From assembly GCA_028708425.1 (NCBI GenBank), contig JAQVYY010000006.1, positions 36,430-100,429 on the forward strand: a stretch of 64,000 bases of DNA. The letters are read 5' to 3'. The notes beneath the pieces are model-generated. The model searched no databases, had not been told where the DNA came from, and saw only the letters and a list, made by a program, of their open reading frames with translations. Positions 1 to 64,000 of this stretch are shown in pieces. Position 1 is the first letter of the stretch; each line of letters starts with the position of its first letter. This DNA comes from Bacteroidales bacterium. Lineage in GTDB: Bacteria; Bacteroidota; Bacteroidia; Bacteroidales; Tenuifilaceae. Made by a program: the position numbers and the translations under genes.

Positions 1-181
1 GGTGTTCTCTACTCTTAATAAAGAGTTAGAGGTAGTTGCCGACAAGAGCATGAAATACGGTTTTAAAATCGGACCAAAAGATGGTAGCTACATCATTAGC
101 TTTACCGAAAAAGATTTTGAGAACCTTTTCAAAGAGTACATGCGTCCACGTATACTAGAGTTACTCCTCGAAAACGAATAG
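1..181 (+). CDS. V-type ATP synthase subunit E, C-terminal fragment (truncated by window start)
   Basis: Open frame from base 2 (VFSTLNKELEVVADKSMKYGFKIGPKDGSYIISFTEKDFENLFKEYMRPRILELLLENE*), directly upstream of the V-ATPase operon. Confidence 0.75.
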   Translation, partial: VFSTLNKELEVVADKSMKYGFKIGPKDGSYIISFTEKDFENLFKEYMRPRILELLLENE

Positions 182-182
182 T

Positions 183-1049
183 ATGGCACGAGCGTATTAC
201 TACTTAATTGCCGGACTACCCGACTTGTTTATCGATCAGGATCGGAAGGGTTTTAATCTTGTGAAGCTAAAAAACGAGATTAAGGAACACATCCACCCCA
301 ACGATTACAAGTTAGTGGAGAAGCTATTCCTTGAGTACGATAACGAGAACTTTCAAAACTTTCTGTTTGAGCGTGAAAAGGAATTCAATCCCTTAGGTAC
401 GATCCCTAAGGATTTATACAAAGAATTTGAGGATAACCTTGAGGAATTTCCTGAGTATATGCAACGCTTTTACCTTACATACAAAGGTAAAAATAGCGAC
501 GACGATGACGAAACTCAGGAGGACGACCTTTACTATTCGGATGAGGTTGAGAAGATACCAGAGGCGAAATTCCAGGAGGTATTTTATGAACACCTAAAAT
601 CCTTCGAAAACCGTTTTCTAAAGGAATGGTACAGCTTCCTTTTACTATTCAACAACCTTTTAACCGCAATAAATTGTCGGAAAAGCGGTATTGATAGCAC
701 CCCGCAAATGATTGGCAAGGGCGAGCTAATTGAAACAATTTCACGCAGCCAAGCAGCCGACTTCGGGCTAAAAAGGGAGGTTGATTTTCTTGAACCATTA
801 CTCCAAATTACGGAGCAAACAGATATTATTGACCGCGAGCGTCGGCTTGATATGCTTAAATGGGATATGGCCGATGATATTACCACATTCGACTACTTCA
901 ATATCAATAAAATTTTAGCGTTCCTGGTAAAAGCAACCATTGTTTACCGCTGGAGCAAGCTCGATAGTACTATTGGTGCCCAAATGTTTGAAAAGCTGGT
1001 TGCCGATATTCGTAAAACCTACGAATTACCTAAAGAATTCGAACAGTAA
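183..1049 (+). CDS. DUF2764 family protein (V-ATPase operon component)
   Basis: MARAYYYLIAGLPDLFID start; position between subunits E and A. Confidence 0.8.
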   Translation: MARAYYYLIAGLPDLFIDQDRKGFNLVKLKNEIKEHIHPNDYKLVEKLFLEYDNENFQNFLFEREKEFNPLGTIPKDLYKEFEDNLEEFPEYMQRFYLTYKGKNSDDDDETQEDDLYYSDEVEKIPEAKFQEVFYEHLKSFENRFLKEWYSFLLLFNNLLTAINCRKSGIDSTPQMIGKGELIETISRSQAADFGLKREVDFLEPLLQITEQTDIIDRERRLDMLKWDMADDITTFDYFNINKILAFLVKATIVYRWSKLDSTIGAQMFEKLVADIRKTYELPKEFEQ

Positions 1050-1078
1050 AACGATATATTAAATCAAAATATGAATAA

Positions 1079-2836
1079 ATGAAAACCAAAGGAAAAGTAA
1101 CAGGCATTATCGCCAACCTTGTAACCGTTGAGGTTGATGGCCCCGTTGCGCAAAACGAGATATGTTACATTTACCTCGGTGATACCAAACTCATGGCAGA
1201 GGTAATTAAAATTACCGGTAAGTTTGCCTACGTTCAGGTTTTTGAAAGCACGCGTGGGCTTAGGGTTAACGATACCGTGGATTTTGAAGGACATATGCTT
1301 GAAGCAACACTGGGTCCGGGTTTGCTTTCGAAAAACTTCGATGGGCTACAGCATGATTTGGCCAAAATGGACGGCGTGTTCCTAAAGGCAGGTGACTACA
1401 CCGAGGCGCTTGATTACGACGTTGATTGGGCGTTTACCCCAATTGCTAAATCAGGCGATACCGTTGTTGCTGGCGATTGGCTTGGCGAGGTGAAAGAGAA
1501 CTGGGCAAATCATAAAATTATGGTTCCCTTTAAGTTACAAGGTAGTTACACCGTAAAGTCTGTAATAGAAAGCGGTAGCTATAAAGTAAACGAAACCATT
1601 GCGGTTATAACCGATGATGATGGCAACGATATTGACGTAACGATGGAGCAAAAATGGCCTGTAAAGCTGGCTATTACTGCTTACAATAATAAACCCAGAC
1701 CATTTAAAATTATGGAAACAGGGGTTCGTACCATCGATACGTTTAACCCCATTGCCGAGGGTGGAACAGGTTTTATTCCGGGCCCTTTTGGTAGTGGAAA
1801 AACGGTGCTCCAGCACGCCATTTCAAAGCAGGCCGAGGCCGATCTTATTGTAATGGCAGCTTGTGGCGAGCGGGCCAACGAGGTAGTGGAAATATTTGCA
1901 GAATTCCCTCACCTTGATGACCCCCGTACCGGTCGTAAGCTAATGGAACGTACCACAATTATTGCCAACACATCTAATATGCCCGTAGCGTCTAGGGAGG
2001 CTTCGGTTTATACCGCCATGACAATTGCAGAGTATTACCGCGCAATGGGTCTAAGAGTACTGCTTTTAGCCGACTCAACCTCTCGCTGGGCACAAGCTCT
2101 TCGCGAAATGAGTAACCGCCTGGAGGAACTTCCTGGACCAGATGCGTTCCCAATGGACCTTTCGGCAGTAATTGCAAACTTCTACTCGAGAGCGGGATTG
2201 GTGTACCTAAATAACGGCGAAACAGGTTCTGTTACCTTTATTGGCACCGTATCACCTGCTGGTGGTAACCTTAAGGAGCCCGTAACCGAATCCACAAAAA
2301 AGGTGGCTCGTTGTTTCTATGCGCTATCGCAGCAGCGTGCCGACAGTAAGCGATACCCTGCTGTTGACCCCATGGAATCGTACTCAAAATATCTCGAATA
2401 TCCAGAGATTATAGAGTATCTAAATAAAACCATTGACGAGAACTGGGTAGATAAAGTGCTTAAAGCTAAGAACTACGTACAAAAGGGTAAGGAAGCTGCC
2501 GAGCAAATAAACATTCTGGGCGACGACGGTGTGCCGCTTGAGTACCACGACCGTTTTTGGAAAGCGGAACTTATCGACTTCACCATCCTTCAGCAGGATG
2601 CTTTTGATGAGATTGACGCATCGTGCCCACTAAACAGACAAAAATATATGCTCGAAAAGGTTCTTGGTATTTGTGATATGGACTTCAGTTTCGAAAACTT
2701 TGAAGACTGCTCAACGTTCTATAAAAATGTGATTAACATCTTACGCCAGATGAACTACTCGGTTTTTGACAGCGATGAGTTCAAAAAATACGAAAAAGAA
2801 ATTGATACTTTACTTAACGAAAGAAAGGCAGAATAA
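1079..2836 (+). CDS. atpA: V-type ATP synthase subunit A
   Basis: Walker A GPFGSGKT; 585 aa; catalytic subunit signature. Confidence 0.96.
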   Translation: MKTKGKVTGIIANLVTVEVDGPVAQNEICYIYLGDTKLMAEVIKITGKFAYVQVFESTRGLRVNDTVDFEGHMLEATLGPGLLSKNFDGLQHDLAKMDGVFLKAGDYTEALDYDVDWAFTPIAKSGDTVVAGDWLGEVKENWANHKIMVPFKLQGSYTVKSVIESGSYKVNETIAVITDDDGNDIDVTMEQKWPVKLAITAYNNKPRPFKIMETGVRTIDTFNPIAEGGTGFIPGPFGSGKTVLQHAISKQAEADLIVMAACGERANEVVEIFAEFPHLDDPRTGRKLMERTTIIANTSNMPVASREASVYTAMTIAEYYRAMGLRVLLLADSTSRWAQALREMSNRLEELPGPDAFPMDLSAVIANFYSRAGLVYLNNGETGSVTFIGTVSPAGGNLKEPVTESTKKVARCFYALSQQRADSKRYPAVDPMESYSKYLEYPEIIEYLNKTIDENWVDKVLKAKNYVQKGKEAAEQINILGDDGVPLEYHDRFWKAELIDFTILQQDAFDEIDASCPLNRQKYMLEKVLGICDMDFSFENFEDCSTFYKNVINILRQMNYSVFDSDEFKKYEKEIDTLLNERKAE

Positions 2837-4161
2837 TGAAAGCTAAAGCTTTTCAAAAAATATATACGCAGCTACTCGGAGTCACTAAGGCAACCTGTAC
2901 GCTTAAAGCGCAAGGGGTTGCTAACGATGAGCTGGCTATGATACACGGTAGGTTAGCCCAGGTGGTAAAAATATATGGCGACATGGTTACCCTTCAGGTT
3001 TTTGGGGGTACCGAGGGCATACCTACCAATGCTGAGGTAATTTTCTACGGTGAGGCACCAACACTAAAAGTAGGCGATGACTTGGCCGGTCGGTTTTTCA
3101 ACGCATTCGGTCAGCCCCTGTTTGGTGGTACCGAAATTGAGGGCATTGACCGCGAAATTGGCGGGCCATCGGTTAACCCGCTTAGGCGTAAACAGCCATC
3201 GGAGCTAATTGCAACCGGTATTGCTGGTATCGACCTTAATAATACGCTGGTAACGGGTCAGAAAATTCCGTTTTTCGCAGACTCCAATCAACCCTATAAC
3301 CAGGTAATGGCAAATGTTGCGCTTCGCGCACAGGCCGACAAAATTATTCTTGGTGGTATGGGGCTTACCAACGACGACTTCTTATACTTTAAGAATGTAT
3401 TTGAGAATGCTGGTGCGCTCGACCGTATTATCTGTTTTGTGAATACCACGGAGCACCCACCTGTTGAACGACTTTTAGTTCCCGATATGGCTCTTACGGC
3501 TGCCGAATATTTCGCAACCGAGAAAAACGAGAAAGTTCTTGTTCTGCTAACGGATATGACCCTATACGCCGATGCGTTGAGTATTGTATCAAACCGTATG
3601 GATCAGATTCCTTCAAAAGACTCAATGCCTGGCTCGCTTTACTCCGACCTAGCAAAGATATACGAAAAAGCGGTTCAGTTCCCCGAGGGCGGTTCAATTA
3701 CCATTATTGCGGTAACAACCCTTTCTGGTGGTGATATTACGCACGCCATTCCCGATAATACTGGATACATTACCGAAGGGCAGCTATTCCTGCGTACCGA
3801 TTCCGATACGAACAAGGTTATTGTTGACCCATTCCGAAGCTTATCACGTTTGAAACAGCTGGTTATTGGAAAAAAAACCCGTGAAGACCACCCACAGGTA
3901 ATGAACGCAGCCGTAAGGCTTTATGCCGATGCTGCCAATGCCAAAACCAAGCTCGAAAATGGATTCGACCTTTCGGACTACGATGAGCGCTGCCTCAAGT
4001 TTGCTTACGATTACTCTATTAAACTTTTGGCAATTGATGTAAATATCGAAATTGAAGAGATGCTTAATATAGGGTGGGAACTATTTGCCAAGTATTTTAC
4101 TAAGGCAGAGGTTGCTATTCGTCAGGAGCTAGTAGATAAATATTGGCCGGCAAAACAGTAA
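2836..4161 (+). CDS. atpB: V-type ATP synthase subunit B
   Basis: 441 aa non-catalytic B subunit, 1-bp overlap with subunit A. Confidence 0.95.
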   Translation: MKAKAFQKIYTQLLGVTKATCTLKAQGVANDELAMIHGRLAQVVKIYGDMVTLQVFGGTEGIPTNAEVIFYGEAPTLKVGDDLAGRFFNAFGQPLFGGTEIEGIDREIGGPSVNPLRRKQPSELIATGIAGIDLNNTLVTGQKIPFFADSNQPYNQVMANVALRAQADKIILGGMGLTNDDFLYFKNVFENAGALDRIICFVNTTEHPPVERLLVPDMALTAAEYFATEKNEKVLVLLTDMTLYADALSIVSNRMDQIPSKDSMPGSLYSDLAKIYEKAVQFPEGGSITIIAVTTLSGGDITHAIPDNTGYITEGQLFLRTDSDTNKVIVDPFRSLSRLKQLVIGKKTREDHPQVMNAAVRLYADAANAKTKLENGFDLSDYDERCLKFAYDYSIKLLAIDVNIEIEEMLNIGWELFAKYFTKAEVAIRQELVDKYWPAKQ

Positions 4162-4173
4162 AAATCTTTTACA

Positions 4174-4776
4174 ATGGCAATTAAATTTCAGTATAATAAA
4201 ACTTCGCTTAACAACCTCGATAAGCAGCTAAAGATTCGTCTGCGAGCTTTACCTACTCTTCAAAATAAAGAGTCGGCACTGCGAGCCGAAGTGAAACGTG
4301 CTAGGGATAAAGCCAGGGAGTTAGAAGAACTTCTTGACAAAAAAATGCGCGATTTCGACTATATGGTTAGCCTCTGGGGTGAGTTTGAACACAACCTTAT
4401 TCGCATTAAGGATGTTAAGCTGGAGGTTATAAAAATTGCCGGGGTTCGAATACCTGTTCTAGAAGATATTATCTTTGAAGTAAAAGATTACAGCCTTTTT
4501 GCTCGCCCATTCTGGTATCCAACAGGAGTTGAGATACTTAAAGAGTTGGCTAGCGTTGGTATTGAGAGTATTTTTTATAGCGAAAAGATGCGACTCCTCG
4601 ACCACGCTAGGAAGAAGACTACACAAAAGGTAAATCTTTACGAAAAGGTTCAGATACCTGGCTACGAATCCGCCATAATGAGAATTAAACGCTTTATGGA
4701 GGACGAAGAGAACCTTGCCAAGTCAGCAATGAAAATTGTAAAAAACCGACAGCAAAATATGGAGGTAGAGGCATGA
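4174..4776 (+). CDS. atpD: V-type ATP synthase subunit D
   Basis: 200 aa coiled-coil, operon position. Confidence 0.9.
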   Translation: MAIKFQYNKTSLNNLDKQLKIRLRALPTLQNKESALRAEVKRARDKARELEELLDKKMRDFDYMVSLWGEFEHNLIRIKDVKLEVIKIAGVRIPVLEDIIFEVKDYSLFARPFWYPTGVEILKELASVGIESIFYSEKMRLLDHARKKTTQKVNLYEKVQIPGYESAIMRIKRFMEDEENLAKSAMKIVKNRQQNMEVEA

Positions 4777-6596
4777 TTGTACCAATGATTAAATACGGAT
4801 TTCTGGTATATCACCGCGATTTCGACTCTTTTTTGAGCAGGTTGCAAGATATGGGAATGGTTGATATTGAGAGGCATACCAAAGTGCTTTCCGATGAGGA
4901 ACGCGATCTTATGAACGAGATCAACCGTTACAATCAAGTGCTAAAAGATCTAAAGATTAGGGAGTCGAGTTTTGACGGGAATACCAAGGTTGCCCCATTA
5001 ACGTCCGAAGAGATTCTTACCGAGTATGACAGCCTGATTCGAGAAAAAGAGCAGATTGAAAACTCAATGCGTAAGGCGTATAAGGATTTGAATGATGCTC
5101 GCCCCTGGGGTAGCTTCAGCATCGATTTGCTGCATACCATAAACGAGTCGGGGCTCAAAATCAGATTCTTCGTTACCAACGAGAAAGCTTTCGACGAGGA
5201 GGCTCTAAGCGACGTTACCGTAGAGGTAATTAACCAAGAAGCTGGACAGATATACTTCGTATGGATACAGCAAAAAGATGAGGATGCTACATTGCCTATT
5301 GATGCCGTAGAGGTAAAAATTCCTACCTACTCAGCATCGGGTAAAGAGGCCGAAATAGCAGCCTATAAGGGCCGTAATAGCGAGATTGAAAATCGCTTAA
5401 ACCAGCTCTCTCTGTTCATTTCTCAGCTTGAAGCCTCAAAAGACGAGCTGGTTAACAAGCTTGAGATAAACTCGGTAACCCTTAGCGCCGATAAACAAGC
5501 CGACGATAAGGTGTTTATATTAAATGGTTGGGTTCCCGAGCCCAAAAATGAGGAATTTGCTAAGTTTATTGAGAAGGAGAGTATTATTTGTGTGAGCGAA
5601 AAGGCTAAAAAGGAAGACAACGCCCCTATCCTACTCAAAAACAATAAATTTGCTCGCCTCTTTGAGCCCATAGGTAGCCTGTTCACAAACCCTTCCTATG
5701 GTGAAATAGACCTTACCCCTCTTTTCGCCCCATTCTTTATGATGTTTTTTGGCTTTTGCCTTGGCGATGCTGGATATGGCCTTGTTATGCTTTTGGGTGC
5801 CAGTCTTTATAAACCTAGGGCTAAGCAAAAGATGCGTCCAATCCTATCACTTGTTCAATGGTTAGGAGTGGCTACGGTCATTTTCGGCATACTCACAGGA
5901 ACATTCTTTGGTATTGAGCTAGTTAGCGTAAAAATTTCTTTTATCGAGAAATTTAAGGATATGTTCCTCGATCAGAATCAACTATTTACCCTTGCGCTCG
6001 TAGTTGGAGCAATCCAAATAGTTTTTGGAATGTTCGTTAAAGCTGCAAACGAAATAAGGCTTTGGGGCTGGAAGTATTCCATTACAACATTCAGCTGGCT
6101 GCTACTTATCCTTGGATCAGGTGCTTTTTATGGTCTATCCATGGTAGATGGAATGAACGTTGAATTTATGGGTTTAGCCCATAAAATTGTTCTAGGTATA
6201 GCTGCTATTGGTATATTTTTCTTCAATAGTCCAGGCAAAAACCCTGCTGTAAACGTTGGGCTAGGCCTTTGGGGAACATACAATATGATTACCGGCCTAT
6301 TTGGCGATATCCTATCGTATATCCGCCTGTTTGCCCTGGGCTTATCCAGCGCTATTCTAGGAAACGTTTTTAACAGCCTTGCCTTTGGCATGGCACCCGA
6401 TATACCTGTGGTTGGTGCAATAGTTACAATTCTTATTCTGATTGCAGGCCACTCAATAAATCTATTTATGGCAGCCCTTGGTGCATTAGTACATCCCATG
6501 CGTTTAACATTTGTAGAATTTTACAAGAACGCAGGTTTTGTGGGCGGAGGGGCTTCCTATAAACCATTTCAGAAGAAAAGTAAACAAACAATTTAA
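4773..6596 (+). CDS. V-type ATP synthase subunit I
   Basis: Long soluble N-terminus followed by multi-TM C-terminal half (GDILSYIRLFALGLSSAILG); ATGA overlap with D. Confidence 0.93.
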   Translation: MIVPMIKYGFLVYHRDFDSFLSRLQDMGMVDIERHTKVLSDEERDLMNEINRYNQVLKDLKIRESSFDGNTKVAPLTSEEILTEYDSLIREKEQIENSMRKAYKDLNDARPWGSFSIDLLHTINESGLKIRFFVTNEKAFDEEALSDVTVEVINQEAGQIYFVWIQQKDEDATLPIDAVEVKIPTYSASGKEAEIAAYKGRNSEIENRLNQLSLFISQLEASKDELVNKLEINSVTLSADKQADDKVFILNGWVPEPKNEEFAKFIEKESIICVSEKAKKEDNAPILLKNNKFARLFEPIGSLFTNPSYGEIDLTPLFAPFFMMFFGFCLGDAGYGLVMLLGASLYKPRAKQKMRPILSLVQWLGVATVIFGILTGTFFGIELVSVKISFIEKFKDMFLDQNQLFTLALVVGAIQIVFGMFVKAANEIRLWGWKYSITTFSWLLLILGSGAFYGLSMVDGMNVEFMGLAHKIVLGIAAIGIFFFNSPGKNPAVNVGLGLWGTYNMITGLFGDILSYIRLFALGLSSAILGNVFNSLAFGMAPDIPVVGAIVTILILIAGHSINLFMAALGALVHPMRLTFVEFYKNAGFVGGGASYKPFQKKSKQTI

Positions 6597-7067
<471 letters not shown>

Positions 7068-7083
7068 TAGACAAATATTGACT

Positions 7084-7119
7084 AAAAAGCCCCTGCGGAA
7101 TACCGTAGGGGTTTTTTAT
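7084..7119 (+). terminator. Rho-independent terminator after V-ATPase operon
   Basis: AAAAAGCCCCTGCGG-aata-CCGTAGGGGTTTTTT. Confidence 0.85.
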
Positions 7120-7129
7120 TATTCTAATC

Positions 7130-7231
7130 GCAATTATTGATTCGAATAATTGGGGTTTCCGACAGCGACTAGGTTGGGGTAACACCCGCATTTGCATTCA
7201 TCTTTAACAGAGTTGATGAATAATGCGGGCT
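7130..7231 (+). repeat. Repeat family A, copy A1 (internally deleted)
   Basis: Shares both ends with family A but lacks the central TTTCACAACC...GGGCTCGA segment. Confidence 0.8.
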
Positions 7232-7250
7232 AACTGAACACAAAAGGGAT

Positions 7251-7937
7251 CTACTCAATAACCCAATTAATACCAGTATCCGCCTTTTCTTCTAAATAGC
7301 TATTGGCCTGCGAAAAATGTTTACATCCCAAGAATCCTCGATAAGCTGATAATGGCGAAGGATGTGGGGCTTTAAGCACATAGTGCCTGTTGGTATCAAT
7401 AAGCTTTTCTTTTGCCTGAGCGTACGCCCCCCACAGCATAAAAACTGTGTTTGAGCGATACTTCGAAATGGCCTCAATTGCGGCATCGGTAAAACGCTCC
7501 CATCCCCTATTCTGGTGCGAACCCGCTTGGTGCGCCCTAACGGTAAGCGTAGCGTTAAGCAGTAGCACTCCTTGCTGAGCCCAATGGCTTAAATTACCAT
7601 GCAAAGGTATTTCTCCCCCAATATCAGTCGAAACCTCCTTAAAAATATTGACTAACGAAGGCGGTTGCTTTACTCCCTTTGGTACAGAAAAACTAAGTCC
7701 GTGCGCCTGACCGTCGCCATGGTATGGATCCTGTCCAAGGATTACAACCTTAACCTTTTGGAATGGGGTGCTATTAAAAGCATTAAATATCTGGTTAGTA
7801 GACGGATAAACATCATATTGCTGATTTTCAGCAAGCAGAAATTCTTTTAATTTGATAAAGTATTCCTTCTGAAACTCGTTACCTAGAACCAATTCCCAGC
7901 TATCATGTATTGATGGAATTACGTTAGCATATGCCAT
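7251..7937 (-). CDS. ung: Uracil-DNA glycosylase
   Basis: VVILGQDPYHGDGQAHGLSFSV and APHPSPLSAYRGF motifs. Confidence 0.97.
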   Translation of the reverse strand: MAYANVIPSIHDSWELVLGNEFQKEYFIKLKEFLLAENQQYDVYPSTNQIFNAFNSTPFQKVKVVILGQDPYHGDGQAHGLSFSVPKGVKQPPSLVNIFKEVSTDIGGEIPLHGNLSHWAQQGVLLLNATLTVRAHQAGSHQNRGWERFTDAAIEAISKYRSNTVFMLWGAYAQAKEKLIDTNRHYVLKAPHPSPLSAYRGFLGCKHFSQANSYLEEKADTGINWVIE

Positions 7938-8004
7938 GTAAATAATATTTATACGTAAAGATACGTAGTTTTAGGCTACGTAAAAGTTTATGTGGCAGGG
8001 CTCA

Positions 8005-9585
8005 CTAGAATTCAGTAGAAAAATGAAATTTGATATCGGTAAACTTATCCTGAGCCATTTGCAGAGCATAAGGCGATTCGGCCATGAAAACCTCACGACC
8101 ATGCTTATCGATGGCTAAATTGCTGTGCTTTCGAACCCTAAAGTCCTTTAGCTGCTCCATATTATCAGATTCAATCCAGCACGCCTTGTACAAGGTAATG
8201 GGCTCGTAACGGCATAGGGCCGAGTACTCGTGCTCGAGCCTATACTGAATAACATCGAACTGAAGCACACCAACGGTACCAATAATTTTTCGCCCATTGG
8301 CTTTTGAGGTAAATAGCTGTGCAACACCCTCGTCCATCAGCTGATCGATACCCTTAGCAAGCTGTTTATACTTCATGGGGTCGGCATTTTCGATGTACCT
8401 AAAAAGTTCGGGCGAGAAGCTTGGGAGCCCCTTGAATTTCAGCTGCTCTCCTTGGGTAATGGTATCGCCAATTTTGAAGTTACCCGTATCGTGCAGGCCA
8501 ACTATATCGCCTGGGTAAGCAATATCAACAACCGACTTTTTATCGGCCATAAACGCTGTTGGACTAGAAAACTTAAGGCGTTTTCCAATTCTTGTATGTA
8601 AATATGGTTTGTTGCGCTCAAAAACACCCGAACAAATTTTCAGGAAAGCCAACCTGTCCCTATGCTTTGGATCCATATTGGCATGAATTTTAAAAATAAA
8701 TCCTGTTAAATTCTCTTCAAAAGGTGAAACCTCACGGGTTTCTGTTGCGGTTGGTTTTGGGAATGGTGCTATGCTAATAAAACAGCTAAGCAGCTCGCGA
8801 ACCCCAAAGTTATTTAGGGCACTTCCAAAAAACACAGGCGCAACCTCACCCTTTAGATAGGTTTCGCGACTAAATTCGGGATACACACCATTAACCAGCT
8901 CCAAATCCTCTCGAAGCGTATCAGCGTAACCACCAACATGCTTATCAAGCACTTCGGAGTTAATATCATCAATCTCTACAATATCATCGGTAACACCTTG
9001 CTTTTTATTGCCAAGAAAAAGGTTGAGCTTTTGCTCAAACATATTGTAAACGCCCTTAAAAGTTAACCCCATACTTATGGGCCAGCTAAGCGGACGAACC
9101 TTTATATCTAGCTCCCGCTCTATTTCATCGAGTATTTCAAAGGGATCCTTACCGTCGCGGTCGAGCTTATTCACAAAAACAATAACAGGCGTATTACGCA
9201 TTCGGCAAACATTCATCAGCTTACGGGTTTGTAGCTCTACCCCTTTGGCACAATCTACTACAATAATAACGCTATCGACAGCCGTAAGGGTTCTGTATGT
9301 ATCCTCGGCAAAATCTTCGTGCCCAGGGGTATCAAGAATATTTACTTTTATACCCTCGTATTCGAACCCCATTACCGAGGTTGCCACCGAGATTCCCCTT
9401 TGGCGTTCAATCTCCATAAAGTCTGAGGTTGCCCCTTTCTTTATCTTATTGCTTTTGACCGCACCGGCAACATGAATTGCCCCTCCAAAAAGTAAAAGTT
9501 TCTCTGTTAGGGTAGTTTTGCCCGCATCGGGGTGACTAATAATTGCGAATGTACGTCTTCGTTGTATCTCTGATTTCAGTGCCAT
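8005..9585 (-). CDS. prfC: Peptide chain release factor 3
   Basis: GTPase motifs ([21 protein letters not shown]); 526 aa RF3 architecture. Confidence 0.96.
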
Positions 9586-9744
9586 CTAGTAATGTTTTTC
9601 GGAGCGCAAAGGTAGAAAAAAATATGGGGTTTCAATAGTTTTCTATCACACATCAACGAGGGTACATCGCATATAAAAGAAAATCAAGGCGTAAACCATA
9701 TGGGTAGATTTAACGGAGGCATTCAGGGTAAAACGATTGTTCTG

Positions 9745-10659
9745 CTAAGGCAGATTAACCTTACTGTAAAGCTGTGATATAATCCCTAATTTATACAAAT
9801 CGAAAAGCACAATTGATGGTTTTGATCCACATAAAAGCTTGCGAAGCATGGGATTTACAAAACTAAAAAACCACCGCATTGGGTGCCTAAGCCCCAATTT
9901 TCTGAATACTGTATAGTACTTAAGGAGGCTAATATTTTGTCTTAATATTTTCTGCTGGCCAGGCGATACTAGGTGAAACAATTTTACCAAATTCACAATG
10001 CCCTGCTCGGTTTTTATTAGATAATCGCAACAAGGCTCTATGCCTAAATGTAAACATGGATTTTGAATGTGTAGGACGGAGACTTTATGTTTTTTTAGAT
10101 CAAGCGCAAACAGTGTATTCTCGTGGCCATAACCCAAAACCCTCTCGTTAAAACGAATGGAATTAAAAACATCTTTACGTATCATAAAGTTACCACTAAA
10201 GAATGATGCGTAAGGTTTTAACTGGCGGCGAATTGAGCTTTTACTCTCTCGCACCATGCCATATTTCCAACGTAAATGCAGTTCGCTTTTAAGCGGTTTA
10301 GGCCCGTAGCTAATCCCTCCACAAATAACATTGGCTTGGTCAATCACCGAGTTATAGTTATTCAAAAAATTAGGCAGCTCCGGAATCATATCACAATCGA
10401 GAAAAAGAAGCCAATTTCCCTGAGCAAAATCGGCCAATCGATTCCTAATTTTACTTCTTCCCAAATTATGATCAAACTCGAGGTAATGCACATTTGAATT
10501 AACGGCCACCTGTGAGTTTTTGCGTTTATAGTACGACAATGAAGCATCATCAAAAGCCAATACTTCGATATTTATATTAAATTCATCAGCCTGACTAACC
10601 AACTCTTGAACAAGTTCAGTAACATCAAAGTTATATATTGGTAAACAAACAGAAATCAT
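9745..10659 (-). CDS. Glycosyltransferase family 2
   Basis: GT-A start MISVCLPIYNFDVTELV, FLDCDMIP DxD-type motif. Confidence 0.85.
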   Translation of the reverse strand: MISVCLPIYNFDVTELVQELVSQADEFNINIEVLAFDDASLSYYKRKNSQVAVNSNVHYLEFDHNLGRSKIRNRLADFAQGNWLLFLDCDMIPELPNFLNNYNSVIDQANVICGGISYGPKPLKSELHLRWKYGMVRESKSSIRRQLKPYASFFSGNFMIRKDVFNSIRFNERVLGYGHENTLFALDLKKHKVSVLHIQNPCLHLGIEPCCDYLIKTEQGIVNLVKLFHLVSPGQQKILRQNISLLKYYTVFRKLGLRHPMRWFFSFVNPMLRKLLCGSKPSIVLFDLYKLGIISQLYSKVNLP

Positions 10660-10841
10660 AATACTATGCCGTTAATTCATCTTTTTTATCATTAGGGCCA
10701 AACGCCTGTTTAGGTCGTGGTTTTTGCTTCTAAACTTTTCAATTTCTGCGTTTGGCTAGGCAAATTTACTCTACCCGTTGCAAGCTAATTTTTGACCTAT
10801 AGAGTATCAATTATACAAATAAAATAATCATATATGGAAAC

Positions 10842-11091
10842 ACTATTGTCCGGTAAAAACAAAGTTAAACATTATAGATTCTTCGCTTCACTGCGTTTCG
10901 CTCTGAAACGTATGTTCGACAAAACCGTTGAAAATAGAAATGGCTTTGTCAATGACAAATGTTTAGTTTTTAGGGGAGGGCTTGGCTAGCGGCTTCGCCG
11001 CTAGCCAAGCCCTCCCCTCCCAAATACAACTCAACGCCCTGTCATTCCGACCGTAGGAAGGAATCTATAAATATTAACCGGACGCCAATGA
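10842..11091 (+). mobile_element. Repeat family B, copy B1 (MITE-like)
   Basis: ACTATTGTCCGGT...ACCGGACGCCAATG ends, 21-bp perfect stem, flanking direct repeat ATATGGAAAC (10832-10841 and 11092-11101). Confidence 0.7.
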
Positions 11092-11164
11092 TATGGAAAC
11101 TACAAAGATAATAAAAAACACCTCATCCTCTTGCTAATAATAGGGTTTGTGCTAATTGTTGCAT

Positions 11165-11309
11165 AACCCCATTTATTTATTCAAATAATTGCTGTCTCCG
11201 ACAGCGACTAGGTTTCCCAACCCATTTTGTTACCCAAAATTGGGCTCGTCTATGTCGGGGTAACCCGCATTTGCATTTATCTTTAACAAATTTGATGAAT
11301 AATGCGGGC
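11165..11309 (+). repeat. Repeat family A, copy A2
   Basis: AACCCCATTTATTTATTC...GATGAATAATGCGGGC. Confidence 0.85.
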
Positions 11310-11385
11310 AAAAAATAGCTGCTTGAACAAAACACAGCCATGCTGTGCTCATTTTTGTTAATTTTGTAGCTATTAAAAAAAATGA

Positions 11386-11508
11386 ATGAATCAGCAAAAC
11401 ACGATCTGGAATAATAACTTTATTTCGATCACAGCGGCCTTTTTGCTACTATTTTCATTCGTCGTGATAAGGTATTTCCATAAAGCAAAAGCGCTTGTTA
11501 CAAAATAA
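11386..11508 (+). CDS. Possible 40-aa single-TM small protein
   Basis: MNQQNTIWNNNFISITAAFLLLFSFVVIRYFHKAKALVTK*, 10 bp upstream of the WbqC gene; below the ORF-track length cut-off. Confidence 0.4.
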   Translation: MNQQNTIWNNNFISITAAFLLLFSFVVIRYFHKAKALVTK

Positions 11509-11518
11509 CACATAAACT

Positions 11519-12133
11519 ATGGATGCATTAATCTGCACAGCATACTTACCCCCCATTAGCTTTTTTAGGCTTGCCAAGACACATAAAAGCATCCTGCTTG
11601 AGGCTCACGAAACCTACACGAAGCAAACCTACAGGAACCGTTGTGAGATAATGACTGGAAATGGGGTGCTCTCGCTAACTATTCCGGTTACAAAACCGCA
11701 GGGAAACAGAACGCTAACCAAAGATATTAGAATTGACAATTCGGTTAAGTGGGCAAAAGAGCATCAGCGGGCAATTGAATCGGCCTACCGCACATCCCCT
11801 TTTTATGAGTTTCTTTCGGATTATTTTACCCCATACTACGAAGAAAAATGGGATTTTCTATGGGACTACAACCTAAGCATTATTGAAACGGTTATCCATA
11901 TTCTTGACATAGATTTAACTATAAAAGAAACACAAAGTTATCAGAAAAATGTACTAGGAATGGCAGACTACAGAAATACGATTAGCCCCAAAAAAAAGGT
12001 TACATTAAACAGCATCAGCATTGAACTTCCCAAATACCATCAGGTTTTTGCCCATAGGTTTGGGTTTGCTCCCGATTTATCGATACTTGATTTGCTATGC
12101 AGCTGCGGAATGGAAAGCGTATTATATTTGTAA
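11519..12133 (+). CDS. WbqC family protein
   Basis: AYLPPISFFRLAKTHKSILLEAHETYTKQTYRNRC; typical 200-aa WbqC. Confidence 0.85.
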   Translation: MDALICTAYLPPISFFRLAKTHKSILLEAHETYTKQTYRNRCEIMTGNGVLSLTIPVTKPQGNRTLTKDIRIDNSVKWAKEHQRAIESAYRTSPFYEFLSDYFTPYYEEKWDFLWDYNLSIIETVIHILDIDLTIKETQSYQKNVLGMADYRNTISPKKKVTLNSISIELPKYHQVFAHRFGFAPDLSILDLLCSCGMESVLYL

Positions 12134-12157
12134 AGAATTTAGCTGCAATAATCGTAA

Positions 12158-12748
12158 TTACTTTCCCTTACGCCACCTTTTAAATGGATTTAACCTACGA
12201 ATCGGCGATTTTTCGGGGAATATACCAGAATTAACCTTTCGTATATCCTCAATGGTGAAAAATGCTTTAGGGTTAAACTCCTCTATAAGGTTAATTACAT
12301 CCTGTAAAAACTTACGATTTACTATTGAGTAAACCAGATGTACTTCACCTGAACTCCCTTCCCCATCAACAACTGTTGCTCCGTAACCATGGCTATTCAA
12401 TTTTTTCACCAACTGTCTCACATCACGTTTGGCTATTACTCTGATTAAAATACTACCCATAGCCAAATATTCTTCCACCTTCATACCTACCCAGTTACCC
12501 GTAGCAAAACCAGCTGCATAGGCAAAGTAACAAGCGTAATTATCCAAATTCGACATGATTTTACCCATGGCGATTATCCATATCAACACCTCGAAGAAGC
12601 CTAGGATTGGAGCAAGAGCCCGCTGCCCTTTCGACACAAAAATAATACGCATGGTACCAATGGTAACATCAATTATTCGAGCCAAAAAGATGAAAAAAGG
12701 TAAAACTAGGTACAGGTAAATATTACTATCAAAAAAATCGCCAGTCAT
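12158..12748 (-). CDS. DUF2179/DUF5698 domain membrane protein
   Basis: N-terminal TM helices (ARIIDVTIGTMRIIFVSKG), C-terminal DUF2179-like domain. Confidence 0.8.
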   Translation of the reverse strand: MTGDFFDSNIYLYLVLPFFIFLARIIDVTIGTMRIIFVSKGQRALAPILGFFEVLIWIIAMGKIMSNLDNYACYFAYAAGFATGNWVGMKVEEYLAMGSILIRVIAKRDVRQLVKKLNSHGYGATVVDGEGSSGEVHLVYSIVNRKFLQDVINLIEEFNPKAFFTIEDIRKVNSGIFPEKSPIRRLNPFKRWRKGK

Positions 12749-12830
12749 ATCGATATATTTATTAAGAGATTAATACATGGTACAAAGATACTCAACCTTG
12801 ATGAATAAGTAAACAGCTGGCTTATCTAAT

Positions 12831-12868
12831 CCTAACCCCAATTATTCGTTCGAATAATTGGGGTTAGG
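12831..12868. repeat. Family A mini-palindrome A3
   Basis: CCTAACCCCAATTATTCG-tt-CGAATAATTGGGGTTAGG, perfect 18-bp arms. Confidence 0.85.
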
Positions 12869-13121
12869 ATAATGCTTCCCTGAACGCTATTGGTATAGAA
12901 AAGAAAAAAACAATTATTTATTGTTATAAACATCTGTTAATTAATGCTTTTTGGCGAAATCAGTAAAATAAAGAAAAAAAAACACCTCTCAATGCTTGTT
13001 ATAAAAAATAAAAAGCATTAGTTTTGCTGCGCTTTTGGTGATAATAAGCACTGGAATGGCAACCTAATAATCAATACATTAGGTAAGTTTAAGGACGTCA
13101 AAGTCCTTTTTTTAAGATACT

Positions 13122-13194
13122 GATTCAGTAGCTCAGTTGGTAGAGCACATCCCTTTTAAGGATGGGGTCCTGGGTTCGAGCCCCAGCTGGATCA
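13122..13194 (+). tRNA. tRNA-Lys (TTT)
   Basis: 73 nt; acceptor GATTCAG/CTGGATC, anticodon loop CTTTTAA, T arm CTGGG-TTCGAGC-CCCAG; CCA not encoded. Confidence 0.95.
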
Positions 13195-13218
13195 CAAAAT
13201 TTTAGTTTTGTAAGTATT

Positions 13219-13291
13219 GATTCAGTAGCTCAGTTGGTAGAGCACATCCCTTTTAAGGATGGGGTCCTGGGTTCGAGCCCCAGCTGGATCA
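13219..13291 (+). tRNA. tRNA-Lys (TTT), identical tandem copy
   Basis: Same 73 nt as the preceding tRNA, 24-nt spacer. Confidence 0.95.
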
Positions 13292-13292
13292 C

Positions 13293-13324
13293 AAAAAAAG
13301 CAGCTTTTTAGGCTGCTTTTTTTG
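13293..13324. terminator. Bidirectional terminator between tRNA pair and SiaC genes
   Basis: AAAAAAGCAGC-ttttta-GGCTGCTTTTTTT. Confidence 0.8.
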
Positions 13325-13341
13325 TGCTTTATACAATCGTT

Positions 13342-13743
13342 TTATAATTCCGATTCGACACAGACATACGGAATTTGTAATCCGCTAAATTCAAATAGCT
13401 CTTCACCCGACTCCTTCATTTCCTCATCATCCTCTTCGTACTGCCATTCAACAAAAACGCTGCATCCAACACCTTTTAATTCATAAATTTTATGAAGTAT
13501 AGAAATCAAATACTTATATGTTGCGGAGTTAAAATACCTAAATAAAAAAACAATCTTCACATCCCTACGCTCCTCCTTAGCGATTAGTTCCTCTTTAAAA
13601 TCATCGAACCATGCCAGCACAGGTTCAAAAAATCTTGTTACATTCTCAGGATGACAAATACCTTTTATTGAGAAAACATTACTATTCGGATCTAGTATTA
13701 CTTCTGGGGAATCTTTACATGGTTCGATGTGCAATTTTTTCAT
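13342..13743 (-). CDS. SiaC/DUF1987 family regulatory phosphoprotein, paralogue 1 (divergent)
   Basis: LHIEPCKDSPEVILDPNSNVFSIKGICHPENVTRFFEPVLAWF; FRYFNSATYKYL at the phosphosite region. Confidence 0.75.
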   Translation of the reverse strand: MKKLHIEPCKDSPEVILDPNSNVFSIKGICHPENVTRFFEPVLAWFDDFKEELIAKEERRDVKIVFLFRYFNSATYKYLISILHKIYELKGVGCSVFVEWQYEEDDEEMKESGEELFEFSGLQIPYVCVESEL

Positions 13744-13766
13744 TTTTCAGATACTTATATGTCTAC

Positions 13767-14141
13767 TCATTTAGGAATAAATTCGAATGGGATATTTAGT
13801 AATTCCGAAAACTCCTCGCCCGCCTCTTCAAGCTCTAAGTCATACTGCGGAAACATCCACGTAACCTTAACCTGTTTGCCATCCCTATGCAAGTCCCGGA
13901 GTTTCGAGAGGATAATAACAAGCATTTTAGATGAAGCGGTGTTAAAATAGTCGAAATCAATTAAGAAATTAGTTTGCTCGTTGGGCTGTTCAATATACAA
14001 ATCGAACCACTCAATTACTGGGAAGAAAAACTTTTTCGCATCCTCGGGCAAACATTTACCTTGCAATACAAAAACGCCGTTACTCTTATCTAAAAGTATT
14101 TTTGGCGTAATCTCTGTTGCTTGAATGCAAAATACCTCCAT
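13767..14141 (-). CDS. SiaC/DUF1987 family regulatory phosphoprotein, paralogue 2
   Basis: GVFVLQGKCLPEDAKKFFFPVIEWFDLYI, FDYFNTASSKML. Confidence 0.8.
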   Translation of the reverse strand: MEVFCIQATEITPKILLDKSNGVFVLQGKCLPEDAKKFFFPVIEWFDLYIEQPNEQTNFLIDFDYFNTASSKMLVIILSKLRDLHRDGKQVKVTWMFPQYDLELEEAGEEFSELLNIPFEFIPK

Positions 14142-14190
14142 TAATGCACGGCGTTTTATGTGGGAACTTAAATAAAACGAAGAATTAACA

Positions 14191-14580
14191 TCACTCTAAA
14201 ATTTGCTGATAACTAATAAGTTTAAATGGAACTTCAACTATATCTGCATAATCCTCTCCTGCATCGTGCATATCCTCATCATCCTCTTGATAGTACCAAT
14301 CGACAACCACAGTAAAACCCTTATCGTGAATCTCTTTAAACAGCTCGAATACTTCCAGGATCATTTTAGATGAAGCCGTATTAAAATAATCCATCTTTAC
14401 TGTAAATTTGGTCTCCTTATTAGGTGTCTGTGCGTACTCTGCTACCCATTCGATTATTGGAAGATAAAATTCTTTTACATCCTCAGGCAATGACTTACCC
14501 GACATGGAAAACACTCCTGATTCCTTATCGAAGATAACATGCGGGGTTTCTTGGGTTCCCTTAATGTTAAGTGATTTCAT
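14191..14580 (-). CDS. SiaC/DUF1987 family regulatory phosphoprotein, paralogue 3
   Basis: GVFSMSGKSLPEDVKEFYLPIIEWV, MDYFNTASSKMI. Confidence 0.8.
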   Translation of the reverse strand: MKSLNIKGTQETPHVIFDKESGVFSMSGKSLPEDVKEFYLPIIEWVAEYAQTPNKETKFTVKMDYFNTASSKMILEVFELFKEIHDKGFTVVVDWYYQEDDEDMHDAGEDYADIVEVPFKLISYQQILE

Positions 14581-14663
14581 TTGAAATTAATTTAATTTAA
14601 AAAATCTATTCATCTTTAACAAATTTAGGTAAAAAGAAGTACAAAAACAACACCGAATGAAAT

Positions 14664-14808
14664 AACCCCAATTATTTATTCGAATAATTACTGTCTCCGA
14701 CAGTGACTAGGTCTCACAACCATTTTTGTGTAACAAATTTGGGCTCGACTAGTTCGGGGCAACCCGCATTTGCACTCATCTTTACTAAATCTGATGAATA
14801 ATGCGAGA
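14664..14808 (+). repeat. Repeat family A, copy A4
   Basis: AACCCCAATTATTTATTCGAATAATTACTGTCTCCGACAG...GATGAATAATGCGAG. Confidence 0.82.
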
Positions 14809-14841
14809 TAAATGGACAAATAAATTTCGATAAAAATACGG

Positions 14842-16935
14842 TTAGTTAACCTCGTTATTGTAGTGCCAAGCAGACACTATCTCTCCGTTCTTAAAATGAT
14901 AAACCGAACCATTCTCGTGCTCAACAAGAGTATAAAAAGTTATTACCCCATTTCGATTAAACACAGTACGGGTTAACACTATTTTATTAAGCTGAATTTT
15001 CTCAACCGTCCGCTCGCTAGAATATTTTTCAGCAACATCCTCCACAGGAAGAGGATTGCCCCTATCTATACTTAGGCTGGCTAGTGTACGCCGCTTAAGT
15101 TCCTCAGCCTGTTTATCAATTTGAGCCTGTTTTTTTAACTGCGCCTCAAGCAGCTGTTGCCTAATCTTTTCCTCCTGCCTAAGAATACGCTCGGTTTCCT
15201 GCCTAACTCTTTCCTCTTCAGCAAGGCGAATTTGCTCCTTTGCTTTAGCTTCAGCCATAGCACGGGCTTCGGCTGCCACACGTTTCCTCTCAGCTTCGGC
15301 CAGTCGGGCCTGCTCGGCTGCCTTACGCTCAGCCTCCTCCTGAAGCCTACGCTGCTCAGCCAGCTTAGCCTGCTCGGCTTGCCTTTGCATTTCCTCCTGT
15401 TGCTGCTGTAGTCGGGCTTGCTCCTCCTGCTGACGAATGCGTTCAGCCTCCTGCCTAAACCTTTCCTGCTCGGCAAGGCGTGCCTCCTCCTCGGCTTTTT
15501 GTCTTGCCTCTTGGGCCAAACGCTGCCTTTCTGCCTCACGGCGTTGCTCCTGCTCTCGCTCTATTCGCGCCTGCTCCTTGGCTTCGGCTTCGGCTAAAGC
15601 ACGGGCTTCGGCTGCCTTACGCTTCCTCTCAGCTTCGGCCAGCCGGGCCTGCTCGGCGGCCTTACGCTCGGCCTCCTCCTGAAGCCTACGTTCCTCGGCC
15701 TGCTTAGCCAGTTCTGCTTGTCTTCTCTCCTCCTCCTGCTGGCGCATAAGCCTGGCTTGCTCCTCCTGCTGACGAATGCGTTCAGCCTCCTGCCTAACCC
15801 TTTCCTGCTCGGCAAGGCGTGCCTCCTCCTCGGCTTTCTCCCTTGCCTCTTGGGCCAAACGCTGGCGTTCTGCCTCACGGCGTTGCTCCTGCTCTCGCTC
15901 TATTCGCGCCTGCTCCTTGGCTTCGGCTTCGGCTAAAGCACGGGCTTCGGCTGCCTTACGCTTCCTCTCAGCTTCGGCCAGCCGGGCCTGCTCAGCGGCC
16001 TTACGCTCGGCCTCCTCCTGAAGCCTACGTTCCTCGGCCTGCTTAGCCAGTTCTGCTTGTCTTCTCTCCTCCTCCTGCTGGCGCATAAGCCTGGCTTGCT
16101 CCTCCTGCTGACGAATGCGCTCAGCCTCCTGCCTAACCCTTTCCTGCTCGGCCAGGCGTGCTTCTTCCTCGGCTTTCTCCCTTGCCTCTTGGGCCAAACG
16201 CTGGCGTTCTGCCTCACGGCGTTGCTCCTGCTCTCGCTCTATTCGCGCCTGCTCCTTGGCTTCGGCTTCGGCTAAAGCACGGGCTTCGGCAGCCTTACGC
16301 TTCCTCTCAGCTTCGGCCAGCCGGGCCTGCTCGGCAGCCTTACGCTCAGCCTCTTCCTTAAGCCTACGTTCCTCTGCCTGTTTAGCAATCCTCTCTTTTT
16401 CTGCATCAATAGAAGCTTGTTTTTCTTGCTGAGCATGTGTCCTCTCTTCGGCTGCTAAATCACGCCTGAAGCTTGCCGAATAATCTGTATCATATCCAAA
16501 ATCACCTTTTCGTTTATCGAATCTAATTTTTGCAACAGGATTATTGTAAATTTTAAGGGCACTCGCAGCTGTTTGCGGTTCGAGCTCCACCTCAAAATCA
16601 ATTACTTGCCTTACATCTTTATATTCTAATGGAACAGCTGTACTAATACTGATTTTTTTTGAAACATATCCGCTCTTCTCAAAAGATAGAATATAATCGG
16701 AATCGAATTTAAGTGATAAATCGAAGCGCCCGCCACGACTAAGCGGCTGCCTTGATTCCTCTACCCCATCTTTTATTATAACGATTGTGGCATCAGCGGC
16801 ATTGGACCTCCTAGCCAAAAGACGTCCAAAAACATCAAGCCCACTTTGAGCATAAACAGCTGTGGATAGTAGGCAAAACTGAGCAACTAAAAAGGTAATT
16901 ATAACAATTATGTTAGATTTTGTATAAAACTTCAC
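14842..16935 (-). CDS. Secreted/periplasmic TolA-like charged coiled-coil protein with internal repeats
   Basis: Signal peptide MKFYTKSNIIVIITFLVAQFCLLSTAVYAQ; about 400 residues of EAERKRKAAEARALAEAEAKEQARIEREQEQ-type sequence; globular C-terminus. Confidence 0.8.
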   Translation of the reverse strand: MKFYTKSNIIVIITFLVAQFCLLSTAVYAQSGLDVFGRLLARRSNAADATIVIIKDGVEESRQPLSRGGRFDLSLKFDSDYILSFEKSGYVSKKISISTAVPLEYKDVRQVIDFEVELEPQTAASALKIYNNPVAKIRFDKRKGDFGYDTDYSASFRRDLAAEERTHAQQEKQASIDAEKERIAKQAEERRLKEEAERKAAEQARLAEAERKRKAAEARALAEAEAKEQARIEREQEQRREAERQRLAQEAREKAEEEARLAEQERVRQEAERIRQQEEQARLMRQQEEERRQAELAKQAEERRLQEEAERKAAEQARLAEAERKRKAAEARALAEAEAKEQARIEREQEQRREAERQRLAQEAREKAEEEARLAEQERVRQEAERIRQQEEQARLMRQQEEERRQAELAKQAEERRLQEEAERKAAEQARLAEAERKRKAAEARALAEAEAKEQARIEREQEQRREAERQRLAQEARQKAEEEARLAEQERFRQEAERIRQQEEQARLQQQQEEMQRQAEQAKLAEQRRLQEEAERKAAEQARLAEAERKRVAAEARAMAEAKAKEQIRLAEEERVRQETERILRQEEKIRQQLLEAQLKKQAQIDKQAEELKRRTLASLSIDRGNPLPVEDVAEKYSSERTVEKIQLNKIVLTRTVFNRNGVITFYTLVEHENGSVYHFKNGEIVSAWHYNNEVN
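15165..16400 (-). repeat. Tandem 339-bp (113-aa) coding repeat, about 3.5 copies in phase
   Basis: ACGGGCTTCGGC marker recurs at 15262, 15601, 15940 and 16279, exactly 339 bp apart. Confidence 0.9.
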
Positions 16936-17149
16936 GCTAATACAATATTAAGTGTTTTAGATACTTACTATAAAATATAGGATGCACATAAAATAATTAT
17001 AGTCTCAATCGTTTTAAAGAATCGATACCAAATGCCCTTGATAAAAATTAAACCCTAAGGATTAAACGGCTTTTTCGATTCAAAGTTCCCATAAAGGCAA
17101 AATACCGTTCAATTACCTTACTAGGTAAGCAAAACTAGCTCCATCAATT

Positions 17150-17180
17150 AACCCCAATTATTCGAACGAATAATTGGGGT
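17150..17180. repeat. Family A mini-palindrome A5
   Basis: ACCCCAATTATTCG-aa-CGAATAATTGGGGT. Confidence 0.85.
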
Positions 17181-17303
17181 CAATAAGAATATTACTTTTC
17201 GATGGATATAATAAAAATATATGTAACGATAAATATTCATACCGAAAGCAAGCTAGATTTTTCATACACTACAGTTCTGAAACTAAAAAGTTGTTTCAAA
17301 ACT

Positions 17304-17335
17304 ATAAAAAAAGGGCAATAAAATTACCCTTTTTA
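17304..17335 (-). terminator. Terminator downstream of ftsY
   Basis: AAAAAAAGGGCAATAAAATTACCCTTTTT. Confidence 0.7.
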
Positions 17336-17359
17336 ACATAATTAATCAGTATACCCGTA

Positions 17360-18310
17360 CTACGAGAATAACGACTCGACAAAGGCGAACCTATCAAACA
17401 CCTGTAAATCGGTTACCTTTTCGCCTACACCAATATATTTTACGGGGATTTTAAACTGGTCAGATATTCCAATAACCACCCCCCCCTTTGCTGTTCCATC
17501 GAGCTTTGTTAATGCTAATGCAGACACCTCGGTCGCTTTGGTAAACTGTTTGGCCTGCTCAAAGGCATTTTGCCCAGTACTACCATCGAGCACCAGCAAA
17601 ACCTCGTGGGGTGCATCGGGAATAACCTTTTGCATAACCCTTTTTATTTTGGTTAACTCGTTCATCAGGTTAATTTTATTGTGTAGCCTACCCGCTGTAT
17701 CGATAAGTACCACATCGGCACCATTGACTTTGGCTGAAGAAAGGGTATCGAAAGCAACCGAAGCGGGATCGGATCCCATGGCTTGCTTTACAATGGGTAC
17801 ATCAACCCTATCGGCCCAAATAACAAGCTGTTCAACAGCAGCAGCCCTAAATGTATCGGCTGCACCCAGATATACCTTTTTTCCTTGGCTTTTAAAGAGG
17901 TGAGCTAACTTTCCGATAGTTGTAGTTTTCCCTACACCGTTAACCCCAACTACCATAATAACATAGGGATTCTCATCAGAAGTTTTTATTGAAGTATCAA
18001 CATCACCCGATTTGTTTTGCGCAAGGAGTTCAGCAATCTCGGTTTTTAGGATCTGGTTAAGCTCGCTGGTATTCATATATTTATCGCGAGCGGCTCTATC
18101 CTGAATTCGCTCAATAATCCGCAAAGTTGTATCAACCCCCACATCGGACGTGATGAGCACCTCTTCTAAATTATCGAGCACATCATCGTCGATAGTTGAT
18201 TTTCCTATGACAATACGAGATAGCTTTGAGAAGAGATTTTCCTTGGTTTTTTGCAACCCCTTATCGAGAGCGTCTTTTTTACCCCCCGAAAAGCGTCCGA
18301 ATACACCCAT
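17360..18310 (-). CDS. ftsY: Signal recognition particle receptor FtsY
   Basis: SRP GTPase motifs GVNGVGKTTTIGKLA, DTAGRLHNKINLMNEL. Confidence 0.97.
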   Translation of the reverse strand: MGVFGRFSGGKKDALDKGLQKTKENLFSKLSRIVIGKSTIDDDVLDNLEEVLITSDVGVDTTLRIIERIQDRAARDKYMNTSELNQILKTEIAELLAQNKSGDVDTSIKTSDENPYVIMVVGVNGVGKTTTIGKLAHLFKSQGKKVYLGAADTFRAAAVEQLVIWADRVDVPIVKQAMGSDPASVAFDTLSSAKVNGADVVLIDTAGRLHNKINLMNELTKIKRVMQKVIPDAPHEVLLVLDGSTGQNAFEQAKQFTKATEVSALALTKLDGTAKGGVVIGISDQFKIPVKYIGVGEKVTDLQVFDRFAFVESLFS

Positions 18311-18346
18311 AGCAATAAAGCGTTTAATGATTTGTGTAAAAATAGC

Positions 18347-18378
18347 AAAAGCTTCCCAAGTATTTAGGAAGCTTTTTA
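18347..18378 (-). terminator. Hairpin/terminator between DUF4295 gene and ftsY
   Basis: AAAAGCTTCC-caagtattta-GGAAGCTTTTT. Confidence 0.65.
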
Positions 18379-18404
18379 AACTATATTAAATTTTGATGAA
18401 GAAA

Positions 18405-18563
18405 TTAAATTTTCCCGTCAAAAAAGTCTTTAACTTGTTCGTTGGGTATCATTTCTTCACGAAAAGTGTATGCCCCAGTTTTGGGAGATTTCACCATTTT
18501 AATACACTTGGTATTTGTTCTTCCCTCACCTTTTTGTAACGTTGCAACTGCTTTCTTAGCCAT
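18405..18563 (-). CDS. DUF4295 family small protein (52 aa)
   Basis: MAKKAVATLQKGEGRTNTKCIKMVKSPKTGAYTFREEMIPNEQVKDFFDGKI*; conserved Bacteroidota neighbour of rpmG/rpmB; absent from the ORF track because of length. Confidence 0.9.
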   Translation of the reverse strand: MAKKAVATLQKGEGRTNTKCIKMVKSPKTGAYTFREEMIPNEQVKDFFDGKI

Positions 18564-18574
18564 AACAATAAATT

Positions 18575-18757
18575 TTATTTAATTTCACGATGTACAGTTA
18601 CCTTGCGCAAAACAGGATTAAACTTTTTACGCTCTAACCTGTCGGGAGTGTTTTTCTTATTTTTGGTTGTAATATACCTAGAAGTTCCTGGCATACCGGA
18701 GTCCTTATGCTCCGTACACTCCATTATTACCTGAACTCTATTACCTTTCTTTGCCAT
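18575..18757 (-). CDS. rpmG: 50S ribosomal protein L33
   Basis: [18 protein letters not shown]...[22 protein letters not shown]. Confidence 0.96.
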
Positions 18758-18768
18758 TGCAATATGCT

Positions 18769-19011
18769 TTAATAGATATTAATTAGACCCTTACTCTCAG
18801 CTTCTTTTAAAGCATTTTTAAGGCCTTTTTTAGTTATTGTTCGAATGCCAGCTGCCGAAACCTTTAAGGTTACCCAGCGGTTCTCTTCTTCGAGGAAGAA
18901 TCTTTTAGTCACTATGTTAGGATAAAATCTCCTTTTACTCTTGATATTAGAGTGAGAAACGTTATTCCCAACCATAACTTTTTTTCCTGTAATCTGACAA
19001 ATTCTTGACAT
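18769..19011 (-). CDS. rpmB: 50S ribosomal protein L28
   Basis: [32 protein letters not shown]. Confidence 0.97.
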
Positions 19012-19132
19012 TTCTCCTATGTATTTTGGATTCGTATGATTTTCAAAACAGTGCGCAAAGAACGCTATTAAAATTTAAAAATGCAAGGTATTTGTAAAAA
19101 AGTTGACGTATTTATGCATTATTATTCTCATT

Positions 19133-19280
19133 TAACCCGCATTATTCATCAAATTTGTAAAAGATGAATGCAAATACGGGTTACCCCAACATAGTCGAAC
19201 CCTGTTTTGGGTAACAAAATTGGGTTTGAGACTTAGTGGCTGTGGGAGACCCTAATTATTCGAATGAATAATTGGGGTTA
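19133..19280 (-). repeat. Repeat family A, copy A6 (reverse orientation, overlaps 3' end of cinA)
   Basis: TTTAACCCGCATTATTCATC...AATTATTCGAATGAATAATTGGGGTTAA. Confidence 0.85.
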
Positions 19281-20512
19281 ATCAGTATAAACCTTAGCAG
19301 GTTTAACGCAGCAACCGAACTTCGCAAAATATTCCGATTACGATTATCGCCATAACTAAGCAGTTGACTAATAGTTTTTTGAGGTGTTGATACAGCTATC
19401 CAAATTGTGCCAACAGGTTTGTTTTCAGTGGCGCCTGTTGGCCCTGCAATACCCGAAGTAGCAATTGAGTAATTAGCATTAAATTTTTCTCTAGCTCCTT
19501 GCGCCATAGCTTCAACTACCGGTTGGCTAACGGCACCATGCGCATCAATCAATTTTTTATCAACACCCAATAAGCTCGACTTTGCAGCATTTGAGTACGC
19601 CACAACCCCTCCTAAAAAGAAAGTTGAAGAGCCTGGTTGTAAAGTAATCATGTGGGCAATACTGCCACCCGTACAGCTCTCGGCAACGGCCAGCGTTGCA
19701 TTATTCTGTTTTAGCAAGCTTGAAACTACCGAAACCATTGAATCGTCGTCAAAACCAAAAATATTGTTCGGAATAATCTTGGTTAAAGCATCGATCTGAT
19801 GATGAACCTCCTGTTTAAGTAAATTTATGTTATTACCTCTTGTTGATAGCCTTAATCGAATTGCATTAGGGCCAGGAAGATAGGCTAACTTTATATGGCT
19901 TGGCAAGTTCTCCTCCCATTCGCTAAGTTGTTGTGCAAGAAAAGATTCGGGCAAACCAAAGGTTTGGATGGTTTTATGCAGTATTTGCTGGGTAGCCGTT
20001 AGTTTCGATAGCCGAGGTATAATATTGCTACCCATTATAGCCTTCATTTCGAAAGGTACCCCAGGCATTGAGACAAAAATCTTACCCTCTTTATTAAACC
20101 ACATACCGGGGGCTGTTCCTGTTGGATTATGAATAACTTCGCACGATGCGGGAACCTCGGCTTGCTTAGCATTCAATTCGGTTAGGGGAAGTCCTCGTTT
20201 AGTAAAAATACCCTCAACATGCTTAAGCGTGGGCTCATGAACAACCATGTTCGTTCCAAAAAACTCACATAAAGCAGGTTTGGTAATATCGTCGCTGGTT
20301 GGCCCCAAACCTCCGGTTGCAAGAACTACATCATATTTACTAAGTAACTCGCCCACAGATTTTTTAATATCATCATTTGTATCAGATATTGAAACTATTT
20401 GGCAAACGTTAACACCAATTTTATTCAGCTCTTCGGCCATCCATGCTGAGCTTGTATCAACAATTTGACCTATTAAAATCTCATCGCCTATTGTTAGGAG
20501 TGCTGCATTCAT
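19256..20512 (-). CDS. cinA: CinA family competence/damage-inducible protein (nicotinamide-nucleotide amidohydrolase)
   Basis: N-terminal MoCF domain (LTIGDEILIGQIVDTS), C-terminal AESCTGGSIAHMIT. Confidence 0.95.
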   Translation of the reverse strand: MNAALLTIGDEILIGQIVDTSSAWMAEELNKIGVNVCQIVSISDTNDDIKKSVGELLSKYDVVLATGGLGPTSDDITKPALCEFFGTNMVVHEPTLKHVEGIFTKRGLPLTELNAKQAEVPASCEVIHNPTGTAPGMWFNKEGKIFVSMPGVPFEMKAIMGSNIIPRLSKLTATQQILHKTIQTFGLPESFLAQQLSEWEENLPSHIKLAYLPGPNAIRLRLSTRGNNINLLKQEVHHQIDALTKIIPNNIFGFDDDSMVSVVSSLLKQNNATLAVAESCTGGSIAHMITLQPGSSTFFLGGVVAYSNAAKSSLLGVDKKLIDAHGAVSQPVVEAMAQGAREKFNANYSIATSGIAGPTGATENKPVGTIWIAVSTPQKTISQLLSYGDNRNRNILRSSVAALNLLRFILINPNYSFE

Positions 20513-20632
20513 GTATTATAAAAATATTTATTGTGCTACTAAAGTCTATCAATCCTTGTAACCAGAAGTTAGGAATCGTAAAATAGCGCATTTTATGTGT
20601 ACAAATAAGTTTTTGTCTATCTGTTTTACAGC

Positions 20633-21877
20633 CTACTTTTCTTCGTTATTAATCGCCTTTATTCTCTGATTAAGCGTTGGATGAGAATAGTTTACAAATA
20701 CGTATGCTGGGTGTGGTGTTAAATTTGAAAGGTTTTGAGCTGATAGCTTCTTTAGCCCAGCTATCAGATATTGCCCTAAACCGTATTTAGCTGCGAAGTT
20801 ATCTGCTTGATACTCCATTTTTCGACTCATCATATTTGTGAAAATTCCGATTAAATCGCCAATGGGTAAGAAAAGAACGCTAAACGCCAAAAGGCTCAGA
20901 TGAAAGACGGGTTCGGTAGCACCCTCAAAGCCCAATGCAACAGACAGCTCAACGCTTTGGGATACAACACCAAATATAAATAACATAATGGCCGATTGAG
21001 CTGCCCCTAGCAGATAGTTTATCCATATATGACGTTTACGGTAATGGCCAATTTCGTGGGCTAAGACCGCCAGAATCTCATCATTACTCATCTTTTCGAT
21101 TAGCGTATCGTATAGCACCACCCTGCGATTTTTACCAAACCCAGAGAAATAGGCATTTGCCTTTGTAGAGCGCTTCGAGCCATCAATCACAAAGACCTTA
21201 CTTACAGGAAATTTGAGTTTGTCTCCTAACCCTTTTATTGAATTGAGCAATGGGCCGTCAGGAAGTGGTTTTTGCTTATTAAACAGCGGCACAATAACCG
21301 TTGAGTAAAGGGCATTTGCCAATAGCGAGAATAGCAAAATAATTGCTAAGGCAATTAACCAAAACCACCTACCTGTTGCAAAGTAAACCCATGTTAATGC
21401 GCCAAGCAGAATACCACCTACGAAAAACGTGAGCACAATTGATTTAAAAAAATCGACCGCAAAAAGCCTGGGTGTCGTTTTATTGAACCCATACTTTTCT
21501 TCAATAACAAAGGTACTCCAAATAGAGAAAGGTAATGAAGCAATACTCGAGGCAAGAGATATTATAGCAAAGAAAATCAAAGTGGTAAGCACATTACCCA
21601 ATTCGAGCATAAGGATATGTTCATGCAAAGCACCGAGCCATCCCATATAAAATATGAGTATAATAAAAACTACCGATATGGTTGTTTGCAAAATTGAGAA
21701 CCTGGTTGACTCTGCCTCATACCCCTGCTGTAATTTATAACGATCGGGCGAGTAAACATCAGTCAAAGCAGCAGGAACCGATTTTTTCCGATGAGAAAGA
21801 TTTAGTATGTCAAGTATTAATTCAAGTAAGTATCCTAATATATATATTATCAATATAATAGCCAACACTCTATTCAT
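20633..21877 (-). CDS. M48 family metallopeptidase (Ste24/CAAX protease-like)
   Basis: HEIGHY zinc motif, multi-TM, 414 aa. Confidence 0.92.
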   Translation of the reverse strand: MNRVLAIILIIYILGYLLELILDILNLSHRKKSVPAALTDVYSPDRYKLQQGYEAESTRFSILQTTISVVFIILIFYMGWLGALHEHILMLELGNVLTTLIFFAIISLASSIASLPFSIWSTFVIEEKYGFNKTTPRLFAVDFFKSIVLTFFVGGILLGALTWVYFATGRWFWLIALAIILLFSLLANALYSTVIVPLFNKQKPLPDGPLLNSIKGLGDKLKFPVSKVFVIDGSKRSTKANAYFSGFGKNRRVVLYDTLIEKMSNDEILAVLAHEIGHYRKRHIWINYLLGAAQSAIMLFIFGVVSQSVELSVALGFEGATEPVFHLSLLAFSVLFLPIGDLIGIFTNMMSRKMEYQADNFAAKYGLGQYLIAGLKKLSAQNLSNLTPHPAYVFVNYSHPTLNQRIKAINNEEK

Positions 21878-21902
21878 AAAAAATAAAATATTAAATTACC
21901 AA

Positions 21903-22901
21903 TTATAACTTTTCAAGATGCTTGATTCTCTCTTTCAATACACTTTTGTAGACTAAGGCGCGCTGAAGCCTGTAATACTTTTCTGATTCTTCGAGCCAAT
22001 CAATAGCCACATCAAAATTACCGAGCATTTCGTTTGCAAGCGCCAAGTTAAAGGCTGCTTTAGCTGCCAACTCTTCACGGTTAGGATATTTATCGATTAC
22101 CTCTTGCCAAAGGTTCGCGGCATCTTCCCACTGATTGTTAATAACTAAATTGGCTGCATTTCTCAAAAGTTTATGCCCCTTAACATAATAGAACCGTTGC
22201 TCATCTGCCCAATATGGTGCTATTTTTTTTGCATACTCATCGCCCACAAGGTAACCACAATAAGCTGCCGAGTTAAAAAATCCAGGTAGCTGATCGCCAA
22301 CCTCAACTGGGAAATAATCGTACTCATCCCAAATTAATGTGTCGCGAAATAGGTAATTAGACACTAGTTCACGGTTATACAAGTCGTATACGCGCCAGTA
22401 AGCATAAACATCCATTGAGAGGTATCCATAGTATCCCTGAAAGGCCCCATCCCAATATGGATAGCTATCGGTTTTAGGCGTTATTTTTATGTACTCTAGC
22501 GAAATAACCAAATCGGCATCTGTTGCTGATGCCATATTCTCAACCTCATTCCAACTATAGGGCAGTATTAGTCTGGTTGATTCGTCGCGATAGTGTTGCC
22601 TAACAGGCGGCTCAACGCCTTGAAACCATGGCGATTCAGCCAATGTTTCGGCTAATACCAACCCTGCCTCAAGAGCCGCTGTACTATCGAGTGCCGCTTG
22701 TGCCATGCTCTCGGGCGAACCTGGCACACCCTTGTATATTCCAGTAACAATTAGAGGCTGAGCAAAATTACTGGGAACACTAAGTTCTGCCGGCTTAAGT
22801 GTTTGTATGCTAATAGTTTTATTGTAAACACATGAAGTAAAAATTGAAAACCCTAAAACCAACAAAGCCAGGCAAATGGCGTACTTCTTTCGTAATATCA
22901 T
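21903..22901 (-). CDS. DUF6340-type lipoprotein with C-terminal TPR-like region
   Basis: Lipobox LGFSIFTSC; AAFNLALANEMLGNFDVAIDWLEES. Confidence 0.65.
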   Translation of the reverse strand: MILRKKYAICLALLVLGFSIFTSCVYNKTISIQTLKPAELSVPSNFAQPLIVTGIYKGVPGSPESMAQAALDSTAALEAGLVLAETLAESPWFQGVEPPVRQHYRDESTRLILPYSWNEVENMASATDADLVISLEYIKITPKTDSYPYWDGAFQGYYGYLSMDVYAYWRVYDLYNRELVSNYLFRDTLIWDEYDYFPVEVGDQLPGFFNSAAYCGYLVGDEYAKKIAPYWADEQRFYYVKGHKLLRNAANLVINNQWEDAANLWQEVIDKYPNREELAAKAAFNLALANEMLGNFDVAIDWLEESEKYYRLQRALVYKSVLKERIKHLEKL

Positions 22902-23109
22902 ATTATAAGCTTTACAATATTAACAACATGCAAAAATAGGTATAACGAAACGATTTACTATAAAGATACACTATAACTTATTGCAAGTTCCATCAACCAG
23001 CCAGTTTGCTTCAAAAATAAGAGCAGCAAATTACATAATTACTAATGATTGAAATTGTTACCATATTGTATTATAAATTTACGCTAACAGCAAAGCCTGG
23101 TAACAGCAG

Positions 23110-24474
23110 CTATCGGGTGAGCCTCCGTAGCTTAACCTCGAGCTGCCTTACCGTTGAGGGTTTCGAGAGAATTTCTAGATCTTTGGACAGCAAGAACATT
23201 TGAGGTGTTTCGTGGGCGTCATACATATTAATTACAGCATTATCGGGTGTGTAGGGCTCGTTATGGTTTAACCAATCAAGCCCAAGCTCATTAATGTTAC
23301 GTTTCCACATAAATGGCTCATCATCAAGTGATATAGCAATAACTTCAAACCCTTTCTGCTTATAGTCGGCATATATTTTTTTAATTCTTGGCATTGCGTC
23401 AAGACAATGAGGGCACCACGAGGACCAAAAAAGTATTAGTTTATAGGTTGCGTTAACCTCGGAAAGATACATGGACCTCATATTGGCTATACGCAAAGGA
23501 AAATCGAATGCTTTTTCGCCCACTCTGACCCTAGGCGAATCGGATGATTTTGGGGTAATACTGCCCCGTTTCAATGGGTTTAGCTTACCAAACTGCGTGT
23601 AATTTAGGTAATCGATAATTTCCAGATAATCGGAATCCTTAAATCCATCGAGCAGCAATTGCCTTATGGCTTTGGCCACCTCTAGATGCATATCTAGCGA
23701 TAGCAAGAGATGAATCCCCTTAGTAAAAGTCAGCTCTTGGCTCTCCTTATCGAGGTCATCGCTGTAAAAATGGTCCATGTAATCCCATAACCTATTTTTA
23801 AACAATGGCGTTTTTAGGGTAAGGGTATCAAATAGGTCGATTTGCCCCCACCAGGTGCGAATCACCTCTTCCGACAAGGGATTAACGCTGCTGGGAATAA
23901 CAGGCTTCTGTTCGATCCTAATAAACCTTGAGGCCAAAGCGTTGGGATTTAAATTGATTAAGCTATCGGCAAATGCAAATAACGAGCTGTTTACGCTAAT
24001 CACCTCAGCAGCTAGCTGCTTACGGAATGCTGAAGTGTCTGGGTAAAAATCCATTAACGAATGCGTTAACCATAGCTGCTGGTCGACCCTCTTTTTTCTA
24101 TTTTGGAAAAGCCAATACATGTTATTCCCTACCGATAGGCTTGATTTGAGGCTATCGTTAGGAGCGTAAACCACGGTATTTACATCAATTTTTGGCTCAC
24201 CGCTAACAATAAGTTTAAGCTTGATGCTTTTCCCCACATCAACCCTATAGAATCCCTTAGCATACCCTTTTTCTGCGGTAAACCTATAGCTACCCTGTGT
24301 TAGCTGGTTTGATGAGTCGATCGCAACATAATCGGTACCATTAAAGTATAGCAGCATGGCCTGAGGCGAGAAAGCCTGAGTAACATTTACCACTATCTCA
24401 GAAGTTTGGGCTTGAATAAATATCGGCCTAAAAAAAAGGGCAAAAAGAATGGAAATGCGAAATATATGTATCAT
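23110..24474 (-). CDS. TlpA-like thioredoxin-fold secreted protein
   Basis: WSSWCPHCLDAMPRIKKIY active-site CPHC; ATG at 24474 preferred. Confidence 0.85.
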   Translation of the reverse strand: MIHIFRISILFALFFRPIFIQAQTSEIVVNVTQAFSPQAMLLYFNGTDYVAIDSSNQLTQGSYRFTAEKGYAKGFYRVDVGKSIKLKLIVSGEPKIDVNTVVYAPNDSLKSSLSVGNNMYWLFQNRKKRVDQQLWLTHSLMDFYPDTSAFRKQLAAEVISVNSSLFAFADSLINLNPNALASRFIRIEQKPVIPSSVNPLSEEVIRTWWGQIDLFDTLTLKTPLFKNRLWDYMDHFYSDDLDKESQELTFTKGIHLLLSLDMHLEVAKAIRQLLLDGFKDSDYLEIIDYLNYTQFGKLNPLKRGSITPKSSDSPRVRVGEKAFDFPLRIANMRSMYLSEVNATYKLILFWSSWCPHCLDAMPRIKKIYADYKQKGFEVIAISLDDEPFMWKRNINELGLDWLNHNEPYTPDNAVINMYDAHETPQMFLLSKDLEILSKPSTVRQLEVKLRRLTR

Positions 24475-24506
24475 AATAGAACAATAATTATTAAAAAATA
24501 CGAGCA

Positions 24507-24998
24507 CTACTCTTGGGGTCGATATATTATAATATTACCTTTTACTAAACCCTCAATGTTAATGGGGCTAGTGCCTACTTTACGCCCAGAGAAAGATGTG
24601 TTTTGGTGGGCCAACTCGTAAACACCCTTACCATAAACCTTAATAATAATAGCAGTATGCTGCTCCATGGTTTCGGTATAGGTAGTAAACCCCTCGATAC
24701 GCTCAACCACGGCACCCTTAAAATGGACAATATCGCCAGGGTAAACCGCCTCGGTTTTATAGTTTACAGGTTTTCCGTATACATACATTTTATCCCATTT
24801 AGCATTAACAAGGATTAAGGCCTGGTTTGCTAAATCCCAGCACTCGCCCCTATCAACCTGCTTGCCCATAACACTTTGCACGTAACCCAAAATTGTTCGA
24901 TTTATAGTTGGTATCGAATCGTTTTGGGCAGTAGCCGTTAGGCTAACTAGTGCAAGTAGTACAATTCCCGAAAAACGTCTCATTTTCAATTTCAGCAT
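24507..24998 (-). CDS. Secreted CHAP-like hypothetical protein
   Basis: Signal peptide; GECWDLANQAL (Cys) and QHTAIIIKVYGKGVYELAHQN (His); fold call is tentative. Confidence 0.5.
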   Translation of the reverse strand: MLKLKMRRFSGIVLLALVSLTATAQNDSIPTINRTILGYVQSVMGKQVDRGECWDLANQALILVNAKWDKMYVYGKPVNYKTEAVYPGDIVHFKGAVVERIEGFTTYTETMEQHTAIIIKVYGKGVYELAHQNTSFSGRKVGTSPINIEGLVKGNIIIYRPQE

Positions 24999-25034
24999 TA
25001 GTTTACGTACCTAACGAATTATAGGCAAAATGGT

Positions 25035-27770
25035 TTACTTAGATTCAATAAGTTCAAATATTTTAGCTTTAAGGTCGGCAGGTTTAAAGGGTTTTAAAAT
25101 AAATCCATTCATACCTAAATTGAAAATTTTATGCTGCACATCGAGCATAGCCGAGGCCGTTAGCGCAATTATGGGAATATCACATTTACTGGTATCGGTC
25201 ATCGCCCTAATCTCTTTTGTAGCCTCGTAACCGCTCATAACAGGCATCTCCAAATCCATAAGTATTAAATCGTAGCTATTGTTACGAACCATGCTAACCG
25301 CTTCGGCCCCATTTTCGGCTAGCTGGGTATCGAAGCCCCAATCTTTTAAAAACTTAAGCACAATAAACGAGTTAATCTCGTTATCCTCCACCACAAGTAC
25401 CCTAACGGGTCTATCTAACTTACTTATGCTGATAGGCTTGGTTACCAGGTCGGAAGTGTTCTTTTTTGCCACTTTGGATTTTCGCAAGCTAAGGGTGAAG
25501 AAGAACTCGGAGCCTTTACTGGGCGAACTGGTAACCTCGAGGCTACCCTTTAATACCGACACCAACTTATGCGAAATGGCTAAGCCTAAACCTGTGCCTC
25601 CATATTGACGAGTGGTATTGGCATTTGCCTGAACAAATTCCTTAAAAATAACTTTTTGCTTATCAATGGGTATCCCAATGCCAGTGTCGGAAACCGAAAA
25701 CCTTACCCAAACCGATGCCGCAGTTTCACGAACTTTTTTAAACTCGATACCAACGCCCCCTTTTGCTGTAAACTTAATGGCGTTTGAGGTAAGATTGGTA
25801 AGAATTTGGTTCAGCTTTCCTGAGTCGCTCACCACATTTGCAGGAAGGGTATCATCGTAGCTTAGACTCAAATCGATTCCCTTTTTAGTGGCCGAATACT
25901 TAAACACCTTGTAAACACCCTTAGCAAATTTTTCCAGGTCGAAAGCCTTACTATTAACAACGTGTTTACCCGCCTCAATCTTACTAAAATCAAGAACATC
26001 GTTAAGCAATGACATTAGCCCTTCGGCCGAATATTTAAGGCTTTGGAGATACGCAAGCTGGTGCTCCATAGGCTTTTCAGAAAGCAAAATATTGGTCATT
26101 CCTATTACCGCATTCATCGGGGTTCTAATTTCGTGGCTCATGGTTGATAGAAAGCGTTCCTTTGCCCTAGAGGCTTGCTCTGCCTCATTCTTAGCCTTAA
26201 CAAGCTCCTGCTCCTGATTTTTTTGAGCAGATATATCAACCATAACACCCATATATCGGCTAATACGGTTGTTTTCAACAATAGCAATAATATGGGTAAG
26301 GACCGGAAATGTTGAGTTATCGGATTTAAGAGCCATTAGCTCAACCGAGGGTAATTCGGGAGTTACTATGCTGTTATTTAGATAGCTTGATATGATATCG
26401 TGATGCTTGGCATCGAAAAGTTGATATATATGCAGCCCCTGCGCAATGGCCTTATCGGTGTAATTAAAAAAGGACTTTAGATAATTGTTTGCAAATGTGA
26501 GGTAGCCCTGCGAGTTGGCCTCAAACACTTTTTCGGGTAGCAGCTCGGCCAGCTGCCTAAAGCGAATTTCGCTGCGTAAAATTTCCTCTTGAGCCCTCTT
26601 TTTGTCGGTAATATCGCTAATTACGAAAAGCAAGCACAGCTCTTCCTGAATTTCAATTATCTCAGCCGAAAAGCTACAAACAAGTTGCTGCCCAAAGGTA
26701 TTTAGCAACGATGTTTCAACCTCTTGTATTCGTCCTTCCTTAATAATAAGCTGCTTTAGCTCATCGCGTTGCGAAATATCGGGAAAAATTTTAATTTGCG
26801 AAGAGTTTGCTCCTACTATTTGCTCACGGGTTAGCCCTGTTTTTTTCAGAAAGGTTTCGTTAACATCAATAAAACGCCCCTCTTCAAAGGTACTAATTAC
26901 CATCATAACAGCGTTATTCTCAAAAGCTTTACCGAATTTCTCTTCGGACATTTTAACAATGTGCTCGCTCTCTAGCCGCTGGGTAACATCCTGACAAATA
27001 GCAAAAACCACCTCTTTTTGACTCCAGTTTCCCTTAAAAAGACGTGCCTCGATGGGAATACTTTTTGAATTACTCCTAACTAATGAGCCAGAATAAATTT
27101 CCCTGTTGCCAGAAAAAACATCGGAAATTAAGGTTTTAACACTTTCGCGCTGGTTTGCAGAGAAAAAACTGTTGAATGCTTTAAGCGCAACCTGATGTTC
27201 ACTAAAACCAAGCCGATTGTATACACTTCGGTTTGCCTGAATTACCAGTCCTCGCTTACTAATAATAAAAACCATATCCTCGAAGCCGTTAACCAGAAGC
27301 CTAAAGTTTTGCTCCTCCTCGACCAGCTTACGCTCAGAATCTTTTTGTTGGGTAATATCAAAGCAGTTGTCGAGCAAAGCAGGGCTGCCTTTATAGGAAA
27401 TTACAGATACGTTAGATTTAAACCAACGCATTTGTCCACTTTTGCGAACAGCCCGAAAGGTAAATGAGCGCGATGTTTTTTTCTCGCGAATCTCCATATA
27501 ATCTTTCAGAAATAGCAGCTTTATGAGTTTCCTATCCTTTTCATGAACCAGGTCGGTAAAATTCATTTCGCTCAGCTCATGCGATGAGTAACCGGTAAGC
27601 ACCTCAAATTGCTTATTATGAAAAACTATTCGGTTATTTTGTAGTAAATAAATGCTCCCAGCACAGCTATTAAACATGGTTGACAGCAGGGCACTATCCG
27701 AATCGGGTAACAGCCCAGGTAAACCCTTACTGGCACTCAATTCTTTCCCTTTTCTATCCGAAGTATTCAT
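25035..27770 (-). CDS. Hybrid sensor histidine kinase (multiple PAS, HisKA, HATPase, REC)
   Basis: STMSHEIRTPMNAVIGMTN, GTGLGLAIS, REC domain DLILMDLEMPVMSG. Confidence 0.95.
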   Translation of the reverse strand: MNTSDRKGKELSASKGLPGLLPDSDSALLSTMFNSCAGSIYLLQNNRIVFHNKQFEVLTGYSSHELSEMNFTDLVHEKDRKLIKLLFLKDYMEIREKKTSRSFTFRAVRKSGQMRWFKSNVSVISYKGSPALLDNCFDITQQKDSERKLVEEEQNFRLLVNGFEDMVFIISKRGLVIQANRSVYNRLGFSEHQVALKAFNSFFSANQRESVKTLISDVFSGNREIYSGSLVRSNSKSIPIEARLFKGNWSQKEVVFAICQDVTQRLESEHIVKMSEEKFGKAFENNAVMMVISTFEEGRFIDVNETFLKKTGLTREQIVGANSSQIKIFPDISQRDELKQLIIKEGRIQEVETSLLNTFGQQLVCSFSAEIIEIQEELCLLFVISDITDKKRAQEEILRSEIRFRQLAELLPEKVFEANSQGYLTFANNYLKSFFNYTDKAIAQGLHIYQLFDAKHHDIISSYLNNSIVTPELPSVELMALKSDNSTFPVLTHIIAIVENNRISRYMGVMVDISAQKNQEQELVKAKNEAEQASRAKERFLSTMSHEIRTPMNAVIGMTNILLSEKPMEHQLAYLQSLKYSAEGLMSLLNDVLDFSKIEAGKHVVNSKAFDLEKFAKGVYKVFKYSATKKGIDLSLSYDDTLPANVVSDSGKLNQILTNLTSNAIKFTAKGGVGIEFKKVRETAASVWVRFSVSDTGIGIPIDKQKVIFKEFVQANANTTRQYGGTGLGLAISHKLVSVLKGSLEVTSSPSKGSEFFFTLSLRKSKVAKKNTSDLVTKPISISKLDRPVRVLVVEDNEINSFIVLKFLKDWGFDTQLAENGAEAVSMVRNNSYDLILMDLEMPVMSGYEATKEIRAMTDTSKCDIPIIALTASAMLDVQHKIFNLGMNGFILKPFKPADLKAKIFELIESK

Positions 27771-27929
27771 ACTATCAATTAGGTTTAGGCGGTTTCGCCA
27801 ACTAGCTATACAGCTTGTGAATAATTAATAAACACCACGCACATTGTAACAAAAGTACAATTATCTTGTTAATGTTTACGTGCTAGTTAACAATAATAGC
27901 ACCAAAACACATATCAACCAATTTTAATA

Positions 27930-29090
27930 ATGAAACGAAACATATCCATGATAATATTCTTTGCTTTAGTGCTACTCATTACTTTTGCTGTAAACTACTA
28001 CATTTACAGACATACAAGACCCATATTTTCGCTTGAAAACAAGGTAGGCTTTATACTAAAAATACTCTTTATCTTTTTTGCCATTGCCTACCCACTGGGA
28101 CGAATTCTTGAACAGGTGGCTCCTTCGGGAATATCGGAGTTTATTGCAAAAATTGGCTCATTTTGGCTAGCGGCAATGCTTTACCTCACCATACTATTTT
28201 TCGTTTTCGATATAACCAAACTCGTTTTATCTTTGGTAAATCATGCTTCATATAGCGCTTTAAAAGAAAGCGTTTCCCTTAAAATAATGATACCTTCAAT
28301 AATTTACGGAGTAGTTGGCATAACTGTGCTTGCAGGCTATTTTAATGCGCTGTACCCAAAAGTAAGCCGCATTTACATTGAAACGAGTAAGCCCATAAAC
28401 AACAAGCCGTTAGTAAGAATAGTTGCCGCTTCGGATATACATTTAGGCTCAATTATATCGAACGGAAGACTCGAACGCTTCGTAAGCATGGTAAACGACG
28501 AGAAACCCGATATAGTTTTGCTTGCAGGCGATATTTTTGATGAGGATTTGGGCCCTATTATCCGAAATGATATGGGAAAGTTGCTGGCTAAGCTGTCGGC
28601 TCCGCTGGGTGTATATGCCGTTACAGGAAACCACGAGTACATTGGCGGGGTTACATCGGCTGTTGAATATTTGGAAAATCACAATATAACGGTTTTAAGA
28701 GACACGTTTATTACCGCTGCAGATATGCTCAACATTGTGGGACGAGACGATAAGCAGGCAAAAACCATGGGAGGCTCAAAGCGCAAGAATTTAGATGAAG
28801 TGGTTAAGGGCATTAATTCGAACCTATTTACGGTGCTTCTCGACCATCAGCCCTACAATTTACAAAATGCGGTTGACAATGGAATAGATTTACAGATATC
28901 GGGACATACGCACCACGGGCAGCTATTCCCCTTAAACTTTATTACCCGCGCAATTTTTGAGGTAAGTAAGGGTTACAAGAGAATTAATGATACGCACATT
29001 TACGTATCGACAGGGTTTGGCACCTGGGGACCACCGATACGTATTGGCAACAGGCCCGAGATTGTGGTGTTTGAGGTTGCTCGGAACTAA
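27930..29090 (+). CDS. Membrane-anchored metallophosphoesterase
   Basis: ASDIHLGSI, LAGDIFDED, VTGNHEYIGG, SGHTHHGQLFP. Confidence 0.93.
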   Translation: MKRNISMIIFFALVLLITFAVNYYIYRHTRPIFSLENKVGFILKILFIFFAIAYPLGRILEQVAPSGISEFIAKIGSFWLAAMLYLTILFFVFDITKLVLSLVNHASYSALKESVSLKIMIPSIIYGVVGITVLAGYFNALYPKVSRIYIETSKPINNKPLVRIVAASDIHLGSIISNGRLERFVSMVNDEKPDIVLLAGDIFDEDLGPIIRNDMGKLLAKLSAPLGVYAVTGNHEYIGGVTSAVEYLENHNITVLRDTFITAADMLNIVGRDDKQAKTMGGSKRKNLDEVVKGINSNLFTVLLDHQPYNLQNAVDNGIDLQISGHTHHGQLFPLNFITRAIFEVSKGYKRINDTHIYVSTGFGTWGPPIRIGNRPEIVVFEVARN

Positions 29091-29128
29091 AAATAGTGTT
29101 AAATTTTGATCTGACTTCACAATATTAT

Positions 29129-29325
29129 CACTATTGTCCAGTAAAAACATAATTCTGTATTTTAGATTCTTCGCTTCGCTCTGAATGACAAATGTTTAGT
29201 TTTTAGGGGAGGGCTTGGTAAGCGGCGTAGCCGCTTACCAAGCCCTCCCTTCCCGAATATTACTCACCCCCTTGTCATTCCGACCGTAGGGAGGAATCTA
29301 TAAGTTTTAACCGGACACCAATGAA
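29129..29325 (+). mobile_element. Repeat family B, copy B2
   Basis: CTATTGTCCAGT...ACCGGACACCAATG ends; stem GGGAGGGCTTGGTAAGCGGC/GCCGCTTACCAAGCCCTCCC; flanks AATATTATC / AATATTTAT. Confidence 0.65.
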
Positions 29326-29452
29326 TATTTATAAGCAAAGAATGCATAATAGCACATTAATGAAAGTTTGATAAATTAAAAAATAGTTGTGCTCATTTTG
29401 GGTATTTTTTAATTAACAGCGTATATTTATATCATAATAAATTATAGCATTT

Positions 29453-30055
29453 ATGAAGCTGAATAGATTTGGAAAGTGGAGCCTATCATCTCTTAACGGG
29501 ATGCTTTTGGTGATTTTTGGATTAGTAACGATACTAATGCCAGAGCTAGCCATTGCCGTACTGGCAATATACTTTGCCATTACCATTATGCTGGGAGGGC
29601 TTATCCTGAGCATTTTTACACTAAAACACAAGGTTAGCCTACCCAACTGGAAAGCGAGGCTAACCGAAGGGGTTTTAAGCCTCGTGCTAGGCTTGGTAAT
29701 TCTTATTAAACCACAATCGGCCGCAGCGTTTTTGGTTTATGTAATGGGGCTATGGGCCTTTTTTATTGGCGTTGTTTTTATTGTATCGTACTTTAGGCGT
29801 AAAGCCCCTGATCTTGTGGGCGCATTTAACCTTATTGCCGGCGGAGTTTCGGTGGTATTAGGGTTGATAATTGTTTTTAATCCTTTCGAAAGCACCCGCT
29901 TTCTGGTAGTTCTAATCGGTATTTACGCGCTAGCCTTTGGCATATTTACCATGGTGTACTCATCCAGGGTTTTGAAATCCGAAGAGAACGATATTATTTC
30001 TGATGTTGAGGAGATTGATTCTGATGCGGAGGAAGTTGATTCTGATGCGGAGTAG
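29453..30055 (+). CDS. HdeD/DUF308 family membrane protein with acidic C-terminal tail
   Basis: Repeated TM pairs, GLVTILMPELAIAVLAIYFAITIMLGG. Confidence 0.8.
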   Translation: MKLNRFGKWSLSSLNGMLLVIFGLVTILMPELAIAVLAIYFAITIMLGGLILSIFTLKHKVSLPNWKARLTEGVLSLVLGLVILIKPQSAAAFLVYVMGLWAFFIGVVFIVSYFRRKAPDLVGAFNLIAGGVSVVLGLIIVFNPFESTRFLVVLIGIYALAFGIFTMVYSSRVLKSEENDIISDVEEIDSDAEEVDSDAE

Positions 30056-30080
30056 ATTTTTCGCCCATTATAAACCCGAA

Positions 30081-30113
30081 ATCGCATGGCCTGATACCAT
30101 GCGATTTTTTATA
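30081..30113 (+). terminator. Terminator after HdeD-like gene
   Basis: ATCGCATGG-cctgat-ACCATGCGATTTTTT. Confidence 0.8.
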
Positions 30114-31226
30114 TTATGATATACCTAAAGAGTTTCGGTACTGCTGAGGTGTAAGGCCCGCAATGCGCTTAAAAACGGTAAAGAAGGATGATTTACTGCT
30201 AAAACCACAATCGTAACCTATGGCCTCGATAGAGTATAAATTGTTTGGATTTTCGAGCATTCGCTTCACTTCGGCCACCCTGTACTCATTAACAAATTGA
30301 AAGAAATTTTTGCCAATATCCATATTAAGCACCTCGGTAATTTGATACTTTGGATAGCTAAGTGCCGTTGAAATCATTTGCATATTAAGCTCAGGGTTCA
30401 AGTAAGGCTTTTTCTCATTAAAATAGCGCTCTAGCGCCTGCCTAATTTCAATTTTACGCTCGGTGGTAAGCAGCGATTGTTTATACCGCTCTTTTTTGTT
30501 TTTATCAGATTCGGATTGGTTACTACCCTCCTGTTCAACATACTTAATACGCTGCCTTAAACCGTAAAAACCAAATATATACACAAGTAAAAGCATTGTA
30601 GAGTAATTGTATATTGGCGATAGGGGTAAATTAACAACACCCGAAATTGAGAGCGACGCCAAAATAACCGATACGAAAATAAACAGGTTATAAAAAATCA
30701 CAACGAATAGTAGCCAGCCAACCCGCCTGTTGCTTTCAATATTTGAGAACTCGTTTACCAGCTGCTTTCGGTGCCTGAATAGTGTACGCAGCGTATAGTA
30801 GTTATAAAATATCCACGATACCAACGAAGCAAAAGAAAAAAACAGGCGAAACCACAACGTGGAATCGAATTTAAAAAAATCGGTAAGTATAAAGGGTTCA
30901 TGCACCGCATAGGCAGCTACCTTAAAAAATACGAAAGGCACCAAATGCAGCAGCTGGCTCCATTTTAAGTGGAATTTACTATCGACAAGCGACTGAACAT
31001 ATAGATAAAAAGCTGGGTTAAAAAGCAGAAACGAGCTCGATAGTAATGGATAACCAAACAGCGAGTAGTCGATTGCACAGGATAAAAACTCAATGGCCAG
31101 CAAAGATAACCACGCAGTAAGCAGCTTATCGGCCACTGTTCTATCATGCTTCGACATGATTAGAATTGCCGCGAATAAGCCTTGCGAAAATCCGACCCAT
31201 GTTATTGTCTCCATAATTGCTTCCAT
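30114..31226 (-). CDS. AraC-type transcriptional regulator with 7-TM-like N-terminus
   Basis: C-terminal HTH SIEAIGYDCGFSSKSSFFTVFKRIAGLTPQQYRNS. Confidence 0.9.
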   Translation of the reverse strand: MEAIMETITWVGFSQGLFAAILIMSKHDRTVADKLLTAWLSLLAIEFLSCAIDYSLFGYPLLSSSFLLFNPAFYLYVQSLVDSKFHLKWSQLLHLVPFVFFKVAAYAVHEPFILTDFFKFDSTLWFRLFFSFASLVSWIFYNYYTLRTLFRHRKQLVNEFSNIESNRRVGWLLFVVIFYNLFIFVSVILASLSISGVVNLPLSPIYNYSTMLLLVYIFGFYGLRQRIKYVEQEGSNQSESDKNKKERYKQSLLTTERKIEIRQALERYFNEKKPYLNPELNMQMISTALSYPKYQITEVLNMDIGKNFFQFVNEYRVAEVKRMLENPNNLYSIEAIGYDCGFSSKSSFFTVFKRIAGLTPQQYRNSLGIS

Positions 31227-31407
31227 GGTAGCAAAGTTAGCAAATCAATTGCATAAATATTAACATCCTATTGCTATAACCTCTATAATTTGGGTTAAAA
31301 TATGGATATATATCGATTAAATCCTAAGTAATACGAAGTAAACTTCTACACATCAGCGAAGTTTGCAAAGGTAAGCACAAATGGATTTTTTACTATCAAG
31401 AATAAAG

Positions 31408-31435
31408 AAAGGCGGGAATCACCCCGCCTTAACCA
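31408..31435 (-). terminator. Terminator downstream of hsp20
   Basis: AAAGGCGGGAATCACCCCGCCTT. Confidence 0.6.
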
Positions 31436-31454
31436 ATCTATAAACCTAAAAGAC

Positions 31455-31889
31455 CTATGAAATTGCTATTTTGCGTACTGGCTTTTGCTTAGCCTCATCC
31501 CTTTTGGGAACTTTAACAGTCAACACGCCATCCTTGTACGACGCTTTAACCTTATCGGCATCGGTACCCTCAGGAAGGGTAAAGCTGCGTCTAAAAGCTG
31601 TATAGCTAAACTCGCGATGCATTATTTCCTCATCCTTCTCCTCGTTCTTCTGCTCTTTTTGGCATGATATTGAAAGAACGTTGTTGTGGAAATCAACATT
31701 AAAGTCTTTCTTTTCCAGCCCAGGGGCAGCGAATTCAATAACAAATTCATTTTTATTCTCAATAATGTTTACAGCAGGAACAGTTCCTGAACTACTGCTG
31801 TCGAAAAAGTTTGATAAAAAATCTTCCCCAAAAAAATTTTCAACAAAGCTGGGGACAATGCCTCGTCTTGCTCTTAACATTGGAATCAT
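31455..31889 (-). CDS. Hsp20/alpha-crystallin family small heat-shock protein
   Basis: NEFVIEFAAPGLEKKDFNVDFHNNVLSISC; DGVLTVKVPKR. Confidence 0.95.
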   Translation of the reverse strand: MIPMLRARRGIVPSFVENFFGEDFLSNFFDSSSSGTVPAVNIIENKNEFVIEFAAPGLEKKDFNVDFHNNVLSISCQKEQKNEEKDEEIMHREFSYTAFRRSFTLPEGTDADKVKASYKDGVLTVKVPKRDEAKQKPVRKIAIS

Positions 31890-32044
31890 GGTTATATCCT
31901 CCTTATAATTTAGTTAAACATTTAGTAATCAAATTCAACCCTACTAGTACAAGTTGAATACCAAAGTCCTAAAAGTGCCAACCTGACACCTTTACGCAGG
32001 CTATACACGCCACTTTGACTGATGGTGGTTTTATTTCGTTTACT

Positions 32045-32189
32045 AACCCCAATTATTTATTCGAGTAATTGCTGTTTCCAACAACGACTAGGTTTCACAA
32101 CCAATCTAGTTGCCCAAAATTGGGTTCCACTAGGTCGGGGGAACCCGCATTTGCATTCGTCTTAAACAAACTTGATGAATAATGCGGGC
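32045..32189 (+). repeat. Repeat family A, copy A7
   Basis: AACCCCAATTATTTATTCGAGTAATT...GATGAATAATGCGGGC. Confidence 0.85.
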
Positions 32190-32233
32190 TAAAAGTCAGC
32201 ACTACTAGTAGTTTGAGTTCTTCAGCATCATAA

Positions 32234-32262
32234 AAAAAGGCCAGACTCATCTGACCTTTCTG
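32234..32262 (-). terminator. Terminator downstream of USP gene
   Basis: AAAAAAAGGCCAGACTCATCTGACCTTTCT. Confidence 0.6.
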
Positions 32263-32290
32263 CTTATAAACGAATATTTAACACCCCAAC

Positions 32291-33394
32291 CTACTCGGAA
32301 AATATCAGCAAAGGAACATCGGCATCGGATAGCATTTTACGGGTTAACGACGGATTGAATATGCGCTCCAACAGGCTTCTTTTATGCATTGTAAGCGCCA
32401 TTAGGTGTATATTTTTACCTGTTATATACTCTTTAAAGGCTACCGACCTTTTTTTACCCTTGATGAGCTGAAAATCTATATCTATTTTTTTGAACGTTTT
32501 ATGGGCGTACTCGCTCAGGCTATGCATTTTTGCCTGCGCTAGCTTATTCTCTGGATCGTCCAAAACATTTGCACAAACCAAGCTTACATTAAATCCTGAA
32601 AGCATGGTAACAAGCTTACGAATAGCTATAAAATCGCTCTCATCAAACCGTGTGGCGTATAGCACATGCTTTACCTCTTCAATATTTTTTAGCTTAGCCT
32701 CCTCGGGAATTACTAAAAGGGGTATTTTAGAGTCGCGAACCACCTCGGCAGCTACGCTCCCAACCAGCTCAGAGCTTCTAAAGCCCTCGCTCTTAGTGCC
32801 CATTACAACCATACCCGGCTTATAGCGCTTACACATATCAACAATACCATACGATGCGTACCCCTCGCGCAGCGCGTAGCCAATTTTAAGGTTACCCATA
32901 CCATTTTCGTGGGCATACTCCCTAAGCTTACCGTAAAATTTAAGCAGGTTCTCTTTGGCGTTTTTTTGAAGAATTTGGTAGCTGATATCAACATCTATCT
33001 GAATGCTAGCGGCATCGGTAAACGGAAGCATATCAACAATGGGCGAATTAAAAACATGTAACAGCTTTACCTCGGCGTTATATACCTTGGCTAGCCTTAG
33101 CGCAAAGCATGCTGCATTCATCGAATGATCTAAAAAATCGATAGGTACTAATATTTTTCGCGGTTGCGTTTCTCCCTTGCCCCTCTTTACCTCATGCGCA
33201 GCTAAAAGACCTATGGCTTTTTCTGCATCATTTTCGGCTATTTGCACCTTAACATTATCAGATACATTGGGCTGCACAAGGTTTACATTTTTAAGGTAGC
33301 ATTTTACACCGTTCGACTCCAAATAGCTTTGAAGTACTAAAGCGCTGGTATAGCTCTCGTTAGCAATTACTATTAGTTTATCATCCATAGCCAA
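32291..33394 (-). CDS. DUF2007-like domain fused to two universal stress protein domains
   Basis: N-term ANESYTSALVLQSYLESNGVKCYLKN (DUF2007-like); RKILVPIDFLDHSMNAACFALRLA; GSVAAEVVRDSKIPLLVIP. Confidence 0.85.
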   Translation of the reverse strand: MAMDDKLIVIANESYTSALVLQSYLESNGVKCYLKNVNLVQPNVSDNVKVQIAENDAEKAIGLLAAHEVKRGKGETQPRKILVPIDFLDHSMNAACFALRLAKVYNAEVKLLHVFNSPIVDMLPFTDAASIQIDVDISYQILQKNAKENLLKFYGKLREYAHENGMGNLKIGYALREGYASYGIVDMCKRYKPGMVVMGTKSEGFRSSELVGSVAAEVVRDSKIPLLVIPEEAKLKNIEEVKHVLYATRFDESDFIAIRKLVTMLSGFNVSLVCANVLDDPENKLAQAKMHSLSEYAHKTFKKIDIDFQLIKGKKRSVAFKEYITGKNIHLMALTMHKRSLLERIFNPSLTRKMLSDADVPLLIFSE

Positions 33395-33720
33395 ATTATT
33401 TGTTTGTATTTAGTGGAAATTTACAAAAAACTAATACTTCGGTCAAGAAATTTGCATGGTTTATTTTACAATTCGGGATAAAGACTAAAACATTTTAGTA
33501 TAACCCACATAATGAGGCGCAAACAAGATAAACATAAGATGAGCTACTTCTTGATTTCTCGGTAATAAATAGCAACTAGCCCCAAAAATATTTGTTTTAA
33601 TATCACAAAAAACTAGATTTGTTGTATGAAAATCGGACTGAGCAGCTCTGCCTCATCCCCATAGCATCTTTTATTAATCAATCTGCTTTACCAATTTTGC
33701 TAGCAGAAAAACTTGCCGCC

Positions 33721-35166
33721 ATGCATATTGTCGATATTATTATTTTCATATTCTACATGCTTTTTGTTCTTGGTATTGGGGTTTTCTTTTTAAAGAAGAA
33801 TAAGAGTGCTGATGATTACTATCTTGGTGGCCGACAAATGGGGAGTTTTTACGTGGGTCTTTCGGTTGTAGCAACCGATGTGGGAGGCGGTTTCTCCATT
33901 GGGCTTGGTGGTTTAGGATTTCTTATGGGCCTCTCGGGTTCGTGGATGCTATTTACGGGACTGGTAGGAGCTTGGCTAAGCGCCGTGGTGCTTATACCCA
34001 AGGCAGGAAAACTTGCTCAAAGGCTGAAGCTTTTCACTTTCCCTCAAATTTTCGAACACTTTTACAGTCCAAAGGTTGCTCTATTGGCTGGTGTTATTTC
34101 AGCTATCGGTTACATTGGGTTTACCAGCTCGCAAATATTGGCCGGAGCCAAGTTGGCCTCTGCCTCGTTCCAAAGCCTCGACATGCATACTGCTTTAATA
34201 ATTATGGGTGTTATTGCGGTGGCCTACACCGCCATGGGAGGCATGAAAGCGGTTATTTACACCGATACTTTTCAGTGGATTATACTAATGGGAGGGCTAA
34301 TATTTATTGGCATTCCGCTTGGTTACCGTTCGGTAGGTGGAATGGATGTAATTGTGAGTACCCTGTCGCACGATTTCTTAACGCTAACCAACGTAAGCTG
34401 GCAAACCCTGGTTAACTGGGCTTTTACAATTATTCCCATTTGGTTTGTGGGGATGACCCTTTACCAAAGAATTTACTCAACCCGCACCACAAAAGAGGCT
34501 CAACGAGCATGGTTCCTTGCTGGTCTTTTTGAGTACCCGTTAATGGCATTTATGGGTGTAATTCTGGGGCTTTTTGCCCGGGTTGGTTTTGAGAACGGAA
34601 TGTTTGAGTACCTAGGCTTTGGGGCTGGAAGCAATATAGATGCAGAAATGGGATTACCGCTTCTGCTACGTACCGTTTTGCCCGTTGGCTTAATGGGGTT
34701 TATGATGTCGGCATACTTCTCGGCGGTTATGTCAACTGCCGATAGTTGCCTTATGGCAGCCTCGGGAAACGTGCAAACCGATATTCTTAGAAAGCTGTTT
34801 AAATTGCCCGAGGGGCAAAAATCTACCCTTATTATTTCTCAGGTAATTACATTAATCATAGGTGTTTTGGCCCTGTTGCTTGCCTGGCAAATGGAGAACG
34901 TACTTGAGCTAATGTTATACTCGTACGCATTTATGGTGAGCGGCTTGTTTATTCCGGTTCTGGGCGCATTTTTCTGGAAACGAGGCAGTACCATTGCCGC
35001 ATTTTGGGCTATGTTAATAGGCGGTGGAACAACCCTTTGCCTTACCATGCTGTCGGTATCGCTTCCCTTTGAACTCGATCCGAATATTTTTGGAATTACC
35101 GCTTCGCTCACTGTTTTTGTAGTATTATCGTATCTTTTTCCTGGAAGAAAAAATGCAATTGAGTAA
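33721..35166 (+). CDS. Sodium:solute symporter family protein
   Basis: DDYYLGGRQMGSFYVGLSVVATDVGGG; about 13 TM; ATG at 33721 preferred. Confidence 0.92.
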   Translation: MHIVDIIIFIFYMLFVLGIGVFFLKKNKSADDYYLGGRQMGSFYVGLSVVATDVGGGFSIGLGGLGFLMGLSGSWMLFTGLVGAWLSAVVLIPKAGKLAQRLKLFTFPQIFEHFYSPKVALLAGVISAIGYIGFTSSQILAGAKLASASFQSLDMHTALIIMGVIAVAYTAMGGMKAVIYTDTFQWIILMGGLIFIGIPLGYRSVGGMDVIVSTLSHDFLTLTNVSWQTLVNWAFTIIPIWFVGMTLYQRIYSTRTTKEAQRAWFLAGLFEYPLMAFMGVILGLFARVGFENGMFEYLGFGAGSNIDAEMGLPLLLRTVLPVGLMGFMMSAYFSAVMSTADSCLMAASGNVQTDILRKLFKLPEGQKSTLIISQVITLIIGVLALLLAWQMENVLELMLYSYAFMVSGLFIPVLGAFFWKRGSTIAAFWAMLIGGGTTLCLTMLSVSLPFELDPNIFGITASLTVFVVLSYLFPGRKNAIE

Positions 35167-35356
35167 ATAGTTGGTTGAATCTACGGATTACACTTTTTAT
35201 AGAATTTATTTGCTTTTTAGCAAATAAGTATTTTAATTTGCAATGAAAACAAGAAGTAATATGTTCAAAATTAACAATACAAATTGGTGGTGGCATGGTT
35301 TTAACTCTCAAACAAGGGGGCGTTAACCTATATTGCTACAACTAAAGTAACGATAC

Positions 35357-35388
35357 AAGGCCGCAGGTAACCCCTGCGGCCTTTCTTT
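35357..35388 (+). terminator. Rho-independent terminator downstream of symporter
   Basis: AAGGCCGCAGG-taacc-CCTGCGGCCTTTCTTT. Confidence 0.85.
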
Positions 35389-35411
35389 GTTTTATAAAAT
35401 ACCTTTTTACC

Positions 35412-35474
35412 TTGAAACCTTTTTTTCTGATATTGATTTGGACATGGCGTTGGCGGGGCCTCCCCGCCCAATAA
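35412..35474 (+). promoter_or_regulatory. Possible Trp-rich leader ORF upstream of trpB
   Basis: TTG-start frame (M)KPFFLILIWTWRWRGLPAQ*, overlapping hairpin GGCGGGG-cct-CCCCGCC (35452-35468). Confidence 0.3.
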
Positions 35475-35573
35475 AAGCATGCGCCCTACGTGGGTGCTGT
35501 GTGCAATGCTATAATGTGCACTATTTTAATACAATACCGTTTCATCCAAATCATCTTATAAAAATCAGAAATA

Positions 35574-36782
35574 ATGGAAACAACAAATATCACAAAAACA
35601 CACGTTGAAGTTAGTCCGCTAGAAAGCATGTTAAATAATACCGATGGAATGTATGGTAAGTTTGGTGGAGCCCATGTTCCTCCGGTTCTAGCCGAACCGC
35701 TGGCAAGGCTAGCCGAAGCATTCGATAAGGAGGTTCGCACTAAATCGTTTCAGCAAGAGTTTATTCACTACCTAAAAACCTACGTGGGCAGACCCTCGCC
35801 GCTGTTCTACGCAAAGCGACTTAGCCAGCATATTGGGTCAACAATATACCTTAAGCGCGAGGACTTGAACCACACCGGAGCGCATAAAATAAACAATAGC
35901 ATTGGGCAAATTCTACTAGCCAAGCGCATGGGTGCCAAGGAGATTGTTGCCGAAACGGGTGCAGGGCAGCAAGGAGTGGCCACAGCAACCGCAGCTGCAC
36001 TTATGGGCATACCGTGTAAGGTATTTATGGGTGCCATTGATGTTGAGCGCCAAGCGCTTAACGTTCGTCGTATGAGACTTTTAGGTGCTGAGGTTATTTC
36101 AACCGACCTAGGTACAAAAACCTTAAAAGATGCCGTTGACGCTGCCTTGGGATACTACATTGAGCATCCCGATTCGTACTACCTACTTGGCTCGCAGGTT
36201 GGTCCCCACCCCTACCCACGCATGGTTGGCTACTTCCAGAGTGTAATTGGGCAGGAAGCGCGTGCGCAAATCCTCAATGCCGAAGGACGATTACCCCAAT
36301 CGGTAATTGCCTGTGTTGGAGGAGGATCAAATGCTATTGGTCTGTTCTCGGGGTTTTTGGGTGATGTGGAGGTGAAGATAATTGGCGCCGAGGGGGGTGG
36401 CAAGGCTACATTTGATAATACAGCCGCTACCCTATCGGTAGGTAAACCAGCAATTTTTCAGGGAACCTATTCGTTCTGTTTGGTTGATGCCGATGGAAAT
36501 CCCACCGAATCGCACTCTGTTGCAGCCGGATTGGATTACCCAGGCGTTAGTCCGCAACACGCCTACCTAATGGATACGGGTCGCGCTAATTACCAACCCA
36601 TTACCGATACCGAAGCGCTAGAGGGTTACAAACTACTTTCACGGCTTGAGGGCATTATTCCTGCTATAGAATCGAGCCACGCCGTTGCGCTTGCTGCAAA
36701 GTTACTGAAAGGTAAAGGCCAACTGGCTGTTATAAACCTCTCGGGACGAGGCGATAAAGATTTGGATAGGGAGATGGAATAG
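35574..36782 (+). CDS. trpB: Tryptophan synthase beta chain
   Basis: GRPSPLFYAKRL, KREDLNHTGAHKINN, ETGAGQQGVATATAAAL. Confidence 0.97.
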   Translation: METTNITKTHVEVSPLESMLNNTDGMYGKFGGAHVPPVLAEPLARLAEAFDKEVRTKSFQQEFIHYLKTYVGRPSPLFYAKRLSQHIGSTIYLKREDLNHTGAHKINNSIGQILLAKRMGAKEIVAETGAGQQGVATATAAALMGIPCKVFMGAIDVERQALNVRRMRLLGAEVISTDLGTKTLKDAVDAALGYYIEHPDSYYLLGSQVGPHPYPRMVGYFQSVIGQEARAQILNAEGRLPQSVIACVGGGSNAIGLFSGFLGDVEVKIIGAEGGGKATFDNTAATLSVGKPAIFQGTYSFCLVDADGNPTESHSVAAGLDYPGVSPQHAYLMDTGRANYQPITDTEALEGYKLLSRLEGIIPAIESSHAVALAAKLLKGKGQLAVINLSGRGDKDLDREME

Positions 36783-36790
36783 AGTAAGGA

Positions 36791-36839
36791 GTGAGAAGTG
36801 AGAGGTGAGAAGTGAGAAGTGAGAAGTGAGAGGTGAGAA
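36791..36839. repeat. Heptanucleotide repeat (GTGAGAR)x7
   Basis: Seven consecutive 7-mers GTGAGAA/GTGAGAG just after trpB stop. Confidence 0.9.
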
Positions 36840-36876
36840 GTAAGTTCTTGGTTTAATTCTGGAGAGAAAAGGGCAC

Positions 36877-36939
36877 GGAGAGCACTAAGAAGGCACAAAA
36901 GACGCTAAGCTAACTAGTCTTTGTGCTTCTTAGTGCTCC
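36877..36939. repeat. Long imperfect inverted repeat
   Basis: GGAGAGCACTAAGAAGGCACAAAAGAC ... GTCTTTGTGCTTCTTAGTGCTCC. Confidence 0.8.
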
Positions 36940-37331
36940 TTTAGTGGATTTTGTGAAACCCGAAAAAATTAAAGAGTACCAAATTACGGGTTTGCGAACT
37001 CGAATGTGCAACGCAAAACTCGAAACCATTCAGCAAAATGTGTCAAATGGTATTTTACAGCAATTAAATATTTTTGACATATGAGAACAAAAACTCTCGT
37101 TATTCCACATTTTGATGGGACAACGAGAGTTTGGTTTTATAAAGTTCCTTGAGCATTAAAAAAATGAAGTGGATTAGCAAAAAAGTATCAACCTTTGCCT
37201 TTTAATATCGCAAGTAGGCTTTGGGATGCAAGGCAATGTTTGTCGTATTCATTAACAAATGAAACGAAGTGAAAACATAAAACACCTCCTAATTTTGCTA
37301 TTATCTCCTCCGTATTTATATTGCTATTTTA

Positions 37332-37895
37332 TTAAAATCTATACCCAATTCGTAAATGTAGATTCACGCCAACTTCGCCTTTGTTTTCGGAATATCCAAC
37401 ATTCTTTGCAAAATAGTACAAATATCCAATTCCAAATCCAGCTTCGTATGTAAAATGTCTTCCAATATTTCGTTTAATTCCCCAAGTTGGAATGATTGAA
37501 ATATTACTTGCAATCTTTATATTATCGTAGTTTGAAATTACAAACCAATTAGGATGATAACTTGTATTCAAAGAGAAAAAATTTCCGCTGTTGCCATCAA
37601 TGGTTTTATCATTTGTTTTACGTTTGTTCAAATTGTAATACCAGCGAGGTTCCAATGTAACAACTGGTGCTGCAACAAACCCTGTTTTGTCATATAAGTT
37701 TCCGCCCCAAATTCCACCATTAAAACCAATTTCACTCCGTAACGCTATTTGGTTTGATAGTTTTGATTCATTATGTGTCCAAATTCCTAAAAAACCAGTT
37801 TGAATTCCAAAAGTAGACTTTTCAACACTTGCGTTTTGTGATTTTGACATTAAAGCAAATCCAATGAAGATTAGGACCAATGTAATTCTTTTCAT
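37332..37895 (-). CDS. Putative outer-membrane beta-barrel protein
   Basis: Signal peptide MKRITLVLIFIGFALMSKSQ, alternating aromatic beta pattern, C-terminal GYRF. Confidence 0.6.
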   Translation of the reverse strand: MKRITLVLIFIGFALMSKSQNASVEKSTFGIQTGFLGIWTHNESKLSNQIALRSEIGFNGGIWGGNLYDKTGFVAAPVVTLEPRWYYNLNKRKTNDKTIDGNSGNFFSLNTSYHPNWFVISNYDNIKIASNISIIPTWGIKRNIGRHFTYEAGFGIGYLYYFAKNVGYSENKGEVGVNLHLRIGYRF

Positions 37896-37930
37896 TAAAA
37901 TTAATTTTTAGGTTAAAAAATACGATTAAT

Positions 37931-37955
37931 TGGGTGTGATATCACAATACAAAGA
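37931..37955 (-). promoter_or_regulatory. Promoter/operator: palindrome TGTGATATCACA 3 nt from the -7 TTTG
   Basis: Minus strand CTCTTTG-tat-TGTGATATCACA; same layout at two other genes. Confidence 0.5.
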
Positions 37956-38086
37956 GATAAGCGTTTTAGGTGAAAAAAATTAAACAACAGTGTGTGTAAT
38001 AAGATTACCACAGTCATAACTACTACAAAAAAAGCCGTTTAAAAGCACTATATTAATGTGTTATGAATAGGCTAATACCATTACCT

Positions 38087-38683
38087 CTAAAATTTAACTC
38101 CCATTAATGGCGAAATAGTTGTTCCAATGAAGCTAAAACTTGGTATTACTGGGCTATCAAATCTTAATCCAAGCATAAAATTGTTCGAAAAGAGATAGTA
38201 GTAATCAAGCGATAGGCTCATTACTCCATACTCTACAATCTTCTGTGGCCTTACGTCAATTGCAACGGCAATTGTTGTTTCGCTCTCTTGATACCAATCA
38301 AAATCGTAATCAAAGTACCTATGTACCGCACACTTAAACCCAACGCCTGGTTCAATAAAATGACCACCCGTAATCCTTATGGGTCGCGAAAATACCAAGT
38401 CAATCATAAAGTATATATCAAGTCTATCCTGACCTTCAAACATCTCCATGTTTAGCCCCATGGTTTCGGTAGTAACGGCATACGACGAACGGAGATTGAC
38501 ATTGAAACCAGTAGAAAACTTCCGACCTGCCTCAAACCATAGTATGTGCGATGGTTTAGGAATATCTATATTTTTAAAATATCCCACACCACCCCTTAGT
38601 ACATTCTTCTTCAATTCCTGAGCATTGCTATAAAAACAGCAAGTAAAAGCTAGAACTCCTAGTAAAAAAATCTTTTTTATCAT
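38087..38683 (-). CDS. Putative outer-membrane beta-barrel protein
   Basis: Signal peptide, beta-barrel-like alternation. Confidence 0.5.
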   Translation of the reverse strand: MIKKIFLLGVLAFTCCFYSNAQELKKNVLRGGVGYFKNIDIPKPSHILWFEAGRKFSTGFNVNLRSSYAVTTETMGLNMEMFEGQDRLDIYFMIDLVFSRPIRITGGHFIEPGVGFKCAVHRYFDYDFDWYQESETTIAVAIDVRPQKIVEYGVMSLSLDYYYLFSNNFMLGLRFDSPVIPSFSFIGTTISPLMGVKF

Positions 38684-38698
38684 ATTGATGACTATATC

Positions 38699-39295
38699 CT
38701 ATAATGTAAAACGTACCCCACCACCCACAAGAACCATCCCTATACCAGGATCCTGCATAATTATTCCTTTACCATTAGCAAAAACCGAGAATGATTTCGA
38801 AATATCAACTTCCAAACTTACACCACAGGTTACGCCAAACAAATAATTAGTCTCAAGAATGTACTCCCCATCAAGTCTATAGTTATCCGGGGAAACTTCT
38901 ACTGGTGTAGCAATTCTACATCTTAAATTATCCTCCCGCGAAAAGGTTACACCGGCATTAATTTGAACCGAGAACCATTTCTCCTTGATGGGATAGATAA
39001 AAGGGGCTAGGCTAACTAGTTTTGAGCTGTAAGAATCGGGTATATAAAGATTGGACGGCCAATATGGGAAGTACCTTTTTTCGTTGTTGCTGTATTGCGA
39101 GTATGATATAGCCGCACCATACCATCCTTTACGGATACTATACTCAACGCCAATCATTTGCCCTAAGTATTGATTACCTCCAACTGCAAGCATGGAATAT
39201 CCGCTTAAGCTGTGCTTAATACTATCGGTGCTAGAACAAAAACTTTTAAAGGAAATTGCCGCTAGGACAAGTAAAAGAATAATTGTTTTTTTCAT
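38699..39295 (-). CDS. Putative outer-membrane beta-barrel protein
   Basis: Signal peptide MKKTIILLLVLAAISFKSFC, C-terminal GGGVRFTL. Confidence 0.5.
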   Translation of the reverse strand: MKKTIILLLVLAAISFKSFCSSTDSIKHSLSGYSMLAVGGNQYLGQMIGVEYSIRKGWYGAAISYSQYSNNEKRYFPYWPSNLYIPDSYSSKLVSLAPFIYPIKEKWFSVQINAGVTFSREDNLRCRIATPVEVSPDNYRLDGEYILETNYLFGVTCGVSLEVDISKSFSVFANGKGIIMQDPGIGMVLVGGGVRFTL

Positions 39296-39356
39296 TAAAA
39301 TAACTTTTAAAATTAACCCATACGGCAGTTTTTTGCCGTATGGGCTAAAACCATAA

Positions 39357-40584
39357 TTAATACTTTGATATAGAAAAGGTCATATCAAAAACATTACTTG
39401 TAGATCTGATTTTGTTACCTTTATAAACTGGAGCAAGATGATTATTATTATAAAACCAATCCCGATCCCATTCATTGTTTCCTAAACTTCTTCCAGATAC
39501 TTCGAATTCTGCACCAACACTCATTTCTGCACTTGCTGAATCTTTTTTATACCCAACAGAGCCCTTAATCGTGTATTTTTCCTTATTCTTATAGCGATAA
39601 GCACCAACAATTTGCCTAGTTTTTGCTTTAGTCCATTTAGTGTCCCACTCAATATTAACAGGGTACCACTTTTCATCTTTAGCATACTTTCTTGGTAGCC
39701 TAATGTAAATATTTGTTGGGAATGAACCAGTAAGTGTATTACTTGCAGGATTATATGAACCCTCTCCTCTTAGTACATACAAATCAAAGTATCTTGTCCA
39801 AAAAATTGTACTCCAAACAGTTTTCAACTTAATATACTTCAAGCGAACTACCTCATGATCAATATTTGCAGGTGTTGAACTAGGAGGATTACTAGGATTT
39901 GTTGAACCATTACCATTCCCAATATCATCAATTGGAAATTGTGGATATTCAAAATCAATGAAGTTTGGGGTAATTACAAGTACAGGATTGCTGTTTACAT
40001 ATTCCTCGTTTACAATAATATCGCCAGCATTCTTAGCTCCATAAATATATCCTGGCGACTCTGGTATCATTTCATCTATTGGATGGCCAGTAATTGTAAA
40101 TACGCGGTCGTTATCAGAGTAATCTTCCAAAGGATTAATACACCAAATACCACAATCATTTTCAACCAGAAAATCTAAAAGATCCGCATCCAATTCGTAT
40201 TCACTAGTTTTTTTTGTATATGCCTGCTCAAGAGCATTTTTGAGATTCGAAAACTTTAAAACAGCTCCTTTTGTTGCTCTTTCGTGATTTCCTAAAACCT
40301 GAGCGAATGAAATTTCGGGAGTTGTCCTTTTACTAGATCCAAACTGCTTAATTTCTTCATATACATCTTTATCGGTAACAACGTATGACAGCAACTTTGC
40401 TGCCTGATCAAGTTTACCCTTGAGTAATAGTTCATCAACTGTTAGTTCCCTTGGCATATCGGGTTCCTCTGGAACTAATGCATCCTTACCGCAGCTAGTA
40501 AAGAGAAGAGAAGAGAAGAGAAGAGAAGAGAAGAGAGACAAGTGCTATAGCTCTTCGACCTCTAGATAAAAAATTTGTTTTCAT
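39357..40584 (-). CDS. Putative phase-variable lipoprotein; the long frame opens only from TTG at 40541, while the best ATG (40584) is out of frame in this sequence
   Basis: Body frame LLFTSCGKDALVPEEPDMPRELTVDELLLKG; ATG frame MKTNFLSRGRRAIALVSLLFSSLLFSSLY*. Confidence 0.7.
40501..40535 (-). repeat. Pentanucleotide SSR, 7 x AAGAG (CTCTT on coding strand)
   Basis: Seven perfect consecutive units in the signal-peptide coding region. Confidence 0.98.
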
Positions 40585-40626
40585 CTGAATAAATTGCTAG
40601 GTTAATAATAAATAAAAAATATTGGG

Positions 40627-40648
40627 TGTGTCAACACGGCACAAACAT
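40627..40648 (-). promoter_or_regulatory. Promoter/operator: TGTGTCAACACG near-palindrome with TATGTTTG -7 element
   Basis: Minus strand TATGTTTG-tgc-CGTGTTGACACA. Confidence 0.55.
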
Positions 40649-40758
40649 ATAAACAATTGTAATAGTTGCAAACGATTGATATAAAAAACTGCACCAGATA
40701 ACTAAGACTGCCACACAATGAGGCATATAAAATTAATAAGGCTGTCGAAAAACTATTA

Positions 40759-41442
40759 CTAGTAGGCAAATGATAGTCCAACGGAAGGCTTGAAAAACCA
40801 TCTAATAATATCGGGAGACTTGAGGTTATTAGATTCGCTCGAATGGCGATACTCAAAGTTGTTGGTTAGGTTGTATGCCATAAACATAGAGCCTGTAAGT
40901 CTAAATCGCCAAATGTTATAGTGTAACCTAAAACCCGCATCGAGCGAGAGTAAAAAGCTGTTTTTAACATTATACCCATGGTAATCTACCGTAGAGTTCG
41001 ATTCGCTTTTGTCGATATACCCAATTGTTGGGCCGGCGGTAAACTCGAAATTGCGAGAAAAAACGCTCTGAAACAGTTCAAATAGTAACTGGCTAATGGA
41101 ACCCGTTGTGCTGCTAACACCAAGTGCACGATTGGTAGATGAGCGAAAACCGTACCTAAATGTAGCATAGGGCGGATAATCGGCATTATCAAGATCCTTT
41201 ATAAAACCAGCTTTTACTCTATACACCCTATTCTTACCATGAAATTGCCCATAATTTAGGTTATAGTCCATACCCGAGAGGTAACCTCCGCCATTACTTT
41301 TTAACGATAATATGGCACCGTACTGAAAACCTAGGTCATTAAAATATAGCGGGGCTTTATGGGTTTCGTTCTGCGAAAAACAGGTGGTTATTGCGTTAGT
41401 AATGAGTATTATAGTTAATAATAATCTCTGTATATAAAATAC
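40759..41442 (-). CDS. Putative outer-membrane protein; start codon unresolved
   Basis: Frame stays open upstream of the track ATG (41271) through a signal-peptide-like stretch VFYIQRLLLTIILITNAITTCFSQNETHK, with no ATG/GTG/TTG before the in-frame TAG. Confidence 0.5.
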   Translation of the reverse strand, partial: VFYIQRLLLTIILITNAITTCFSQNETHKAPLYFNDLGFQYGAILSLKSNGGGYLSGMDYNLNYGQFHGKNRVYRVKAGFIKDLDNADYPPYATFRYGFRSSTNRALGVSSTTGSISQLLFELFQSVFSRNFEFTAGPTIGYIDKSESNSTVDYHGYNVKNSFLLSLDAGFRLHYNIWRFRLTGSMFMAYNLTNNFEYRHSSESNNLKSPDIIRWFFKPSVGLSFAY

Positions 41443-41464
41443 TGTGTAATTAATATACGGCTAG

Positions 41465-42037
41465 CTACCCTCCTATTTGCTTCTCTAAAAGCAGTAACTT
41501 TTTACCATATCTAACGTCTATCTCCTTGAATTTTGTATCTGCATCAATCTCAATGGCCTCAACCTGGTTCTCAAATCGAGTTTCTATCCTATTTAAAGCA
41601 ATCTCGTATTTTTTTTCGAGCAGCTCTGCTCTTAATGAGTACTCATGCTCAATCTCACTAAACTTTCTTTCAAAATAATTTTGACGTAATGCTCCCTTGA
41701 ATAAGCTTTTTTCAATCTGCTGCTCCAGCTCACCTACTTCCCTTTGAGCCTCTAGTTCTAGTAATGTAATCTCTTTTTCGCCTTGATATTCCAGCTCTGC
41801 CAATGAATCCTCCACCACGGCTTTTAGTATTAAAATTTCCTGATTTATTGCATGTTTTAAAGAATCTATTTCATGCTGAGCCTGTGTTTTAAGGTGTTCA
41901 ACCTCACTATTAACAGATTTATCATTCTGATAAATTTGTCCATTTGATACAAGAGAAATCGTAATGAACAATAATGTTGCTCCAAGTTTGAATTTCATAT
42001 CCACGTTGTTTTGGTTAAATCCTTGTAACAGTTTCAA
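41465..42037 (-). CDS. Secreted coiled-coil hypothetical protein
   Basis: MKFKLGATLLFITISLVSNGQ signal peptide (ATG 41998) followed by Glu/Lys-rich heptads. Confidence 0.6.
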   Translation of the reverse strand: MKLLQGFNQNNVDMKFKLGATLLFITISLVSNGQIYQNDKSVNSEVEHLKTQAQHEIDSLKHAINQEILILKAVVEDSLAELEYQGEKEITLLELEAQREVGELEQQIEKSLFKGALRQNYFERKFSEIEHEYSLRAELLEKKYEIALNRIETRFENQVEAIEIDADTKFKEIDVRYGKKLLLLEKQIGG

Positions 42038-42056
42038 ATTTTAAATATTTATTGAG

Positions 42057-42079
42057 TGCGTTAACGCAACACAAATATA
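42057..42079 (-). promoter_or_regulatory. Promoter/operator: perfect palindrome TGCGTTAACGCA with TATATTTG -7 element
   Basis: Minus strand TATATTTG-tgt-TGCGTTAACGCA. Confidence 0.55.
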
Positions 42080-42376
42080 TAACTCTTTAAGAAATATGTA
42101 AGCGGCTCACAAACAAACCGTATTCTAACATAGAATAGCGTATTAGTTGAATTTTACAGACATAAGGTTTTACATTGGGCTGTTGATCGTCATATAAATC
42201 AAGGAAAAAATATCTAGCTAGCCAATTCACTGGTCAAGCTAGGCCATCGCATTAATTACTTTTTGATACTAATATGCAAGAAACATCAGCTAAGAAATGA
42301 GGTTTTCCTCATCCATTTTTGAAAGATGCATCTAAAGTCTTCGCAATTTATTGGTCTAATTTTGTATCAACAAAAT

Positions 42377-42431
42377 AACAACAAAATAACAACAAAATAA
42401 CAACAAAATAACAACAAAATAACAACAAAAT
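42377..42431. repeat. 11-bp tandem repeat AACAACAAAAT x5 (plus a partial sixth upstream)
   Basis: Five exact 11-mers ending 20 bp before the MCP start codon. Confidence 0.97.
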
Positions 42432-42451
42432 CATAACACAAAAATCTTACG

Positions 42452-43576
42452 ATGGGAGCAATAACAATTCAATCAGTAATACTGGCAGGCCCAGTTAGCT
42501 ATACAATCATGTATATTTTGATGCGAACCCTATTTAAGAACTCGGTTCTTTATAAAATTGGATTTGCAACAGGTTCGGCCATTGTGCTGATAGCTTTCGT
42601 TACTAGCGTCCAATCAAAACTTGGCCCTCTTCATAATATATGGGCTTTCCCTCTTAATATAGCCATGGGAGTTTCAGCATACGTTTATGTGGCAAGGGTA
42701 TTAAAAAAGCCTTTGGATAGTATTATTCGTAATGTAAATAAATTAAGCGAAGGAAATCTAAATACTAAAATTGACAAGAGCTATTTGACCAGAAATGATG
42801 AGATTGGAGTTCTTTCGCAATCAATAACTAATCTAACTCAACAGCTTACCGCTGTTGTTTCCCAAATCTCATCAAGTGCCAACCAGCTTGACTCTGCTGC
42901 AGAGGGCCTCAGCTCTAGCTCTCAGGAGCTATCAATGGGTGCTAACCAGCAGGCCTCATCAGTCGAACAGGTTTCATCATCAATGGAAGAGATGGCAACG
43001 AATATCGACCAGAATAACGATAATGCCCAGCAAACCAATACAATTGCCACAAGCGCTTATCGAGCGATAGCCAAAGTTGAAGACGCATCGCAGAAGAGCG
43101 TTATGGCGGTTCGAGAAATTTCGGATAAGATTGGTATCATTACCGATATTGCCTTCCAAACAAACCTATTGGCGCTTAATGCTGCTGTGGAAGCGGCACG
43201 CGCAGGCGAACAGGGTAGAGGTTTCGCAGTAGTTGCTGCCGAGGTACGCAAGCTGGCCGAGAGAAGCAGAATTGCTGCCAACGAAATTACCGATATCTCT
43301 AAATCGAGCTTAAGCATCACCGAGGAATCGGGAAACCTACTTAAGGGAATAGTTCCCGATATAAACAGAACCGCCAAACTTGTTGAGGAAATTGCTGCTG
43401 CAAGCACGGAACAACGACATGGTGCAGCACAAATAAATTCCGCCATTCAGCAGCTATACGGTATTACACAGCAGAATGCATCGGCTAGCGAAGAGCTTTC
43501 ATCGAGTGCCGAGGAGCTTACTGCGCAATCGGATCTTCTCATTGAGGCCATATCCTTTTTTGAGCTAAAAAATTAG
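42452..43576 (+). CDS. Methyl-accepting chemotaxis protein without a large sensor domain
   Basis: TM helices, HAMP-like segment, signalling hairpin [41 protein letters not shown]. Confidence 0.93.
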
Positions 43577-43604
43577 GTAACCAGTTTACAAAAAAAAGGT
43601 GAAA

Positions 43605-43982
43605 ATGACACTTTATAGCTATAGGGTACTAATTGTTGATGATAACGAAATTTTTGCCAAAACCTTATCGTTGCTCGTTCGAGCAGCACTTGGCAAGAGG
43701 TTATTAACCCTATCCATTGCCAGCAACGGAAAAGAAGCCGTTGAAAAAGCCTTTAACGAAAATGTTTTTGACGTGGTATTTATGGATGTTAATATGCCCG
43801 AAATGGATGGGGTTTTGGCAGCCCAAATTATTAATCGGAGTTTATATCGGCAAACCCGAATTGTGGCCGTTTCGTTCCAAAAGGATATGGATACAGTAAC
43901 AAAGATGATTAAAGCTGGAGCCGAAACTTTTCTTTATAAGGATAATTTGACGATTGAATCCATTCATAAAATATTTAACTAA
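43605..43982 (+). CDS. CheY-like single-domain response regulator
   Basis: VLIVDDNEIF, DVVFMDVNMPEMDG, VAVSFQKD. Confidence 0.9.
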   Translation: MTLYSYRVLIVDDNEIFAKTLSLLVRAALGKRLLTLSIASNGKEAVEKAFNENVFDVVFMDVNMPEMDGVLAAQIINRSLYRQTRIVAVSFQKDMDTVTKMIKAGAETFLYKDNLTIESIHKIFN

Positions 43983-44610
43983 ACGATTGAAGGTTTACCA
44001 GATTATTCTTTATTGCATACACAGCGAGGGCAGTTGAATTCGGTGAGTTTGTCTTATGGAGTAATTCTGCCCTATGCTTTTCGATTGTACTTACGCTTAA
44101 AAAAAGTGTGCTGGCAATTTCAGCGGTCGATAATCCTCTGCAAAGCAATTCAAGAACCTCTTTCTCTCGGGGGGTTATGCTAAAATCAGGCTTTTTCTTG
44201 TGTGCATTAAGAAGTTTTAAAAGCAGGCTCTGTGAAAAGTAGGGTCGACCTTCAGACACCGATCTGATTGCCGCTTCGAGCTCAGAATAGTTTGATTCCT
44301 TCAGTAAAAATCCATGAACCCCCAGCTCAACTGCGGAATCGTAGTACTGAATGTCATCGTGCATGGATAGTATTATGATCTTAATATCAGGACAAATGCG
44401 AAGCGCTTCCTTTGAGGCTTCGATCCCATCCATTTTTGGCATATTAATATCCATCAGAATTAAATCTGCGTTGCAACGGCTGAGCATTGGCAATAACTCT
44501 TGCCCATTAGATGCTTCACCAACGAGTTCAATGTTATCCATCTCTTTTAAAAGAGCTTTTATTCCATCCCTAAGAATAAGATGATCGTCAACAATAATGG
44601 TTCTTATCAT
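43975..44610 (-). CDS. NarL/LuxR-type response regulator
   Basis: TIIVDDHLILRDGIKALL, LILMDINMPKMDG, LuxR HTH TPREKEVLELLCRGLSTAEIASTLFLSVSTIEKH. Confidence 0.95.
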   Translation of the reverse strand: MIRTIIVDDHLILRDGIKALLKEMDNIELVGEASNGQELLPMLSRCNADLILMDINMPKMDGIEASKEALRICPDIKIIILSMHDDIQYYDSAVELGVHGFLLKESNYSELEAAIRSVSEGRPYFSQSLLLKLLNAHKKKPDFSITPREKEVLELLCRGLSTAEIASTLFLSVSTIEKHRAELLHKTNSPNSTALAVYAIKNNLVNLQSFS

Positions 44611-44623
44611 AAATCAATTCGTT

Positions 44624-46579
44624 TTATACACTAATCTTCGTTTCAAAACTAAACCCATTGCCCGATTCGCTATACATGGAATAGGGAGCACCTAATGTTT
44701 TTAGCCTATTCGATATGTTAAGCAATCCCATACCCGTTTCACCGCTGTTTAGCTTAGCTTCAAGATTAAAACCAATGCCATTGTCCCTATAGTTTAATCG
44801 AAACCAGCTATCGTGTTTCTGCATACTAATCCATACCGAGTTGGCGTTTGCGTATTTTAATGTATTGTTTATTAGCTCTTTTACTATACGGTAGCAAATT
44901 ATCTCAATAAACAAGGGCAACCTGATATCACTAATATTCTCATCGAAATGGAATTTCACTAAATTCTTACTATGCTCAATAAAAGCGCTTATAGCGTAAA
45001 CCAAGCCGTAGTTATTTAGTGCATGTGGACTAATATCATTGGAGACCTCGCGTACACTTGAGATCGCATCCTTAAGAATCGACTCCATGTTTAGAAAAAT
45101 CTCTTCCTTATTCTCAGTTTCATCCCTTTTTAAAAGTGACAGGTACATGTTTATGCTTGATAACAGGGGGCCAACATCATCGTGAAGATTCCCTGCGAGC
45201 TTAAGCCTCTCCTTTTCCTCGGTATCGACTATAGCCTTTAACTTTTCCTTCTCAAATTGTTTTTGTTCAGTTATGTCGTGAATAACAAATTGCTGCATCT
45301 CTTCTCCAGAGTCATTAAAGTTATTAACGCTCACTATTGTATAGAATAGTTGGTCTTTAATAGTTGATAAAAGTTCGCACTCCGCTTTAGCACTTCCATT
45401 CAATATAGCCTCATCAATAAGTTTGGTGAACTTTTCCTCTGAGCTAGTGCCATCAGTCTGCTCAAAAGGAAAAAAGTCAACGATATCTTTACCAATTAAT
45501 GAATCTTTATTTCCCCCTATAAACTCTATTGCAAAGTTGTTAGCATCAATAATTATCCTTTTAGACACTAGTAAAATAGCATCATTAGCATTAATAAAAA
45601 GTGATCTGTATTTCTGTTCGCTTTCCTTGAGTATTTGCTCCATTTCCTTACGTGGTCCTATGTTAGAGTGTGTTCCTACTATGCGTATTGCCTTACCGTC
45701 CTGATCTCTTTCAACCACTTTTCCCTTCGTTTGTATCCATTGCAAAGCTCCTTTCGTGTTCCTAATTCTGTACACTATATTAATGCTTGGTGTTAAGCCA
45801 CTTAAGTGATTTTCAATAGCTTGGTTTACTTTAGGAAGATCAGCTTCGTAAATTATCTCTTTCCATCCACTAACCCCTTCAGCAAGATTTTTGGGGGCAA
45901 AGGGTAAAACTTTTGCATACTGCTGACCTATAAAATTGATCCTGTTCAGTATATCAATATCCCAAACTACCTCATTAACAGAACTCAGTGCAAGCTTTAG
46001 GCGGTTTTCGCTAACAGATAGTTCCCTGTTTACTCGCTCAAAGTTTTTATGAGTTAATCCCAATGTAACAACAGCAATTGAGGCTATACTAGCAAAAAAG
46101 ACACCCCGTAATAACCATTGATAGGCTGAATGGGATAGTATATTAAAATCCCAAGAAAAAGCAATCCATTGATAATGGATACAAATTGCTGCAGCAATTA
46201 AGGTTAAAATGGAGATGCCAAGAAGCAAAAACCCATGGCGCATCCCAAAAAGTGTGGTTGTAAGGATTATGGTAAAGAACATTACGAAAAGTCCAAATCC
46301 CCAAAGACCCCATGTAACAAGGGATGTACAGCCATTGAAGAAAGCATATATCAGTATAAGGACACTCCTCCTTTTATAGTTTGTGCGAGAGCGCGTTAAA
46401 AAAAACAAAAAAAGGATAATTGCAAATAAAACATCAACAATAAAAAGTGTTCTAACCCCCATGGAGATAATCCTATAGCCTGAGGCTATTGCTGCTGGAA
46501 TGGAGGCTATCATGCCAACAAGCAGCATGGCATCAATTATTTTGTAGCGTACTGCTTCAAAACTATTGCTTTGATCCAT
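44624..46579 (-). CDS. Membrane PAS sensor histidine kinase (HisKA_3/NarX type)
   Basis: 7TM-like N-terminus, PAS domains, LAGNLHDDVGPLLSSINMYLSLL, RDNGIGFNLE. Confidence 0.93.
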   Translation of the reverse strand: MDQSNSFEAVRYKIIDAMLLVGMIASIPAAIASGYRIISMGVRTLFIVDVLFAIILFLFFLTRSRTNYKRRSVLILIYAFFNGCTSLVTWGLWGFGLFVMFFTIILTTTLFGMRHGFLLLGISILTLIAAAICIHYQWIAFSWDFNILSHSAYQWLLRGVFFASIASIAVVTLGLTHKNFERVNRELSVSENRLKLALSSVNEVVWDIDILNRINFIGQQYAKVLPFAPKNLAEGVSGWKEIIYEADLPKVNQAIENHLSGLTPSINIVYRIRNTKGALQWIQTKGKVVERDQDGKAIRIVGTHSNIGPRKEMEQILKESEQKYRSLFINANDAILLVSKRIIIDANNFAIEFIGGNKDSLIGKDIVDFFPFEQTDGTSSEEKFTKLIDEAILNGSAKAECELLSTIKDQLFYTIVSVNNFNDSGEEMQQFVIHDITEQKQFEKEKLKAIVDTEEKERLKLAGNLHDDVGPLLSSINMYLSLLKRDETENKEEIFLNMESILKDAISSVREVSNDISPHALNNYGLVYAISAFIEHSKNLVKFHFDENISDIRLPLFIEIICYRIVKELINNTLKYANANSVWISMQKHDSWFRLNYRDNGIGFNLEAKLNSGETGMGLLNISNRLKTLGAPYSMYSESGNGFSFETKISV

Positions 46580-46890
46580 AAAGTATATTTTATTTATCTG
46601 AAATTTTAAAAATGTAAATCCTCAAAATTATTTAAAAACACCTGTTTTGCCAATAATCTGGTCTGCATATTTGATAATGCACCGCAAAGGTTACTTGAAC
46701 TATTCAAAACAGCATGTAAAGATACATGGCTATAGAATATCTACTGTTTTTGAGGATTTAAAACAGCATTGTAATGATACTGAGTAAGGAAAAAGACTCA
46801 AAAAATTTGCAATAATAAGCCTCCCCGGTGCAGGAAAAAGAACACCTGCCGAAAAACCATTGCTTTATGGTGGTGTAATTGTTAGTAATT

Positions 46891-47036
46891 AACCCCAAAT
46901 ATTCATTCAAATAATTGCTGTCTACGACAGGGACTAAGTCTCACAACCAATCTAGTTGCCCAAAATTGGGCTCAACTAGGTCGGAGTAACCCGCATTTGC
47001 ATTCATCTTTAACAAAGTTTATGAATAGTGCGGGTT
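46891..47036 (+). repeat. Repeat family A, copy A8
   Basis: TTAACCCCAAATATTCATTC...ATGAATAGTGCGGGTTAA. Confidence 0.85.
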
Positions 47037-47129
47037 AAGCTGATTTTGCCAAAAGCCTACTTGTGTTGGTTCAAATAACAGTTGGCAATAGGCTATAAAC
47101 TTTTTACATTGAATAGCTGTTCTCTATTA

Positions 47130-47579
47130 ATGCAAGGGCAACCAAAATATATTAGCAAAGCGAAAAAGGCAACAGTCCTTTTCGACGGGTTTTGCAATCT
47201 CTGTAACGCGAGTGTAATCTTTATTATAAAAAGAGATAAGAAAGATTTATTCCGATTTACAACCTTTCAGAGTGATACAGGAAAAGAGATTGCAAAAAAG
47301 CTGGGAATTGAGACCCTCGTATCAGATACTCTAATCGTTTACCAGCATGGGAAGATATATACACAGTCAGCCGCAGCGCTTACTATTGCGCGCAGCTTAA
47401 GCGGGCTTTGGCCATTACTATACGCGTTTATAATAGTTCCTCCAGCCCTTCGCAATGCTATTTATAATGTGATTTCGAAAAATAGGTACAAATGGTTTGG
47501 CCGTAGGGAACGCTGCATGGTACCCACAAAGGGAATACTCAAAAAATTTATTCAGCCTACAGCTACCACGGGGCTATAA
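47130..47579 (+). CDS. DCC-family (DUF393) thiol-disulfide oxidoreductase-like protein
   Basis: TVLFDGFCNLCNASVIFIIKRDKKDLFRFTTFQS; ATG 47130 preferred. Confidence 0.9.
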   Translation: MQGQPKYISKAKKATVLFDGFCNLCNASVIFIIKRDKKDLFRFTTFQSDTGKEIAKKLGIETLVSDTLIVYQHGKIYTQSAAALTIARSLSGLWPLLYAFIIVPPALRNAIYNVISKNRYKWFGRRERCMVPTKGILKKFIQPTATTGL

Positions 47580-47767
47580 TTACTGCGGTATATCTTAGAG
47601 TAAAGCAACCCAAACTAATTCTGGCAAACCAGCAGTAAATATATCGCTTACAGCAACATAAACACCCGTACGTTTGCACCTAGTAACAAGCGCAGCGATA
47701 CTTACCGTACTAATAACGTTCTGTTCGCAATCAACAAAAACTAGCTGCTAGGATGTTAACAAAACCC

Positions 47768-49165
47768 TTACTCCGTTTGTGTTTTTATCCATTTCGTAAT
47801 CTCGCTTAACGCTACTGGTGAAAATGTTTGCTCAATAATTGAGTATTCTACTGGGGATCCTGTTTCGCATTCTTGAAATAGGTGATTCAAATTTGGAAAC
47901 TCTATGGCAGTAACATTCATATTTCCACCTTTTGTCAACGCATTTTTAATTGCTGTTAGATTTTCTTTTGGCGGAACTTGCAGGTCTTTTTCACCATTAA
48001 CGGCTAAAACTGGGCACTTAACTTTCTCTAAAGTTGGAGCAGGATCATATTTCATAAAATAAAGCATCCATGGACTTACGATTTGTTTTACCTGAAGCGA
48101 AATGTAGTCTTCTTTCGTGATGCCGTTCGGTATCATACCCCTCGCAGTATTATCCAGCATCTCCCCCATTTGGCTGATCAGGTCAGCTCGTAGTTTGGAT
48201 GTATCATTACACTCAATAACCATTTCATAAAGCTTAGTGTTCATCAACTTGGCCTTTAGTATTTCAAATTCAGGAACATGAGAAGCCCTTGCAATTAACT
48301 CCTGCTGAAGAAGTAACAGCTTATCGCCACGAATTCCCGTGCCCGCCAGCAGCACTATAAAGCTTACATCATCCGATTTTGCAGCAACCATGGGCGCAAT
48401 TATACCACCCTCGCTATGCCCTACCAGACCTATTTTCTTTTTATCAACCTCTCTTCGTGTTTTTAAATAGGCTATAGCACTTTCAACATCCGTTGCAAAA
48501 TCAGCAGAAGTAGCCGTGCTAAAATCGCCTGTTGATTGGCCAAATCCCCTATCGTCGTATCGTAAAACACCAATCCCGTTTCTTGTTAAATAATCGGCAA
48601 TTACTAAAAATGGCTTGTGCCCCACTATCTCTTCGTCTCTATCCTGCGGCCCACTCCCCGATATTAAAATTACCACGGGATACTTCCCCTCCGTTTTTGG
48701 TAGCGTTAATGTAGCCGATAAGGATATGCTGGCTTCAGCATTTTGAAAGGTTACATCTTCAGTATAATATGGATATGGCTTAGTAGGTTCCTGTGGTCTC
48801 TTTAGCACCTCTTTTTCAATAGCTTGCCTCGACAAATTGAGAGGGAATTCTTGACCAAACTGATTAAAAACCCCTGCAATTTCGTCGCCTTGGAGCTCGC
48901 CATTATACTCAACGCCTATATTTGTAACAGTAAATTTAATGTTCGGGTTTTCAAAAGTGATACCTGTTACAGGGATGCCCGTAGCCCCCTGATCTGGACT
49001 ATCCAGTGTAGCAGTATATCCATCGTCGGTTTGGGTAACATGTAAAACGAGTCGCAATTGCATACCCTGTACTTTTAGGGCGCCATTCCACTGACCTGTA
49101 ATATCTTGTCCGAACAAGCTGAACGAAACCAATGCTGCGAGCAGCACAATTGTTAACCTTTTCAT
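47768..49165 (-). CDS. Secreted alpha/beta hydrolase (serine aminopeptidase-like)
   Basis: GLVGHSEGGIIAPMVA nucleophile elbow; signal peptide from ATG 49165. Confidence 0.9.
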   Translation of the reverse strand: MKRLTIVLLAALVSFSLFGQDITGQWNGALKVQGMQLRLVLHVTQTDDGYTATLDSPDQGATGIPVTGITFENPNIKFTVTNIGVEYNGELQGDEIAGVFNQFGQEFPLNLSRQAIEKEVLKRPQEPTKPYPYYTEDVTFQNAEASISLSATLTLPKTEGKYPVVILISGSGPQDRDEEIVGHKPFLVIADYLTRNGIGVLRYDDRGFGQSTGDFSTATSADFATDVESAIAYLKTRREVDKKKIGLVGHSEGGIIAPMVAAKSDDVSFIVLLAGTGIRGDKLLLLQQELIARASHVPEFEILKAKLMNTKLYEMVIECNDTSKLRADLISQMGEMLDNTARGMIPNGITKEDYISLQVKQIVSPWMLYFMKYDPAPTLEKVKCPVLAVNGEKDLQVPPKENLTAIKNALTKGGNMNVTAIEFPNLNHLFQECETGSPVEYSIIEQTFSPVALSEITKWIKTQTE

Positions 49166-49713
49166 AGGTAATAATTTTAGGTAATAAGTAATATCGATTG
49201 TTTTAGAATAAGTGCAATTTAACAAATATATTGATGTACTGAGTCTATCGAAGTATTGAAAGTATGCGTATCCGGTTAGTTTTTGCGAAGCACTAATGGC
49301 TAAAAGCTAACAGCCAATAGCTAGATTGAGGTTAAGGTTGAGCAGTAAAGAGTGAAGAGTGAAAAAGTTGAAAGCGGTGCACTGAGCCTGCCGAAGTGTT
49401 GAAAGTGAAAAGATTGACTGCGTCGAACTCGAACTTCATTCTCGGTTGCTTCGTTGTCCCTCCTCGCAATGACGAAAAAGACCAATGGCTAGAGGCTAAT
49501 AGCCAAAAGCTAGGTTGAGGTTGAACTTAAGGTTGAAAGGAATTGCTAGTAAACATTGTCCAGCATAATAAAACAAGTATAGCCAATTGCAGCGCCTCCC
49601 CTACTTTCTAAAAGTGATTTTAACACAATATTACAACTCTTTAACACTGAAAACTATTTTAGCACTTAAAGTTTTCTACCTTTGTCGGCTAGTTATTCGG
49701 GCTAATACGAAAA

Positions 49714-50331
49714 ATGGACATACGAGAAAAAATACTTGAAGGTGCTGGTAATCTTTTTATGAAAAACGGGATTAGGGTAATTACTATGGACTCTATTGCA
49801 CAATCTCTTGGTATTTCGAAGAGAACAATTTACGAAAACTTTAAGGACAAGGAGGATTTAATACGCAGCTTTTTAACCAGAAACGTTAACACGCATAAGA
49901 ATGACCTTATTATAATTGGACAAAGTTCTGCTAATGTGATTGAGTCTCTGTTCGAATTTGGGAGATATAATAGTAATGCCTTTGCAAAGATTAACCCGAT
50001 TTTTTTTGACGATCTAAAAAAATACTACTCGGATATGTTTGAATCAATAAAGAAGAGCGAAAAATTTGGAAATGGAGAAGTATCATACCTAATCCTCAAG
50101 CGTGGAATTAATGAGGGTACCTTTGTAAAAACTATCGACATTGACATCGTGAATACTTTTATACATACAACCATGAATCATTTTTTTAAAACGGATGAAC
50201 ATGATTCTATCCCCCATTCAAAGGTATGGTATTCAGTTTTCCTCCCTTATATAAGGGGTATTTGCACTGAAAAAGGACTTGAGCACTTAGATAATTTTTT
50301 AAGCACAAACGAAAACTTTACATCTAAATAA
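49714..50331 (+). CDS. TetR family transcriptional regulator
   Basis: REKILEGAGNLFMKNGIRVITMDSIAQSLGISKRTIYENFKDKEDLI. Confidence 0.95.
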   Translation: MDIREKILEGAGNLFMKNGIRVITMDSIAQSLGISKRTIYENFKDKEDLIRSFLTRNVNTHKNDLIIIGQSSANVIESLFEFGRYNSNAFAKINPIFFDDLKKYYSDMFESIKKSEKFGNGEVSYLILKRGINEGTFVKTIDIDIVNTFIHTTMNHFFKTDEHDSIPHSKVWYSVFLPYIRGICTEKGLEHLDNFLSTNENFTSK

Positions 50332-50752
50332 AGTTTTTAAATATGATGGGGAAACAATTTTTCAATTTAGATTTGAGGCGGATTGCTCAACAACTAAAAA
50401 TAATGTCGAAGTTTCTCGTCGTCCTTTTAACCGGTTTCGCCGATTTGCAGTTTAATATAGAACTACAATAATTTACATTTGTAGCGTAAACTAAAAGCAA
50501 TTGATATGGTTTAAATAAACTTTACACAAAATAATAACAAACGTGCTTAAATACTGTTACGACAATGTGGTTTAGTTAACAACATATAACCTAATATTCA
50601 ATTATATACGTCCCCTTCGACTTCACTCTGGGTGGCGGTTAGGCTGAGTAGTTTGCCCTGAGCAAAGACGAAAGGAAGCCGACAATTTCAACTAAACGAC
50701 ATTGATCTGTTACGAAACAAATTCAAGAAGTCAAAAAAATAACTTACAACTC

Positions 50753-52042
50753 ATGAAACACAAATTTTTAATCTTCGCCTTGGTATTCTTTATGGTTGGC
50801 CAAGGTTTTTCGCAAAGTAGGCTTGAACTTACGCTTAAGGAAGCACAGGATCAGGCTTTAGATCACAACAGAACGCTAAAAAACGCCTCGCTCGAAATTC
50901 AAAAGGCCGAAGCTGCACGCTGGCAAACACTGGCCTCAATGCTTCCGCAAGTTAATGTAAACCTCGATTATTCAAACTTTATGGGGTACAAATTAAATTT
51001 TCCTGGCATGGCAATACCAATGAATCCATCGGGCGATCTAACGGCACAGGTAGCCCTAGCGCTAAGCGGAGCGCAGCTTGTTGGGACACAGCTAAGCGAA
51101 ATAGCTACAAAAATGGCTGAGATTAATTTCAAAAAAACCGAGCAAGATATTGTAAATCAGGTTAAAACGCTCTACTACTCCATTCTTATTATGGACGAGA
51201 CGGTTATCCTGCTCGAAAAAAACCTTGATAATATTAGAAAGCTACATCAGTTTACGGAGAACTCTGTAAAAGTGGGGATTGCCGACCAAACCGATGCCGA
51301 CCAGCTACTGGTGCAAATAGCAACTATGGAAACCACAATTAGCTCAACCAGGCGCTCGCTCGAAATGCTTTATAACTCGCTTCGACTACAAATGGGAGCT
51401 GAGATAAGTGCTGAAATTGCGCTAACACAAACCATCGACGACCTACTTAATGTTGAAGGTGCCTTACAGCTTTTAAGTGCTGATTTTATTCTCGACAATA
51501 ACTTTAACTACCAACTGGTTAAGCAATCAGCCAATTTGTCGAAAAAGCAAATCACCCTGAATGCTTGGGCCTACGGTCCAACCGTTAGCGGATTTTACCA
51601 ATACACAAAGAAAACATATTTTGGTAGGGACGAAGGTTTTAATATGACCCCTCCAAACCTAGTGGGTGCCGCTATATCAATACCAATTTTTTCAAGCGGA
51701 ATGACCTACTCAAAGGTTCGACAGGCAAAAATTGCACACGAAGCGCAGCTAAATACGCTTGCTGACACCAAAGAGGCACTTGCAATTCAGCATAGCCAGC
51801 TTTGCTACAACCTAACATCGGCTTTTGAGAGCTACGAAACCCAAAAGAAAAACATTGAGGTAAACCAGCGGATACTCGAAAACATTTCGAAAAAGTATGA
51901 GCAGGGAATGGCCTCAAGCCTCGATGTAACAACAACAGGAACAAATCTTATTGCAGCACAAAGTAACTATGTTAAGGCTCTTATGGAGGTTGTAACCGCT
52001 CAAATAGAATTAGAAAAATTACTTAATAAAGATAATCAATAA
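50753..52042 (+). CDS. TolC family outer membrane efflux protein
   Basis: LTLKEAQDQALDHNRTLKNASLEIQKAEAARWQTLASMLPQVNVNLDYS; ATG 50753 preferred. Confidence 0.92.
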   Translation: MKHKFLIFALVFFMVGQGFSQSRLELTLKEAQDQALDHNRTLKNASLEIQKAEAARWQTLASMLPQVNVNLDYSNFMGYKLNFPGMAIPMNPSGDLTAQVALALSGAQLVGTQLSEIATKMAEINFKKTEQDIVNQVKTLYYSILIMDETVILLEKNLDNIRKLHQFTENSVKVGIADQTDADQLLVQIATMETTISSTRRSLEMLYNSLRLQMGAEISAEIALTQTIDDLLNVEGALQLLSADFILDNNFNYQLVKQSANLSKKQITLNAWAYGPTVSGFYQYTKKTYFGRDEGFNMTPPNLVGAAISIPIFSSGMTYSKVRQAKIAHEAQLNTLADTKEALAIQHSQLCYNLTSAFESYETQKKNIEVNQRILENISKKYEQGMASSLDVTTTGTNLIAAQSNYVKALMEVVTAQIELEKLLNKDNQ

Positions 52043-52067
52043 TACACAAGTTAATACATCAAAAAAG

Positions 52068-53081
52068 ATGAACAAGCTATTTAGAACATTAATTATTGGC
52101 AGCATGGCGCTAGCCGTTGTAAGCTGCGGTGGTAAAAAAGAAGAAAAGGAAGAGGTTGAAAAGGTTGAAAAGGTTAAGGTAAGCACCCTTAACAAAACAA
52201 CAATTGCTCAACACATTGAACTTTCAACAACCCTGCAAGGGTACGAAACCATGAATATTGCCCCTGCCGTAACGGGTAGAATTGAACATATTTACCACGA
52301 TGTGGGGTCGAAAGTAAAAGCTGGCGATATGCTGGTACGCATGGATCAAACCCAGCTAAACACCACAAAGTTAACCTTTGCCAACCTCGAGGTTGACTAC
52401 AAACGTGTAAAATCACTTTACGAATCGGGAACCATACCACAACAAACCTACGACCAAACAAAACTGGGCTACGAGCAAACCAAAGAAAATTTAGCGTTTC
52501 TAACAGAAAACACCTTTGTTAAGGCTCGCATACCGGGCGTGATTTCAGCAAAAAATTACGAGGATGGTGAGCTATATGCCGGTACACCTATTCTTGTTCT
52601 TACACAAATTCATGTGCTAAAAGCGATTATAAATATACCAGAATCGTATTTCCCCTTGGTAAAAAAAGGGTTGAAACTACAGTTACATTCTGATATCTAT
52701 CCAAATCAAGCATTCGATGCTACTATCGAAACAGTTTACCCAACTATTGATGCTGCCACACACACCTTTCAAGCTAAACTGAAAATTCCAAATGATAAAG
52801 AGTTACTCAGACCCGGTATGTTTGTACGCACAACCCTAGAGTTGGGGGAATTTGAAGCCTTTATTGCTCCATACCAAGCCGTACTAAAATTAATAGGTTC
52901 AAATAATCGCTATGTGTTTTTAAATAACAATGGCGTAGCTAAACGTGTTGAGGTAACAATGGGACAACGTTTCGACGATCTGATTGAAATAAAAGCCAAC
53001 GGTATTAAGGAGGGAGACGAAATTGTAACCATTGGACAAGGAAAGCTTGTTAATGGTGTCAAACTTGAAATTATTAAGTAA
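52068..53081 (+). CDS. RND efflux periplasmic adaptor (membrane fusion protein)
   Basis: Lipobox; biotinyl-lipoyl-like GRIEHIYHDVGSKVKAGDMLVRMD. Confidence 0.94.
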   Translation: MNKLFRTLIIGSMALAVVSCGGKKEEKEEVEKVEKVKVSTLNKTTIAQHIELSTTLQGYETMNIAPAVTGRIEHIYHDVGSKVKAGDMLVRMDQTQLNTTKLTFANLEVDYKRVKSLYESGTIPQQTYDQTKLGYEQTKENLAFLTENTFVKARIPGVISAKNYEDGELYAGTPILVLTQIHVLKAIINIPESYFPLVKKGLKLQLHSDIYPNQAFDATIETVYPTIDAATHTFQAKLKIPNDKELLRPGMFVRTTLELGEFEAFIAPYQAVLKLIGSNNRYVFLNNNGVAKRVEVTMGQRFDDLIEIKANGIKEGDEIVTIGQGKLVNGVKLEIIK

Positions 53082-53150
53082 ATCGGATTGCAATGAAAAG
53101 CGTTAATGTTTTCATGTGCCTTCAAAATGAAATAGTTTAAATATTAGAAA

Positions 53151-56100
53151 ATGAGTATTTACAAAACCGCTATAGATAAACCCGTTACTACCCTGCTAAT
53201 TTTTGTAGGCGTAGTAATAATAGGTTTGTTCTCGCTATTGAGACTGCCCATTGACCTATTCCCGGAGCTAGAGCCTCCATTCATATCCGTTATGACTGCC
53301 TACCCTGGCGCAAGTGCCAGCGAAATAGAGACAAACGTAACCCGCCTACTCGAAAACAGGCTAAATGCTGTTGATGGGTTAAAGGAGTTAAACTCATCGT
53401 CGAAGGACAATATGTCAATGGTTTTCCTCGAGTTGGAATGGGGAACAAATCTGGATGAGGCAATAAATGATGTGCGTTCATATCTTGATATGGTTAAAGA
53501 CCAATTACCTAGCGGAGCATCAAACCCTTTTATCTTTAAATTTAGCTCCAGCGCAATGCCCATTATTCAGTTTGCCGTAACCGCCGAAGAGAGCTACGCT
53601 GGACTCGAAAAAATATTGGAAGAAAGTATCATTCCTCAGCTTAACAGGGTTAATGGAATTGGTAACATATCACTCTCAGGTTCTCCAGAACGCTATATCT
53701 ACGTCGATTTAAATCAGGAAAAACTCGATGCCTACAATCTACCCCTTGAAGTTGTTGGTGCTGCCGTAAGTAATAACAACCTAAACCTATCGTCGGGTAC
53801 TGTAAAAATGAAGAAAGAGCAATACCAGCTCCAGGTTCGAACAGAGTATATTGAAAGTTCAGAGATTGAAAACTTGGTTGTAACCACTACACCCGATGGC
53901 AAAAGCATTTACGTTCGCGATATTGCACAGGTTAGGGATACGATTAAGGATTTATCGCTCGACGAGAAAATAAATGGGCAGGATGGTGTACGAATCATAA
54001 TCTCTAAACAGTCGGGTGCCAATACGGTACAAATTTGTGAGGATGTAACAAAAGAGATGGAGAAAATAAAAAAGATACTTCCACCTGACATTGAAATTGA
54101 AGTTATTTACGACTCCTCGCTTGATATTAAGGACTCTATCAGTAGTCTCGAAAAGTCTATACTATACGCGCTAATTTTTGTGGTTTTAGTGGTACTATTC
54201 TTTCTGGGTAGATGGCGTGCCACGCTAATTATTGCCATTACCATTCCCATTGCCCTTATAGTTTCGTTTGTATACCTAGCCTTTGTGGGCAGCTCGCTTA
54301 ACATTATATCGCTCAGCTCGCTTACCGTTGCCATTGGTATGGTGGTTGACGATGCCATTGTGGTACTCGAAAATATTACGCGACACATTGAGCGTGGATC
54401 GAGCCCACGCGAAGCCGCAAAATACGCAACCAACGAGGTTTGGGTTTCAGTAATAGCTACTACCCTAGTAATTGTTGCCGTGTTCGTACCGCTTACAATG
54501 CTATCTGGAATGGCTGGCGTAATGTTTAAAGAGCTAGGATGGATTGTTACCATTGTGGTAGCCACATCAACCCTAGTTGCCATATCGTTAACCCCAATGT
54601 TAGCATCGAAACTACTAAAATCTAAAAAAATTGAGATTGACGAAAATGGTAAAATCATCAAAATTGACTCTGAATCAAGCTGGTACGATAAATATGCCAT
54701 TGGTTTTATGGACAAAATGGATGAGTGGTACGCCAAGGCTCTAAGGTATTGCCTGAGGCACAAAACTGTTACCGTTTTAGCGGTTATTGTCCTTTTTATT
54801 GCATCGCTTTTGCCCGTAGGGCTAGGGTTTATAGGAACCGACTTTATGCAACAAACTGATGATGGTCGTGTTAACGTTAAGATCGAGCTAAACCGAGGCA
54901 CACGCATTGAGGAAACGCTAAAAACTGCCCGTCATCTTGAGAATCGTTTTATGGCACTGGTTCCAGAAATTCGTATGCTCTCGACTTCAGCTGGCTCAAG
55001 CGATGAGGCTGGCGTAGCTTCACTATTTACTTCAACAACAAATAACACCATTAGCATGAACGTTGTTTGTACAAAAAAAGTTGAACGCGACCGCTCAATA
55101 TTCGAAATAGCCGAGATTCTTAGGAAAGAGATGGAGCAATACCCCGAAATTATTGACTACCAAGCTCAAGTTGCAGGAGGAGCAGGCTCAAACAAGGTTG
55201 AGGTGGAAGTTTATGGTTACGATTTTGATATGACCAATGTTTTAGCAGAAAATATTAGACGAACCCTTAGGGACAAGGTAGAAACCGCCCGCGACATAAC
55301 CATAAGCCGAGAGGAAGAACGTGCAGAGCTTAAAGTTGTATTTGATAAAGAAAAACTTGCAATACACGGGCTCAATTCTTCAACTGCTGCTGTATACGTT
55401 CGCAACAGGGTTTCTGGTATGCCAGCAGGTTTTCTGAAAGAGGATGGAGATGAGTACAACATTGTGGTTAGAATGGAAGAAAAGAATCGTAATTCCATTA
55501 CAGCCATTGAGGATCTTACCATTCCTACACCCAGAGGAGGCAAAATAAAGCTGCGCGAAGTTGCTTCCGTTGATGAGTACTGGTCGCTTCCAAATATTAT
55601 GCGTAAAAGTAGACAACGTATAGTGTCGGTTGAGGTTACTCCATACAAAACATCCCTTGGCGAGTTAGCCGTAGCAATTGAAGATGCGATTAAGGATATT
55701 GAAATTCCGCAAGGTGCAACAGTTAGAATTGCTGGCGATTACGAAGACCAACAGGAAACCTTTGCGGATATGGGGCTACTTATGCTACTTATCGTAATGT
55801 TAGTTTATATTGTAATGGCCTCGCAATTTGAGTCATTCACAAAACCATTTATTATCATGATGTCGGTACCATTCGCCATTACGGGTGTTATTCTTGCTCT
55901 ACTGGTTACGGGAACCACTTTCGATATGATTGGAGCGCTGGGTGCCATTATGCTGGTTGGAATTGTGGTTAAAAACGGTATTGTACTGGTTGACTATATT
56001 AACCTTATGCGCGACCGAGGTCACGAGCTTTATGATGCCATTGCACTTGCAGGCGCATCGCGTTTACGACCAGTGCTAATGACTGCATTTACCACAATTT

Positions 56101-56336
56101 TGGGTATGCTACCAATGGCACTTAGCCAGGGCGAGGGTTCCGAAATGTGGCGCCCAATGGGTATTGTTGTAATTGGCGGACTCTTAGTTTCAACAGTAAT
56201 TACGCTAATTGTTATACCTGTGCTATACGGAATTATCTCGCGCCACGGCGAGCGAGACAAGGAAGAGAGAATCCGTAAAGAGTTTGTTTTTATGCAAATT
56301 AAAAATAATAACGGAAACGGAAATAGCGAACACTAA
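53151..56336 (+). CDS. RND efflux inner-membrane transporter
   Basis: 1061 aa AcrB-type; VAIGMVVDDAIVVLENITRH. Confidence 0.97.
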   Translation: MSIYKTAIDKPVTTLLIFVGVVIIGLFSLLRLPIDLFPELEPPFISVMTAYPGASASEIETNVTRLLENRLNAVDGLKELNSSSKDNMSMVFLELEWGTNLDEAINDVRSYLDMVKDQLPSGASNPFIFKFSSSAMPIIQFAVTAEESYAGLEKILEESIIPQLNRVNGIGNISLSGSPERYIYVDLNQEKLDAYNLPLEVVGAAVSNNNLNLSSGTVKMKKEQYQLQVRTEYIESSEIENLVVTTTPDGKSIYVRDIAQVRDTIKDLSLDEKINGQDGVRIIISKQSGANTVQICEDVTKEMEKIKKILPPDIEIEVIYDSSLDIKDSISSLEKSILYALIFVVLVVLFFLGRWRATLIIAITIPIALIVSFVYLAFVGSSLNIISLSSLTVAIGMVVDDAIVVLENITRHIERGSSPREAAKYATNEVWVSVIATTLVIVAVFVPLTMLSGMAGVMFKELGWIVTIVVATSTLVAISLTPMLASKLLKSKKIEIDENGKIIKIDSESSWYDKYAIGFMDKMDEWYAKALRYCLRHKTVTVLAVIVLFIASLLPVGLGFIGTDFMQQTDDGRVNVKIELNRGTRIEETLKTARHLENRFMALVPEIRMLSTSAGSSDEAGVASLFTSTTNNTISMNVVCTKKVERDRSIFEIAEILRKEMEQYPEIIDYQAQVAGGAGSNKVEVEVYGYDFDMTNVLAENIRRTLRDKVETARDITISREEERAELKVVFDKEKLAIHGLNSSTAAVYVRNRVSGMPAGFLKEDGDEYNIVVRMEEKNRNSITAIEDLTIPTPRGGKIKLREVASVDEYWSLPNIMRKSRQRIVSVEVTPYKTSLGELAVAIEDAIKDIEIPQGATVRIAGDYEDQQETFADMGLLMLLIVMLVYIVMASQFESFTKPFIIMMSVPFAITGVILALLVTGTTFDMIGALGAIMLVGIVVKNGIVLVDYINLMRDRGHELYDAIALAGASRLRPVLMTAFTTILGMLPMALSQGEGSEMWRPMGIVVIGGLLVSTVITLIVIPVLYGIISRHGERDKEERIRKEFVFMQIKNNNGNGNSEH

Positions 56337-56435
56337 AACCCTACATGGGGCATCCATGAAAAAAGTGTTAAGCTGTAAGATAATAGTTACTTCATGGATG
56401 TTCCATCAGGTTTTTGAAAATAAAAACACACACAA

Positions 56436-56729
56436 ATGAAAGCAGTATTTATAGTATTTAACCAGGCCAATACAGAGCGTGTTGAGTATATGCTTGAGCA
56501 ACTGGAGATCAGAGGATTTACGTTTTTTGAACAGGTCCAAGGGCAAGGAAGTAAAACCGGCGAACCTCGTCGTGGAACCCATACCTGGCCCGAGATGAAC
56601 TCGGCCATTATTACAATGGTTGACGATGATAAGGTTGACATGCTTCTAAAAACGGTACGCAAACTTGATTTGCGCAATAAAGAAATTGGCGTAAGAGCGT
56701 TTGTATGGAATATTGAGCAAGCCATTTAA
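56436..56729 (+). CDS. PG0541-type, PII-like transporter-associated protein
   Basis: MKAVFIVFNQANTERVEYMLEQLEIRGFTFFEQVQGQGSKTGEPRRGTHTWPEMNSA; follows the RND operon. Confidence 0.75.
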   Translation: MKAVFIVFNQANTERVEYMLEQLEIRGFTFFEQVQGQGSKTGEPRRGTHTWPEMNSAIITMVDDDKVDMLLKTVRKLDLRNKEIGVRAFVWNIEQAI

Positions 56730-56751
56730 GAGTTTTTTCATAGCATAGCAA

Positions 56752-56784
56752 ACCGTGCTTGATATCTTCGGGCACGGTTTTTCT
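56752..56784 (+). terminator. Terminator after RND/PII-like operon
   Basis: AACCGTGC...GCACGGTTTTTCT. Confidence 0.75.
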
Positions 56785-56811
56785 ATTCCCTTCAAATAAA
56801 TAACCTGCTTA

Positions 56812-58188
56812 CTATTCACACTCTCCAGAGCAAGCAATCGCCCTATTAAGCCGCCTAATTTCTCTATTAAGGAAAATAAATGAGACTATACCCGCTATAA
56901 CGTCGGAAATTGGCGCAGAAACCCAAACGCCTGTCAACCCCCAAATAGGAGGTAAAATCAGCAGGATGGGTATCAGTACAATCACCTGCCGGAGTAATGA
57001 TATAAACGCCGATATTATAGCTTTTCCGGTGGATTGAAAAAAATTGCCAGCAACTATCTGAAATCCAATTATAGGCAATGCCATCATAAAAATACGCAAA
57101 CCCCTCTTCCCTATTTTAAGAAGTTCCGCATCCGATGAGTTAAAAATCTTGATAAAAAAACCAGGGAAAAGTTCCATCACCAAAAACCCTCCGATAGAAA
57201 TAAGCACCGCAGCCTTTAAGCTAAGGAATAGCGTTTGCTTTACGCGCACATAATTGCCTGCACCATAGTTAAAACCATAAATTGGCTGCGATGCCATGTT
57301 TATGGCGATTATGGTCATAACAACCAGCATCGATATGCTATTTATTATGCCCATTGCCCCCACCGCCAGGTCGCCACCATACTTAATTAGCTGTACATTA
57401 AACAGGCCGTGTACAACGCTTGATGCCAATTGCATAGAGAATGGCGAAAATCCTATTGATATGATTGACACCACAACTCCCCACTTAATTGGAAAATATT
57501 TAGCTTTTAGCTTCACAACCGAGTTCGTAGATCGGAAATGCCGTATTACCCATATGCAAAGAATAAATTGTGAAATAATGGTTGCCACAGCTGCCCCCTT
57601 AACCCCCATACCCAAAGCAAAAATAAAAATCGGGTCGAGCACAATATTTGTCCCTGCACTAATAAGCATAGAGTACATGGCAATTTTAGCATTCCCCTCG
57701 GAACGAATTATATTATTTAAGGAGAAACCCACCATGTTAAAAGTTACCCCTAGCAGTATAATATTCAAATAATCATTGGCATAGCCAACCGTATCGGGCC
57801 CAGCCCCAAACATTCGGAGTAATGGGTCTTTTATCAAAAACCCAACCCCAGCCATTACTATGGATATTATAATAAGTAGAATAAAGGCGTTACCCAGCAC
57901 CCGCTCGGCCAGGTTATACTGTTTTTTTCCCAGATGAATTGATATACGAACCCCAGCCCCTATGCCAATAAGCATCGAAAAGGCCATCATAATTATCATA
58001 ATAGGAAACACTACGCTTAACCCCGTTAGGGCAAGAGCCCCAACGCCTTGCCCAACAAAAATACGGTCGACTATATTGTAAAGGGAGTTTACCACCACAC
58101 CGGTAAATGCAGGAACAAAAAACTTCCATAGCACTTTCCGTATGGGCGCATCGGCAAGTAGCTTTATATTATCGTGTTGTGCTTCCAA
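56812..58188 (-). CDS. MATE family efflux transporter
   Basis: 12-TM; VVNSLYNIVDRIFVGQGVGALALTGLSVVFP. Confidence 0.95.
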   Translation of the reverse strand: MEAQHDNIKLLADAPIRKVLWKFFVPAFTGVVVNSLYNIVDRIFVGQGVGALALTGLSVVFPIMIIMMAFSMLIGIGAGVRISIHLGKKQYNLAERVLGNAFILLIIISIVMAGVGFLIKDPLLRMFGAGPDTVGYANDYLNIILLGVTFNMVGFSLNNIIRSEGNAKIAMYSMLISAGTNIVLDPIFIFALGMGVKGAAVATIISQFILCIWVIRHFRSTNSVVKLKAKYFPIKWGVVVSIISIGFSPFSMQLASSVVHGLFNVQLIKYGGDLAVGAMGIINSISMLVVMTIIAINMASQPIYGFNYGAGNYVRVKQTLFLSLKAAVLISIGGFLVMELFPGFFIKIFNSSDAELLKIGKRGLRIFMMALPIIGFQIVAGNFFQSTGKAIISAFISLLRQVIVLIPILLILPPIWGLTGVWVSAPISDVIAGIVSFIFLNREIRRLNRAIACSGECE

Positions 58189-58295
58189 GCTGTGCTAATT
58201 TTTTAACCCACAAAGGTATAAATAATGATGCTTAGGAAAGAATTTAAAGCAATGATAAGTAACAAGCTAATACATAAAACCTATGCTAAAGCAAT

Positions 58296-58329
58296 AAAAA
58301 AGGGAAATCCCTTAGGGTTTCCCTTTTTT
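58296..58329 (-). terminator. Terminator downstream of osmC-like gene
   Basis: AAAAAAGGGAAATCCCTTAGGGTTTCCCTTTTTT. Confidence 0.8.
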
Positions 58330-58354
58330 ATAAACGTTAAAGATATAGCTATGC

Positions 58355-58801
58355 TTACCTAAATTTTTCCAACTCACAAATCTCTATTTCAACGGTAGAC
58401 TTGTTAGCCATGTTATCTGAAATTGGGCAACGAAGCTCAATCTCTTCAAGATACGCGTTTTTCTCCTCCTCTTTCATGTCAGCATCAATCTTAACGCACG
58501 TACGAACCTCTGTAAAACCAGCTCTACCATCTTTGGTTTGCCCCATTAGGAAACCCTTGTCTATATCACCTTCTACCATAACCTCAACTCCTTTGAGGTC
58601 GATTTTGCGTTGCATGGCAATAATGCGCGCCAAAGCAGAAATACACCCTGCAAGTGATGTCAAATAAACCTCAAGTGGATTTGGCCCCTCATCGGTTCCA
58701 CCCACCTCTTTGGGTTGGTCAATTACAAATGGATGAGAGCACTGCACTTCGGTTCTGAAGCCAGCACCCATTTTTGAACTTACTTTAATTGTTGAAGTCA
58801 T
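58355..58801 (-). CDS. OsmC family protein
   Basis: GPNPLEVYLTSLAGCISALARIIA; RCPISDNMANK. Confidence 0.92.
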   Translation of the reverse strand: MTSTIKVSSKMGAGFRTEVQCSHPFVIDQPKEVGGTDEGPNPLEVYLTSLAGCISALARIIAMQRKIDLKGVEVMVEGDIDKGFLMGQTKDGRAGFTEVRTCVKIDADMKEEEKNAYLEEIELRCPISDNMANKSTVEIEICELEKFR

Positions 58802-59105
58802 AATAGTGTTATTTTAGTTTGAAATATTCTTTTCTAATCAAGTAACAGAAAAAGTTGAATTTTGTTGACAAGCGATTCAATAAATATCTCAATATCCTGT
58901 CTTACAGATATATAACAACTAAAACCACTTCTATTAAACATTTACAAAACCTATAATTGCCAAAATCACACTAAAATTTCACAGGTTAACGAATAAATAT
59001 GCTCCTAATTTGTATAGTTTTTTGCAGTTTTAGTTAGTGAGTAAAAACATTTTTGTGTAATTTGTAAAAAATATAATTCAACAGGTAACCAACCCATAGT
59101 AAGCA

Positions 59106-60563
59106 ATGAAAAACATTAACGTAAAGCTCGATAATTTGGGGGAGATTTTTCCCGATAACTGGACCCAGGAACAAGTATCAAAAGGAAAAACAACCTTTTT
59201 AAAACGCCTTTCGGAACTCACACACAAGCACTACGGAGGGAAAATACAGGTTGTACCAAAAGTGCCAGTACCTGGGTTTAACTGGTTTAATGTATGGTAT
59301 ACGCCGGGCGTTTCAAAAGTGTCAACCAATATTCGCGATAGTAACAACACCTCATTCGACCTCTCAAACCGTGGCAACCTTGTGGCGGTTGTAAGCGACT
59401 CAACCCGAGTTTTGGGCGATGGCGACTGCACCCCTCCGGGCGGACTGGGCGTTATGGAGGGCAAAGCGTTTTTAATGAAATACCTAGGCGGCATTGATGC
59501 CGTAGCCCTGTGTATTGATAGCAAGGGGAAAGATGGGAAAAACGATCCAGAGAAAATTATCGACTTCGTAAAAATGTGTCAGCATAGCTTCGGTGCGGTT
59601 AACCTCGAAGATATTTCGCAACCCAACTGCTTTAGGGTCCTCGATGCTTTACGCGAAGAATGCGATATACCTGTATGGCACGACGATGCCCAGGGAACAG
59701 CCTGCGTTACGCTAGCGGGACTAATTAACGCCCTTAAGCTGGCCGGAAAGCAGCTGGGCGATGCCAAAATTGTATTTTATGGTGCAGGAGCATCAAACAC
59801 CACCATTGCCCGCCTAATAATTGCCGATGGTGGCAACCCCGCTAACATGGTTATGTTCGATAGTAAGAGCTCGCTAAACTCAAGCAGAAACGACATAAAG
59901 GCCGATGCCCGTTTTTACCGAAAATGGGAAATTTGCGAGAGCACTAACCCCAACAACATACAAACCATTGAGGAGGCAATGAAAGGTGCCGATGTACTTA
60001 TATCATTGTCTAAACCAGGGCCCGACACCATTAAAAAAGAATGGGTTAGCCTTATGGCAAGCAAATCAATTGTGTTTGTTTGCGCCAACCCGGTTCCCGA
60101 AATTTATCCGTACGCCGCAAAGGAAGCAGGAGCATTTATTGTTGCAACCGGTCGTGGCGATTTTCCGAATCAGGTGAACAACTCCCTTGGTTTTCCCGGA
60201 ATACTTAAGGGGGCGCTAATTGTACGTGCACAAAAAATTACCGATGCCATGGCCATAACCGCCGCTCACTCGCTTGCCAACTACGCCGAAAAACGCGGAA
60301 TAACACCCGATAACATTACCCCCACCATGGACGAGGCCGATGTATTTCCCATTGAAGCAGCCGATGTAGCCATGCAAGCAATAAAAGATGGTGTTGCCCG
60401 CAAACCAGTAACCTGGGACGAGGCTTACCGTATGGCAAAACAGGATATTGACTACTCACGCTCGCTAACCAAAAGCCTATGCAGTAACGGTTTTATCTCA
60501 GAGCCACCACAGAAAATGCTTCAGGAAGCATTAGATTTTACTATTAAGGAGATTATGGGATAA
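59106..60563 (+). CDS. NAD(P)-dependent malic enzyme
   Basis: YTPGVSKVSTNI, DDAQGTACVTLAGLINALKL, CANPVPEIYPYAAKEAGAFIVATGRGDFPNQVNN. Confidence 0.94.
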   Translation: MKNINVKLDNLGEIFPDNWTQEQVSKGKTTFLKRLSELTHKHYGGKIQVVPKVPVPGFNWFNVWYTPGVSKVSTNIRDSNNTSFDLSNRGNLVAVVSDSTRVLGDGDCTPPGGLGVMEGKAFLMKYLGGIDAVALCIDSKGKDGKNDPEKIIDFVKMCQHSFGAVNLEDISQPNCFRVLDALREECDIPVWHDDAQGTACVTLAGLINALKLAGKQLGDAKIVFYGAGASNTTIARLIIADGGNPANMVMFDSKSSLNSSRNDIKADARFYRKWEICESTNPNNIQTIEEAMKGADVLISLSKPGPDTIKKEWVSLMASKSIVFVCANPVPEIYPYAAKEAGAFIVATGRGDFPNQVNNSLGFPGILKGALIVRAQKITDAMAITAAHSLANYAEKRGITPDNITPTMDEADVFPIEAADVAMQAIKDGVARKPVTWDEAYRMAKQDIDYSRSLTKSLCSNGFISEPPQKMLQEALDFTIKEIMG

Positions 60564-60729
60564 ATTGATACCAGGCTACACTATTGATTGTTATTTAGAA
60601 ATTATGCACAAGCACATATAGCAACATTTGAATACTGCAATAACTCTTAGTCGTACTTTACGAACATTATGATTTTCTGTACCAAAAATTTAAGGTAACA
60701 AATAAAAACCTTAGATTTGTTGAATGTTG

Positions 60730-60875
60730 ACCCCAATTATTCATTCGAACAACTGCTGTCGCCGACAGCGACTAAGTTTCACAGCCAATTTTGTTACCCA
60801 AAAATGGGATTAACTAGGTAGGGGGTAACCCGCACTTACATACATCTTTAACAAAAAAAGATGAATAATGCGGGT
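60730..60875 (+). repeat. Repeat family A, copy A9
   Basis: ACCCCAATTATTCATTCGAACAACTGCTGTCGCCGACAGCG...GATGAATAATGCGGGTTAA. Confidence 0.85.
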
Positions 60876-60910
60876 TAACAATAGAATAACAAGAATAAAA
60901 AATTAGTAGG

Positions 60911-61327
60911 ATGGCATACATACCATTTCACCAAATCTGCCCCGAGGTGGCAGAAAAAGAGACGCGAGTAATTAGCGTACTCCATAAAGATAATGAATTT
61001 GAACTTCCAGTAGGAAATTACGCCTTTGTTGAGCTTTTTTGCAACGAATGCGATTGCCGAAGAGTGTTTTTTCAAGTATTTTTTAATCAAAAGAAAGTAG
61101 CAACCATTGCGTATGGATGGGAAAGTCTTCATTTCTATAGAAAAGCATTTAAGGGTTTTAGCGAACAGGATATAAAAGAGATAAAAGGCCCCACTTTGGA
61201 TTCATTCCAGTATCAATCGGATATTTCCAGAGGAGTTTTCAAGCTGTTTAACAAATTGCTGTTTACTGATAAAGCATATTTGGCTCGGATAGAAAGACAT
61301 TATAAGCAGTTTACAAAAATGTTATAA
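60911..61327 (+). CDS. Hypothetical protein
   Basis: 138-aa ORF with Cys cluster FCNECDCRR; no family recognised. Confidence 0.55.
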   Translation: MAYIPFHQICPEVAEKETRVISVLHKDNEFELPVGNYAFVELFCNECDCRRVFFQVFFNQKKVATIAYGWESLHFYRKAFKGFSEQDIKEIKGPTLDSFQYQSDISRGVFKLFNKLLFTDKAYLARIERHYKQFTKML

Positions 61328-61527
61328 CCAAATCATAATTAATAGTTCAGCTCCCAAAAATGGCTATAATTCATAAGGGTTTCAGAGGGTTTAGAGCATT
61401 ATATCCCGCATCAATTTTGGAGTGTAAGTTGATAGGATTGAAACCCATAATCCGCAACTAATCATTACAGCAACCATTAGAATAAAACAAATAGAGATCC
61501 CAAGCCACAAATTAAAAAACCAGTAGC

Positions 61528-62406
61528 ATGAATACAGAAAAACATCTTGCAAAATTAATTGAGGAGATTAAGAAGCAAGGACTTGAAAATATGGATGAGA
61601 TTAATGAGTTCTTACAAAAAATGCAGGGGCAAAGTATTGATGATATACCTGAAAGAACGGATAATAAAGGACGTTCGCAGGACTTAGTTTATGACGCATA
61701 CGAACAGCCCGTTGCAAAAGGAAAAAAATTGGTTAAACAGGCTCTTGAGCTCGACCCAGACAATGCTGATGCTTATAACTATCTGGCAAGTTTAGAAAAG
61801 GATATTAATAAAGCAATAGTGCTGTTTGAAAAAGCAATTGCAGCTGGCGAAAAATCGCTGGGAAAGAAATTTATGGAGGAAGAAAAAGGACATTTCTGGG
61901 GAATGATTGAAACACGACCCTATATGCGAGCTAAGGCTGGCCTTGCCGACTGTTTTTATGCTCAAAAAGAGGTTGATAAGGCCATTGAAATTTATGAGGA
62001 GATGCTGGAGCTAAACCCAAGGGATAATCAGGGCATTAGATATTTGCTATCGACATTATTATTGGGTAAAAAAGACTTGTCTAAATTTCAAGCTTTTTTA
62101 AAAAATTCTGAGGAAGAAAATTGCGCTGTTTGGAATTATAACAACGCGCTATACCACTTTAAAAAATTGGGGCAAACAGCTAAAAGCGATAAAGCATTAC
62201 TAAACGCATATAAAAACAATAAATTTGTAATAGACTATTTGCTAGGAATTAAAAAAATGCCCAAGGAATTGCCGCAATACGTTGGAATAGGTGATGAAAA
62301 CGAAGCTATTTCGTATATTTACGGAGCGTGGGAAATTTGGGAAAATACAGAGGGAGCATTTAGCTGGCTTCACGAATTTAAGGCTAATAGACTGAAAGTG
62401 AATTGA
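61528..62406 (+). CDS. Tetratricopeptide repeat protein
   Basis: ALELDPDNADAYNYLASLEKDINKAIVLFEKAIAAGEK; CFYAQKEVDKAIEIYEEMLELNPRDNQG. Confidence 0.8.
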   Translation: MNTEKHLAKLIEEIKKQGLENMDEINEFLQKMQGQSIDDIPERTDNKGRSQDLVYDAYEQPVAKGKKLVKQALELDPDNADAYNYLASLEKDINKAIVLFEKAIAAGEKSLGKKFMEEEKGHFWGMIETRPYMRAKAGLADCFYAQKEVDKAIEIYEEMLELNPRDNQGIRYLLSTLLLGKKDLSKFQAFLKNSEEENCAVWNYNNALYHFKKLGQTAKSDKALLNAYKNNKFVIDYLLGIKKMPKELPQYVGIGDENEAISYIYGAWEIWENTEGAFSWLHEFKANRLKVN

Positions 62407-62587
62407 TTGAGTGTTCCAACACGCATAAAACAGACTATACCAATGAAACGGAGTAAAATATATATAGGGCTCTTCCGATGTGGTTGGCTTAATGTGCTTA
62501 TAGGTTTTTTGCAAAAGTGAGTCAGACCTCTACGATAAGCTCGAAGTTTCCGCGCAAAAATCAGGTTCTGGGTTTAAATAAGTAAAA

Positions 62588-62724
62588 TTTTTGCGCAATT
62601 TAAAAGATGATTTTCATGGGCTAGGAAAAAACTATTTTCCTGAAATTACAGATTTACAATTCAATGACCAAATTAAGAAGCAGATTGAAAAATCAAAAAA
62701 AAAGATTTTGATGAAGCATGGGTA
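62588..62724 (+). pseudogene. Phytoene synthase (crtB-like) internal fragment
   Basis: FLRNLKDDFHGLGKNYFPEITDLQFNDQIKKQIEKS then, after a shift in an A9 run, KKKDFDEAWVNQ. Confidence 0.6.
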
Positions 62725-62747
62725 AACCAATAAAACAGCTAATTATG

Positions 62748-63275
62748 ATCAGACAAACAGCAACAAACTTAATACTTGCAGCCATGATATTCTCGTTTTC
62801 CGCATGCTCTAGCATACCCAAGGGAGTTAAAGCTGTTTCGCCATTCAATAAAGAAAAGTATTTAGGAAAATGGTATGAAATTGCACGCTTCGATTTTAAG
62901 TTCGAAAGGGGCTTAAACAACACTACCGCCGAATATTCCATACGCGATGATGGAAAAATTAAGGTGCTTAACAAGGGCTATAATTACGAAAAAAAAGAAT
63001 GGAGCCAGGCAATTGGCAAAGCCAAATTTGCTACCGATGACTCTGTTGCAATGCTTAAAGTCTCTTTTTTCGGTCCATTCTATTCGGGATATAACGTCAT
63101 AGCTATTGATAAGGATTACCAGTATGCGCTTGTATCGGGTGGAAATTTCGACTATTTATGGGTTTTATCACGCGAAAAAACTATACCCGACGATATAAAA
63201 CAGGAATATTTAAAGATTGCTGACGATTATGGGTTCAACACAAGCAACCTCTTATGGATTGAGCACAACCAATAA
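62748..63275 (+). CDS. Lipocalin family lipoprotein (Blc-like)
   Basis: Lipobox FSFSACSS; YLGKWYEIARFDFKFERGLNNTTAEYSIRDDGKIKVLNKGYN. Confidence 0.93.
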   Translation: MRQTATNLILAAMIFSFSACSSIPKGVKAVSPFNKEKYLGKWYEIARFDFKFERGLNNTTAEYSIRDDGKIKVLNKGYNYEKKEWSQAIGKAKFATDDSVAMLKVSFFGPFYSGYNVIAIDKDYQYALVSGGNFDYLWVLSREKTIPDDIKQEYLKIADDYGFNTSNLLWIEHNQ

Positions 63276-63335
63276 ACATCCAATTATTAGTAGCGAAATA
63301 TGAATTTATAACCAAAGAGTAGAATACCGGTATTT

Positions 63336-63560
63336 GAAGTAAAAAAATTTATCGTTATTTTTTACATAGTAGGAACGTGGGTTTTTTAATACCCTACACA
63401 AGGGATATATTTATAAAAACAACCCCTTTTGCCCTCATATTAAGCGTGTACCTACTGGCACTTTATCACCAGAACTACACAAAAAAACTCTTATATTCGC
63501 CGTAATTTATATTTTAGGTTTTTTTATCGAGGTAATTGGTGTTAAAACGGGGCCAATATT
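63336..63560 (+). pseudogene. Carotenoid biosynthesis protein (CruF/Caroten_synth-like) remnant
   Basis: Pieces in different frames: EVKKFIVIFYIVGT / VGFLIPYTRDIFIKTTPFALILSVYLLALYHQNYTKK / LIFAVIYILGFFIEVIGVKTGPIF* / NYGY. Confidence 0.65.
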
Positions 63561-63562
63561 TT

Positions 63563-63866
63563 GAAACTATGGATACCATTAAAGGCGCATTTAGCTACAG
63601 TGGCAATCCAGTACTAGCTATTGCCAACCATATTAGTTGGTGGGACGGGTTTTGTCTAATGCACCTAAACCTAAAAGTACTTAACCGCAAGTTTAACTTT
63701 ATGATGCTAGAGGTGCAGCTAAAAAAACATTGGTATTTTCAATATTCAAGAGCCTATTCTGTGAAGAAAAAATCGCAAAGCGTTATTAGCAGCATTGCAT
63801 ACACGGCAGAACTATTGCAGCATTCAAAATAATATGGTATTTATGTTTCCTCGGAGAGAAATAAAT
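63563..63866 (+). pseudogene. PlsC-type glycerol acyltransferase remnant
   Basis: PVLAIANHISWWDGFCLMHLNLKVLNRKFNFMMLEVQLKKHWYFQYSRAYSVKKKSQSVISSIAYTAELLQHSK*, then out-of-frame NMVFMFPRREINS. Confidence 0.75.
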
Positions 63867-63869
63867 TCA

Positions 63870-64000
63870 CTATCATTGGCGTCCGGTTAATATTTATAGA
63901 TTCCTCCCTACGGTCGGAATGACAGGGCGTTGAGTTGTATTTGGGAGGGGAGGGCTTGGCTAGCGGCTTCGCCGCTAGCCAAGCCCTCCCCTAAAAACTA
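63870..64000 (-). mobile_element. Repeat family B, copy B3 (reverse orientation, truncated by window end)
   Basis: TATCATTGGCGTCCGGTTAATATTTATAGATTCCTCCCTACGGTCGGAATGACAGGGCG... identical stem to B1. Confidence 0.75.

Follow-up and report, generated by a model that had tools for sequence, protein, structure and literature searches.

A CTCTT repeat array in the signal peptide of a Tenuifilaceae lipoprotein gene: a probable Opa-like phase-variation switch in Bacteroidales

The lipoprotein gene and its repeat array

The window analyzed here, a 64,000-nucleotide stretch of contig JAQVYY010000006.1, comes from a congener of Perlabentimonas (Bacteroidales, Tenuifilaceae). Its minus strand carries a predicted lipoprotein gene with the following features in and around it:

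40501..40535, minus: (CTCTT)x7 array within the signal-peptide h-region (direct reading, repeat finder and simulation)
40495..40584, minus: ORF from the ATG at seven units, a 29-codon OFF peptide, MKTNFLSRGRRAIALVSLLFSSLLFSSLY, ending at a TAG just 3′ of the array (translation)
40536..40584, minus: start of the leader, ATG and basic n-region MKTNFLSRGRRAIALV (alignment with the UBA5349 orthologue, G004)
39357..40541, minus: lipoprotein body frame with lipobox ..LLFTSC and a mature part of about 378 aa, open at seven units only from TTG 40541
40642..40649, minus: −7 box TATGTTTG, Bacteroidales type, 65 nt 5′ of the ATG, with TTTG 19 nt further upstream
40624..40637, minus: imperfect palindrome GTGTTGACACACCC resembling an operator, 4 nt past the −7 box and common to both P. 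gracilis array genes
42058–42079: twin of the lipoprotein promoter and palindrome, TATATTTGTGTTGCGTTAACGC, before a coiled-coil gene, 1.4 kb upstream
38699..39295, minus: exported OMP-like protein, downstream, 61% identical to the protein encoded behind the P. gracilis orthologue
38087..38683, minus: second OMP-like protein, downstream, with a homologue (29%) behind the UBA5349 orthologue

On the minus strand, seven perfect CTCTT units begin 49 nt behind the ATG at 40584 and give way to TACTAGCTGCGG; TRF places the repeat at 40501–40536 with 100% matches. A preliminary description of this DNA had placed seven CTCTT units in a lipoprotein signal peptide on this strand, which proved exact to the base. 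It had also held that the ATG frame stops at seven repeats, that six repeats are likewise OFF, and that five or eight join the ATG to the body, all of which was reproduced by translation of simulated unit numbers. The gene was ON at n = 5 (405 aa) and n = 8 (410 aa), reading ...LLFTSCGKDALVPEEPD..., and OFF at n = 4, 6, 7, 9, and 10, with ORFs of 24, 34, and 29 codons at four, six, and seven units, respectively; the ON condition is n = 2 mod 3. As in an SSR translational contingency locus, a pure tandem repeat with a unit not divisible by three lies in the 5′ coding region, and in the simulation one frame in three links the start codon to an intact body while the others stop early. At seven units, the sole opening of the 1.2-kb body frame is a TTG at 40541, six bases 5′ of the array and right after an in-frame TAG; that only a TTG opens this frame had also been noted previously.

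The array is the sole one with at least three CTCTT units in the source genome (3.51 Mb), where neither a paralogue of the body nor another copy of the leader was found. SSRs with other units were surveyed within the window. A reversed-pattern control is uninformative for this search, because reversing the repeat yields the same repeat. As the genome is a draft of 112 contigs, the count of seven might be an assembly error, which would make the present OFF state unreal and leave the array real; however, a 35-bp array fits well inside a short read, and OFF counts also occur in other species, so that we give such an error very little probability.

The body of the window lipoprotein matched no Pfam family at E ≤ 1. 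When Pfam and NCBIfam were searched with the body and its neighbours, nothing exceeded the cut-off except a chemotaxis protein and a TrpB-type enzyme, and Rfam returned tRNAs only. A titin match in a PDB profile search of the body was weak, with no stretch passing alone, and was taken as chance. No fold is claimed for the body, because its AlphaFold model (five sequences) had a pLDDT of 46 and a fold search gave no match at E ≤ 0.001. Since the two downstream OMP-like proteins have homologues behind the orthologues, the lipoprotein gene probably belongs to a cluster encoding surface proteins. A further OMP-like gene in the window, at 40759–41436, has a signal peptide, RLLLTIILITNAITTCFSQ, in frame 5′ of its first ATG (41271) and no usual start codon before it, indicating a lost or unusual start.

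Orthologues, start codon, and selection

The lipoprotein gene is present in two of the four congeners searched, Perlabentimonas gracilis (G002) and the MAG UBA5349 (G004), whose proteins are 64% and about 34–36% identical, respectively, to the window protein (G000). The preliminary description had proposed a search of body homologues for SSRs, and both orthologues carry an uninterrupted run of CTCTT units at the corresponding signal-peptide site, six in P. gracilis and four in UBA5349, each gene being OFF from its ATG. The P. gracilis orthologue would be ON at 4 or 7 units and the UBA5349 orthologue at 2 or 5. All three true orthologues are OFF, an outcome with a chance of 0.30. Neither the lipoprotein gene nor a CTCTT array was found in the two further congeners. 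A rumen MAG of another genus encodes two homologues whose lipoprotein signal peptides are ordinary and repeat-free; the array is therefore not required for the protein.

Upstream of the array, 44 of the 48 aligned leader bases are identical between G000 and G004, as against about 34% amino-acid identity of the bodies. This conservation beyond the bodies supports ATG 40584 as the presumptive true start, and hints at an exchange of the leader. It also bears on an account without any switch, in which TTG 40541 would serve as the start of constitutive lipoprotein synthesis and the array would be no more than a repetitive hydrophobic core. That TTG does open the body frame at seven units, as an equivalent TTG does in UBA5349, but the product, MSLFSSLLF.., would have no basic n-region, whereas the n-region of the ATG leader is conserved. 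Moreover, the TTG sits in the conserved ALVS codons of that leader, directly behind a TAG, and the P. gracilis orthologue (copy a) has no ATG, GTG, or TTG in the body frame 5′ of or inside its array, so that a TTG start cannot rescue it. We consider constitutive expression very unlikely, and take translation to begin in all probability at the ATG.

A comparison of the G000 and G002 bodies shows differences at 75% of synonymous sites (pS 0.75) and 22% of non-synonymous sites (pN 0.22), and the bodies are free of stops in all three species. Judged by these substitutions, the body is under strong purifying selection. Since the two copies that display it are both OFF, there must be times when the gene is ON, and these must be frequent enough to expose it to selection. 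That all three sequenced orthologues are OFF might instead point to decay, the gene being a frameshifted pseudogene in the source genome; given stop-free bodies in three species with pN far below pS, a difference of only one repeat unit between OFF and ON, and conserved downstream partner genes, decay seems to us highly improbable. The comparison between species agrees with a contingency locus, the repeat being kept with differing counts and the body being under selection. Because the orthologues keep pure arrays although synonymous sites are saturated, the array seems to be maintained and not merely inherited; continuing slippage together with selection would best explain why G000 and G002 each retain an uninterrupted array of about 35 bp.

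Recurrence of the array in other Bacteroidota

Among 27 relatives, all five arrays with at least three units sit in lipoprotein signal peptides. The one in G011 (genus g8) is OFF and belongs to a lipoprotein without detectable similarity to the window protein; its gene is followed by an OMP-like gene that is, by eye, similar to one in the P. gracilis cluster. P. gracilis itself has a second array (copy b, G002b), 4.3 kb downstream of the first, with three units plus partial ones in the ON frame. It lies in the signal peptide of a 566-aa HExxH lipoprotein (HELAH motif), whose body shows no similarity to that of the window protein.

Arrays with at least four units were rare, occurring in 7 genomes among 393 Bacteroidales and in 8 among the 396 Bacteroidota sampled, yet they too were often in signal peptides. 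Two of the genes, both with (CTCTT)x7 in the signal peptide and both ON, are probably phase-variable as well and belong to other families of Bacteroidales: a SprB-repeat protein in G119 (L026; Pfam E 4e-12), and a C10 peptidase with a Spi inhibitor domain in G344 (L029; Pfam E 8e-47). Relatives of these two genomes contained no further copies of their arrays. An exported protein of G659 has the array in its signal peptide in the OFF state, which brings to five (G002b, G011, G119, G344, and G659) the other unrelated proteins with such an array, three of them ON. Taking the eight arrays together, 3 are ON and 5 OFF, which fits a random phase with two frames in three OFF.

In the sampled Bacteroidota genomes, 7 of 16–17 arrays with at least four units are in a signal peptide. 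By lineage the figure is 5 of 14 against about 4% expected (binomial 2e-4), and 3 of 12 (0.013) when the window's own family, which contributes two lineages, is left out. The expectation is that of a sense-strand position 20–120 nt past any gene start, with 3000 genes assumed in 3.5 Mb. The impression of a signal peptide could partly stem from the array, since every frame of it resembles an h-region. Two features are independent of the array: where it lies with respect to the start, and the lipobox or signal-peptidase site that follows it. On these counts, the placement of CTCTT arrays in signal peptides does not appear to be due to chance. Signal-peptide placement was rejected for the arrays in G251, G049, G270, G689, G743, G552, and G536, and was ambiguous for those in G456 and G663. 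The G743 genome (L078, Bacteroidia) has intergenic (CTCTT)x24 and x14 beside a long ATCAC array.

The sister arrays also bear on ribosomal slippage, by which some full-length protein would be made at any count and which could explain why a repetitive pyrimidine run is kept in an otherwise fast-evolving leader. Against it, the arrays in G002b, G119, and G344 are in the ON frame, counts differ freely, and neither a slip site nor a stimulating structure was identified; we regard it as most improbable.

The ON-frame signal peptides of the array lipoproteins, judged by eye, have a lipobox Cys (..LLFTSC, ..LLFSSC, and ..FLNSC), and from this Cys onward these proteins read CGKDA, CDKDA, CTEEI, CTKEE, and CKKDD. 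The sequence C-X-K-(D/E)2 is the export signal (LES) of Bacteroidota surface lipoproteins (PMC5080379). Like LES-bearing lipoproteins, the array lipoproteins have charged residues after the Cys; the sister proteins with CTKEE and CKKDD fit the signal, whereas CGKDA of the window protein matches it only in part.

Promoter, palindrome, and a duplicated cassette

Upstream of the window gene, we take TATGTTTG at 40642..40649 to be a Bacteroidales-type −7 box, and the TTTG further upstream to fit a −33 box. The palindrome GTGTTGACAC behind the −7 box is operator-like, and the combined pattern is a −7 box TAnnTTTG, exactly 4 nt, and then GTGTTrrCACrCC. In five genomes of the genus, this combination occurs at only three sites, each before an array gene; a looser form adds one site (four in the five congeneric genomes), before the coiled-coil gene. 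The promoters of G004 and G011 have a −7-like box and no palindrome; because of this absence, a shared operator, with the palindrome as candidate element, is likely for G000 and G002 only.

The two P. gracilis copies are identical at 97 of 108 positions in the 110 bp before the ATG and at 42 of 51 in the leader. Promoter, leader, and array thus behave as a cassette, duplicated before an unrelated lipoprotein. A bolder proposal, which we put forward tentatively and hold to be somewhat less than an even chance, is that a mobile promoter–operator–leader–CTCTT cassette has spread by recombination before unrelated surface lipoproteins of Tenuifilaceae, which would form a small set that switch independently and share one regulator. 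If true, this would make slipped-strand phase variation a modular system in Bacteroidales, with convergence on Neisseria opa extending even to the repeat unit.

Proposed mechanism and relation to known systems

The Opa switch, found in a human pathogen, is a textbook example, and SSR contingency loci in general carry hypermutable short repeats. In Neisseria opa genes, CTCTT repeats in the leader-peptide region cause frameshift ON/OFF switching by slipped-strand mispairing (PMC3960869, PMC3899988). The preliminary description had proposed an Opa-like contingency locus in the window, and its reading gains from the orthologous arrays with other counts, the selection on the body, and the recurrence in unrelated proteins. 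We consider it highly probable that the locus is a slipped-strand translational ON/OFF contingency locus working like opa, convergently evolved and with a modular leader. Transcription would proceed from the fixed Bacteroidales-type promoter and translation would start at ATG 40584, while slipped-strand mispairing during replication would alter the number of CTCTT units. One count in three would join the basic n-region to the lipobox and body, and the lipoprotein would be made; at the other two, a stop soon after the array would leave a leader peptide of 24–39 aa. The proportion of one in three follows from the 5-nt unit. Five being coprime to three, the array encodes repeats of LFSSL whichever frame is read, and the hydrophobic core thus stays functional at any ON count. 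From this arrangement we infer that the array slips in the living population and that the lipoprotein is lipidated and displayed on the surface, and escape from phages, grazers, or antibodies would be an example of a selective reason.

The window gene resembles opa in having CTCTT repeats where the leader peptide is encoded. Unlike the Opa proteins, the Bacteroidota products are predicted lipoproteins, with a lipobox in place of a Pfam opacity-family beta-barrel (no family at E ≤ 1), and opa is a multi-gene family, whereas the Bacteroidota arrays amount to one or two loci per genome. By these comparisons, the window locus would work like opa, yet is not a member of the Opa family. Convergent evolution, which the preliminary description had suggested, agrees with the same array occurring in unrelated Bacteroidota proteins. 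Of 204 cyclic pentamers ranked by hydropathy, CTCTT came 19th. All that rank higher have Cys, Tyr, or Trp in their peptide, with the exception of CTTTT; only two of the 19 most hydrophobic stop-free pentamers, CTCTT being one, are free of these residues. A hydrophobic LFSSL core in all frames may therefore be a simple reason for the convergence on CTCTT.

With the SSR contingency loci of Haemophilus, Campylobacter, Helicobacter, and Neisseria, the window locus has in common that a surface-protein gene carries a short repeat toward the 5′ end of its coding region; the literature found concerns mainly host-adapted proteobacterial and campylobacterial species, whereas the window locus belongs to Bacteroidota. 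For phase variation in Bacteroides, a review cites DNA inversion (PMC11868660). Inversion of capsule and SusC/SusD loci likewise gives ON/OFF heterogeneity of surface structures in Bacteroidales, but it is recombinase-driven, whereas at the window locus the promoter is fixed and the repeat lies within the coding sequence. No earlier report of CTCTT or pentanucleotide phase variation in Bacteroidetes was found in the open-access literature. The occurrence of CTCTT at the same place in unrelated Bacteroidota proteins, including those of the cultured P. gracilis, suggests that the device arises repeatedly, and that an order whose reviewed cases are DNA inversions also has slipped-strand phase variation. 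As P. gracilis is cultured, switching could be tested directly.

Other repeats in the window

A second SSR near the CTCTT array, a perfect 11-mer array (CAACAAAATAA x5.8) at 42368–42431, lies in a promoter position and separates the divergent coiled-coil gene (41465–42037, minus) and methyl-accepting chemotaxis gene (42452–43576, plus). Right behind the trpB-like gene, at 36783–36841, is an AGTGAGA x7.4 array. Two tRNA-Lys(TTT) genes at 13108–13296 form an almost perfect 97-bp tandem duplication, and a 339-bp unit is repeated 3.4 times at 15233–16386 with 93% matches.
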